DNA of 42,700 nucleotides from a virus. Location: positions 1 to 42,700 of the IMG/VR virus record IMGVR_UViG_3300034418_007037, one strand, 5' to 3'. Every line of letters begins with the position of its first letter. The first letter of the stretch is position 1. The notes under the pieces are model-generated. The model saw nothing but the letters and a program-made list of their open reading frames with translations, did not search any database and had not been told where the DNA came from. The translations under genes and the position numbers were made by a program. Positions 1-42,700 of the stretch are shown here, in pieces.

Positions 1-2521
1 TATTAAAATTAGGGTCTTCCACACTTTGCGGATTATTAAAGAAGAATAATTGACCGTTTTCCATGTCTTCCCCTGAATCCAAAACCATGATAAAGGCATT
101 ATCAAGCCATGAAGTTTCTGGTCCATCAAATCCTAATTGATTATTTTTAATCGTTGTTTTTATTCTAGTCGTTACTCTACCGTTTAGGTCGTCGTTATTC
201 AGTGTTGGTCCATATGGGATATTATAATTACCATCTACTGACTTATCTGTACCACTCTGAGGATTAGTTATAATATTACTGTCCCCAAAAAACATTTTTC
301 TACGATTTAAAAGATTTAAAGCTTGTCCCCATGTGGGTTCTCCTCCTAATTTCCACTTTACCTTTCTTTCACTACCAATCGCTTCTTCAGGTAATACAGG
401 ATAAACAGGAGATTTATACCACTGTACTTGGTCTCTTCTATTACCTATCCTACCTATTCCTTTCCAATCACAATCATCCATTTCCGCACCAATATCCTTC
501 AAAAGATTAGTATAATATCCGTTCTTATGGAATTGGTCTAATCCAGACCTTATAAGTTGTCCTTGTATAGACCTGGCACCAACACTAGAGCTATACCCAC
601 ATCCACCACCATCATCACCGACTTCGTTTGCTGGAAAAATATTACTGTAAAGTTCTTTATAAGATGCATCAATAATAGGTCCGAAGTTTTCTTCATCCGC
701 ATATCCTTCTAACTGACCCGCAGTATCACTATCCTCCTCTTGTGTCTTTTTTGTTTCACATGCACACGCCTCACAGTCCGGATAACTTAACATCGGAAAA
801 TTTATCGTACTAAATGGACTTTCCTTAGGTGGTGGATTAACTTTTTTCTTTACACAGTCTTCTTTGTTACGGTTACTAAATGGTAACAAAGCAATGAAAC
901 GACATATATTATATAATACAAAATTAATTATAGAACTTATAACAATTATTATAGCCCTAATAATTGGCCATATGAACGTAACTACGTGAGCTATCGCTAA
1001 TAAGATAATTAAAGGTATCGTTAAAATACTAATTATAAAATTAAATAAAAATATAAGTGCACTACCGTTTCTTTGTGCATCAACTACAGGTAATGGGTTG
1101 TGTTCACTCTGACAAGTTTTGTCATTAATTTCTTTAATACCTAAGTGTTTTATTCTATTCCTACCCCATTTGAATCTATCTAAATGTGACGCTATCGTAT
1201 AAACTTTATTGTAATTAAATTGATAGAAACTATCCTCACAGTTTATCGCGGCATTTTTATCATAATACTCATCCCAATCAAGTGAAAACGCATAAGATTT
1301 ATTTCTATCTTCTTCGGATGGTATATCGTCAGTGGTAGTTCCTGACCATCCATGTTCTCTAATATTTGGTATTAAGTAATCGGCTCTTATAATATCGTTT
1401 TTAAGTCCTGCCTCATTTTGGTATTTAATTCTAAATCTATATTTACCTTTCGTCGGTATTCCTACTGTCGGGTCCAATGATATAATTTGTTCTCCAAACT
1501 CATCAGTTATTATGTAGTCAAGATTCATAGGAAGGTCTACCATCCATGTACCATTATCATCAATTACATTTCCCCCATCTTCTAAAAAGTATTGTTCTAA
1601 AATAGGTTGTCCCTCAGCATCAACATCAATAGTTTGCCTGATTGCCAATATCTGACCAGGTCCAGCAACAACGTCACATAATTTACCGATATCATTTTTA
1701 GGTTTGCAATTACCTTTTAGGTAATCATCTTCGGTGCTTGAGAATACTGAACCCATAAAAATAGATTGTGGTGAGATTTCGATACCTAATTCCCTCAAGT
1801 CAAAATCTGACCTTGTAATACCAACATCACACAATTCGTTTTCACCCCAAAATGGTGAGACTTCAATTTCTCTAACACTATTAACTATCTGAGGTAAGCT
1901 ATTTAAGTCCTCACTTGCCTTAAATTGTTGTCCGTTAAATTGGTTTGGTACACCCATACCCATTCTTATTAAATCGGCAGGTCTCAATGAAAACTGACCC
2001 ATATTAGATAGGTCTAAATCCATTACTAATTTTTGTTGACCTAATGGTACGCCAACAATCATAAAGTCACCACTATCGTTAGTCTTTACAGTGTATTTAT
2101 AATACTTTTCATATACTTGTAATACTTCTTTTCTTGTTAACACATCTTCTCTTGATGGGAATGTCCCGGTGGGTGTGTGTCCCCCGTACTCTTTTTCATA
2201 TGGTAATAGATTATATCTATATCCGTCATCATTCCTTACGTTTATATTTTTATAAGGATATAAGGTAGAAATAATAGGGTCATTAGCGTCGATATTATCT
2301 AATGGTACAAAAACAGATATAGTTGCGTTTGGAACTCCGAAACCTCCGTTAGCTATAACTCTACCAACCACTATACCATAATCCGCACAAAATCTATCAT
2401 ATAAATCTTCCTGTCTTAATTTTAAGGATAATATTTCCAAAAAATCAAAATCTTGTTCTACATTAAGTCTGACTTCTTTGTCGACCCCTACTTCTGTTCT
2501 AAATCTATATGATTTTGGCAT
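1..2521 (-). CDS. Large virion structural protein, 3' end cut by window edge
   Basis: An uninterrupted reading frame runs from ATG at 2521 (MPKSYRFRTEVGV...) to the window edge, giving about 840 codons without a stop; the C terminus is missing. Residues about 47-175 resemble a carboxypeptidase-regulatory-like beta fold: a GRVIANGGFGVPNATI segment, then TNDSGDFMIVGVPLG, the usual 'G.V....G.pv..A.V / T...G.F.i..vp.G' pattern. Residues about 485-545 are very hydrophobic and could form two or more membrane helices. A Cys-rich patch (CEACAC) follows. It lies just upstream of gp6 and gp25 on the same strand, so a baseplate or tail-tip role is inferred from position only. A TATTTATC box lies 13 bases before the ATG. 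I do not recognise a T4 equivalent. Confidence 0.8.
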   Translation of the reverse strand, partial: MPKSYRFRTEVGVDKEVRLNVEQDFDFLEILSLKLRQEDLYDRFCADYGIVVGRVIANGGFGVPNATISVFVPLDNIDANDPIISTLYPYKNINVRNDDGYRYNLLPYEKEYGGHTPTGTFPSREDVLTRKEVLQVYEKYYKYTVKTNDSGDFMIVGVPLGQQKLVMDLDLSNMGQFSLRPADLIRMGMGVPNQFNGQQFKASEDLNSLPQIVNSVREIEVSPFWGENELCDVGITRSDFDLRELGIEISPQSIFMGSVFSSTEDDYLKGNCKPKNDIGKLCDVVAGPGQILAIRQTIDVDAEGQPILEQYFLEDGGNVIDDNGTWMVDLPMNLDYIITDEFGEQIISLDPTVGIPTKGKYRFRIKYQNEAGLKNDIIRADYLIPNIREHGWSGTTTDDIPSEEDRNKSYAFSLDWDEYYDKNAAINCEDSFYQFNYNKVYTIASHLDRFKWGRNRIKHLGIKEINDKTCQSEHNPLPVVDAQRNGSALIFLFNFIISILTIPLIILLAIAHVVTFIWPIIRAIIIVISSIINFVLYNICRFIALLPFSNRNKEDCVKKKVNPPPKESPFSTINFPMLSYPDCEACACETKKTQEEDSDTAGQLEGYADEENFGPIIDASYKELYSNIFPANEVGDDGGGCGYSSSVGARSIQGQLIRSGLDQFHKNGYYTNLLKDIGAEMDDCDWKGIGRIGNRRDQVQWYKSPVYPVLPEEAIGSERKVKWKLGGEPTWGQALNLLNRRKMFFGDSNIITNPQSGTDKSVDGNYNIPYGPTLNNDDLNGRVTTRIKTTIKNNQLGFDGPETSWLDNAFIMVLDSGEDMENGQLFFFNNPQSVEDPNFN

Positions 2522-2534
2522 AAAATACTTTTAA

Positions 2535-2542
2535 GATAAATA
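2535..2542 (-). promoter_or_regulatory. Putative phage late promoter box (TATTTATC)
   Basis: On the minus strand TATTTATC is followed by TTAAAAG and the ATG of the large structural gene 13 bases later, matching the spacing of TATTTATA boxes before five other genes here. The box is one arm of a perfect dyad, GATAAATA-GT-TATTTATC, at 2535-2552. Confidence 0.4.
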
Positions 2543-2591
2543 GTTATTTATCCTAATTTTAATTTTAAAAAAATAAAAGTATATGAATGTG

Positions 2592-4430
2592 TTATGAGAA
2601 CTCTACGTTCTTAAGTTGTTTGATTCTCACTTTTATATCTTTCTCAGGAAATCTTATTTGATATATCTGATTTGGTTGAGCGAAAATAGTATCGTCTATT
2701 AACTCAATTTGTTTGGTATTATTATCAACGTATCTTTGTGAAGTCTGAGAAGACGAATATTGCCCTCCTGTTTTGTTGAATACTTTTAAGTCTGCCAGTG
2801 TACTAACACCTGGTATGTCTTGTATAATTCTCCTGATGTCAGATATATTTACATTCTTTCCTAATAGGTTTGTCATAGGTGATAAATAGGACTCAACACT
2901 ATTAACTATGTTAGTAACGACTTGTCCTTGGTTTTCCGTAGATGTCATAGCCACACTAAATTCAAACTCTAAGTCTATTACGTTCGCACTTCGTATAGAA
3001 ATATAATCGTTTATCATACGGTAATTAGAAAGATAATTCGCTATATTATCTTTTAATGTGTTTGATACGTTACTTGTTAACTTTCTGTTTGAGTCATAAG
3101 ATAGTATTTCTATTTTTATCTTATTATCTTCCTCAACTATGGCGGCCTTAGCTGGTGCACCAAATCTACTTGGCATCGTTCTTATTAGTGAGTTATAATC
3201 ATTTACAGTTACTGCCCTTTTTTGTGCTGCAAAATTAAATGTAACCATGTTTCTAACTTCTTCGGTTGTTGGTAGGTCTCCTCCCCCTATTGCCGCGGTT
3301 ACATTATTACACCTTAAACTTTGAAGTACATTTTGATTAATGTTTTGTGAAGGTCCGTTAACCGCAAAATTAACATTTCCTATTTGATTAATTGTATTAA
3401 CTCCTATGTTAGATGTTGTTCCCCCACCTACTCTATACTTCACAAATAAAGTTGTATTTGCCTTAACTGTTTTACCTAAAGCAATGTTATTTTGATAGTC
3501 TTGTAACCTAAGTGGGATTCCTGTTCTTGCAAACTCAGCAAGTTGGTCGTCCGCGGTTACTGTAGCACTACCGAATTGTACTCTACAGTATCCTTCAGGT
3601 GTGTATTCCGATATAAATCTATTTTCGGTTTCTATATATCTTCCAACTTTAATACCTGGATTATCAGATGCTTTACTTGGGTCTTCAACAAAAATTGTAT
3701 TTTCGGCTAACGCGTCAACTTCGTACCATTTATCAGGTGAAGTAATAAACTCATCATATGTCGGTGGACTAGAATATGATGTCCCGTCTTTTTGTATTAA
3801 TGAAGTAATACTTATTACATTTTTTTCGGGTAAAAAGAACTCATAGAATGGTTTTACGTCATTGTTATTAATAACTTTTTTAAATACTTTTGTAGTACCA
3901 TTAACAACAACTTCTCTTTTTGTTATAGTGTAGTTAATTACTCTATTATTAGAATCAAAATTAGGTATTTTAGTTCTATTAGGGAATCCTTTGTTATTAT
4001 ATTGGGTACTAAAATCAATATCGTCAGGATTTTCAAATATTTGTCCTGCACCTATGAATTGTGAACCCGCTCTTATAATACCTAAGTATCTACTATCTTC
4101 TTGGTCCCCAAAAGCAGGTACTGTAATAGAAACATCAACTAATGCTATAGAGGGACGATTACCTGGTATTTTTAATCCATAAGTTCTTGCAATATTATAT
4201 ATTGAGGATTTTTGTTGAGCATACTGTAATACCGTTTCTTGTATACTTCTATCAATATGGTAATGTAGGTTATCACCAATCGCAGCGTTTAAATCTAAAA
4301 ATACTGAATAAACGGACGCGTCATTAAAGTTATCTATTAACTCAGGATAATATTGACGCGTAAAATTAATCAGGTCCTGTCTTAGTCCTTCAAAGTCTCT
4401 ATCTGTATATGAAATTTTACGATTAGCCAT
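2592..4430 (-). CDS. Baseplate wedge protein, T4 gp6-like (baseplate J family)
   Basis: The 612-residue protein is close to T4 gp6 (660). gp6 dimers form the inner ring of the baseplate that links the wedges and reorganises on contraction. The N terminus (residues 1-90) has the family look 'YTDRDFEGLRQDLINFTRQYYPEL ... NDASVYSVFLDLNAAIGDNLHYHIDRS'. The middle carries a Gly-rich GGGTTSNIG turn near residue 340, and residues about 395-430 (GGGDLPTTEEVRNM, then KRAVTVNDYNSLI) match the baseplate-J core. It starts 5 bases after the gp25 stop, so the two are probably co-translated from one message. No Shine-Dalgarno box is evident. Confidence 0.88.
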   Translation of the reverse strand: MANRKISYTDRDFEGLRQDLINFTRQYYPELIDNFNDASVYSVFLDLNAAIGDNLHYHIDRSIQETVLQYAQQKSSIYNIARTYGLKIPGNRPSIALVDVSITVPAFGDQEDSRYLGIIRAGSQFIGAGQIFENPDDIDFSTQYNNKGFPNRTKIPNFDSNNRVINYTITKREVVVNGTTKVFKKVINNNDVKPFYEFFLPEKNVISITSLIQKDGTSYSSPPTYDEFITSPDKWYEVDALAENTIFVEDPSKASDNPGIKVGRYIETENRFISEYTPEGYCRVQFGSATVTADDQLAEFARTGIPLRLQDYQNNIALGKTVKANTTLFVKYRVGGGTTSNIGVNTINQIGNVNFAVNGPSQNINQNVLQSLRCNNVTAAIGGGDLPTTEEVRNMVTFNFAAQKRAVTVNDYNSLIRTMPSRFGAPAKAAIVEEDNKIKIEILSYDSNRKLTSNVSNTLKDNIANYLSNYRMINDYISIRSANVIDLEFEFSVAMTSTENQGQVVTNIVNSVESYLSPMTNLLGKNVNISDIRRIIQDIPGVSTLADLKVFNKTGGQYSSSQTSQRYVDNNTKQIELIDDTIFAQPNQIYQIRFPEKDIKVRIKQLKNVEFS

Positions 4431-4435
4431 TTACC

Positions 4436-4915
4436 TTAAATATTAATAATAATGAAATCTCTAGTATCAAATGTACTATCTTTAATAGAATAGTCTATTT
4501 TTACTTTTGCAGTATATTCTTCAACACCTTCACCGGCGGTTCTAAATATATCAAACATTTCATAAGTGTTTTGTTGGTCTTCAATGTTTAAATCACCAAT
4601 AGGGCTTTTGTCTTCATCAGTATATGGTCGTATGGTAATATCGTTTATCTGTAAGTTGGGTATGTACTTGTCACAAGCAATCTGTATATCTGATTTTATT
4701 GCGTCAAATGTTGGTCCATCCATAGGTTCAAAAATAAATTCATATATTCTTGTTCCAAAATCAGGTAAATAATATCTACTCCCTTTACGTGTTAGAATTA
4801 AATGTAGTAAATCCGCCCTTATTTCTTCAGGTACATTTTCAGTTAAGTCTAAGTAAGTACCATCAGCACTATCCCTAAAAGGAAAATTTACTCCATATGT
4901 TTTCTTTATTGCCAT
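4436..4915 (-). CDS. Baseplate wedge protein, T4 gp25-like
   Basis: The 159-residue protein belongs to the GPW/gp25 family; T4 gp25 is 132 residues. gp25 sits in the baseplate core next to gp6 and gp53 and seeds sheath polymerisation. The diagnostic segment is at residues about 34-75: ADLLHLILTRKGSRYYLPDFGTRIYEFIFEP, i.e. the family's 'LL.T..G.R...PdFG......FeP' signature. The C terminus is a beta-rich tail ending in DFIIINI. It is the first gene after the bidirectional terminator at 4946-4980, so it needs its own promoter; an ATATTTATTG box lies only 3 bases before its ATG. The gp25-gp6 pairing is typical of T4-like tails. Confidence 0.88.
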   Translation of the reverse strand: MAIKKTYGVNFPFRDSADGTYLDLTENVPEEIRADLLHLILTRKGSRYYLPDFGTRIYEFIFEPMDGPTFDAIKSDIQIACDKYIPNLQINDITIRPYTDEDKSPIGDLNIEDQQNTYEMFDIFRTAGEGVEEYTAKVKIDYSIKDSTFDTRDFIIINI

Positions 4916-4945
4916 AACAATAAATATAACTTATAATATTTTTAT

Positions 4946-4980
4946 AAAAAAACCCGTGTCTAAACACGGGTCTTTTTTTT
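4946..4980. terminator. Bidirectional intrinsic terminator after nrdA
   Basis: A 7-bp GC-rich stem, CCCGTGT (4953-4959) with ACACGGG (4964-4970), closes a CTAA loop. It is flanked by A7 on the left and T8 on the right, so it can terminate on both strands. On the minus strand it directly follows the nrdA stop codon. Confidence 0.85.
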
Positions 4981-6685
4981 ATCCCTCACAAGCCACACAC
5001 TGTAGGTCATTTAAATTTAATTTCTTCCTTGCAAATGCCTGAGCTGAATTCATAGAGTGTTGATAGTATAGTGTTTTAACTCCTAACTTCCATGAATCAA
5101 TTAATAACTTATTAACGTCTCTCGTCGGCATATCAGGTGATATCATTAAATTTAATGATTGTGACTGGTCAATATAATCCTGTCTAACCGACGCTTGATT
5201 TATGATTGATGCTTGGTTAATCTCTGCAAATGTTCTAAACACATCCTTTTGTTCGTCTGTTAGAAAATTTAGATGTTGGACTGAACCGTCCTTCTGTTTA
5301 ATTGTATCCCATATTTCTTTGGTATCTTTCCCTAATTCACTTAATAGTTTTTTAAGTATCGGATTTTTAATCGTCACTTTTAGTTTTGCCACGTCTTTAA
5401 CGTAACAATTAGACCAAATTGGTTCAATTGATTGTGATACTTGACCTAATATAAAAGCTGACGATGTTGTGGGCGCAATTGCATTAAGTGTTACATTTCT
5501 ACGTCCGTAACCTTCAAGATATTCAGGTTCTCCAAATTTTTCAGCTAACTCAGCGGATGCACTATATGATTTTTCTTTAATCAATTTAAACACCTCTACG
5601 TTTAACTTTGCACTTTCTTTTGTATCAAACCCTAACCCTTTTGATTGTAGTAAGGAATGCCACCCTAAAACACCTAATCCAAGGGCTCTTTGTCTCTTAG
5701 CAAAGTTATATGCCTTTTCAAGATAGAAAAACGCTCTATTACCTTCAATAGAACCATCAGATTTTAAATCTTCAATCTTAGTTAAAAATTCAGTAACAAC
5801 CGCATCTAAGAAGTATGTCATTGTCTCAACCGCATCTGTATCTTTCCATTCGTCATAATGTAATACATTCATAGACGATAAAACACAAACGAATGATTCT
5901 TCTTCTGAATTATGAAGAGCAATTTCTGAACAAAGGTTAGAATTATAAATTTTAGCACCTTTATCTCTATACACTTCAGGTGATTTATTATTCATAGTAT
6001 CACTAAACATAATATACGGATATCCAATTTCTCCACGTCTTTGTATCACTTTAGCCCATATAGCCCTTTTTTTCTCATCACCATCAATCATTTCTTTCAT
6101 GAAATTATCACTAACAGTAACTGCGTGTGTCAAATCTTGGATTGGGAACCCTTCTGTCCCTATTTCAAGAAATTCCATGATGTCAGGATGCTCAACAGGT
6201 AAATAAGGTGAAAAACGTCCTCTACGAGTTGCGCCCTGTGAGATATTATCAACAACACTCTCAAAAAGATTCATGAAATGAACTGCTCCAGGAGCATGAC
6301 CGTTATCGGTAATATCGGCACCTCGTTCACGAATATTTCCAAAGTACCCTGAAGTACCTCCACCCATTTTACTCATTTCACCAACTTCAGCTTGTGTGTA
6401 TAAAATAGATTCAATATTGTCTCCGATATTTGAACCAAAACAACTTACGGGTAATCCTCTTTTTTTTCCAAAATTAGCCCATACAGGTGATGATAATGAA
6501 TACCATCCCTTACTCATGTAGTCATAAAATTTATCAGCAAATCCTTCGATTCCTAATATTTTTTCTGCATGGTCTGCAATTGTTCTAATTCTTTCAAGAG
6601 GTTCCTCACCCTCACTCAAATACCCTCTCCGAAGAAAGGTTATGGATTCCTCATTAATCCAATCAAAAGGTTTTCTATTTTCCAT
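4979..6685 (-). CDS. nrdA: Ribonucleotide reductase large (catalytic) subunit without ATP-cone
   Basis: The 568-residue class I catalytic subunit reduces ribonucleoside diphosphates to deoxy forms with NrdB. Visible active-site residues: Cys82 (PVSCFG) and Cys267 (FVCVLSSMN) as the redox pair; Asn250-Cys252-Glu254 (NLCSE) as the radical/acid-base trio; Tyr540-Tyr541 (TLYYQ) for radical transfer; and a C-terminal dithiol Cys563/Cys566 (CVACEG) for re-reduction. It is much shorter than E. coli or T4 NrdA (about 750) and starts directly in the catalytic domain, with no N-terminal ATP-cone. The overall activity regulator is instead on the neighbouring NrdB. nrdB ends 19 bases upstream and both are followed by a strong terminator, so they form the end of an operon. 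Confidence 0.95.
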   Translation of the reverse strand: MENRKPFDWINEESITFLRRGYLSEGEEPLERIRTIADHAEKILGIEGFADKFYDYMSKGWYSLSSPVWANFGKKRGLPVSCFGSNIGDNIESILYTQAEVGEMSKMGGGTSGYFGNIRERGADITDNGHAPGAVHFMNLFESVVDNISQGATRRGRFSPYLPVEHPDIMEFLEIGTEGFPIQDLTHAVTVSDNFMKEMIDGDEKKRAIWAKVIQRRGEIGYPYIMFSDTMNNKSPEVYRDKGAKIYNSNLCSEIALHNSEEESFVCVLSSMNVLHYDEWKDTDAVETMTYFLDAVVTEFLTKIEDLKSDGSIEGNRAFFYLEKAYNFAKRQRALGLGVLGWHSLLQSKGLGFDTKESAKLNVEVFKLIKEKSYSASAELAEKFGEPEYLEGYGRRNVTLNAIAPTTSSAFILGQVSQSIEPIWSNCYVKDVAKLKVTIKNPILKKLLSELGKDTKEIWDTIKQKDGSVQHLNFLTDEQKDVFRTFAEINQASIINQASVRQDYIDQSQSLNLMISPDMPTRDVNKLLIDSWKLGVKTLYYQHSMNSAQAFARKKLNLNDLQCVACEG

Positions 6686-6704
6686 TTTTTATATCGTAAT
6701 TAAA

Positions 6705-7985
6705 TTAAAATAAATCGTTTGACGTAATCGATTTTGATTTCTTACTATAATTAATACTTCTCTTATTGAAGAAATCTGTGTGTTTTGTTGTTAAAATCTC
6801 ATCATCAAACCATTCAGTAGTTTCAAGTAATGTTTCATTTATTGTAAAAATACTATCAATACCGATTGAGTTTAATGATACGTTAAATCTATGCTTTATA
6901 AACTCCATAGTTTGCTTTTTAGTTAAAAAGTCTAAGTCTCCTTTTTCAAAAATCCAATTAACTATTTCAATCTCAGCATCACACGCTTCTAAAGTCGCAT
7001 CAATTAAATCTTCCACTAACTCTTCTGTCCACCAACGTGGATTTTCTTTCTTGATTAAGTTTACTAAATCAAATCCAAAATTAGCGTGAATGTTTTCTTC
7101 TTTAGATGTCGCTTCAACAGCGTTACTAATACCTTTTAACATATTTTTATGTTTGTTGAATGACATAATAACTAAAAATTGAGAAAACAGTGAAACGTTC
7201 TCAATAAACATTGAGAATAGTATTACTGACTCAAAATAGTCTTTGTTTTCAACACTTTTAGAATTAGATATAGACTTTTCAAGGTACTTAATTCTTCTTC
7301 TAATTGCGGGTACTTGCATTAGGTTTTCAAATTCTTTATTGAGACCTAATAACTGTATTAGGTGTGAATACGCATCTGCATGTCTTACTTCAGACTCTGC
7401 GAATGTTGCTCCAACATTACCAATTTCAGGTTTTGGCATTCTTTTGTATATATCTCCCCAAAATGTCTTAACTGCAATCTCAATTTGAGAGATTGCTAAC
7501 ATCGCTCTTTCAAGTGCGGTTTTTTCTTTTTCGTCTAAGTGTACTTTAAAATCTTGTATATCTGAAGTAAAATTAAACTCTGTATGTACCCAATATGAAT
7601 GTCTAATGGCGTCGACAAACTCATTTAACTCAGGATAATCATAGGGTTTTAAATTAACTCTTTTTGAGAATATGTTCGGTCTGTTTTTAGCCCTGTATAC
7701 AATATACTCTTTTGCCACTTCGTTAAGACCATTATCCATTAATTTATTTTCAACCATATCATGGATGTCATCAACGTGTGGTATTCTTTCTTTATCATTT
7801 CTAAACAACGCTTTAGTTGTAATACGAGCAATCTTTTCCGCCATCTCTTCGTCGACTTGGTTAGTGCTCTTCATCGCCTTTAAAACTGCAACTTCAATTT
7901 TTTCAGTTTTAAAAACGACTTTATCTCCGCTTCTTTTTATCACATAGCGCATATCTTTCTCTACTTTATTCATTAGATTCTCCAT
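6705..7985 (-). CDS. nrdB: Ribonucleotide reductase radical-generating subunit with N-terminal ATP-cone
   Basis: The 426-residue protein fuses an ATP-cone (residues about 12-100, starting YVIKRSGDKVVFKTEKIEVA) to a ferritin-like NrdB domain. Predicted metal ligands are Glu169, Glu199 and His202, Glu262, Glu297 and His300 (SKEENIHANFG); Tyr206 in ESEVRHADAY is at the radical tyrosine position. The C terminus SITSNDLF resembles the tail that docks on NrdA. An ATP-cone on NrdB with none on NrdA is known from the marine flavobacterium Leeuwenhoekiella blandensis, where dATP inhibits through NrdB; the same control is inferred here. Which metal pair it uses cannot be read from sequence. It lies 16 bases downstream of the helicase gene. 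Confidence 0.95.
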   Translation of the reverse strand: MENLMNKVEKDMRYVIKRSGDKVVFKTEKIEVAVLKAMKSTNQVDEEMAEKIARITTKALFRNDKERIPHVDDIHDMVENKLMDNGLNEVAKEYIVYRAKNRPNIFSKRVNLKPYDYPELNEFVDAIRHSYWVHTEFNFTSDIQDFKVHLDEKEKTALERAMLAISQIEIAVKTFWGDIYKRMPKPEIGNVGATFAESEVRHADAYSHLIQLLGLNKEFENLMQVPAIRRRIKYLEKSISNSKSVENKDYFESVILFSMFIENVSLFSQFLVIMSFNKHKNMLKGISNAVEATSKEENIHANFGFDLVNLIKKENPRWWTEELVEDLIDATLEACDAEIEIVNWIFEKGDLDFLTKKQTMEFIKHRFNVSLNSIGIDSIFTINETLLETTEWFDDEILTTKHTDFFNKRSINYSKKSKSITSNDLF

Positions 7986-8001
7986 CTTTTAAGACAATTA
8001 A

Positions 8002-9381
8002 TTAAGATTTATTTTCTTTTTGTTTCCTTTTTTCAAGAAGTTCACGGATTCTTTCTTTGTTTTTCTCCTCCTTTTGTTCTTCAAGACCAAGGAATGTTAC
8101 ACTCTGCTCCGTATCGATTTCTAACATTTCATTATCAAACTTACAGTTTTCAAATACGATTCCATCTTTACCAATACGTGACTTAGTAATTGCAATGGTT
8201 GCTAAATTCATTTCTTTTTGTTGTAATGACTTAGCAACTGAAATAATAACGTGACCAACTTGTGCCTTTTTAATTGAACCTCCCATCTGGTCTGTAGTAA
8301 CAACGTCAGAAGAAATAGAACTTCTATTTCCTTGTGTTGCTGTCCAACCAACCAAGTTTAGTTCGTGACACATAGCCTCGAAACCTCTCATAACTGAACC
8401 TTCACTTTTCCATTCATCACCTAAATTCTTATCAGGTACAACACAATCAATATAATCTAATACGACCATGTCAACCTTAGTCCCTTCAGCTATCATCTTA
8501 CGAATCTGATTTTTAATCTGATTCATAGTAAGTGTGTCTGACGGTAACTTTTTGAGAACTAACTTATTCGGTGCATTTTCTCTGATTTCTTGAACTTTAC
8601 TTAAAACTTTGTCTTTGTGCATTGACAATAAATCGGGTGCAATTTCAGTCCATAAAGTAAAATGCTTCCTTTGAATAATCTTAGGGTTATCCTCAAAGAA
8701 AATTTGAAGAACGTTATATCCTAAGTTAAATGCGTGATTTGAAATCTTTGTTAAGAGTGTAGATTTACCGACACCTGTTGGTGCCAAAATAACTCCTAAC
8801 TCACCTTTAGCCATTCCACCTTTAAGTAGATTGTCAATACCTGGTATTCCCATAGGGATTGGGTGTCTGAAGTCTTCCTCAAGTACTTCTTCAAGGTTTG
8901 CGAAAACCTCAGCAGTACCAGCATCTACTTCTCCAACTTGTAAAGCTTCTCTTACCATTTCCTCCAAGTGGTCATAAGATTCAAAATCACCTTTATCAAT
9001 GATTTTTTGTGCCTTAGACATGACTTTTTGAAGTTCTTGTTGTTTACAGAACTTAAGAGCTTTTTCCTGTACGAAAGATTCACCTTCGGCAGGGGCTTCT
9101 TTTACTTGCTCCATCATATCAAGAACTATCTTCTGAGCCATAGGAGACGATACTTCTGACTTAATAAGTTGTTCAAGAGTATTATACGAAGGCGTGTGTT
9201 CGTACTTTTGGTAATACTCTTTGAGAACTTGCATGATTAACTTAAAATACTGATTATCAAAGTATTTTGGTTCAATTACATCAACAATGGAAGAAGCAAA
9301 GTCCTTATAAAGAACGATGTTATTTAATAATTGTATTTGAAATGTGTTTCCGAGATATCCGAAATTTTTTTCCTTCGACAT
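8002..9381 (-). CDS. Replicative DNA helicase, DnaB/T4 gp41 type
   Basis: The 459-residue protein is close to T4 gp41 (475). It should form a hexamer that unwinds the lagging strand at the fork. Residues about 10-75 fit the DnaB N-terminal helical domain. The RecA-like motor follows a PIPMGIPGIDNLLKGGM lead-in: Walker A is APTGVGKST (residues 200-208), the Walker B aspartate is Asp309 in MVVLDYIDC, and a DQMGGSIKKAQVGHVI stretch near residue 370 fits the later motor motifs. The C terminus is highly charged (EEQKEEKNKERIRELLEKRKQKENKS). A CATATTTATTAAAAC box lies 29 bases before the ATG, so it may have a promoter separate from the genes upstream. No primase gene is visible in this window. Confidence 0.9.
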   Translation of the reverse strand: MSKEKNFGYLGNTFQIQLLNNIVLYKDFASSIVDVIEPKYFDNQYFKLIMQVLKEYYQKYEHTPSYNTLEQLIKSEVSSPMAQKIVLDMMEQVKEAPAEGESFVQEKALKFCKQQELQKVMSKAQKIIDKGDFESYDHLEEMVREALQVGEVDAGTAEVFANLEEVLEEDFRHPIPMGIPGIDNLLKGGMAKGELGVILAPTGVGKSTLLTKISNHAFNLGYNVLQIFFEDNPKIIQRKHFTLWTEIAPDLLSMHKDKVLSKVQEIRENAPNKLVLKKLPSDTLTMNQIKNQIRKMIAEGTKVDMVVLDYIDCVVPDKNLGDEWKSEGSVMRGFEAMCHELNLVGWTATQGNRSSISSDVVTTDQMGGSIKKAQVGHVIISVAKSLQQKEMNLATIAITKSRIGKDGIVFENCKFDNEMLEIDTEQSVTFLGLEEQKEEKNKERIRELLEKRKQKENKS

Positions 9382-9421
9382 GTTGATTGTAATTACTAAT
9401 AATGTGTTTTAATAAATATGT

Positions 9422-9877
9422 TTAAGAAAGGGTATATTCCATATAATTCTGTGTCAATTTGTCAGAAGAAAAAACTTCAGTTAGTGACTTCAGAATAGAC
9501 TTTAAATGAGGTCTTACATCTACAGTGTACCTAATCTTAGGTGGATATTTTTTTCCATCCCAACCGCGGTGCATAATAACTTCGTCATTATACTTGACGT
9601 ATATGTTAAAAGTCTCATCGTCATCTGTCATAGATGTTTCTATTATTTGAGGGTCGGACATGATTTGATATTGATTTTCCAACATATACCAAACAGTTTT
9701 GGTTTTTAAATCATTGTGAATTTTACTGTATATATCACTTACAGTATCTGCTAATTCTACACTACTTTTAGTCCCTTCATTATAACCTTTAACATTGTAG
9801 TATCTCTGTACAATGATATTGTCATTCAATGTGAGTAGAAACTCCATCTTGGTAATGTCATTCTTTTCTTTACTCAT
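9422..9877 (-). CDS. Unknown protein in the replication operon
   Basis: I do not recognise this 151-residue protein. It is soluble, with no signal peptide or membrane segment. The first 30 residues (MEFLLTLNDNIIVQRYYNVKGYN) look like a beta strand pair, followed by a helical stretch and a WYMLENQ segment. The C-terminal half carries a YVKYNDEVIMHRGWDGKKYPPKIRYTVDVRP patch and ends in TQNYMEYTLS. It sits between the 5'-3' exonuclease (13 bases upstream) and the helicase, so a replication or recombination accessory role is possible by position only. The base composition matches its neighbours. Confidence 0.8.
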   Translation of the reverse strand: MSKEKNDITKMEFLLTLNDNIIVQRYYNVKGYNEGTKSSVELADTVSDIYSKIHNDLKTKTVWYMLENQYQIMSDPQIIETSMTDDDETFNIYVKYNDEVIMHRGWDGKKYPPKIRYTVDVRPHLKSILKSLTEVFSSDKLTQNYMEYTLS

Positions 9878-9890
9878 TTTTTTGTTTTTT

Positions 9891-10901
9891 TTAATTAGTT
9901 TTTCTAAATCTTCTTTTTTCTTTTCTTGTAAGTTTCATAAAAGGTGTCAAGAAATACACCCATGCATTGTCTGTTTTTGGTAAGTATTTAAAAATTCCAT
10001 CGTTCATCATCATTCTCATAAGGTTTTGATACCCTCGACCTTCAGGGTCAATATCCTCTTCGTAATACAGTTGAACGAGTTCCTTCGCTTCTTCCGTTAA
10101 CAAAGGTTGTGAAAGGTCGACAAGTTGTTTGTTAATAACATAAAACTCTTCTCCATAAACCCCTCTTTTTGTCTTTCCTGATAACAAGTTTTGTAACGCT
10201 CTATTGTCTTTATCGTTTTCATGTAGTTTTTCACCCTTTTGTAAAATGTCGTCAACAGACACTACAGAATCAAGTATCTCAGGAAAAAGTTTTGAAAAAG
10301 TCTTTTCACCAAAATAGTAGATACCATCAATATTATCTGATTTGTCACCAGATATTATTTTGAAGGTAGCCACATTTTGGTGGGGAATTGAAATGTCTTT
10401 CAGTTTGACTTTATCCCCGTCTTTAATCATTTGTTTTTGGGATGGAGAATATATCTGCACATTCTCAGAGATGAGTTGTGTTAAGTCTTTATCCGCAGAG
10501 AATATCGTTTTGTGTTCGTCTAAAGAGATTTGACAGTAGTAGGCAATCATATCATCAGACTCGTTACCATCCACCACCACCTGACGAATAAACATCTCCT
10601 CAAGGTATTCTTTAACTCTCTTTAGTTGCCAATTAAAAGATTGTTTTTGAATATCGTTAAGTCGATTATATCGTCTATTCTCTTTATATTCCGCAAATAT
10701 TTTTTTTCTCTGAACTGAGTTATCATCTCCGTCCCAAAAAACAATTACCTTGTCATAGTTGTACTCGGATATAAATTTACGTAGGGTATTCACAAAATGG
10801 TAGATGCCACCAATGTGATTACCTTTATGGTAATATTCACGAACTCCGTGATAACCTATCTTAAATAGGTTGTTTCCGTCAACTAATAGGGTTTTTGTCA
10901 C
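9891..10901 (-). CDS. rnh: 5'-3' exonuclease / flap endonuclease, T4 RNase H-like
   Basis: The 336-residue enzyme is of the FEN1/T4 RNase H family, which removes RNA primers and flaps from lagging-strand fragments. Acidic metal-binding clusters are visible in the expected order: Asp8 (LLVDGNN), Asp57/Asp59 (FWDGDD), Glu114-Asp116-Asp117 (DGNESDDM), Asp137/Asp139 (SADKDLTQL) and Asp186/Asp189 (ISGDKSDNIDG, with the helix-hairpin-helix start). The length matches T4 RNase H (305) and T5 exonuclease. It starts with GTG that overlaps the uvsX stop by four bases (GTGA), so translation is coupled to uvsX. The C terminus is basic (MKLTRKEKRRFRKTN). Confidence 0.9.
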   Translation of the reverse strand: MTKTLLVDGNNLFKIGYHGVREYYHKGNHIGGIYHFVNTLRKFISEYNYDKVIVFWDGDDNSVQRKKIFAEYKENRRYNRLNDIQKQSFNWQLKRVKEYLEEMFIRQVVVDGNESDDMIAYYCQISLDEHKTIFSADKDLTQLISENVQIYSPSQKQMIKDGDKVKLKDISIPHQNVATFKIISGDKSDNIDGIYYFGEKTFSKLFPEILDSVVSVDDILQKGEKLHENDKDNRALQNLLSGKTKRGVYGEEFYVINKQLVDLSQPLLTEEAKELVQLYYEEDIDPEGRGYQNLMRMMMNDGIFKYLPKTDNAWVYFLTPFMKLTRKEKRRFRKTN

Positions 10902-11917
10902 AACTCATTTATATCAAAGGTTCCACTATCTTCTTCCAATTTAAAGTCACCTCCTGTTCCAATAACCTCTTTCCAATATTCAGAGTGTTCTGCTTTGTAA
11001 TTTTCAATAGATTTTTTTTCTTCAGTCGAATCTTTACCTGCGAGGAATCCATGTGCAGTAACTAAGATTCTACCATCTTCATATCCTAACCCGTTGATGT
11101 GATTTTTCATTACGGATACTTTTGTTCGACTAGCGAACTTAACTTTTCTTTTATCTTTTACCGCGGTAATCTTTGTTGTGCCCGCGTTCTTTTGATTACC
11201 AAACAGGAACACCATGGACGAATTCAACCATATAGCCTCACCTCCTTTTGCTTTGATTTTAGGTTGACCAAAGGGATTATCGGGTAATTCGACCCATGGT
11301 TGATTAACAATAACCAAAGTATTTTCATGTTTTGAGTCTGACCTTCGTGAACCTGAGATTCTTTGGTTTATACCCATACCTATTTTATCTGCGAGTACTG
11401 CCGCGTTGTGTTGTTTACCTCCTTTACCATCATAAGTCATCTTACAAGGTACAGAACCTACAGAGTCCCAAAGGAATAAAAGGTCATAATCCAAATCACC
11501 ATTTTCTTGAGCGTCTAACAAAGAATTAATATAGTCGGTAATTTGTTCAATATATTCAAAGTTGTTATTAAAGATGAAAAATCCATCCCAATCCAACTCA
11601 CCCGTTTCTTTATCTACCACTTCTTCACAATCAAAACCCATAAGTTTTGCGTGGTCAAATGACCATTTTTGTTCTGTAATAATAAACACAGGAAGTATAC
11701 CTCTTTTTTGTGCATCAACGGCTGCTTTAACTAAAGCAGTAGTTTTACCTGTGTCAGAATGACCCAAGAACATATTAAGGTGTCCCATAGCAGGACCTGG
11801 TACGCCAACCGCATCCAAAAATTCAGTTCCTAAATCATAAAACCTCTGTGGTTTAAATTTTGCCGAAGAAGAGAACTGCTTCTTTATGTCTTTAAATGAT
11901 TTTTTCTTAATTGCCAT
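10898..11917 (-). CDS. uvsX: UvsX/RecA-like recombinase
   Basis: The 339-residue RecA-family strand-exchange protein is somewhat shorter than T4 UvsX (391). It would form filaments on single-stranded DNA and support recombination-dependent replication with the gp32-like SSB next door. Walker A is GHSDTGKT (residues 52-59), the catalytic glutamate is probably Glu82 (FIITEQ), and the Walker B aspartate is Asp151 in LLFLWDSVGS. An NHING/LGYEDGR segment and an acidic C terminus (KLEEDSGTFDINEL) follow. Its own leader (11918-12003) contains a terminator for gp32 and a dyad, so it is probably transcribed partly by read-through or from a promoter near 11936-11952. Its stop overlaps the start of the exonuclease gene. 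Confidence 0.93.
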   Translation of the reverse strand: MAIKKKSFKDIKKQFSSSAKFKPQRFYDLGTEFLDAVGVPGPAMGHLNMFLGHSDTGKTTALVKAAVDAQKRGILPVFIITEQKWSFDHAKLMGFDCEEVVDKETGELDWDGFFIFNNNFEYIEQITDYINSLLDAQENGDLDYDLLFLWDSVGSVPCKMTYDGKGGKQHNAAVLADKIGMGINQRISGSRRSDSKHENTLVIVNQPWVELPDNPFGQPKIKAKGGEAIWLNSSMVFLFGNQKNAGTTKITAVKDKRKVKFASRTKVSVMKNHINGLGYEDGRILVTAHGFLAGKDSTEEKKSIENYKAEHSEYWKEVIGTGGDFKLEEDSGTFDINEL

Positions 11918-11935
11918 TGTATTTTGTTTTTTTCG

Positions 11936-11952
11936 TTACGAAAATTTCGTAA
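11936..11952. promoter_or_regulatory. Dyad TTACGAAA-A-TTTCGTAA in the uvsX leader
   Basis: A perfect 8-bp inverted repeat around one central base lies 18 bases before the uvsX ATG. The minus strand then reads TAACGAAAAAAACAAAATAC before the ATG; a similar TAACGAATAAAAGAAAAAAC precedes the gp32 ATG. It could be an operator or an RNA hairpin; no protein can be assigned. Confidence 0.35.
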
Positions 11953-11958
11953 TGAGAA

Positions 11959-11988
11959 AGATAGGGAAGCTTTTAGACTTCCCTATCT
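11959..11988 (-). terminator. Hairpin after the gp32-like gene, probable terminator
   Basis: A perfect 11-bp stem, AGATAGGGAAG (11959-11969) with CTTCCCTATCT (11978-11988), encloses an 8-base loop. It follows the gp32 stop by 15 bases. The minus-strand trailing tract is only TTTCTCATT, so termination may be partial, letting some transcripts reach uvsX. Confidence 0.6.
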
Positions 11989-12003
11989 ATGGTTTTGTTT
12001 TTG

Positions 12004-12864
12004 TTAGAAAGGAAGGTCTTCGTCGACTTCCATTTTTTCTTGTGGGTCTTCAACTGTCTCAGTAGTTTCTGCCTTAGTGGTTGTTGTACCACCAATAGTT
12101 TCAGTGGTATCATCACCATAGACAAACTTCTTAAGTTCAGAATCCCATACAGGGGTCTCACCTCGTGCAACCGCCTCAAGGTATTCGATGGGTCGTTGTG
12201 CGTAAACGTCAGACCAAGTCATTTCATCTTCAACCCATTCCTTCATTTGGTCGGAATCGTCACTCAAAGGTGCTGGGTCATCATACATAATCGTTTGGAC
12301 AACTGTGTATTCGATACCTGAATTAGTTTTAGATTTAGATAGTTCGACAATCAAATCACGACCTTCGTTAGCGTCGGTGATATCACCTTTCGCTCTCCAA
12401 ATTGGAATGATTTTGTCAAGGATACCCTCTTGCTTGTAGTTGTCTTTAAACCTCCAAAACTTAACTCCATCTTCTTCATTGTCACGGTCAATAACCTTAA
12501 CAATATAGAATTTACGAGGACGATACTGCATCGCCAACTTTTTATCGGACTCTTTACCTGTAGACATAAGTTCTTCATAAACCTCTGTCAAAGGAGAACG
12601 TTCTCCATCATTTTTACCTGGGTCATATAGTTTAACCCATCGTCCGTCTACTTGGACTTCATGAAACCATACTTCTTTGAATGGTGATGAGCCGTCAGGT
12701 GTTGGGAGTATACGAACTCTAGATTGTCCTGATTTGGTTCCTTTAGGGAGATACGTAGTGAAATACTTCTTAAGACGTTGCTCCTGTGTCATACCGTCTC
12801 CGCCACCGCGGGACTCTGTGTTTTTTTCGTACTGTTGTAGTACTGCGTCGAGTGCATTTGCCAT
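12004..12864 (-). CDS. Single-stranded DNA-binding protein, T4 gp32-like
   Basis: The 286-residue protein is close to T4 gp32 (301). Residues about 28-200 form the OB-fold core, with YLPKGTKSGQSRVRILPTPDG, a FKEVWFHEVQVDGRWVKLYDP segment and KFYIVKVIDRDNEEDGVKFW. The core has no cysteine at all, so the zinc site of T4 gp32 (His and three Cys) is absent. The C terminus is a Thr/Glu-rich linker ending in MEVDEDLPF, the acidic-plus-PF tip used by bacterial SSBs to recruit partners; T4 gp32 ends differently. A Bacteroidetes-type promoter lies about 45 bases upstream and a hairpin terminator downstream, so it is likely expressed strongly on its own. Position beside uvsX supports the assignment. 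Confidence 0.85.
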   Translation of the reverse strand: MANALDAVLQQYEKNTESRGGGDGMTQEQRLKKYFTTYLPKGTKSGQSRVRILPTPDGSSPFKEVWFHEVQVDGRWVKLYDPGKNDGERSPLTEVYEELMSTGKESDKKLAMQYRPRKFYIVKVIDRDNEEDGVKFWRFKDNYKQEGILDKIIPIWRAKGDITDANEGRDLIVELSKSKTNSGIEYTVVQTIMYDDPAPLSDDSDQMKEWVEDEMTWSDVYAQRPIEYLEAVARGETPVWDSELKKFVYGDDTTETIGGTTTTKAETTETVEDPQEKMEVDEDLPF

Positions 12865-12908
12865 AGTTTTTTCTTTTATTCGTTAAAATTTTATCTGTTA
12901 CTCATCAA

Positions 12909-12938
12909 CAAATATAAGTGAGAAAAGTACTAAGTCAA
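12909..12938 (-). promoter_or_regulatory. Bacteroidetes-type promoter for the gp32-like gene
   Basis: On the minus strand TTG (12938-12936), 19 bases, then TATATTTG (12916-12909) matches the Bacteroidetes housekeeping consensus TTG-N17-23-TAnnTTTG. The predicted transcript starts near 12903, giving a leader of about 40 bases before the gp32 ATG at 12864. It lies just after the terminator of the preceding gene, where a new promoter is needed. Confidence 0.65.
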
Positions 12939-12951
12939 ATGTGGTATAAAT

Positions 12952-12978
12952 AAAAAAGACCCCTATGAGGTCTTTTTT
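12952..12978. terminator. Intrinsic terminator after the lipoprotein gene
   Basis: A6GACC (12952-12961) pairs with GGTCT6 (12969-12978) around a 7-base loop; the A/T arms make it usable on both strands. It overlaps the last stop codon of the lipoprotein gene and separates that gene from gp32. Confidence 0.75.
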
Positions 12979-13253
12979 TATTTTGTTAAATTAGTTTTAA
13001 TTATTAATAGACTATCATTGTTTGGATGAAATTCAATTACCCATGTCATACCATTCCAATCTGTCCATTCTTCACCAATTTTAATTGTGTTCTCCCAATA
13101 TCTTATAGGATATTGTCCGTCCCAATATGTGGGAATCATTGCGTCAAATCCAAATTTACTCGGATTTTTGTATACTTTAGTTGGGATTTGGTTATAACAT
13201 CCCGTTAATAAAAAAGTAATCGATAAAAATAATAGTTTATAACCTTTCTTCAT
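12978..13253 (-). CDS. Small phage lipoprotein
   Basis: The 91-residue protein starts MKKGYKLLFLSITFLLTGC: a basic start, a hydrophobic core and the lipobox LLTGC with the acylated Cys at residue 19. I chose ATG at 13253 because the frame's earlier Met at 13292 would put a charged stretch before the signal. The mature part (about 73 residues) is rich in Trp and Tyr (PTYWDGQYPIRYWENTIKIGEEWTDWNGMTWVIEF) and looks like a compact beta fold. The start overlaps the end of the upstream gene by 17 bases. Phage lipoproteins often block superinfection or modify the envelope; that role is inferred, not shown. A spanin-like lysis role is less likely, as no partner gene is seen. Confidence 0.75.
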   Translation of the reverse strand: MKKGYKLLFLSITFLLTGCYNQIPTKVYKNPSKFGFDAMIPTYWDGQYPIRYWENTIKIGEEWTDWNGMTWVIEFHPNNDSLLIIKTNLTK

Positions 13254-13869
13254 CTTCAAATGGTTTATCAAATGACTTTTTGATATCACCATCTGAATAA
13301 CTTTCTACATCATCTGAAGTAAGAACGTATTCATTCTTACCTGTCTGTTCAAGTTCATCTTGTTTGTCCATAAAAAAATCGGTGAGTTTTTGATTGTAAG
13401 GATAACTATCAAGACTTCTAAGTTGTAACTTTTCTTCAGGTGATTTCTGTCTGTATTTTTCGACTTTTTGTTCTAAGTCATTAATCTTATTTAAGATTGT
13501 ATCCATCTCACCAAGTTTAGAAGTCAAATCATCTAACTTACTAAACATTGTTTCCATATACTCGTCTTGTTTGTCCGATATTTCTTTTTGTGATGTCACT
13601 AGTTCAGTAACATCTAACTCTTCAGTGCCACTATCTTCAGTTGTTTCAATTCCTTCATCACCAACAACTTCAACGTCAGGGTCACTTTCTACATCAACAG
13701 GTTCGGGAACTTCTTCAACATCAGTTTCTGTGTCTAACCCAACATCATCCGTTTCTTCACCTCCCTCATCAGGTAATGGTGGTAATTCAGTTTCTTCCTG
13801 CTCAATGATATAATTATTTATTTTATTATATCTCTCGATTTCATTTATAATTTTTTTATCTATAGACAT
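13237..13869 (-). CDS. Acidic coiled-coil protein with capsid-targeting-like leader
   Basis: I do not recognise this 210-residue protein. Three parts are visible. Residues 1-23 are an amphipathic, Ile/Asn-rich leader ending in IIE-Q, which fits the T4 prohead protease rule (hydrophobic-x-Glu, cut after Glu). Residues 24-90 are extremely acidic and low in complexity (many Glu, Asp, Val, Pro). Residues about 92-150 form a heptad-like coiled coil (MFSKLDDLTSKLGEMDTILN, then KINDLEQKVEKY). The C terminus is soluble with an FMDKQDELEQTGKNEYVLTSDDVESY segment. A scaffold-like or internal head protein is a reasonable guess. It lies 11 bases after the small unknown gene at 13881-14105. Confidence 0.75.
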   Translation of the reverse strand: MSIDKKIINEIERYNKINNYIIEQEETELPPLPDEGGEETDDVGLDTETDVEEVPEPVDVESDPDVEVVGDEGIETTEDSGTEELDVTELVTSQKEISDKQDEYMETMFSKLDDLTSKLGEMDTILNKINDLEQKVEKYRQKSPEEKLQLRSLDSYPYNQKLTDFFMDKQDELEQTGKNEYVLTSDDVESYSDGDIKKSFDKPFEDEERL

Positions 13870-13880
13870 TGTTGTAATTT

Positions 13881-14105
13881 TTACCCATTTAATAATGTTT
13901 TAACACCATGACGTGTTTCAACTTTCATTGTTTTATTTACTTTCATGGTGTTATCAACTCTTTCTATTAGACCGTCCCTCATTCTGACTGTATAACAATC
14001 ACCTGTGTCTAAATCACAAACCTCTTTATAACCATTTCCGTTATCTCTTTCTGTAATTCTACTATCTTTTTGTAGATAGTCGTCTAATAATTTTTTGATG
14101 TTCAT
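13881..14105 (-). CDS. Small unknown protein
   Basis: The 74-residue protein starts MNIKKLLDDYLQKDSRITER. The frame has an earlier Met at 14150, but that extension would read through a TATTTATA promoter box, so ATG at 14105, 14 bases after the box, is the better start. A central CDLDTGDCYTVRMRDGLIERVD segment has two Cys six residues apart and looks like a small beta sheet; the end is KVETRHGVKTLLNG. No family is recognised. It leads a short unit with the acidic coiled-coil gene and the lipoprotein gene. Confidence 0.65.
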   Translation of the reverse strand: MNIKKLLDDYLQKDSRITERDNGNGYKEVCDLDTGDCYTVRMRDGLIERVDNTMKVNKTMKVETRHGVKTLLNG

Positions 14106-14119
14106 CTGTAATCTTTTTA

Positions 14120-14127
14120 TATAAATA
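14120..14127 (-). promoter_or_regulatory. Putative phage late promoter box (TATTTATA)
   Basis: The minus strand reads TATTTATA, then TAAAAAGATTACAG, then ATG at 14105 (14 bases). Same box and spacing as before the genes starting at 25879, 28129, 38149 and 39737. Confidence 0.5.
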
Positions 14128-14146
14128 TGTTTATTATCAAGAATAT

Positions 14147-17100
14147 TCAAATTTCTCCTCTCTGTACTACTGATTTAAATATATTCAACCATTGGTCGTA
14201 ATTAGTCTTGAATTTCTCGTTTGTGTTTTTTTGACGGTTTACCTCATTTATTATATCTGATGCAGTACCACTAAATGGAGGATTAAGGTATACATTACTC
14301 ATATAAAGTATTGTAAGTGTCTTAGGTAATTCGTTTGTGGTGGTTCCTTGTTCTAAAACATCGTATATAGAGTCTGCCATTGGTCCAATCGGGTTTAGTG
14401 TTGCCCTCATAAAGTCTAACGATTTATCGATAGTATCAAATGATGCTATTGTTGTTAAAGTTTCACCGTTTTGTACACATACTTGTGAATCAAAGAATTG
14501 GTCTCTATTAGGAACTAATACGTCAGTCCTTACATCCATAATATTATTATTATAACAATTTTCTCTGACAGACTTATTTTGTGTCGCAATTCCATATATT
14601 AAAATTTTAATTTTATCGCTTGTAAAATTATTATTATTAACATAGTTAATTACATCTTGTGCTTGTATCGGTGTCTTCACCATATCGGTAAATGGTTTTT
14701 CAGGATATTTTGTAATTTCTTGACCTTTATCCTCAGGGGCTTGTTTAATATTTTTCATTTTAGATAGCGCTAAATTGTTTTCAGTTTCTCCTGTTTTAGC
14801 GTTTATTTCTTCCTGTCTAACTTTTTCTTGATATTGTTTTAATATTTGTCTATTTACACTTGCAACTAATTTATCTGGTGGTGAAAGTGCAAATTTTGGT
14901 ATTCTAATTCCGTCAAAGTTAGTGGTAAACCCTCTGTTAGTTATATTATGTGTCACATTCATTATTAAGTAAGGTCCATAAAATAATGGTACGTTTGTAA
15001 GATTAAAATACATTGTAGGTTGTATCATCGCATTACCTAATGATTGTACTTGACAGGTGTAACTTCGTGTTTTATAAAAGTTATACAGAGATTGTGATTG
15101 TTGAGCAACTTGTTGTCCCGATGCTTGTGAACCCATATCTGCTAATACTTGGAATGTTGGTCCTATGTTTTTATGTTGGTTCATGTCTATAGAGACTGAG
15201 TTAAACACTCCCTGATTTCTTTTTCCGAAATCTACTTGAAATCCTACACATCTATTACTTTCAGAATAATTAGTTTTATTTGTTTGATTTTCTCTTAATG
15301 GACAATCCGATGGGTTTGTTATATCAAATGCATCATCACCTTTTCTAAAAGTATTATTCTGCCCTGTACCCAAATTAGCTGATGGTTCACCAACATATAT
15401 ACCTATCATTCTTGGTCTACTATCCTTTGTATCAACTTCCATAAATGTACCAAATAAGTCGTTTGGTATGTCCTGTGGTAACGGTTCTCCTTTTTTAACT
15501 CTATCGTTTCGACCATAAAAATTTGTATAAGCCGGTGTTGGTATAAATGTGAAATTATTTTTTTGGTAAATTAGACCTAAAAGTCCGTACACTGACATTT
15601 TATCATTTCTACCGGTTATAAATCCTTCTAATTCAGAAATATTTACAACTACCTTATCCCCTATTGGTCTATTAGCCCTGTCTAAGAATAAAAAGTCTTC
15701 AAAAATAGTTCTGTTTTTAAAGTCTTGCCCTGCCACCCATTTATCGTTAAGTGCTTGAAACGTTTTCCATAGTTCAAGTTTTGGTATATTTCCATCAATT
15801 TTAGACAATCCAATCGCCTCTTCAGTGATTGATACTGAAGGTAAGTCCCTATTTAATTTTATGAATATTTGATTAAGTATATTCTCTTGGAAATTTTCCT
15901 GCTCTAACATATAATCGTTTAGGTCACCTATAAATTTACTTTTATTCATAGATGGGTCTTGTGATTTTTTGGCTCCGTATATTTTAATTAATGGTGATAA
16001 TAATTCTACATTACTTTCATTAAATTCAAATCCCATGTCAACGAAAAAGTCAGTTAAATATGAACCGTTATCTCCATATCTAAAACCTGTTTCGGAAAAA
16101 TCTCCTACGTATTCGTACATAGCTCTCCAAGCTTCAGGGTATGAACCTTTACTTGTGCCTAAACTAACTCCTCCCCCTTCTGTTGGTAGAGAACCTATGA
16201 CATAATTTCCGAAGTTGTATGGGTCTTTTATTTTTTGTGAAGATAATGTGGTTAATGAACCATAAACTTTATTGTTATATTTTGAGGGGTTACCAATTTT
16301 AAGTACCGTGTCTTTATTTATAAATAAATCTATGTGGTAGTTTATAAATTGATTACTTTGTGATTTAGTTAATGACGTTAGGACGTTATCAAAGTTTTGT
16401 TGTGTTTCTGGTTTTTCAACCATCAATAAAGATTTTAAAACTTCATATATATTTAAATCGTATCTATATAAGTTAGGTCCATTATATAAACTTTCTTGGT
16501 TTTCATACACCGCCTTCCACCTACTAATTTCCGAAGCTGGCACTTCTCCATTCTCATATTGTCCTTTTATCTCATTACTATTTAAAAATTCTTCGAATGT
16601 TGTATTTCCTCTATTAACTAAGAATTGTGTTTTATTTGGTGGTTGGCAAAAATTTAAAAAGTGTTCTTCAAATAAATCTAACATGTCTTTAGTAAAGACT
16701 CCAAAAATATCATCTATTGATGAATATGTTAGTGATGTACTATTACCTAAATTAAATGCTTGTTCATTTCTATCATCAGGGTTTATATGTTTTATATACT
16801 GATTTGGTTTGGGTTTGTCAATCATTTCATTTGAGAAATACCCAAAATTAGATGACGACCATAACGCTCTTACTCCTCCGTTATAAATGGATGGATTTGT
16901 TGTTACGTTTTGTTTGTGATTACCAATTGTGTCAAAACACTCAAACCTAGCTTGATTAAATTTAGCCTGACCAAAAGAAGGAATAATTAAAACTTTATTT
17001 TCTTCGTTTTCTCTAAAATCAAAATTACCTTGTACATTAAAATACTGAGACCATGTATTCATTTGGTAATCGGATTCAGGATTTTTAGAAAGTTTTATCC

Positions 17101-20100
17101 TTGTTTTGGATGTTGTCCCGATTTGTAATCCTTTTTCAGTTTGGGCGCTTTGTAATTCTGATGATGAATACGTATTAAAGACATCTTTTTTAGTGAAGAA
17201 ATAATAAACGTCATTCATAACCTTAGGAAAGAACCCATTTTGGACTCTTGTTGACTCAAGGTCTATCGTAACGTTAAGGTCTCCGCCTAAGAAGGCAGGG
17301 TCTCCTACATTTAATTGTATAGGCTCTATAAATTGTTCATACTGCTTTATCGTAGTGTTATTCCCACCATAATCATTAAACGTATACGACTTAGACGTGC
17401 TATCTGAAATTGGGTCATACGCATTTACATAATCAAAGTCTTTCCATACCTCGTCTAATATGTCAATATTATCGTTTTGATATTTCTTATATCTGTGCCA
17501 TATAGACCCGTACTTTAAAATAAATAAATATGGTAATTTATGTATCGCAGAATACTTGTTTAATGTCGCAAAAATATAATTTAAGTCAGTCGTTATTTTG
17601 TTTGAGTTTGATTTAAACTTTTCCCTTAGTGTTGATAGTGGTAAGGAGTTTAGGTATAAGTACCCTAATGCGGTATATGGATTTTGTATATCGTTTTTCT
17701 CATTTTCAACTCCTTTCATGATTGAGTTAATAAAGTAAGGAGTGTTTAATAAAGATGTTGTTTGTTTATTAACAATATAGTTTTTAGTTGTATCGTATTT
17801 AGTTCCGTAGTCAACAAAAGATTCTGTTAAAACTAAATCTTTTTGCATTCTTAAGTTATAATAGTTTATAACTTGAGCATTTGTTAAATAATTTGTGTTA
17901 CCATTAGAGTTAATTGAGGACTCAAGGTCACTCGTTTCTTGTGTTGGTGAGTCACTATAATTTAAAATCCATTCAAAGTATGAGAATGGTTTTTTAGTGT
18001 ATGTTTTACCCAATTCAGATAAAGCCTCAATACCATCTTCAACCCCAAAAGAAGCAATTGTTTTTTTAGTTGAATTAATAGTAAACATCTTAGATGTATC
18101 ATTACTTAACCTTATTGAACTTAGTTGCGACCCTTGTGATAGATTTTTTTGTATCCAAGAAAGATTATTAAACGGGTAACCATCACTGAATGACATTTCG
18201 TCTGAGTAATTTTCTTTGAGGTATTTTTTTAATTTGTCGATATTTTCAACGCTGGACTCGACAGTAGTCGTGTCCCCTTCTAAATAACTCAAATCATATA
18301 TACCATAGTCGTTTTCTAAATATGATTTAATGTAAGGTGTTGTGAATTCACCTCTTGAAAGTAAATTCCAACTTGCACCTTCTCCATCATTAGAAATAGA
18401 TTTCATATACTTTAATAAGTTTTCATAACTAAAGGCAAAGTTTTTAAATAACTCAATTAACTCTGTTGAGTTGACCACAGACTCTTTAAGATTGTTATAT
18501 TCAAAATCACTTACTACACTATATATTTCGTCCCTATATCCACTAGATTTGTATAGATTTGTGTAATTACTACTTAGTTGTGACCTTTCAAAAATTTCAT
18601 ATACAAATGGTACAATATTTAAATCGGTATAAGGTCGGTTTTGATTTGGGAATTCTACAGCATTTATACCCATAAATGGTGTATCTTTTAATGTGTTTTC
18701 TAAATCAAAATCAATATTACCCGGTTCTTTTTGAGTCGCACCTTTCATATATTCTTCCACAAATCTAACCTCAGGCCATAAAACTGAAGAAAACGCCCTT
18801 AATTGTGAGGACACAGTGTAGTCGCCAGGATATGTATCTTTTAGTTCTTCATTTCCATCTTCATCTACGGAATTAACAAAATACTGTGGCCAAGGATAAA
18901 CAATTGCAGTCTCTTCTTGTGGGTTATTAGTTGTTGGCACGTTACCACTATTTGTTTCAACTCCTTGTGATTTTTCTGGTGCTAATATCGCATTTCTTCT
19001 TACGGGGTCTTTTCTTTGTTCCCACGCTTCATCGTGTACTTGGTCCATTAACCTTAAAAAGGCGTCGGCACTTGCAGATATAACCGCTATTACGTTTTTT
19101 ATTGTTGGATAAAATCCTAATCCGATGTTTGGGTTTTTTATTTTTTCGGCTAAAGCTTGTGACATTTTTTCTTCTATCATACTTCTCTTAGTCTCGAAAT
19201 CATCATTTAATCTTTGTAGTTTACCTAAGAAGCTAATCGGGTAATATTTTACTTTTCCATATACATCTCCAAAAACAAAAAATGTTCGTAGTAACTGATT
19301 GTCTTCCATTTGAAGTGTTTCAGCATCTACTTGGTATCCACTAATTTTAAGTTCTGTTTCTATTTCTATTCTAAGTTGTTCCACTTCTTGTGATGTTCCG
19401 GCCCTTCTGTTTCTTATTTCGAAAGTAGTTTCGTAATCTATATCATCAGGATTAGTGATTTGTTGTAAAAAATTATTTAAACTTATTGTTGAGGTGAGTG
19501 TGGTTTCTAATTTTTCTCCGTGTACCTTTGCTTGTCCATCACTTCCAAATGTTGCGTTATCATTTAATTTTTTATTATACTCTTTAACAATGGTATCAAG
19601 TGCCGAAATAGAATCACTTATATTTTGTAATGCACTATTTTCCTCACTAATTAATTCTTTTTTAATGGGATAATATATTGGTGAGTTTGGTATGTTTAAT
19701 ACTATCGGTAAATTTCTATCTACGTATTTTGTTTCCCAATTATCTGTTATTTGTCCATATATTTTACTTTCATATTCTTTTAATGTTTTTCTATATGTGT
19801 CTATATCGTTTAGTATTGCAAAATCTTCCTTACCATATGATTCCATAACGTATCTCTCGAAGTTTTCCAACTTCATTAACATCTGGCTTAGTGTTAACTC
19901 TGGAAAGTTATCGTCTATTAATCCTTTTGCCTTGTAAGAGCTGTATACATTTTTTATCATGTCATACCCTCTAGTTGATTTAATTCTTCTTACTTCTTGT
20001 GAACCTCCTTCGTTATTTGTAGAAGTTTTCTCAGGTCCTAATGTTGCGGTTCTTTCATACATATGTGGTAAGGCGAAAAGAGAGTCTACAGATATGTCAG

Positions 20101-20779
20101 AAAGAAGTGCATAGGTACGAGAAATAAAATTCGTAGTTATTTTATAGTTACCTGATGATGGGTCGAATCTAGCGTTAAAATCTTTTAACATTAATTCATA
20201 TCTTAACGCCTTACCATAATATCCTTTTACTGTTAAAGTAAATAATGGATATGGTAAATGAAAAAACGCACTGTATGGTGAGTTCTCACCTTGTTCAAAC
20301 AAGACCCTTCCTTGTACGTCCTCCATTTCAATACTAACTAAAGCGGCGTATGATGTGTTTATCTTTATCGATATATTTGTTATTCCTAAAAGTTGTGAAT
20401 CAACATCTCCACTACGTGTTCTACCTAATGTTAAATTATCAGTCCAAGAGGTATCTAAATAAGAATCTTGTGTTTCCCCTTCACCTGTATCTTGTGATTG
20501 AGGCTTCATAAAGTTAATTACGGTTTCTCTATTGTCATCTATAGCACCTACTCTAATATTTTCTACGGCAGTTTCAAAATTATCACCTACGACTAATTTA
20601 CTCCGTGGTATTATTTTAGCCTCTAAACTTGCATACATAACCAACTCTTCGTGGTTTACTAACCTTTCAGAAACTTTACCTCCACTATCAACAACTTTGT
20701 TAGGGTCTACAACAATAATGTTATCGTAATCGGTTTCTACATATACATTTTGATTGTTATAAAATTCATTACCTGCCAT
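14147..20779 (-). CDS. Giant baseplate hub-like structural protein (2210 aa)
   Basis: This 2210-residue protein is far larger than any T4 baseplate hub protein (gp27 is 391). Residues about 130-230 resemble a hub/tube-type domain: LGITNISIKINTSYAALVSI, then PYSAFFHLPYPLFTLTVKGYYGKA and LMLKDFNARFDPSSGNYKI. Near residues 1840-1960 are NQHKNIGPTFQVLADMGSQ and MIQPTMYFNLTNVPLFYGPY with VTHNITNRGFTTNFDG, a pattern seen at the end of gp27/late-control-D-type hub proteins. The last 200 residues form a separate small domain (DKIKILIYGIATQNKSV ...). The 1600 residues between are unassigned. It overlaps the gp53-like gene by 11 bases. A hub or spike-carrier role is inferred from the end domains and from its place between tape measure and wedge genes. 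Confidence 0.8.
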   Translation of the reverse strand: MAGNEFYNNQNVYVETDYDNIIVVDPNKVVDSGGKVSERLVNHEELVMYASLEAKIIPRSKLVVGDNFETAVENIRVGAIDDNRETVINFMKPQSQDTGEGETQDSYLDTSWTDNLTLGRTRSGDVDSQLLGITNISIKINTSYAALVSIEMEDVQGRVLFEQGENSPYSAFFHLPYPLFTLTVKGYYGKALRYELMLKDFNARFDPSSGNYKITTNFISRTYALLSDISVDSLFALPHMYERTATLGPEKTSTNNEGGSQEVRRIKSTRGYDMIKNVYSSYKAKGLIDDNFPELTLSQMLMKLENFERYVMESYGKEDFAILNDIDTYRKTLKEYESKIYGQITDNWETKYVDRNLPIVLNIPNSPIYYPIKKELISEENSALQNISDSISALDTIVKEYNKKLNDNATFGSDGQAKVHGEKLETTLTSTISLNNFLQQITNPDDIDYETTFEIRNRRAGTSQEVEQLRIEIETELKISGYQVDAETLQMEDNQLLRTFFVFGDVYGKVKYYPISFLGKLQRLNDDFETKRSMIEEKMSQALAEKIKNPNIGLGFYPTIKNVIAVISASADAFLRLMDQVHDEAWEQRKDPVRRNAILAPEKSQGVETNSGNVPTTNNPQEETAIVYPWPQYFVNSVDEDGNEELKDTYPGDYTVSSQLRAFSSVLWPEVRFVEEYMKGATQKEPGNIDFDLENTLKDTPFMGINAVEFPNQNRPYTDLNIVPFVYEIFERSQLSSNYTNLYKSSGYRDEIYSVVSDFEYNNLKESVVNSTELIELFKNFAFSYENLLKYMKSISNDGEGASWNLLSRGEFTTPYIKSYLENDYGIYDLSYLEGDTTTVESSVENIDKLKKYLKENYSDEMSFSDGYPFNNLSWIQKNLSQGSQLSSIRLSNDTSKMFTINSTKKTIASFGVEDGIEALSELGKTYTKKPFSYFEWILNYSDSPTQETSDLESSINSNGNTNYLTNAQVINYYNLRMQKDLVLTESFVDYGTKYDTTKNYIVNKQTTSLLNTPYFINSIMKGVENEKNDIQNPYTALGYLYLNSLPLSTLREKFKSNSNKITTDLNYIFATLNKYSAIHKLPYLFILKYGSIWHRYKKYQNDNIDILDEVWKDFDYVNAYDPISDSTSKSYTFNDYGGNNTTIKQYEQFIEPIQLNVGDPAFLGGDLNVTIDLESTRVQNGFFPKVMNDVYYFFTKKDVFNTYSSSELQSAQTEKGLQIGTTSKTRIKLSKNPESDYQMNTWSQYFNVQGNFDFRENEENKVLIIPSFGQAKFNQARFECFDTIGNHKQNVTTNPSIYNGGVRALWSSSNFGYFSNEMIDKPKPNQYIKHINPDDRNEQAFNLGNSTSLTYSSIDDIFGVFTKDMLDLFEEHFLNFCQPPNKTQFLVNRGNTTFEEFLNSNEIKGQYENGEVPASEISRWKAVYENQESLYNGPNLYRYDLNIYEVLKSLLMVEKPETQQNFDNVLTSLTKSQSNQFINYHIDLFINKDTVLKIGNPSKYNNKVYGSLTTLSSQKIKDPYNFGNYVIGSLPTEGGGVSLGTSKGSYPEAWRAMYEYVGDFSETGFRYGDNGSYLTDFFVDMGFEFNESNVELLSPLIKIYGAKKSQDPSMNKSKFIGDLNDYMLEQENFQENILNQIFIKLNRDLPSVSITEEAIGLSKIDGNIPKLELWKTFQALNDKWVAGQDFKNRTIFEDFLFLDRANRPIGDKVVVNISELEGFITGRNDKMSVYGLLGLIYQKNNFTFIPTPAYTNFYGRNDRVKKGEPLPQDIPNDLFGTFMEVDTKDSRPRMIGIYVGEPSANLGTGQNNTFRKGDDAFDITNPSDCPLRENQTNKTNYSESNRCVGFQVDFGKRNQGVFNSVSIDMNQHKNIGPTFQVLADMGSQASGQQVAQQSQSLYNFYKTRSYTCQVQSLGNAMIQPTMYFNLTNVPLFYGPYLIMNVTHNITNRGFTTNFDGIRIPKFALSPPDKLVASVNRQILKQYQEKVRQEEINAKTGETENNLALSKMKNIKQAPEDKGQEITKYPEKPFTDMVKTPIQAQDVINYVNNNNFTSDKIKILIYGIATQNKSVRENCYNNNIMDVRTDVLVPNRDQFFDSQVCVQNGETLTTIASFDTIDKSLDFMRATLNPIGPMADSIYDVLEQGTTTNELPKTLTILYMSNVYLNPPFSGTASDIINEVNRQKNTNEKFKTNYDQWLNIFKSVVQRGEI

Positions 20780-21086
20780 AATAGAAGAAGTGTGTATCTA
20801 ATGCCTTTTTATAATCTTGTAAAGAATTCACTAAAGGAAAGGGTATAATTAAAACCGCCCCATCACTAATATTATTTTCTAATCCACCGTACATAGGGTT
20901 TGCTGCTAAGATTAACCAACCAAAATAAGGGGTATCATAAAATTCCATACTGACTTTATCTAATCTACTCCTACTTACTTTATATATAAATTTTTTATCT
21001 GTAGGTTTAGATGGGATATTAACAAATGGGACTACTGTTTGTTTTCCGTTAACTAAAAAATCTTGGTATCTATTATAGTATCTCAT
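20769..21086 (-). CDS. Baseplate wedge protein, gp53/LysM-like
   Basis: The 105-residue protein resembles the short form of T4 gp53 (196), which clips wedges into the baseplate ring. The core is SRSRLDKVSMEFYDTPYFGW followed by LILAANPMYGGLENNISDG and VLIIPFPL. This is the LysM-like pattern 'D.vS..fY.tp.ygWlIl.aNp......i..G..l.IP' typical of phage baseplate wedge proteins. Its ATG overlaps the stop of the 1597-residue gene by one base (TAATG) and its 3' end overlaps the giant hub gene, so all three are translationally coupled and probably assemble together. Confidence 0.75.
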   Translation of the reverse strand: MRYYNRYQDFLVNGKQTVVPFVNIPSKPTDKKFIYKVSRSRLDKVSMEFYDTPYFGWLILAANPMYGGLENNISDGAVLIIPFPLVNSLQDYKKALDTHFFYYGR

Positions 21087-24000
21087 TAGTTAAATGTATA
21101 TTTTTCATTAAAGATGTTTTTGGGTCCATCGTTTAATCCTGATTTAAATGTTGCGTTAAAGTAATTTACCTTACTGTCGTCAGCAGATTCTTGTGGTTTT
21201 TGTATGTATGTGAAGTTTCTTGTTTTTTCTAAATTAAATGGTTGGTATAAATTAAATTTTAAACATATTGGTTTATTTTTAAACCTCTCGACACTTCTGT
21301 TTGAATCTCCTTGTAGTTTTTTATATATACTCTGTAACCCCCAGTTATTGTTTGGTAGTGAACCTGCTGAAAAATTATTTGGCTGTGTTCCTATACCGTT
21401 AATTACTGTGTCGGCCCAAAATACCCATTCTGCTTTTTCTATTAGTTTTTCACCTAAAATTTGTCTTTTTAATTCCTCAGGGTTGTTAATTACAAAACCA
21501 AAATTAATCGTACAAAATCTTGTTTGTGGTTCTGTGTTATAAGGTGGGAATAAAAAATCTGTGTATAAATTATCTTTTTCAGGTAAAAGACCATAACTTA
21601 TATTATCGTCTTCGTCTTCAAAATCAAAATCATCATCGCTATTATCTACTCCCTGAAATAATTCTTCATAAAAATTTTTCATATCTTCTCCCACTGTTTG
21701 GATGTCGTCAACTAACTCCCCGTATGTGTCTATCATATCTGACGAAGGGTCAACTTCAGTAGTTGCTGATAATGAAAGTATAAATGCCCTACCTTTTTTG
21801 TTTTTATAACCGTCAGTACTTGTTGTAATTAAATTTAGTTTATCATTAATTCTAGTAAAATCTGTTTGTACCCCTACTACACTATTCCCGTGACCTTCCA
21901 TAATCTGAGCATATTCATTTGTTCTTTTTTCAATAAGTGTTTTTAAATTCTTTTTAAATTTTTTTATATCACTATTTTTTAAATTTTGTTCATAGATTGT
22001 TGTAGTAGGTGTTTTTAAAAATGGATTTTCATCATTATCAACATCTTCTAATAGTTTGTTTTTTAAATCAATTACCCTATTTTGTATTTCTATCGGTTTA
22101 CCAAATAAATTTGTTTCATATTCATTATTACCATCTAAATACCCTGTTACATAACCTTCTGTGTAGTTTCTTTTTTGTGTTAGATAATAAAGACCTATTC
22201 TTGAATGGGATGTATTTACGGTTTCAACAGTGGTAATAATATTTTGTGTATATGCTTGTGTTTTTTTGACGTAGTCGACAACAGGTGCTTTATAGTTTAT
22301 TTCACCTATTAAATCGAATGTTGTTCCTGTTAGTTCAGTACCTGTTTGAGTACTTGTTATTTCACCTATAGTATCTCCCGCCTCTTCACTTCTTTCAACT
22401 TCTCCGTTTTCTGTTAATGAGTAGTCATTTGAGTCCATTATTTTATTTAAAATGTCCCTATTTAATTCTGACCTATCTTCGGTAACCACCGAACGGTCAT
22501 CATAAACTTCAGTATTACCATAGTAATTAAATGATAACGCATTTTGCAATCTAGAAACGGGTTCTTTTATACCTTGTCCACCTATAAAATAAAAACTCAT
22601 ATTAATGTCCGCTATCATCGGTTGAACTCCAATACCTTCAGGGTTTAAATCGAACGTTAGTGGTTCAAAATTAATACTCATTTGTTGAATTGCGATTTTT
22701 GTGTGATAAAAATCTCCGATTCTCAATACACAAATAGGTGGAGCCCCAAATGCGGTGTTTTTAACGTCACCTTCTCTTGGTTTACCATCTTCACCTATAA
22801 CAGGTATTGTATCTCCCGGCCTTAAACATTGTTGTAAAAAAGTAAGTCTACTATTTAAACCTTCAGGGGTCATAGAGTGAAATGCCGGTTGAAAATATTT
22901 TATCTTTTCTTTAATTCCTTGATACACCCTAGGGGTACTCTCTTCCATCATTTTAAAGTAGTCACACTCAGTTAAAAGTTTTTTAACTATTATTTTAGCC
23001 GTTTCGTTTCTTGGTTGTGACTTTTTAGTTTCTTTTTGTCTTATTATTTCTGTTTGACCTGTTATCGTATCAGTTATAATCGTTTCTTCTGGTGGTACTT
23101 CAGTAGTTCTTTGTTCGGGTGGTGAGGGAACTTCTTCTATGTGTTTTATAGTCACAGCCCTACATGCCATAGCAGTGACTGAGTATGTTGTATTATTACC
23201 TACTAATGCTGTAGAACATTTTTCGGTACCGTAGTCACCACTTCCCATATTCACTTCGGTATCTTCCCCAACCGATACTTCATTAAAGATTATTTTATCT
23301 TTATAATTACTTAACTGAGGAAATGATAGTATATATTTTTTTACCGAGTCTACCCTTCTCTTTGAAAGTGATAGGTTATATTCACTAGAGTTTGGTGATG
23401 AAGCAGACCCTTTTAAATCAATTATAATTGATTCTGCTCCTTTTTCTAACGCTTTAGCCATTTTCATGACTAAGTTTTCGGTTTTTGTTTTTATTATATT
23501 ATTGGTTTCATCACCTAAGAAGTTTTCGTAAAACCCGTCAACAGGAACTTGTTGGTCTTCGTCAGCACTTATAAAGTATGTGTCTCTAGTTTCTGCGCTT
23601 ATATATAAATTTAAATTACTTTCATAACTTTCATCTGTTGTTACTGCAGATGAAGTTCTTGGTCCTGGTACATCATTATCAAAGTAAAACTCAAATGCAT
23701 AATCTGACTCAGTAATTTCTTTTGTGTAATCTTCAATTACGGGTTCTTGTTCAGTTATATTAATTCTTTCAATATCTTTTGAAAAGTTTTCATATGTTTT
23801 TATGTCTGTTGTTTCTGTTACAATTTCATAGATGTCTTTTAATGTAAATTGTGGAAATCTTCGTGCTAATTCATATATATCATATTTTCTACATCCCGCA
23901 AAAAATGAGTCAACAATATCATTTACTTTTTGTGAATCTTTTCCCGCCAATTCTTTATCAACAATTGCATTTAATATTGATGGGTGGTCAACAATTATTT

Positions 24001-25879
24001 TCCAAGATAAACTACCTTGTCTTGTTGTATTATTATATGTGTAAATAGGTTCGGGTCTTCCTAAAAATTCATTAGACGTCCAATTTGTTGAATTTGTTTC
24101 AGATACCTTCATATCGTATGGTGGGAACCACATAATTCTACCTCCGTTAGGACCTCTTTCACAAACAGGTAAATCAGAGTAAGTAAAACCAGGTTTACTC
24201 GATGTCCTCCAAGCTAAATTTTCAATCGAGAACATATACTTCTTTACTTTGTCATCTTGTATGTTAGTTGAATCGTCATCTCTAAATGGTGCAATATTAA
24301 GATTATAGGTGTTATCTAGTACAGAATATTGGAATCTTCTGTTTTGATTAGTCATACCGTCTTCTTTCTGTAATTCAGAATTAGAAAAATATGGTATATC
24401 TTTACTAAATACACGACAATATTCGATACCTTGTATTTCACCCGTTGATGAATCAGTATATTGATACACCCTTGAACCTTTAGTCATCTCTCTTGTACCA
24501 TCATTGAAAACTTTAGATACTTGGTTTATTGCGGTTCCAACATGTTGTAATCTTGCGTCACCTTGTAATCCCTCTGCAGCATCAATTAACTTTTGAGTGT
24601 CGTCTAATATAGACCCTTTTTTAAAATCGTATTGTGTTGATACCCCCGCATCAAATGATGACTGAACATTTGATGTGAAGTTACTATCGACAGAACCGAG
24701 ACCGCCACCTTCTGAAACAAATCTTCCCGCAGACCTTAAACCATTTAAACTAGTCCATGTAAATCCTCCTTGTAATCTAGGTGCGTCGTAACTACTATTT
24801 GTCGCGGTTCCTACCCTTAAAAATTTAGTTCCGTTAAGTCCAAATTTAAATGAAAAATTACCCTCATATAGTTTAGCCAATTCCGAGTATCCTCTAACGG
24901 GAGTTCTTACTCTATTACCAAATTGGTCTATCGGTAACTCATTTGGGGGTGCGATAATGTCTTTAGGGTCTTGTGTTTTACTCCCCACGTAATAATTACC
25001 TGAAGGTGCTTTTAACCCAAAAGCCCTATTATTATCTGTATAGTCCGGTGCAAATACATTAAGAGATAAACTCTTAAATAATCTTTTTGTTTGTCCTCTA
25101 CCTGTATTAGATATAAAAAGTTCTGAAGACCTTTTATTTGCATCTGGTAATAATGTTCCTCTATCGCTATACTCCCCATCTCCCCTCGATGCTTGATTAA
25201 TACTTGATTGTTCTTCAACTTTTGTGAAGTAACTACCAGGAATCCATGAATATGGTGAATAAACTCCCGATATACGACTAATAAAATCTAATCCTTTACC
25301 AATAATATTATCAGGTACAGAGATTTTCCAATCGCTTTCAATCGCTTGTTCATTACCTGTCGCAATAGCTAATGCATCAAATGGGTCAGATAATGCATCA
25401 ATTATATTAATTCTACCTAATGTTTGTTGATATGTTTCTTCCGCGATACGATACTCAAACTCGGTTTTTAGTTGGTTACCCGCAATTTGTGCCAATGCAG
25501 AATCCTGAGTTAAACTTCCGTTCGTTCCTGTAGGGTTAAAAGATGTAAGTAGATTAAATGCGTTGTAGGTTGAAGCTACAAAAGTATAGTAACTTTCTCT
25601 TTGTTCTATCTTTTTTTCTATATCTCTTATGTCTATAAGGTCTTTGAACCCACCTTCAGGTCCGTATTGGTTAGATATAAATGCCCTTTTTTTCGCCTCT
25701 TCATTGACTTGAAGTTCAGTAACTCTAGTACTATCAACAACTCCAAGGTCTTTTAGAGAAAATTCAGAACTACCAGGACTATCATTTCCCTTATAACCTT
25801 CTTTGTACGGTTCAAGGTTTCTAATTAACAGTCTTTTTCTAAAGTTTTCTGTTGCATCAAATGTTAATTCACTCGGCAT
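21086..25879 (-). CDS. Large baseplate protein with internal OmpA-like domain (1597 aa)
   Basis: The 1597-residue protein has no simple T4 match. Residues about 790-905 look like an OmpA C-terminal (peptidoglycan-binding type) domain: AKALEKGAESIIIDLKGSAS, then SSEYNLSLSKRRVDSVKKYI and a C-terminal AMACRAVTIKH strand. Flanking parts look like tail-tube-initiator or wedge material: SWKIIVDHPSILNAIVDKEL near 620 and MSINFEPLTFDLNPEGIGVQ near 1070. An acidic patch (DDDFDFEDEDDN) is near residue 1420. The C terminus ends FNATFKSGLNDGPKNIFNEK. It has a TATTTATA box 15 bases before its ATG, starts the three-gene baseplate unit, and follows the tape measure gene. A baseplate function is inferred from context. 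Confidence 0.8.
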   Translation of the reverse strand: MPSELTFDATENFRKRLLIRNLEPYKEGYKGNDSPGSSEFSLKDLGVVDSTRVTELQVNEEAKKRAFISNQYGPEGGFKDLIDIRDIEKKIEQRESYYTFVASTYNAFNLLTSFNPTGTNGSLTQDSALAQIAGNQLKTEFEYRIAEETYQQTLGRINIIDALSDPFDALAIATGNEQAIESDWKISVPDNIIGKGLDFISRISGVYSPYSWIPGSYFTKVEEQSSINQASRGDGEYSDRGTLLPDANKRSSELFISNTGRGQTKRLFKSLSLNVFAPDYTDNNRAFGLKAPSGNYYVGSKTQDPKDIIAPPNELPIDQFGNRVRTPVRGYSELAKLYEGNFSFKFGLNGTKFLRVGTATNSSYDAPRLQGGFTWTSLNGLRSAGRFVSEGGGLGSVDSNFTSNVQSSFDAGVSTQYDFKKGSILDDTQKLIDAAEGLQGDARLQHVGTAINQVSKVFNDGTREMTKGSRVYQYTDSSTGEIQGIEYCRVFSKDIPYFSNSELQKEDGMTNQNRRFQYSVLDNTYNLNIAPFRDDDSTNIQDDKVKKYMFSIENLAWRTSSKPGFTYSDLPVCERGPNGGRIMWFPPYDMKVSETNSTNWTSNEFLGRPEPIYTYNNTTRQGSLSWKIIVDHPSILNAIVDKELAGKDSQKVNDIVDSFFAGCRKYDIYELARRFPQFTLKDIYEIVTETTDIKTYENFSKDIERINITEQEPVIEDYTKEITESDYAFEFYFDNDVPGPRTSSAVTTDESYESNLNLYISAETRDTYFISADEDQQVPVDGFYENFLGDETNNIIKTKTENLVMKMAKALEKGAESIIIDLKGSASSPNSSEYNLSLSKRRVDSVKKYILSFPQLSNYKDKIIFNEVSVGEDTEVNMGSGDYGTEKCSTALVGNNTTYSVTAMACRAVTIKHIEEVPSPPEQRTTEVPPEETIITDTITGQTEIIRQKETKKSQPRNETAKIIVKKLLTECDYFKMMEESTPRVYQGIKEKIKYFQPAFHSMTPEGLNSRLTFLQQCLRPGDTIPVIGEDGKPREGDVKNTAFGAPPICVLRIGDFYHTKIAIQQMSINFEPLTFDLNPEGIGVQPMIADINMSFYFIGGQGIKEPVSRLQNALSFNYYGNTEVYDDRSVVTEDRSELNRDILNKIMDSNDYSLTENGEVERSEEAGDTIGEITSTQTGTELTGTTFDLIGEINYKAPVVDYVKKTQAYTQNIITTVETVNTSHSRIGLYYLTQKRNYTEGYVTGYLDGNNEYETNLFGKPIEIQNRVIDLKNKLLEDVDNDENPFLKTPTTTIYEQNLKNSDIKKFKKNLKTLIEKRTNEYAQIMEGHGNSVVGVQTDFTRINDKLNLITTSTDGYKNKKGRAFILSLSATTEVDPSSDMIDTYGELVDDIQTVGEDMKNFYEELFQGVDNSDDDFDFEDEDDNISYGLLPEKDNLYTDFLFPPYNTEPQTRFCTINFGFVINNPEELKRQILGEKLIEKAEWVFWADTVINGIGTQPNNFSAGSLPNNNWGLQSIYKKLQGDSNRSVERFKNKPICLKFNLYQPFNLEKTRNFTYIQKPQESADDSKVNYFNATFKSGLNDGPKNIFNEKYTFN

Positions 25880-25894
25880 ATAAATCTATTTTTA

Positions 25895-25902
25895 TATAAA
25901 TA
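25895..25902 (-). promoter_or_regulatory. Putative phage late promoter box (TATTTATA)
   Basis: The minus strand reads TATTTATA, TAAAAATAGATTTAT, ATG (15 bases). The box lies within a 9-bp inverted repeat, AATCTATTT (25883-25891) with AAATAGATT (25898-25906). Confidence 0.5.
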
Positions 25903-25918
25903 GATTAATTCTAAATTT

Positions 25919-28129
25919 TTATACAGAATAAGTGTTATTTGAGTCAGTAAATATTGATATTAATTTACTAGTGAAGTTGGGGTTGTTAACTATTTCCATT
26001 GCCAATTGTTCAGATGATATGTTTTGGGGTAGGTTTTTTCCGTCAACACTTAAATCTATTTTACCTCCAACATCTAATTTTACATTTCCGTTTACAGAAC
26101 CTGCATTTGCCGTATCCATATTACCACCCATACCATTTATACTGTTAACCGCGTCAAATAATTTTGTTCCTCCGAGTATTAAATCATCTTTTCTAAATGA
26201 TACTGGGTCCATACCAGGTCTTAATATAAAGTCTTGCTCCTCAGGTTCTTCTATTGGTAAAGTAGACGGTACTGTATTACTTGAGGGGTTTATTGGTAAA
26301 CTAGACGGTACTGTATTACTTGAGGGGTTCGGTTGTTGACTATTATCCTGACTATTATCCTGACTTCCGCTCATAATTTTATCGATATTTCTACCTAAGA
26401 CATATTCTAGAGCATCTCCCACTAAAATTAATCCACCACTCACGGCAGTCGCTTGTTCTTTTATTTGGTCAGCAACGGCGGGGGGAAACGCATTTATTAA
26501 GGATTCACCAACACCCAAAAATGAAGTACTTATTTCTTCTAATTTTGTAACTATAATCTCATCTAATTTTAAATCTTTTAAAAGATTTTCTTCGTCTAAT
26601 TTTTCATTCGCTTTGTCAAACATAATTTGTGGTATATCTATTAAAGCTTGTCCCATTCTTCCTACTTGGTCTTGGAAGTCTTCTGCCGCTTCCTCACTAT
26701 TCATTCCTTCTGCAATATGTCTTGTGAGTGTTCTACCGTATTCCGCAACCTCATCTGCACTAAAAGCTTCATTTAAACCTAATAATGCCTCATCAGCAAC
26801 TGCTTTAAATGCTTCTTGGGCGTCGGTAACCCCTTTTGTATTGGTCCCTAACATAACAGGTGCAAAATCTGCCGACGCAACCGTATTCGCAATAGTTTCC
26901 AAATATCCCATATTTTTTACAGCAATTTCTTTATCTGACATTGCAGATTCTGTTTGCATTTTTTCCAAGGTAGCGAAGTCGGCTTTGTTGAGGTCCTGTG
27001 CCTTTTTTGTTGCGACTTCTATTTGTTTACCCGCTTCATTAAATACCGGTATTTGAACTTCAATTTCACCTCCTTTTATGTTACCCATACTTGCTAGAAG
27101 TTCTTTTTTATCGTCATCTATTTCACTAAGACCGCCTAACATATCAAGTTTTTTGGTTCTTTCGGCAGCTTTCATTGCCATATCTGTCATTTCTGTATAT
27201 GACATACCCACAGCCCCCGCAGCTTCTTTCAACCTGTACATTTCGGTAGTGGATATATCAAATTCACCCGTTTTTTCATTAAATGACACCGCCGATTCAG
27301 CCATACCTAAAACAGCGTCTTGTAATCCCTCAACATCTGTTTGAGCCATATGTAATAGTTTGAATGGGTCTCCTAAGTCTCCAACCGCTCCTCCTAACAT
27401 TTGGAAGTTTGCCGCCATTTCTATTGCCTTCTCAGGTTCAAGTAGACCCTCAGCCATAGTAAAAGTCTTTCCGACATCAATTCTAAGTGCTTGTGCCTTC
27501 ATTACCATCTTTGAGAATCCATCAACTCCATCTTTAAAGTTGTATGATGACATCATTTTAATATTAGATGCCACACCTTTCATAAATTCTCCGACATTGA
27601 CTCCATAATTTCGAGCCTGTTCTGACATATCACTTATATTTTCAATTGCTTTGTCTGTTCCGACACCTATTGACCTAAATCCTTCAACAATTGGTGCTAA
27701 TTCTGCTCCGGTTATTCCAGCGTTATTTGCGATAGCCTGCATATTCACCACTTGCTCACTAGTTAATAGTGTATTTGTTCTCATAGAGTCATTCATGGCT
27801 TTCATTAGATTTAAGTTATCGTCTAAGCCGACCCCAAACTGTAAAGTTTCAAATGTCGCTTCTGCCATTGTGTCGGCAATTGCGTCTCCAACAAGTTTTG
27901 TTTGTCCTAAACCTTGTCGTGTCATATCATAAGTTAACTCTCTTAACTTATCAACATCTTGTATAACTGCTGCGGGTAATAACATTTTACCCATAGTGGA
28001 AGCTAAATTTTGTAGACTAATATCCGCTAACTTAGTTGCCCTTTCTAAACCTTTTGCGCTTTGTGTTACTGCATCTACAGTACCCTTAGCTTTATCCAAC
28101 GCGTCAGAACCTGTTGTTTGTAATAACAT
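25919..28129 (-). CDS. Tail tape measure protein
   Basis: The 736-residue, helix-rich protein sits directly after the putative tail chaperones and before the baseplate genes, the usual place for a tape measure. Residues about 20-480 are long Ala/Met/Lys-rich amphipathic helices with phage tape-measure features (MNDSMRTNTLLTSEQVVNMQ, EGFRSIGVGTDKAIENISDM, AAGAVGMSYTEMTDMAMKAA). Residues about 545-575 (PPAVADQIKEQATAVSGG) are mildly hydrophobic. Residues about 588-625 are a low-complexity linker with repeats (SQDN twice, NPSSNTVPS-LPI twice). The C terminus is a small beta domain (DVGGKIDLSVDGKNLPQNIS). At about 0.15 nm per residue the tail would be roughly 110 nm (estimate). TATTTATA lies 16 bases before the ATG. 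Confidence 0.85.
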   Translation of the reverse strand: MLLQTTGSDALDKAKGTVDAVTQSAKGLERATKLADISLQNLASTMGKMLLPAAVIQDVDKLRELTYDMTRQGLGQTKLVGDAIADTMAEATFETLQFGVGLDDNLNLMKAMNDSMRTNTLLTSEQVVNMQAIANNAGITGAELAPIVEGFRSIGVGTDKAIENISDMSEQARNYGVNVGEFMKGVASNIKMMSSYNFKDGVDGFSKMVMKAQALRIDVGKTFTMAEGLLEPEKAIEMAANFQMLGGAVGDLGDPFKLLHMAQTDVEGLQDAVLGMAESAVSFNEKTGEFDISTTEMYRLKEAAGAVGMSYTEMTDMAMKAAERTKKLDMLGGLSEIDDDKKELLASMGNIKGGEIEVQIPVFNEAGKQIEVATKKAQDLNKADFATLEKMQTESAMSDKEIAVKNMGYLETIANTVASADFAPVMLGTNTKGVTDAQEAFKAVADEALLGLNEAFSADEVAEYGRTLTRHIAEGMNSEEAAEDFQDQVGRMGQALIDIPQIMFDKANEKLDEENLLKDLKLDEIIVTKLEEISTSFLGVGESLINAFPPAVADQIKEQATAVSGGLILVGDALEYVLGRNIDKIMSGSQDNSQDNSQQPNPSSNTVPSSLPINPSSNTVPSTLPIEEPEEQDFILRPGMDPVSFRKDDLILGGTKLFDAVNSINGMGGNMDTANAGSVNGNVKLDVGGKIDLSVDGKNLPQNISSEQLAMEIVNNPNFTSKLISIFTDSNNTYSV
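26253..26330 (-). repeat. Two tandem 39-bp repeats inside the tape measure gene
   Basis: Copies at 26253-26291 and 26292-26330 differ at two bases by eye. They encode two 13-residue units of a Pro/Ser/Asn linker (NPSSNTVPSSLPI-type). The near identity suggests recent duplication. Confidence 0.9.
26338..26361 (-). repeat. Two 12-bp repeats inside the tape measure gene
   Basis: GACTATTATCCT occurs twice back to back (26338-26349, 26350-26361), encoding SQDN repeats just upstream of the 39-bp repeats in the same linker. Confidence 0.85.
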
Positions 28130-28145
28130 AGATATTCTATTTTAT

Positions 28146-28153
28146 TATAAATA
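28146..28153 (-). promoter_or_regulatory. Putative phage late promoter box (TATTTATA)
   Basis: The minus strand reads TATTTATA, ATAAAATAGAATATCT, ATG of the tape measure gene (16 bases). It begins one base past the stop codon of the preceding small gene. Confidence 0.5.
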
Positions 28154-28154
28154 G

Positions 28155-28358
28155 TTATCTTCTTGATTTACTCTTTTCTATTTGTTCTGCCCTTTTAGTA
28201 AATTCTTCAGAAAGTTTATTTATAAAATATTTTCTTTCATATGTGGGCACTTCTAATAAGTCTTTGTATGAAAAGTTTGCATGTCTAACAAGATAATAAA
28301 TCTCATCAAGCATAACTGTGCGCAATTCAGAAGAAAGGCCGAAAAAACTCCACCCCAA
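28155..28358 (-). CDS. Small tail assembly protein, possible frameshift partner
   Basis: The frame encodes 67 residues from a TTG at 28358; no ATG lies before residue 16. The N-terminal WSFFGLSSELR fits the rest of the protein (DEIYYLVRHANFSYKDLLEV, YERKYFINKLSEEFTKRAEQ), a pattern I associate with small proteins next to T4-like tail hub genes. That suggests the part before Met16 is really translated. The frame overlaps the end of the gp26-like gene by 32 bases around a TTTTTTC run. So it is made either from TTG or as a frameshifted extension of the upstream protein, as lambda G/GT-type tail chaperones are. It lies immediately before the tape measure gene. Confidence 0.65.
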   Translation of the reverse strand: MGWSFFGLSSELRTVMLDEIYYLVRHANFSYKDLLEVPTYERKYFINKLSEEFTKRAEQIEKSKSRR

Positions 28359-29079
28359 AGGTGATTCTTACATTCACTCTTTCTCCTGACGGGGCGTTAA
28401 CAACTCTTTCTAAGTCTATTTTAGGTTCACACTTACTTAAAGTGTTTCTTATGTGTTTTGAATCCATAATTGGTAAGTTTAGTATAAATTTTGATATGTA
28501 TTCTCTATCACTATTATCATCAATACTTACAATTTGTTTTTCTAATCTTGTGGTTACTCTAGGTGGTGTAGTATTTGGTGGATACTGCTCTAAAATTCTT
28601 TCAATCCCTTCTATGTCTCCAATCGTTAATAGTTTACATTTTACTGTATTTCCACTCTTTGGTAATTTAAGGGTGAATATTCCGTTGTCGTCTGGCTTTA
28701 ATTCAGGCTCGATAATATTTAATTCGTCTAGTCTTATCGTCTTTTCGAATTCCTTATTTGTTTTTGGGTCTCTTAGTTTAAACGTATAGTCAGGACCAAA
28801 AGATGTATTTCTTAAGAAGATTAATACCGCTTCCAAATCACCCTCCAATAAGTCTTCAACTCTAATATCAGGTTCATATAATTTATTACGTACTAATTCA
28901 TTAACAATACCTTTTGTATTTGCTGCATTAATAAGTATATTTTCATCTTGTGCGGTTAAATAACCAATCTTTAAAGACTTTTTTTTGTTTTTATAAAACA
29001 AACCTTTAGATGGTAAACTTACCACATCGTGTGGTAAGTTAAATTCTTGTTGACCGTATTGTCTTGTAGTATCTTCCAT
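28327..29079 (-). CDS. T4 gp26-like baseplate hub / tail assembly protein
   Basis: The 250-residue protein matches the T4 bacteriophage baseplate protein family, which includes T4 gp26 (208), needed for baseplate hub assembly. The signature is at the start: FNLPHDVVSLPSKGLFYKNK, then LKIGYLTAQDENILINAANT and RVEDLLEGDLEAVLIFLRNTSFG. The C terminus reads NAPSGERVNVRITFGVEFFRPFF and stops with TGA inside the overlap with the next frame. Its start is only about 20 bases after the terminator hairpin that follows the tail tube gene, and no TATTTATA box is seen before it, so its promoter is unclear. Confidence 0.8.
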   Translation of the reverse strand: MEDTTRQYGQQEFNLPHDVVSLPSKGLFYKNKKKSLKIGYLTAQDENILINAANTKGIVNELVRNKLYEPDIRVEDLLEGDLEAVLIFLRNTSFGPDYTFKLRDPKTNKEFEKTIRLDELNIIEPELKPDDNGIFTLKLPKSGNTVKCKLLTIGDIEGIERILEQYPPNTTPPRVTTRLEKQIVSIDDNSDREYISKFILNLPIMDSKHIRNTLSKCEPKIDLERVVNAPSGERVNVRITFGVEFFRPFF

Positions 29080-29095
29080 TTTTTATATAAAAAAA

Positions 29096-29121
29096 AACCA
29101 TAGGGAATAAACCCTATGGTT
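29096..29121 (-). terminator. Intrinsic terminator after the tail tube gene
   Basis: AACCATAGGG (29096-29105) pairs perfectly with CCCTATGGTT (29112-29121) around an AATAAA loop. On the minus strand it is followed by a run of T (29097-29089). It ends the tail tube transcript, which stops at 29156. Confidence 0.85.
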
Positions 29122-29155
29122 AAATATATTAATTATTTATTTTTTTTCAATAGTA

Positions 29156-29644
29156 TTAGTAAACCAAAATACATCTATCAGGACGTAGTGTTGCGGTAAT
29201 TGTTGCTAACGCATCATCACTATACCCTAAACTATCGAAATTAACATCAGTTAAGAAAGTACCCTGTAGAATCCATTTTTCAACAGCTACACCTGTTGGG
29301 TCTAACATTTCTAAGTCTAAGTCTTTTTTATACCCTGCAGCATATCCCATACGTCCTGTAACAGATTCTGCTGTTAATCTAACCCACTCCATCAGAGCTT
29401 GTGATGCTGAGGGTCCGATTGGGTCTCTAAACGTTACATTAATTGTATTCCATGTAAATCTACCTGCAACATAAGTAGAAGTGTTTAAGAATGGAATCTC
29501 TGTAGAATTAATTTGGACATTAGGTCTTGAAGTTGACTCAACGTACCACGAGTTTATACCTAATGATGAAGGGAAAGTAAGAACAAATCTATTTTTCCTT
29601 TTCGGTTCATACGGTACGGGCATTTTCATTAATAAATCAGCCAT
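29156..29644 (-). CDS. Tail tube protein, T4 gp19-like
   Basis: The 162-residue protein matches T4 gp19 (163), which stacks in hexamers to form the tail tube. Family features: an early PYEPKRKNRFVLTFPSSLGI, a WYVESTSRPNVQINSTEIPF stretch, VAGRFTWNTINVTFRDPIGP, and a final TDVNFDSLGYSDDALATITATLRPDRCILVY. It has its own TATTTATA box 34 bases before the ATG and a strong terminator after the stop, so it is probably a single-gene transcript, as expected for a high-copy structural protein. Confidence 0.93.
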   Translation of the reverse strand: MADLLMKMPVPYEPKRKNRFVLTFPSSLGINSWYVESTSRPNVQINSTEIPFLNTSTYVAGRFTWNTINVTFRDPIGPSASQALMEWVRLTAESVTGRMGYAAGYKKDLDLEMLDPTGVAVEKWILQGTFLTDVNFDSLGYSDDALATITATLRPDRCILVY

Positions 29645-29678
29645 AGTATTTTGGTTTTAAATTTCTTGTTTATTTAAT

Positions 29679-29686
29679 TATAAATA
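29679..29686 (-). promoter_or_regulatory. Putative phage late promoter box (TATTTATA), longer leader
   Basis: TATTTATA followed by ATTAAATAAAC on the minus strand, 34 bases before the tail tube ATG. The spacing is longer than for the other genes, leaving about 25 bases of leader. Confidence 0.45.
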
Positions 29687-29755
29687 TCAGCTCAGAACTT
29701 TTTTCTCTTTACTTTTATTTTTTTATCTGTAAAATCTTATTCCGGCAGTTATAAA

Positions 29756-30598
29756 TTATACTTCTAGTTTATCACCACCTTTAGTTAAATAAGTTTTTAC
29801 TGGGCTTTCTTCATATTCTTTATCTAAAAACTTTTTTATAGATTCTATATTACCTGGGTCATCATCAGAAAAACCAATCTGAGGTACAAAATTGTTTTTA
29901 ACGTCATTTGTGAATGATACTTTTTGACCTAGTTTTTGGCTCTGATATTTAACATAACTAATAAATTCTCTTAAAGCTTCTATCTTACCTTCTTCAGGAT
30001 TAGATGCAGAACCTTTACCATAAGTAACAGGATGATACTTACACATATCTAAATATTCTTTGATTAGTAGTTGGTCGTCTTTTAAGACCTCCCCTGACAA
30101 ATCTCGATATTTTTTAAGGTTATTAACTAGTGTTTGTAAATTAATCCCATTATGGTTTGTAACAATCATATTATAGATTGCATCTTTTAAAACAGATGGT
30201 GTATGACCTCTAGCGGTTATAATTGCAAAAATAGAACCTCCATTTATACACTCCACAAAATCATTCCACGATGGTCCAGGTTCCGCTAATAAAGAGTCTA
30301 CAATAAATCTCTTATCCCCTTCTACTCCAAAATTCCTATAAGGATTTTCGGAATATCCAACAATCATTTCCCCCTTATATTCAAAGGGTTCTCCTCCGAT
30401 TCTTTGTCGATATTCTGCAAAATCTTCTGTAGACATGCCGACTTCTCCACCCTGTTCAGATTGTAACATGATTTGAGTTGGCATAGTAACAATGTTATCG
30501 TCCCAATCAAAAGCGTAGTACTTTAAATCGGGATTACCATCTTCTATACCTTCAGATAGACTAATTAAGTTTTTTCTTATAATCTGTTTAAGACTCAT
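29756..30598 (-). CDS. HAD-superfamily phosphatase with capsid-targeting-like leader
   Basis: The 280-residue protein has all four HAD hydrolase motifs. Motif I is Asp31-x-Asp33 in YAFDWDDNIV, motif II is Thr128 in FAIITARGHT, motif III is probably Lys205 (PEEGKIEAL), and motif IV is Asp245-Asp247 in IGFSDDDPGN. It should therefore be an active phosphatase; the substrate is unknown. Residues 1-16 (MSLKQIIRKNLISLSE-G) form a basic amphipathic leader ending in Leu-Ser-Glu, which fits T4 prohead protease cleavage, so the enzyme may be packaged in the head. It ends 111 bases before the tail tube gene and follows a 45-residue small gene by 5 bases. Confidence 0.8.
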   Translation of the reverse strand: MSLKQIIRKNLISLSEGIEDGNPDLKYYAFDWDDNIVTMPTQIMLQSEQGGEVGMSTEDFAEYRQRIGGEPFEYKGEMIVGYSENPYRNFGVEGDKRFIVDSLLAEPGPSWNDFVECINGGSIFAIITARGHTPSVLKDAIYNMIVTNHNGINLQTLVNNLKKYRDLSGEVLKDDQLLIKEYLDMCKYHPVTYGKGSASNPEEGKIEALREFISYVKYQSQKLGQKVSFTNDVKNNFVPQIGFSDDDPGNIESIKKFLDKEYEESPVKTYLTKGGDKLEV

Positions 30599-30603
30599 TT
30601 AAA

Positions 30604-30741
30604 TTACTTATTTAAACTTTCTATTAATCTTTCTAACTGAGATTCCGTAACAATAATGTTTTGAGGCTTTTCAGAATAAGTCTCAACACCGTTACTTTCT
30701 ATTTCCATAGACTCTCTTAAAATTTTCTTTTTAAATTCCAT
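30604..30741 (-). CDS. Small unknown protein (45 aa)
   Basis: A 45-codon frame runs from ATG at 30741 to TAA at 30604: MEFKKKILRESMEIESNGVE ... IIVTESQLERLIESLNK. It is charged and helical, with a KILRES and a RLIES segment resembling the hydrophobic-x-Glu motifs of the leaders on nearby proteins. It sits between the sheath terminator and the HAD gene, 5 bases upstream of the latter, so it is probably coupled to it. No function can be assigned. Confidence 0.55.
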   Translation of the reverse strand: MEFKKKILRESMEIESNGVETYSEKPQNIIVTESQLERLIESLNK

Positions 30742-30754
30742 GTTTTTATTTTTT

Positions 30755-30768
30755 ATTAAACGTTTAAT
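30755..30768. promoter_or_regulatory. 14-bp palindrome ATTAAACGTTTAAT
   Basis: A perfect palindrome lies 13 bases before the ATG of the 45-residue gene and after the sheath terminator, where a promoter or operator would be needed. Function unproven. Confidence 0.3.
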
Positions 30769-30778
30769 TAATGGCTAA

Positions 30779-30808
30779 AAATGGGGGATACCGAAGTATC
30801 CCCCATTT
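30779..30808. terminator. Strong hairpin terminator after the sheath gene
   Basis: AAATGGGGGATAC (30779-30791) pairs perfectly with GTATCCCCCATTT (30796-30808). On the minus strand the loop is the very stable C(UUCG)G tetraloop, followed by TTTTTAGCC. It lies 8 bases past the sheath stop. Confidence 0.88.
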
Positions 30809-30816
30809 AATAATTA

Positions 30817-33800
30817 TTAGATATCCTCAAATGATGCACCTGTTGGTGTAATTAAGAATTCAATATCAATAAATTCTAACGCTCTTGTTGGTTTTAGATA
30901 AATTTTACCTACTAATGTATTGTTATCTAAATCCTCAGGAGTGTTCTGAACTACGACTCTAAAGTCAATCAAACCTCTATCTCTTCTGATTGAATCTAAG
31001 ATTGGGTTTACTGAATCCAAGAACTCTTGTCTTACTTGGTCGTCATTCTGTTCGAACAATAGTCTTACTGCGACTGCTGAAATCAACTTACGAGCCTGTA
31101 GTAACAATCTTCTAACGTTGATTCTGTCGAGTGCAGATTCCTTAACTTGAGTAGTTTTATTACCCCAAATAACTGTTCCAACATCTGAGAACGTTGCGAT
31201 TGGGTTAATTCTACCTTTATAAAGAATATCTCTATCGTCTTGTGTTAATTTTTTACGTGCCTTAATTCCGTTAACCAAACCTCTTGTGTAACCCGCTGAT
31301 GCAAACCATGGGAAAGCAATATTATCAGTTAATGCCAAGTTTCTAACTACTTCCGCTGTCGGTGGTAGGTAGATTTGTGTATTATTAACAGTATCTCTTG
31401 TTAAAATCCATGGGTAATAAGTTGCAGTATAGTTAGAATCGATTCCCGTATCCTCAAGATTTTCAGTCGATTCTTGTGGATAGATGAAGTCACCTGTAAA
31501 GTTAGATGTTGTATTAACAAACATATTATAATCAGGTGTGGTACAAATGTAGATTGAGTCCGCTCTATCAGTTTCAATCATATCAATCGCTTCTTCAATT
31601 AAGTTTGAATTATTCACATAATCAACACCTGGTGTTGTAAACACATTAATATTTACTGATTCAGGATTAACGAATGTCCACTGACCCCATAAGTAAGCGT
31701 AGTAGTCAGTATTACCCCAATCTTGTCTATCGGGTCCTGTTATAGTTTTAAACGCTCCCCATCCTGTAGCACTTGGGAATCTTATTGATGTAGCGGCACC
31801 TTTTAAGTATCCACTATTACCTAATATAAATCTATCTCCATTAGTTCTATACTCTCTGTAAATGTCCCATCCATCAAATCCACCTGTTGGAATCAATGTG
31901 AATTTACGTGCGTTTAATCTATAGTATGGTGATGTATCTGATGGTTCACTATTAAATGAAGCGTCACCGACCTCGAAAGCGGTTTCCCCTGACGTTGTCC
32001 ATTGACTTGAAATTGTGATGACAGTTGCACCTGAGTCCATGTGATATCCTTTAGTTAATACTGCCCATGGTGATGACTCAGTTGCAGTTGCTAAATCAGT
32101 AGGATTTTGTTTACCTTTGTAAGACGCAAAGTCCACGTCGATACCAACAGTGTTTGACACACCTAAGTACACTCTTCTTGGGTTATCACCTGAACTTCTT
32201 GTTACATTATCACCCCCCTGTGTTCCAAATGGAGGATTTGCGATAATTTCACCTGGTGTATCATATTTAGTCTTATAGATAAGATGTGGTGATTTATAAT
32301 TTTTATATTGTCTTGTCTGATAACCTCTAAATCCACACGGTAATGCGTCGATAGGTGCTTCTTCATTAACCTCTAACATAATGAAACGGGACTTCAATTC
32401 AAAATCACCATTTGCAGTACCTATTTTTTTAGCCACATAACTATTAAGATTAGGGTCCATAGTACAATTTGTGAATTTTTCTAACACCACAGGACTTGAG
32501 TCAGTATCGTAGAAATCTCTTACAACAACATCAAAAGTTAAATTGTTAAATGAAATATTTGCTATAGATAATTTTATTTCTCTATTAGCCCCACTACCGT
32601 CAGATATTGATATAAATTTAAATAGATTAAACACCTCGTTACCTCTTAACTCAGAAACCACATATGGAGTAGACGGAGTTTGATATCTATCTAAGTACCA
32701 ACCGATACCTGTATTATCTGTATCTGTTCTTGCTCCATTAAATGATAATAAGTCAGTATTTAAACCTCTGATTTTACCTTGTCTATAACCTGTGTTTAAT
32801 AAGTTATAATACATTTCACCAACCATGAGAGGTACATCATTTCTATCTTTTCCAAAATTAGACTGACCTAACATCTTACTTAAGAAGTTAGGGTCACTTA
32901 AAGTTAACGAAGTATCAAAAGTGAAAGTTTCTGAATCACTTGTAATACCTGATATTTGGAAAGTCGCAAATGGATTATTGGTGATTCCTGAATAAGCACC
33001 TGTAGAATTAATAGTTACATCGGTTAAACCTGACACTTCATATACAGGACCATCGTCACTACTATATGTTGATAAACCTCTTGAACGTAATGTTGAGATT
33101 ACCATGTTATGGTAATCAGTTATAACGGTACCTGAGTAAGTAGTGTCATACACAACAGCTTCACCTGTGTAAGTGTTACCTGACGTGTTTGTGAGACCTG
33201 TAACAATTAAACCGAAACCTACACCTGAGTAGTCTTCACTAGTAGAATTATAAGGGAATAATGCATAATACCAAGAATCATTCTGTGACGCTTCAAAATT
33301 TGCAGTATCTATAGTTAGACCATCAACATCAAAAATATTAGTACTACTTACCCAATTAGATGTACCTGTAATTGTGTCATAAGTGCCACCACTTACAGTT
33401 CCAAACATATAAGCAGTAGTACCTGAGTTTGTTGGGTCGACTATGTCTTTATAAAGACTTGTTTTAAAATCATTTTCTATTGTACTTACTCCTCCACTAA
33501 ATGTTGTATAAGGTAAAGCAAAATAATCTTGTATATATGATGGTAAGTTTGAACCATCTACTACTGTTGATGTACTAGTACCTGACACTCCACTAAACGG
33601 AACAAGGAACGGACCTGCATTACCTGTACCGACTACAGTATCCTTTTTAACGTTACCTACTGTAGATATAGACCAAGCGGGTCCGGCATCATAACCTGAC
33701 AAACCAAGTATACGAGTTACAAAAAGTTGATTTGATTGTTGTAAGTAAGCCTTAGCTATATATGCCGCTTCATACTTAGGAATTTGAGTATTTATAAATT

Positions 33801-33990
33801 TGGTTGGGTTTGTACCTCCAAAATATGAAGTGAACTCATCAAAGTTTGTAATAAAAATTGGTTCGAACGCAGGACCTGACTGAGTTTCACCAACAATACC
33901 TAATGTAGTTACACCAACACTTTGAGCTACAAAACTTAAATCTCTTTCTGATGTATATACACCTGGAGATACGAATACTTTGTCTGCCAT
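30817..33990 (-). CDS. Tail sheath protein, T4 gp18-like, with enlarged middle
   Basis: The 1057-residue protein is much longer than T4 gp18 (659). Both ends are canonical. The N terminus reads VFVSPGVYTSERDLSFVAQS and later ETQSGPAFEPIFITNFDEFTSYFGG. The C-terminal core (residues about 900-1057) has KESALDRINVRRLLLQARKL, then RQEFLDSVNPILDSIRRDRG, FRVVVQNTPEDLDNN and KIYLKPTRALEFIDIEFLIT. These parts form the contractile sheath and its linking strands. Residues about 105-700 are rich in Thr, Ser, Gly and Tyr, and are probably beta-sandwich insertions exposed on the tail surface. It is transcribed alone: an ATATTTATC box lies 33 bases upstream and the UUCG terminator follows. Confidence 0.92.
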   Translation of the reverse strand: MADKVFVSPGVYTSERDLSFVAQSVGVTTLGIVGETQSGPAFEPIFITNFDEFTSYFGGTNPTKFINTQIPKYEAAYIAKAYLQQSNQLFVTRILGLSGYDAGPAWSISTVGNVKKDTVVGTGNAGPFLVPFSGVSGTSTSTVVDGSNLPSYIQDYFALPYTTFSGGVSTIENDFKTSLYKDIVDPTNSGTTAYMFGTVSGGTYDTITGTSNWVSSTNIFDVDGLTIDTANFEASQNDSWYYALFPYNSTSEDYSGVGFGLIVTGLTNTSGNTYTGEAVVYDTTYSGTVITDYHNMVISTLRSRGLSTYSSDDGPVYEVSGLTDVTINSTGAYSGITNNPFATFQISGITSDSETFTFDTSLTLSDPNFLSKMLGQSNFGKDRNDVPLMVGEMYYNLLNTGYRQGKIRGLNTDLLSFNGARTDTDNTGIGWYLDRYQTPSTPYVVSELRGNEVFNLFKFISISDGSGANREIKLSIANISFNNLTFDVVVRDFYDTDSSPVVLEKFTNCTMDPNLNSYVAKKIGTANGDFELKSRFIMLEVNEEAPIDALPCGFRGYQTRQYKNYKSPHLIYKTKYDTPGEIIANPPFGTQGGDNVTRSSGDNPRRVYLGVSNTVGIDVDFASYKGKQNPTDLATATESSPWAVLTKGYHMDSGATVITISSQWTTSGETAFEVGDASFNSEPSDTSPYYRLNARKFTLIPTGGFDGWDIYREYRTNGDRFILGNSGYLKGAATSIRFPSATGWGAFKTITGPDRQDWGNTDYYAYLWGQWTFVNPESVNINVFTTPGVDYVNNSNLIEEAIDMIETDRADSIYICTTPDYNMFVNTTSNFTGDFIYPQESTENLEDTGIDSNYTATYYPWILTRDTVNNTQIYLPPTAEVVRNLALTDNIAFPWFASAGYTRGLVNGIKARKKLTQDDRDILYKGRINPIATFSDVGTVIWGNKTTQVKESALDRINVRRLLLQARKLISAVAVRLLFEQNDDQVRQEFLDSVNPILDSIRRDRGLIDFRVVVQNTPEDLDNNTLVGKIYLKPTRALEFIDIEFLITPTGASFEDI

Positions 33991-34023
33991 ATTAATTAGT
34001 TTTCTATTTTAATTTATTTATTT

Positions 34024-34031
34024 GATAAATA
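34024..34031 (-). promoter_or_regulatory. Possible late promoter variant (TATTTATC) before the sheath gene
   Basis: The minus strand reads AATATTTATCAAATAAATAAATTAAAATAG, with the sheath ATG 33 bases after the box. The same C-ending variant occurs at 2535-2542. The region is very A+T-rich, so chance is possible. Confidence 0.35.
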
Positions 34032-34129
34032 TTATCTAAAAACCGAAAGGACAAATACATATAACGTATATTTATTTATTAGGCGCTATTTTTTCTACCT
34101 TTTTTCTGCCTTATTAAAAAAACCTATTT

Positions 34130-34276
34130 ATGAAAATCAAAAACCTAAAAATTTCAGAAAAACACCATACATTATTAAAGAGTTACTGTAATAGGAAAGG
34201 ACTTAAAATGTATAAGTTTATTGAAAAAATTATAGAGGATACCTGTAAAGATGTAACAGATATCTACGGGGAGTAA
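34130..34276 (+). CDS. Small ribbon-helix-helix-like protein (48 aa)
   Basis: A plus-strand frame begins MKIKNLKISEKHHTLLKSYC and continues NRKGLKMYKFIEKIIEDTCK to TAA at 34276. The layout, a short beta strand (KIKNLKIS), helix, turn (RKGLK) and second helix (MYKFIEKII), fits Arc/MetJ-type ribbon-helix-helix DNA-binding proteins. Such proteins dimerise and often repress transcription. It lies alone on the plus strand between the sheath promoter region and the tail completion operon, ending one base from the opposing gene's stop. Whether it regulates these divergent and convergent genes is a guess. Confidence 0.6.
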   Translation: MKIKNLKISEKHHTLLKSYCNRKGLKMYKFIEKIIEDTCKDVTDIYGE

Positions 34277-35326
34277 TTAAGTACTATATGGAATGTGAGC
34301 GTTGGAACGTATTATAGACTCCTTAGAAGAATCAATTTTTACAACGTCTATTCTTATCGTATCGTTAGTATTAATTTCAATTGAAGATAAATCGTCTCCC
34401 ATATAATTGTTGTTTATATATATCGAGTATTCGTCAACATTAATAGTGTCTAAAAATGTGAGGTCTATTTTATATGGATAGACTTCGGATAAAGTAGTGA
34501 TACCAGTTAAAAATAAAATGTCTAAATCAAAATTTTGTGGATTAGGAGGTTGTTTTTTTGCTCTTCTTGATTTTGTATCCGTACCTACTTCATATAAAGT
34601 AAGAGCTCTTGTAATTGCAGGAATTACTTCAAACTCCTCTTCATCAATTAAAAATCCTAACATTGTAAAAGTGTAATTTTGGATATAGTATTTTCTTTTT
34701 TCAATATCTAATACAGATTCGTCTGAAATACTGTCCAAAATAATTGGTACATAATGTCCTTTTACAAAAGTATAAGCTTGTCGTGACGAAAATTTTTGTA
34801 GAACAAGTTTATTAAACTCGTTCAGATGCCTCATTTTAGTACAAAATATTTTTACGTTATATGTAATATCTACAGGTACAGGTTGTGGTATTTTATATAT
34901 GTCCATACCTTTTCTCTGTCCATCCCACGTAGGAACTTTTGCATAATAGAATTGTTTTCTATTGGGAATAGTATATTGAAGTGATGGGTTTGAACCATAT
35001 TTAACTTCGGGTTGTCTTACTGTGGCAATAAATGGCGGTTTTATATTCTTGTCTAAATCTTGAAATCTCCATGTTTCAGTAAACTGAGCCCAATTCTGAG
35101 TTGTAATAATTAAATCGACAGGATTTACAGTTTTACCATCCGCAACCATTTCTAAATCCTCTTTTACAAAATCTAACATTCCACGGTCTAAATCGGCATG
35201 TAAAACGCTCTTGGGTAAGTACGTACCATTTTCTTGAATATACTCAAGAAGCTGCTCCCTTCTTTCTAATAAAATTTTATCAGGAGTGATTTTTAAATCT
35301 TTTTTTATTTTTTTTGGAAACGCCAT
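34277..35326 (-). CDS. Putative tail completion / sheath stabiliser protein
   Basis: I cannot match this 349-residue protein firmly. It is soluble. Residues about 90-250 include IPNRKQFYYAKVPTWDGQRK, VDITYNVKIFCTKMRHLNEF and NKLVLQKFSSRQAYTFVKGH, followed by EKRKYYIQNYTFTMLGFLIDEEEFEV. This stretch looks like a conserved tail-terminator-type fold found beside neck genes in T4-like phages, the position of T4 gp15 or gp3. Residues about 275-349 look like a separate beta domain (SIYINNNYMGDDLSSIEINT). It is the last gene of a coupled unit; its ATG overlaps the upstream stop by one base. Confidence 0.6.
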   Translation of the reverse strand: MAFPKKIKKDLKITPDKILLERREQLLEYIQENGTYLPKSVLHADLDRGMLDFVKEDLEMVADGKTVNPVDLIITTQNWAQFTETWRFQDLDKNIKPPFIATVRQPEVKYGSNPSLQYTIPNRKQFYYAKVPTWDGQRKGMDIYKIPQPVPVDITYNVKIFCTKMRHLNEFNKLVLQKFSSRQAYTFVKGHYVPIILDSISDESVLDIEKRKYYIQNYTFTMLGFLIDEEEFEVIPAITRALTLYEVGTDTKSRRAKKQPPNPQNFDLDILFLTGITTLSEVYPYKIDLTFLDTINVDEYSIYINNNYMGDDLSSIEINTNDTIRIDVVKIDSSKESIIRSNAHIPYST

Positions 35327-35790
35327 TAATCTACAATTTCATTAATATGGAATATTTTATTTTTTGTATTAATCATGTCGATTTCATTCGCATTATATAT
35401 TGGTTCTTCACTGTCCTTTCTTACAAAAGAATCGTACTTATGTGGATTATAAGTTATTACTTTGTTATTTGTTTCGGGAGGCATGTTTTCACACGGCCAT
35501 TGACAGTAATCAAGTAAAGTTCCGATAACAAAAGCATGAACATTTTTTCTCATCTCCTTTCTTACTCTTTCTCTACCTCCTTCTCTAACTCTAAACTCAA
35601 CATCTTTTAATTTAACATAATCCGCGTATAATATAATTCTACCATCATACTGTACTGAAAATGTTTTTTTATGTAAATTATAGTAAACCATAACTTTAAG
35701 ACCGATTGGGTTAGTTAAGTCTTCTTGCTCGACGACTAAACCCATACGAGATTTTATTGTATTTAGTTCTTTTATAAGTTTCTTTTTCAT
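35326..35790 (-). CDS. Unknown protein with capsid-targeting-like leader
   Basis: This is a 154-residue protein of unknown function. Residues 1-21 (MKKKLIKELNTIKSRMGLVV-E) form a basic amphipathic leader ending Val-Val-Glu-Gln, resembling the leaders of the HAD, SOD and acidic coiled-coil proteins. The body has LKVMVYYNLHKKTFSVQYDG, then LKDVEFRVREGGRERVRKEM and RKNVHAFVIGTLLDY: a beta-rich, basic domain with several conserved-looking Arg. It may bind nucleic acid. The start overlaps the upstream neck-type gene by four bases (ATGA) and the stop overlaps the downstream gene by one base. Confidence 0.7.
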   Translation of the reverse strand: MKKKLIKELNTIKSRMGLVVEQEDLTNPIGLKVMVYYNLHKKTFSVQYDGRIILYADYVKLKDVEFRVREGGRERVRKEMRKNVHAFVIGTLLDYCQWPCENMPPETNNKVITYNPHKYDSFVRKDSEEPIYNANEIDMINTKNKIFHINEIVD

Positions 35791-36305
35791 AATCCTCTAA
35801 ATTCATTATCATTAACAGGTGACGCCACAATACTACGATAAAACGGTTTGTATCCACCATAAGTATGTTTATTATCACTAACAACCCTACCGTCATTAAC
35901 AACTGAGTAATATCTTACTCTCGACTCAGTCTCGTAATACCCGATATAATCACCGTATTCTATTTCAATACCTAAATCATCTAAAGTGTCTTGATAGACA
36001 CCAACCTTTAAATTACCTGGCTCCATTTGTGACATACTACTCTGACCGTAATTTTGGTTTTCGGGTTGCTCTACCTGAACATAACCCCTAAACTCAACAG
36101 GAGGATGGAATTTTATACCGTCTTCCACAGTTTCACCATATACATCATCAGTTTTAGTTTTTTGTCTATCTACCCTATAAAGAACGAGTCTAAAATTCAT
36201 ATCACCCTCGAGCCATTCACGACCCATAGCGATATCTAACTCGAAGTCTTCGGCACCAAAAAATTTTTCTAATCTTGTAATAGGTATCTTTCTTCTACTC
36301 ATCAT
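35787..36305 (-). CDS. Putative neck / head completion protein
   Basis: The 172-residue protein heads the coupled unit with the two genes downstream. Its start reads ITRLEKFFGAEDFELDIAMG, then REWLEGDMNFRLVLYRVDRQ and KTKTDDVYGE; later PVEFRGYVQVEQPENQNYG and YGDYIGYYETESRVRYYSVV. The beta-rich pattern with 'vDR..t.tDDvYGE' fits small neck or head-closure proteins in T4-like phages, but I cannot equate it with T4 gp14 with confidence. A TATTTATC box lies one base before the ATG, too close for a normal promoter. It is divergent from the SNF2 helicase gene, with only 18 bases between them. Confidence 0.65.
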   Translation of the reverse strand: MMSRRKIPITRLEKFFGAEDFELDIAMGREWLEGDMNFRLVLYRVDRQKTKTDDVYGETVEDGIKFHPPVEFRGYVQVEQPENQNYGQSSMSQMEPGNLKVGVYQDTLDDLGIEIEYGDYIGYYETESRVRYYSVVNDGRVVSDNKHTYGGYKPFYRSIVASPVNDNEFRGL

Positions 36306-36323
36306 TGATAAATATTCAGTTAT

Positions 36324-38108
36324 TTGTTATATTTAACTGTATTTACTTACTCATTGGAAAATAAAACTCTGAATAACTTACCTGAGGTTAGGGCTCTGCG
36401 TACTCTTGAGGATTACAGCGGATATAATAACTATATCCTAAATCTTCAATCAAAAATGAAAAAGTTTAATCATTTTAAATTAACGAGAGCTCAAGCGGAC
36501 TATATATTAAAATTTCACGAAAGAACACCTAAGATTGCGAGAAGGTGGGTTGAATTAGATAGTTATTTCGCCCAAAAATTAATGGATGATAAACTTCTAA
36601 CTAAAAAACCTGAAAAAATCTATATAGAAAAACTTTTAGTAGAAAAAGAAAAATCGTTTCATATATGGGGAAAACTATTTGAGTCGCAAGAACTATCAGA
36701 CATATGGCTACCAAAGGTTGCGTTACAAAAAAATAGACAAAGAGAGGTAAACATAGACTATGAAAAATATTCTCACAGACCACCACTATCTCACCAAAAA
36801 GAAGCTATAGAAAAATTAGTAGGTAATGACAAATATATCTTAGCGGATGATATGGGTCTTGGTAAGACAACGTCCACAGTAATAGCAAGTTTAGAAAGTG
36901 ATATAGAAAAAGTTTTAATTATTTGTCCCGCATCTCTAAAGATTAATTGGCAAAGAGAAATAGAAAATTACACAGATAAAGAAATCTCAATTATAGAAGG
37001 TAAGAAATGGGAGCCGTCAGATTATACAATAATAAACTATGACATCCTTAAAAACTTTCACGACCCAAAACACCCCGATAAATCAGATATCCTTAACTAT
37101 GGATTTGATTTAGTTGTTATGGATGAGGCACATTACATTCAAAACGTAAAAGCTGCAAGAACAAAAATTGCAAACAATATAGTAAAAAAAGTGGGAAGGG
37201 TATGGCTCCTTACGGGGACACCGATGACCTCTCGGCCAATGAATTATTATAATCTTTTAGATTTAGTAGATTCTCCCGTTGCAGATAATTGGATGGCTTA
37301 TGCTATAAGATATTGTGCGGGGTACCAATTTAGTGTAGGAGCAAAAAAAGTATGGAATGTCTCAGGGTCATCCAATCTTGAAGAGCTGAGAGACCGAACA
37401 AAACCGCAGGTTTTGAGAAGGTTGAAGGAAGATATTTTAGATTTGCCCGAAAAAATTATTACTCCTGTTTATCTAAAGTTAAAATCTAAAGAGTATGAAA
37501 AATTAATGGGGGAATATTATGATTGGTATAATTCGTCGGAGGAGTCCACTTCACTTACAATACAGTTTTCTAAACTTATGAAAGTTCGACAAGTAATCGC
37601 AGAAAGTAAAATAAAAAACACAATAGAAGTCGCTCAAAACATTATAGACCAAGGAAAAAAAGTAATAATTTTTACCAATTTTACAGACACTTTAAATAAA
37701 ATAACTGAACATTTTGGTAAATCTGCAGTTAAGCTTGATGGTAAAATGTCTAAACCACAAAGACAACATTCGGTAGACGAATTTCAAAACAATGAAAAAA
37801 TTACAGTGTTTGTGGGTAATTTAAAAGCTGCAGGTGTGGGTATAACATTAACATCCGCTGAGGCGGTAATTATGAACGATTTATCTTTTGTTCCGTCAGA
37901 CCACTCACAAGCAGAAGACAGAGCGTATAGATATGGACAAAAATTTTCAGTATCGGTTTATTACCCTATTTTTGAAAATACCATTGAGGGTATTATATAT
38001 AACATACTCAACAAAAAGAAAAATATTTTTGAGACCGTTATGGGTGATAATGAAGGAAAGGGTGATGTTATGGAGGAAATACTGAGTATGATTTCTCAAA
38101 AAAGGTGA
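36324..38108 (+). CDS. SNF2-type helicase / translocase (UvsW-like role possible)
   Basis: The 594-residue superfamily 2 ATPase has complete SNF2 motifs. Motif I is DDMGLGKTT (about residues 176-184), motif II is Asp267-Glu-Ala-His270, motif III is Thr297-Gly-Thr-Pro300, and motif VI is QAEDRAYRYGQ (529-539). SNF2 proteins translocate on duplex DNA; this one may remodel forks or R-loops, as UvsW does in T4, though UvsW is not SNF2-type. The start is uncertain: the open frame begins with TTG at 36324, with TTG at 36354 and ATG at 36456 as alternatives. Residues between these look coding (LPEVRALRTLEDYSGYNNY). It opens the plus-strand unit and ends 40 bases before the SOD fusion gene. Confidence 0.85.
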   Translation: MLYLTVFTYSLENKTLNNLPEVRALRTLEDYSGYNNYILNLQSKMKKFNHFKLTRAQADYILKFHERTPKIARRWVELDSYFAQKLMDDKLLTKKPEKIYIEKLLVEKEKSFHIWGKLFESQELSDIWLPKVALQKNRQREVNIDYEKYSHRPPLSHQKEAIEKLVGNDKYILADDMGLGKTTSTVIASLESDIEKVLIICPASLKINWQREIENYTDKEISIIEGKKWEPSDYTIINYDILKNFHDPKHPDKSDILNYGFDLVVMDEAHYIQNVKAARTKIANNIVKKVGRVWLLTGTPMTSRPMNYYNLLDLVDSPVADNWMAYAIRYCAGYQFSVGAKKVWNVSGSSNLEELRDRTKPQVLRRLKEDILDLPEKIITPVYLKLKSKEYEKLMGEYYDWYNSSEESTSLTIQFSKLMKVRQVIAESKIKNTIEVAQNIIDQGKKVIIFTNFTDTLNKITEHFGKSAVKLDGKMSKPQRQHSVDEFQNNEKITVFVGNLKAAGVGITLTSAEAVIMNDLSFVPSDHSQAEDRAYRYGQKFSVSVYYPIFENTIEGIIYNILNKKKNIFETVMGDNEGKGDVMEEILSMISQKR

Positions 38109-38127
38109 ATTATTCTATGTTCCGCGT

Positions 38128-38135
38128 TATTTATA
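38128..38135 (+). promoter_or_regulatory. Putative phage late promoter box (TATTTATA), plus strand
   Basis: The plus strand reads TATTTATA, GATAAAATAAATC, ATG of the SOD fusion gene (13 bases). It shows the box keeps the sense-strand orientation on the other strand too. Confidence 0.5.
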
Positions 38136-38148
38136 GATAAAATAAATC

Positions 38149-39708
38149 ATGGGAACTAGTACAAAATTACAAAAGATATTAGATTTAGAAAACCGTATAA
38201 TTACCGAAAAAATAGGTAATAAGTTACCCAAACAAATATTACAAGAAATGAAAAAAATAGGAATCGAAAGATTACCCTATTCTTATTCAGCCGTAGAACG
38301 TTTTATAGATAAAGAAACTATGAATGTTCATTACAACAAACACTACAAAGGTTATGTTGAAAAACTTAACAAAGCAATTAAAAATAAGAAGGGTAAAGAT
38401 AAGAGTTTAGAAGAAATAATCAAAACGATATCTCGTTTTGATAGAGGGATAAAAGATAACGCGGGAGGTGCTTTTAACCACGCTCTGTTTTGGAAAATGT
38501 TAAGTCCAAAAAAACAAAGATGTTCAGGAGACATATACGAAAAAATTATTAAAGAGTTTAAAACATTTAACAACTTTAAAACCCAATTTGAGTCTGTCGC
38601 GCAAAAAAGGTTTGGTTCAGGATGGGTATGGTTAGTTTTAACCAAAAACGATAGACTTAAAATCATGTCAACAGCCAATCAAGATAATCCATTAATGAAT
38701 ACTGTAAGAGGTGGTGGATTCCCTTTATTAGGATTAGATTTATGGGAACATTCTTATTACTTAAAGTATAGAAATAAAAAAGACGATTACATTAAAAATT
38801 TCTGGTCTGTGGTAAATTGGTCTTTTGTAAATGAATTATTACAGAGTCAAAATAAAGAAAGTTTAAATGAATCAATCAAACCGAAAGAACTATTGATTGA
38901 AAGTGAGAGTACGGGATGTTCATCAAGACAAGTAAGAGATACTATTGATTTATTTAATCGTAATCCAAGGATTAAGTGGTCATACCGAAAAGCAATCGAC
39001 GAAATATTCAAAGAGATTTTTAAAGACTACTGGAGGGAAAAACAGGGTGACCAACTATCAGGAATATATGATTTTGAATATCAAGGAATAAAAGAGCCTG
39101 GTCGTTCAGTGTTAAATAAAATTAATACGAATGCATCGACCTTTTGTATTTTACAAAACGATATGAATAAGGTGCTCAAGTATTCTGGTTTTACCCCAAT
39201 AAACTTTAAGAATAAAAATGAGGCACAACAAATTCAAGAAGTATATCGATTTATAAGATATATAAGACAATTTAAAGATAGGTTGTTTGCTCACGCATCT
39301 AAGACATTTACAAACATGTATCAAACCGTTGACCGAAGAAATCGACAGGGTGATAAAACAGAACAAAGCTCTGTAAAAAAATTACAAAAGATTTTTGGTG
39401 ACGGAAACGTAAAACAAGTCGGTGAGTTAGGAAGTGTTGAGGATGCTATAGGAGGTGTAGATGCGGTTGTTAGAACTAAAGATGGTGATAAGACCGCACA
39501 AATAAAACCATTTAAGTATTATAAAGAATCTGACGGAAAAATAACTATGGTCGGTACAGGTGTCATAAAACAATATGATACCGATTTAATGATTTTTCAT
39601 CACGATAAAAAAGGTGTAATGGTATTTGATAATTCAGATACTGAGATTGTTAACGGTCAATATGTGTTCGACAGGTCAAAACTATACGATAAAAGAGGAA
39701 TTGTGTAA
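38149..39708 (+). CDS. Mn-type superoxide dismutase fused to a PD-(D/E)XK-like domain
   Basis: The 519-residue protein has two parts. Residues about 40-232 are a complete Fe/Mn superoxide dismutase, converting superoxide to hydrogen peroxide and oxygen. Metal ligands are His61, His111, Asp197 and His201, with second-shell His65 and Tyr69; PLLGLDLWEHSYYLKYRNKK is nearly identical to E. coli SodA. AGG at 106-107 and Gln178 (TANQDNPLM) are Mn-type marks. Residues about 252-519 are unlike SOD; E426, D438, Q451 and K453 (GGVDAVV, then TAQIKPF) fit a PD-(D/E)XK nuclease core. Hydrophobic-x-Glu sites occur at I18-T-E20 and L249-I-E251|S, the second at the domain junction, so the prohead protease could trim and split it. 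A TATTTATA box precedes it. Confidence 0.9.
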   Translation: MGTSTKLQKILDLENRIITEKIGNKLPKQILQEMKKIGIERLPYSYSAVERFIDKETMNVHYNKHYKGYVEKLNKAIKNKKGKDKSLEEIIKTISRFDRGIKDNAGGAFNHALFWKMLSPKKQRCSGDIYEKIIKEFKTFNNFKTQFESVAQKRFGSGWVWLVLTKNDRLKIMSTANQDNPLMNTVRGGGFPLLGLDLWEHSYYLKYRNKKDDYIKNFWSVVNWSFVNELLQSQNKESLNESIKPKELLIESESTGCSSRQVRDTIDLFNRNPRIKWSYRKAIDEIFKEIFKDYWREKQGDQLSGIYDFEYQGIKEPGRSVLNKINTNASTFCILQNDMNKVLKYSGFTPINFKNKNEAQQIQEVYRFIRYIRQFKDRLFAHASKTFTNMYQTVDRRNRQGDKTEQSSVKKLQKIFGDGNVKQVGELGSVEDAIGGVDAVVRTKDGDKTAQIKPFKYYKESDGKITMVGTGVIKQYDTDLMIFHHDKKGVMVFDNSDTEIVNGQYVFDRSKLYDKRGIV

Positions 39709-39715
39709 CCATAGA

Positions 39716-39723
39716 TATTTATA
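39716..39723 (+). promoter_or_regulatory. Putative phage late promoter box (TATTTATA), plus strand
   Basis: The plus strand reads GATATTTATA, AAAAAAGAACTCA, ATG of the neck gene: 13 bases from the end of the 8-mer to the start codon. Confidence 0.55.
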
Positions 39724-39736
39724 AAAAAAGAACTCA

Positions 39737-40849
39737 ATGTCTGTAATAACTGAACCACAAAGAAGTAAACTATTTACAAGAATAAAACATCTGTTAGGCG
39801 CACCCATAAGAGGGGTTGAAATAACAGATGAAATGATGGATTCTCTTTTAGAATTATCGATTCAAGATTATGCTCAATACGTTAACGATTGGTTAATAGA
39901 GGCTCAATGGACTTCTCTTTACGGTCTTAACTTAGACGAACAATCTTTAACTAGAGCATTTATTACAAGAAGTTTAGATTGGGAAACTCAGTACACATAC
40001 GCGTATTCTAAAATTGTAGGATTACAAGCGGGAGGAGACTCCGTACTAAAAAAAGATTACATAGACCTAGTAAAAGGACAACAGATATATGAAATCCCAA
40101 AAGGGAGAGAATTAAATGAATTATTATGGTTTACACGTTCTGAGTTAGACGCGGCATATTTTGACCCATTTATGGGTGGATTTGGTGGTTTTGGGGGAAT
40201 TGGTTTAGGAGGTGCCGCAGGTTTTTCACAAATGGGCACTATGGGTAACTATTTTATAACTCCCGCCTTTGATATCTTACTAAGAATGCAAGACATTAAT
40301 ATTAAGAGAAGAATTATCTCAGGTGAATTAACTTATAGAGTCACCGCCCTTCCTGATGGTAAAAAAGCAGTACACTTAATGAATGTTCCTGGAGGTAAAT
40401 TTGATTTCGGAAATATTCAGAATAATCAATATAAAGTTTGGTATTGGTATTATGAAACAGATGATAGAGAGTCATGTTTAGCTGAAAATCCAGATATTGT
40501 TAAGTTACCATCAGATATACCTATAGATGAAATGTTATGGGACGAGTTGAATAATCCTGCACAAACGTGGGTTAGGAGATGGTTTACATCATATGTAAAA
40601 GAATCATTAGGTAGAGTTAGAGGTAAATACCAGGGTAATCTAAAAACACCCGACTCAGAAATTCAATTAGAATATGACTCATTATTAACTGAGGCTAAAG
40701 ATGAAAAATCTAAATTAGTCGAGGAGTTAACACAGAGGTTAGAAAGACTACGACCAGACAAAATGATGGAAAGACAAGCTAGTGAGGCGGAAAATCTAAA
40801 TAAATCTTTACAATACAGGGCATTCCCAAGACAATTTTATTCAATATAA
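39737..40849 (+). CDS. Neck protein, T4 gp13-like head completion
   Basis: The 370-residue protein resembles T4 gp13 (309), which forms the ring that closes the filled head and receives the tail. The N-terminal helical half reads VEITDEMMDSLLELSIQDYA and DWLIEAQWTSLYGLNL. The C-terminal part has NPAQTWVRRWFTSYVKESLG, RVRGKYQGNL and a long helix LLTEAKDEKSKLVEELTQRL, as in gp13. Residues about 143-165 are a Gly/Phe/Met-rich loop (GGFGGFGGIGLGGAAG) not expected in gp13, perhaps a flexible surface loop. It has its own TATTTATA box and is followed after one base by the small unknown gene. Confidence 0.75.
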   Translation: MSVITEPQRSKLFTRIKHLLGAPIRGVEITDEMMDSLLELSIQDYAQYVNDWLIEAQWTSLYGLNLDEQSLTRAFITRSLDWETQYTYAYSKIVGLQAGGDSVLKKDYIDLVKGQQIYEIPKGRELNELLWFTRSELDAAYFDPFMGGFGGFGGIGLGGAAGFSQMGTMGNYFITPAFDILLRMQDINIKRRIISGELTYRVTALPDGKKAVHLMNVPGGKFDFGNIQNNQYKVWYWYYETDDRESCLAENPDIVKLPSDIPIDEMLWDELNNPAQTWVRRWFTSYVKESLGRVRGKYQGNLKTPDSEIQLEYDSLLTEAKDEKSKLVEELTQRLERLRPDKMMERQASEAENLNKSLQYRAFPRQFYSI

Positions 40850-40850
40850 A

Positions 40851-41183
40851 ATGGCTATTTTTAAATCTACACCGGTAACAAAAATAATTAATGGTCTTAC
40901 CATTAAAACTTCAGAAGCGACTTTATTAAGTAATTCAGTTTATAAAACAAATGGTGAAAGTGCAATTATTGTTAAAGACTTAAAAGCATGTAGAATTGAA
41001 TTAGATTCTACAACTACAGAGAATGTAACAATAAAAGCACTTTGTGAAGTATTGGTGGTTGCGGACTACTCTATTGATGATGAATATGATGAAATACAAC
41101 TTAATTCAGGCGCGTCTGTAGAGTTAAGATTTTTAAGAGATGGGTGGTATATTATGTCATCTGATGGGTTAAAGAACTCATAA
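40851..41183 (+). CDS. Small unknown protein coupled to the neck gene
   Basis: This is a 110-residue protein of unknown function, rich in beta strands: TPVTKIINGLTIKTSEATLL, then SAIIVKDLKACRIELDSTTT, IKALCEVLVVADY and ASVELRFLRDGWYIMSSDG. It has no signal or membrane segment. The ATG lies one base after the neck gene stop (TAAAATG), so translation is coupled; a small structural, neck or decoration protein is likely by context. Its 3' end overlaps the 3' end of the opposing DNA polymerase gene by 32 bases, and no terminator hairpin is seen between them. Confidence 0.75.
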   Translation: MAIFKSTPVTKIINGLTIKTSEATLLSNSVYKTNGESAIIVKDLKACRIELDSTTTENVTIKALCEVLVVADYSIDDEYDEIQLNSGASVELRFLRDGWYIMSSDGLKNS

Positions 41184-42700
41184 TACTCTTGTTTTTATTT
41201 ACATAATCGTTATTAACTAATTCAATAGTATTATCTACGTACATGTAAAATGGGTCTATCCCCACAGAGTTCCAAAAAACTTGCTCAGTATCAGAAAGAG
41301 TTAAAACCTCATCAAGAGTGTCTTGGTCACCGTCCTTTCTTGGATATCCTCTAACTAATTCTGTTTGTGATTTAGTAAATAAGGGTCTATCTTCAGGGTT
41401 TTCCACAAGTATCTCATCTCTAATCTCAGGAGAAAACACAACCAACAAAGGTTCGATACGTTTGTTAAACGCCGTTATATAACGGGGGACATTATATTCC
41501 CCCAACTTATCGGGTGTTTGTTCAATATCCTTTTCATCTACGTGATAACAATTAATCACAACCTCATCCTTTTTCTTTTGTACGTCACCATGTGACTTAC
41601 GAGTACCATTATTTACATAATATATTGTATCACCCAAACCCACATTAAGGTTATTTGCTAAAGCTAACTCCATATGTGCTTGACGAGACATAAATGAACC
41701 CGATTTAGTTCTTTTTCTAATATGAACTTTGTATTCGTCTAATGATTGTTTTACACGAGCCTTATTTGCAATTTTTGCAATAGGAATCTCCTTATTGTAT
41801 AGTTTACCGACATAATCATAGTAAGAATCCAAAAACTCTTGACCCTTACCGTCCAACAACATACTTAGTCCTGAATCCAAAAACTCTGCAACATATGTCT
41901 GTAATTTCTTAGACTTAATCGTATTACCTGTTAGTTTTACTTTCCCTTTATCCGTAAGGAGAGCATAGTTCTTACGAGCCACATTAATGGTTGCGGGCCA
42001 TTGTCCGTCAGTATCAAGACCCATTTCATTTCTCATAAACAAATCGTTATACTCTGCAACATCGGCTTCAGAACCTCGGTATTCCTTACCTTCTTCTACA
42101 AGACCGTTTAAACCTTTTCCAATATATGTATGTGAATCACGACCTTCGGGTACTGAGAAGTTCACACCGTCAGTATCCATAACAAGAGGTTCATAACCTC
42201 GCTTCATAAACCACATAATCATCTGCCTCAGGTACTGTCTACCCGTGCAAGTAATCTGTTCACCCATATCCATATCACCCCACGGAAATACTTGTGGCGC
42301 GGATAACGAACCGAAGAAAGCGTTAATGAAAATCTTAATCGGAAGTTGTTTACGGTTATATTGTGAAGACAATTTTGGGTCTGAAACATAATAATCCGCA
42401 GCTAACTTCTTATACTTAATACGGGTATCACGGAAATACTTAAGCATACTCTTCATCGCACCTGTCACATCACACTTTGGGAACACATCGTGTACGAGCT
42501 GAATAGAGGGGTATAGAGACGAGTAGTCAAGCTTAAGTACATCAGTGGAGTACCCAACCTGTAATAGTCGTGAGAGACCCCCTGTAAATGAACGCTTGTC
42601 ACCTTTCTTAGGTATTGCGAGACCGTGTTTGTATGACCACGACATCATAATCATCTTCCATAGTGTTGCCGTTCCCATAGTGGAAAGACGTTCATATGTG
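41152..42700 (-). CDS. Family B DNA polymerase (gp43-like), 5' end beyond window
   Basis: The frame is open to the window edge (reading TYERLST before MGTATLW), so the start and the 3'-5' exonuclease domain lie outside. The visible part of about 515 residues is the polymerase domain. Motif A is LKLDYSSLYPSIQL, motif B is KQLPIKIFINAFFGSLS, and motif C is VMDTDGVNF with the two catalytic aspartates. The thumb follows (KANKARVKQSLDEYKVHIRK-type basic stretch, then RQAHMELALANNLNVGLGD), ending SLTHQMT. It is the phage replicative polymerase, working with the gp41-type helicase and gp32-like SSB. Its 3' end converges on, and overlaps, the small plus-strand gene. Confidence 0.92.
   Translation of the reverse strand, partial: TYERLSTMGTATLWKMIMMSWSYKHGLAIPKKGDKRSFTGGLSRLLQVGYSTDVLKLDYSSLYPSIQLVHDVFPKCDVTGAMKSMLKYFRDTRIKYKKLAADYYVSDPKLSSQYNRKQLPIKIFINAFFGSLSAPQVFPWGDMDMGEQITCTGRQYLRQMIMWFMKRGYEPLVMDTDGVNFSVPEGRDSHTYIGKGLNGLVEEGKEYRGSEADVAEYNDLFMRNEMGLDTDGQWPATINVARKNYALLTDKGKVKLTGNTIKSKKLQTYVAEFLDSGLSMLLDGKGQEFLDSYYDYVGKLYNKEIPIAKIANKARVKQSLDEYKVHIRKRTKSGSFMSRQAHMELALANNLNVGLGDTIYYVNNGTRKSHGDVQKKKDEVVINCYHVDEKDIEQTPDKLGEYNVPRYITAFNKRIEPLLVVFSPEIRDEILVENPEDRPLFTKSQTELVRGYPRKDGDQDTLDEVLTLSDTEQVFWNSVGIDPFYMYVDNTIELVNNDYVNKNKSIMSSLTHQMT

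Follow-up and report, generated by a model that had tools for sequence, protein, structure and literature searches.

A superoxide dismutase fused to a PD-(D/E)XK-like nuclease in uncultured T4-like phages: a putative protease-cut head cargo

The internal proteins of the phage T4 head carry short N-terminal capsid-targeting propeptides, which are removed by the prohead protease gp21, an enzyme with the specificity L/I-x-E (PMC9026906). Enzymes that remove superoxide are also found among viruses. Giant eukaryotic viruses package a Cu,Zn-superoxide dismutase (Cu,Zn-SOD) in the virion (review PMC9405923), and stand-alone SODs are encoded by the jumbo phages PA5oct and Vibrio phage 2.275.O. SODs, PD-(D/E)XK nucleases, and T4-type internal proteins are all known singly. 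Our literature searches returned no description of a fusion between the first two, and a two-enzyme head-cargo precursor containing an SOD is undescribed within the reach of those searches.

The DNA analyzed here (the window) is the 42,700-nucleotide stretch at positions 1 to 42,700 of IMG/VR virus record IMGVR_UViG_3300034418_007037. One of its genes joins an SOD to a nuclease-like domain in one open reading frame (Table 1). The encoded protein is similar to the T4 internal head proteins (IPI-III, Alt) in having an N-terminal propeptide that ends at an L/I-x-E site, and genes for a gp21-type protease and for a gp23 capsid protein bearing a comparable site are present in related phages. In contrast to the T4 proteins, the putative precursor consists of two folded enzymes with additional sites between them, and the likeness observed is that of a propeptide ending at such a site rather than one of sequence homology. 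With the Cu,Zn-SOD of giant viruses it would share the notion of a virion-borne SOD; that enzyme, however, belongs to another SOD family and another virus realm and lacks a nuclease fusion.

Table 1. Features of the fusion gene and its surroundings, in window coordinates
Feature	Position	Strand	Remarks
SNF2-type DNA helicase, fixed upstream neighbor	36324..38108	+	profile matches, synteny
TATTTATA element, candidate late promoter element	38128..38135	+	21 bp before the ATG
SOD-nuclease ORF (putative precursor)	38149..39708	+	single uninterrupted frame, ATG start, 519 aa
N-terminal propeptide, putative, capsid-targeting-like	38149..38247	+	residues 1-33; variable, helical, kept in SOD-less relatives
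Site 1, L31-Q-E33 / M34, prohead-protease-type [LI]xE	38239..38247	+	N-terminal border of SOD; 34/35
Mn-type SOD domain	38248..38853	+	about residues 34-235; ligands H61, H111, D197, H201
Site 2, L239-N-E241 / S242	38863..38871	+	[LI]xE in 31/35; E241 invariant in 35
Site 3, L249-I-E251 / S252	38893..38901	+	[LI]xE in 34/35
PD-(D/E)XK-like nuclease domain	38902..39705	+	residues 252-519; AlphaFold and Foldseek
E405, helix acid in the nuclease core, invariant	39361..39363	+	conservation
D438, invariant core acid of the nuclease	39460..39462	+	conservation
Q451-x-K453, invariant QxK of the nuclease core	39499..39507	+	conservation
Neck / head-completion protein, fixed downstream neighbor	39737..40849	+	phrog_211 head-tail adaptor, synteny

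Judged by its sequence, the N-terminal half is an intact, Mn-type member of the Fe/Mn superoxide dismutase family. Pfam recognizes both of its parts, Sod_Fe_N at residues 40-119 (1.6e-22, 80.2 bits; curated cut-off 27) and Sod_Fe_C at residues 127-229 (2e-38, 131 bits; curated cut-off 20.9), and the nearest solved structures in the PDB are MnSODs (E 7e-56). Alignment with SodA shows that the ligands and all second-sphere residues checked are retained (H61, H65, Y69, H111, W115, W159, W161, Q178, D197, W199, E200, H201, and Y204), including the metal ligand set of three His and one Asp, Tyr34 (Y69), and Gln146 (Q178). These residues are invariant in all 35 relatives. The earlier note had claimed a complete set of metal ligands and, from Gln178, an Mn-type enzyme, and both claims hold. 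Bacterial SodA is 44-46% identical over about 195 residues and shares the catalytic and second-sphere residues checked, while the N-terminal propeptide and the C-terminal nuclease belong to the phage protein. The SODs of PA5oct and Vibrio phage 2.275.O are members of the same Fe/Mn family, but they are only 26-27% identical to the phage domain and are unfused to this nuclease across the aligned reach.

The C-terminal half was assigned from its predicted structure. Pfam matched no family beyond residue 235, and searches of Pfam, PHROGs, and PDB sequences with the C-terminal domain gave matches at chance level only. The AlphaFold model of the domain, built from a 35-row alignment, has a pLDDT of 90.3 and a pTM of 0.84. 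The fold search that the earlier note had called for places PD-(D/E)XK enzymes, including Hjc resolvases and I-Ssp6803I, in all of the top 18 Foldseek positions against the PDB (probability up to 0.99, E 0.007-0.5, TM-scores 0.2-0.5), and annotated PD-(D/E)XK proteins are among the matches in BFVD. The best matches of the model thus point to a PD-(D/E)XK-like nuclease fold. The core fold and the E...D...(E/Q)xK signature are shared with the archaeal Holliday junction resolvase Hjc and the homing endonuclease I-Ssp6803I; the phage domain differs in having about 130 additional, helical residues at its N-terminal side, and sequence similarity to these enzymes is undetectable in the PDB sequence search.

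Residues E405, D438, Q451, and K453 are invariant in the 35 relatives and in 17 further sequences, and D432 is a further acidic residue that is invariant in the 35. In the model, E405 lies in a long helix, and D438 and Q451-x-K453 are found at or on the core strands. The nuclease core proposed earlier, E426/D438/Q451-x-K453, therefore stands in its last three residues; E426 varies among relatives and is rejected as the catalytic acid, and the conserved helix acid is E405. A QxK in place of ExK is frequent among Mrr-like members and is not odd.

The domain was also seen outside the fusion. The 735-kb huge phage LR756501 encodes a stand-alone 290-aa homologue (L121:5743-6615) without SOD in the same ORF, 26% identical to the nuclease domain; a viral scan with this homologue as query found nothing. 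A domain of a 1113-aa uncharacterised protein from an uncultured marine phage (BFVD A0A8D9CCA0) matches the nuclease model with a TM of 0.79, and the nuclease domain is therefore present in other architectures too.

The fusion is genuine, conserved, and widespread. At least 597 IMG/VR stretches are related to the full protein, part of which may match the SOD half alone, and the best 80 all carry the full-length fusion at 50-100% identity. When the C-terminal domain alone was used as the query, SOD was present in the same ORF in 78 of the 80 best loci. Since the join recurs in independent full-length loci, an assembly artefact, which the earlier note had named as a possible refutation, is ruled out. 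The fusion and its flanking genes keep one fixed order across the best 80 IMG/VR loci, and, far from being a one-off, it is one of the syntenic core genes in a large uncultured T4-like phage lineage. Purifying selection is strong on both halves, with dN/dS of about 0.02-0.06 for the SOD and 0.03-0.15 for the nuclease. Residue invariance was counted over 35 non-redundant relatives, and the second set of 17 sequences is largely separate from these.

Within the collections searched (cultured phages, IMG/VR, GTDB, and plasmids), the fusion is confined to phages. No full-length match was found among cultured phage records, in line with the novelty suggested earlier, or among plasmids, where the search returned SODs only. 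The GTDB genome scan, run with patterns from the SOD half, likewise yielded SODs and no fusion; PADLOC gave no match for the fusion, and Rfam gave none. BFVD contains a 501-aa uncultured-phage protein named "superoxide dismutase", and the C-terminal part of this protein matches the nuclease domain (TM 0.88); members of the family have therefore been deposited under the plain SOD name.

The domain borders coincide exactly with three [L/I]xE sites, at residues 31-33, 239-241, and 249-251. Site 1 lies just before the SOD core, the next residues being mostly MKKIGIE.LPYSY, and it ends the propeptide in 33 of the 34 members with a readable start (34 of 35 on longer frames). At site 2 the other four of the 35 relatives have V at the first position, and a single member, L044, lacks site 3. 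The second set retains site 2 (with L, I, or V first) and site 3 in 17 of 17 sequences each; about half of them have site 1 at its usual position, and in most others it lies about 5 residues upstream, a shift seen in one subgroup. The [L/I]xE motif is short; [LI]xE[AGS] occurs 1.43 times per linker versus 0.125 in shuffled sequences, and only 0.03 times per SOD domain and 0.2 times per nuclease domain, both below shuffles. Local conservation around the linker sites is low (0.40 at site 2 and 0.42 at site 3), whereas the surroundings of conserved LxE motifs in neighboring proteins, taken as a control, are mostly conserved (0.65-0.88), with one exception in the neck protein, at its N-terminus (0.51). 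In the full-length model pLDDT falls below 50 at residues 13-44 and 236-247, with sites 1 and 2 inside these segments and site 3 just past the second. The propeptide is short, helical, and variable, and no clear similarity to the T4 capsid targeting sequence was seen by inspection.

Small proteins with common N-termini, such as MKKIIRLTESDLxxIVKRIINES or MKYLITESKLxxIV, are encoded by many ORFs of one relative (L130, G001:C1:20001-40000; e.g., 8683-8988 on the minus strand, 16500-16877 and 19107-19478 on the plus strand). Among 308 ORFs from two relatives, [LI]xE[AGSN] is enriched at residues 1-20 (38 vs 17, shuffle maximum 26). The shared N-termini are candidate capsid-targeting propeptides, and the lineage may therefore package many proteins.

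The window is a fragment that does not contain the protease and capsid genes, which were found in longer relatives. A Peptidase_S77 of the gp21 family is present in 9 of the 22 long relatives searched: in four of the first 16, which are the same four that have a near-complete gp23, and in five of six further long records. Every one of the 22 with a near-complete gp23 also has the peptidase. In the four head modules that were read, the capsid protein opens with a 60-residue propeptide ending LINE/A, and a small scaffold-like protein beside the portal gene contains 3 to 7 [LI]xE[AGS] motifs. Exported-looking proteins with Bacteroidota-like signal peptides adjoin one head module (L096:14700-18559), a weak hint of a Bacteroidota host.

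Flanking the fusion are the helicase and neck-protein genes rather than head core genes. The block opens on the opposite strand with a tail-sheath gene and small genes, continues with the SNF2 helicase, the fusion, the neck protein, and a small gene, and ends with a DNA polymerase B on the opposite strand. The neck protein is similar to a protein of Flavobacterium phage immuto that is annotated as a head completion protein. By their sheath and neck proteins, immuto and Microcystis phage Mel-JY01 are the nearest cultured relatives; in neither is an SOD gene annotated in the stretch read around the neck gene. The helicase gives PADLOC matches to the ZorD, DpdE, and DrmD helicases, and it is possible that it forms a functional pair with the nuclease. 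The tail sheath (30817-33990, 1057 aa) has a long extra N-terminal part, and known sheaths match only its C-terminal third.

In 28 of the 35 relatives the fusion gene is preceded, at a distance of 11-41 bp, by the element TATTTATA, which is the T4 late element in reverse complement, whereas TATAAATA, the T4 late motif in its classic form, was found upstream in one of 35 and was set aside. In the window and in relatives, TATTTATA also precedes the neck gene and several tail and head genes or operons, while most replication genes in the window are without it. Gene-sense copies before several virion genes of the window lie at 25895, 28146, 29679, 38128, and 39716. The element may be a late promoter of the lineage.

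Two relatives show what remains when the SOD is absent. A 215-kb contig (L210) and a 309-kb contig (L218) have, at the same place, a 294-aa gene in which the propeptide runs directly into ...(V/I)LSE/S and then the nuclease. What is missing is exactly the SOD segment, sites 1 and 2 included, and site 3 is kept. The two branch together (100/99) and nest inside the fusion clade, and no SOD was found elsewhere in these possibly incomplete contigs; the SOD was therefore probably lost secondarily. The nuclease is thus the constant part. An LxE retained where there are no longer two domains to separate is as expected if the site serves propeptide removal.

We propose that the protein is a head-cargo precursor of this T4-like lineage, one that is packaged, split by the prohead protease, and carried into the cell along with the DNA. 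We regard this as the rather probable reading, favored by the sites, the protease and capsid genes of the relatives, the natural SOD deletion, and the late-type element. Points that weigh against it are the shortness of the motif, the shifted site 1, the member lacking site 3, the dissimilarity by eye between the propeptide and the T4 targeting sequence, and the position of the gene away from the head core genes. The precursor, laid out as targeting propeptide, Mn-SOD, short linker, and PD-(D/E)XK nuclease, would be made late, alongside virion proteins, and enter the prohead. There a gp21-type protease would cut after [L/I]xE at the three sites, releasing a free SOD (about residues 34-241) and a free nuclease (about 252-519). 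The exact placing of protease-type sites at the joints points to packaging of both enzymes in the head and to their delivery with the DNA. Both would remain in the capsid and reach the cell with the DNA at infection, where the nuclease may act against host or competing DNA. The SOD would probably remove superoxide near the incoming DNA, either in the virion or in the newly infected cell. The earlier ideas that the protein shields packaged DNA or couples redox defense to an attack on DNA would fit such a cargo. A free nuclease in the capsid would have to be kept inactive, or the phage DNA would have to be protected. The fuller reading, a phage polyprotein in which an unrelated Mn-SOD and nuclease are co-packaged, separated by the prohead protease, and injected together, is in our judgment evenly balanced between true and false.

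The main rival is an uncut bifunctional enzyme acting in the infected cell, with the SOD shielding DNA or the host from superoxide and the nuclease degrading host DNA or resolving phage DNA, possibly in concert with the SNF2 helicase encoded next to it. The active sites are intact in both halves, the helicase always adjoins, and ZorD offers a precedent for pairing an SNF2 helicase with an Mrr-like nuclease. However, such an enzyme leaves unexplained why a glutamate, with L or I two residues earlier, is alone conserved in a variable linker, and why the SOD-less relatives retain an LxE site; moreover, the late-type element and the neighboring neck gene point to virion expression. We therefore consider this explanation unlikely. 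With conserved sites of the prohead-protease type on either side of the SOD, it is improbable that the halves work together as a single bifunctional enzyme.

It is also conceivable, although we find it distinctly improbable, that the protein is packaged for virion stability. The capsid SOD would then counter photochemical superoxide in sunlit water, and the nuclease-like domain would serve chiefly in DNA binding or packaging, for instance by resolving junctions while the DNA is packaged. The cleavage evidence applies equally to this explanation, Holliday junction resolvases are the nearest fold, and the neck gene adjoins. Conversely, the invariant E/D/QxK core suggests catalysis, and two related phages have lost the SOD and kept the nuclease. 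That the C-terminal domain is an unrelated, non-nuclease fold with a chance resemblance in its motif is very unlikely: the lack of Pfam or significant sequence matches to solved structures and the modest Foldseek E-values leave some room for it, but the uniform top PDB matches, the annotated BFVD matches, and the placement of the invariant residues on the expected helix and strands argue against it.

If the head-cargo reading is true, a widespread lineage of uncultured T4-like phages brings both an antioxidant enzyme and a nuclease into the cell along with its DNA, and, if the polyprotein reading holds, this would be, to our knowledge, the first phage with a virion-borne SOD. Superoxide would then pose a genuine danger within the virion or during the opening minutes of infection. 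Prohead protease sites would release several enzymes from a single precursor, forming a modular cargo slot in which enzymes are lost or gained between the sites. Such sites would also provide a sequence signature for spotting other injected phage enzymes, and the cargo of T4-like heads would become a directly testable question.
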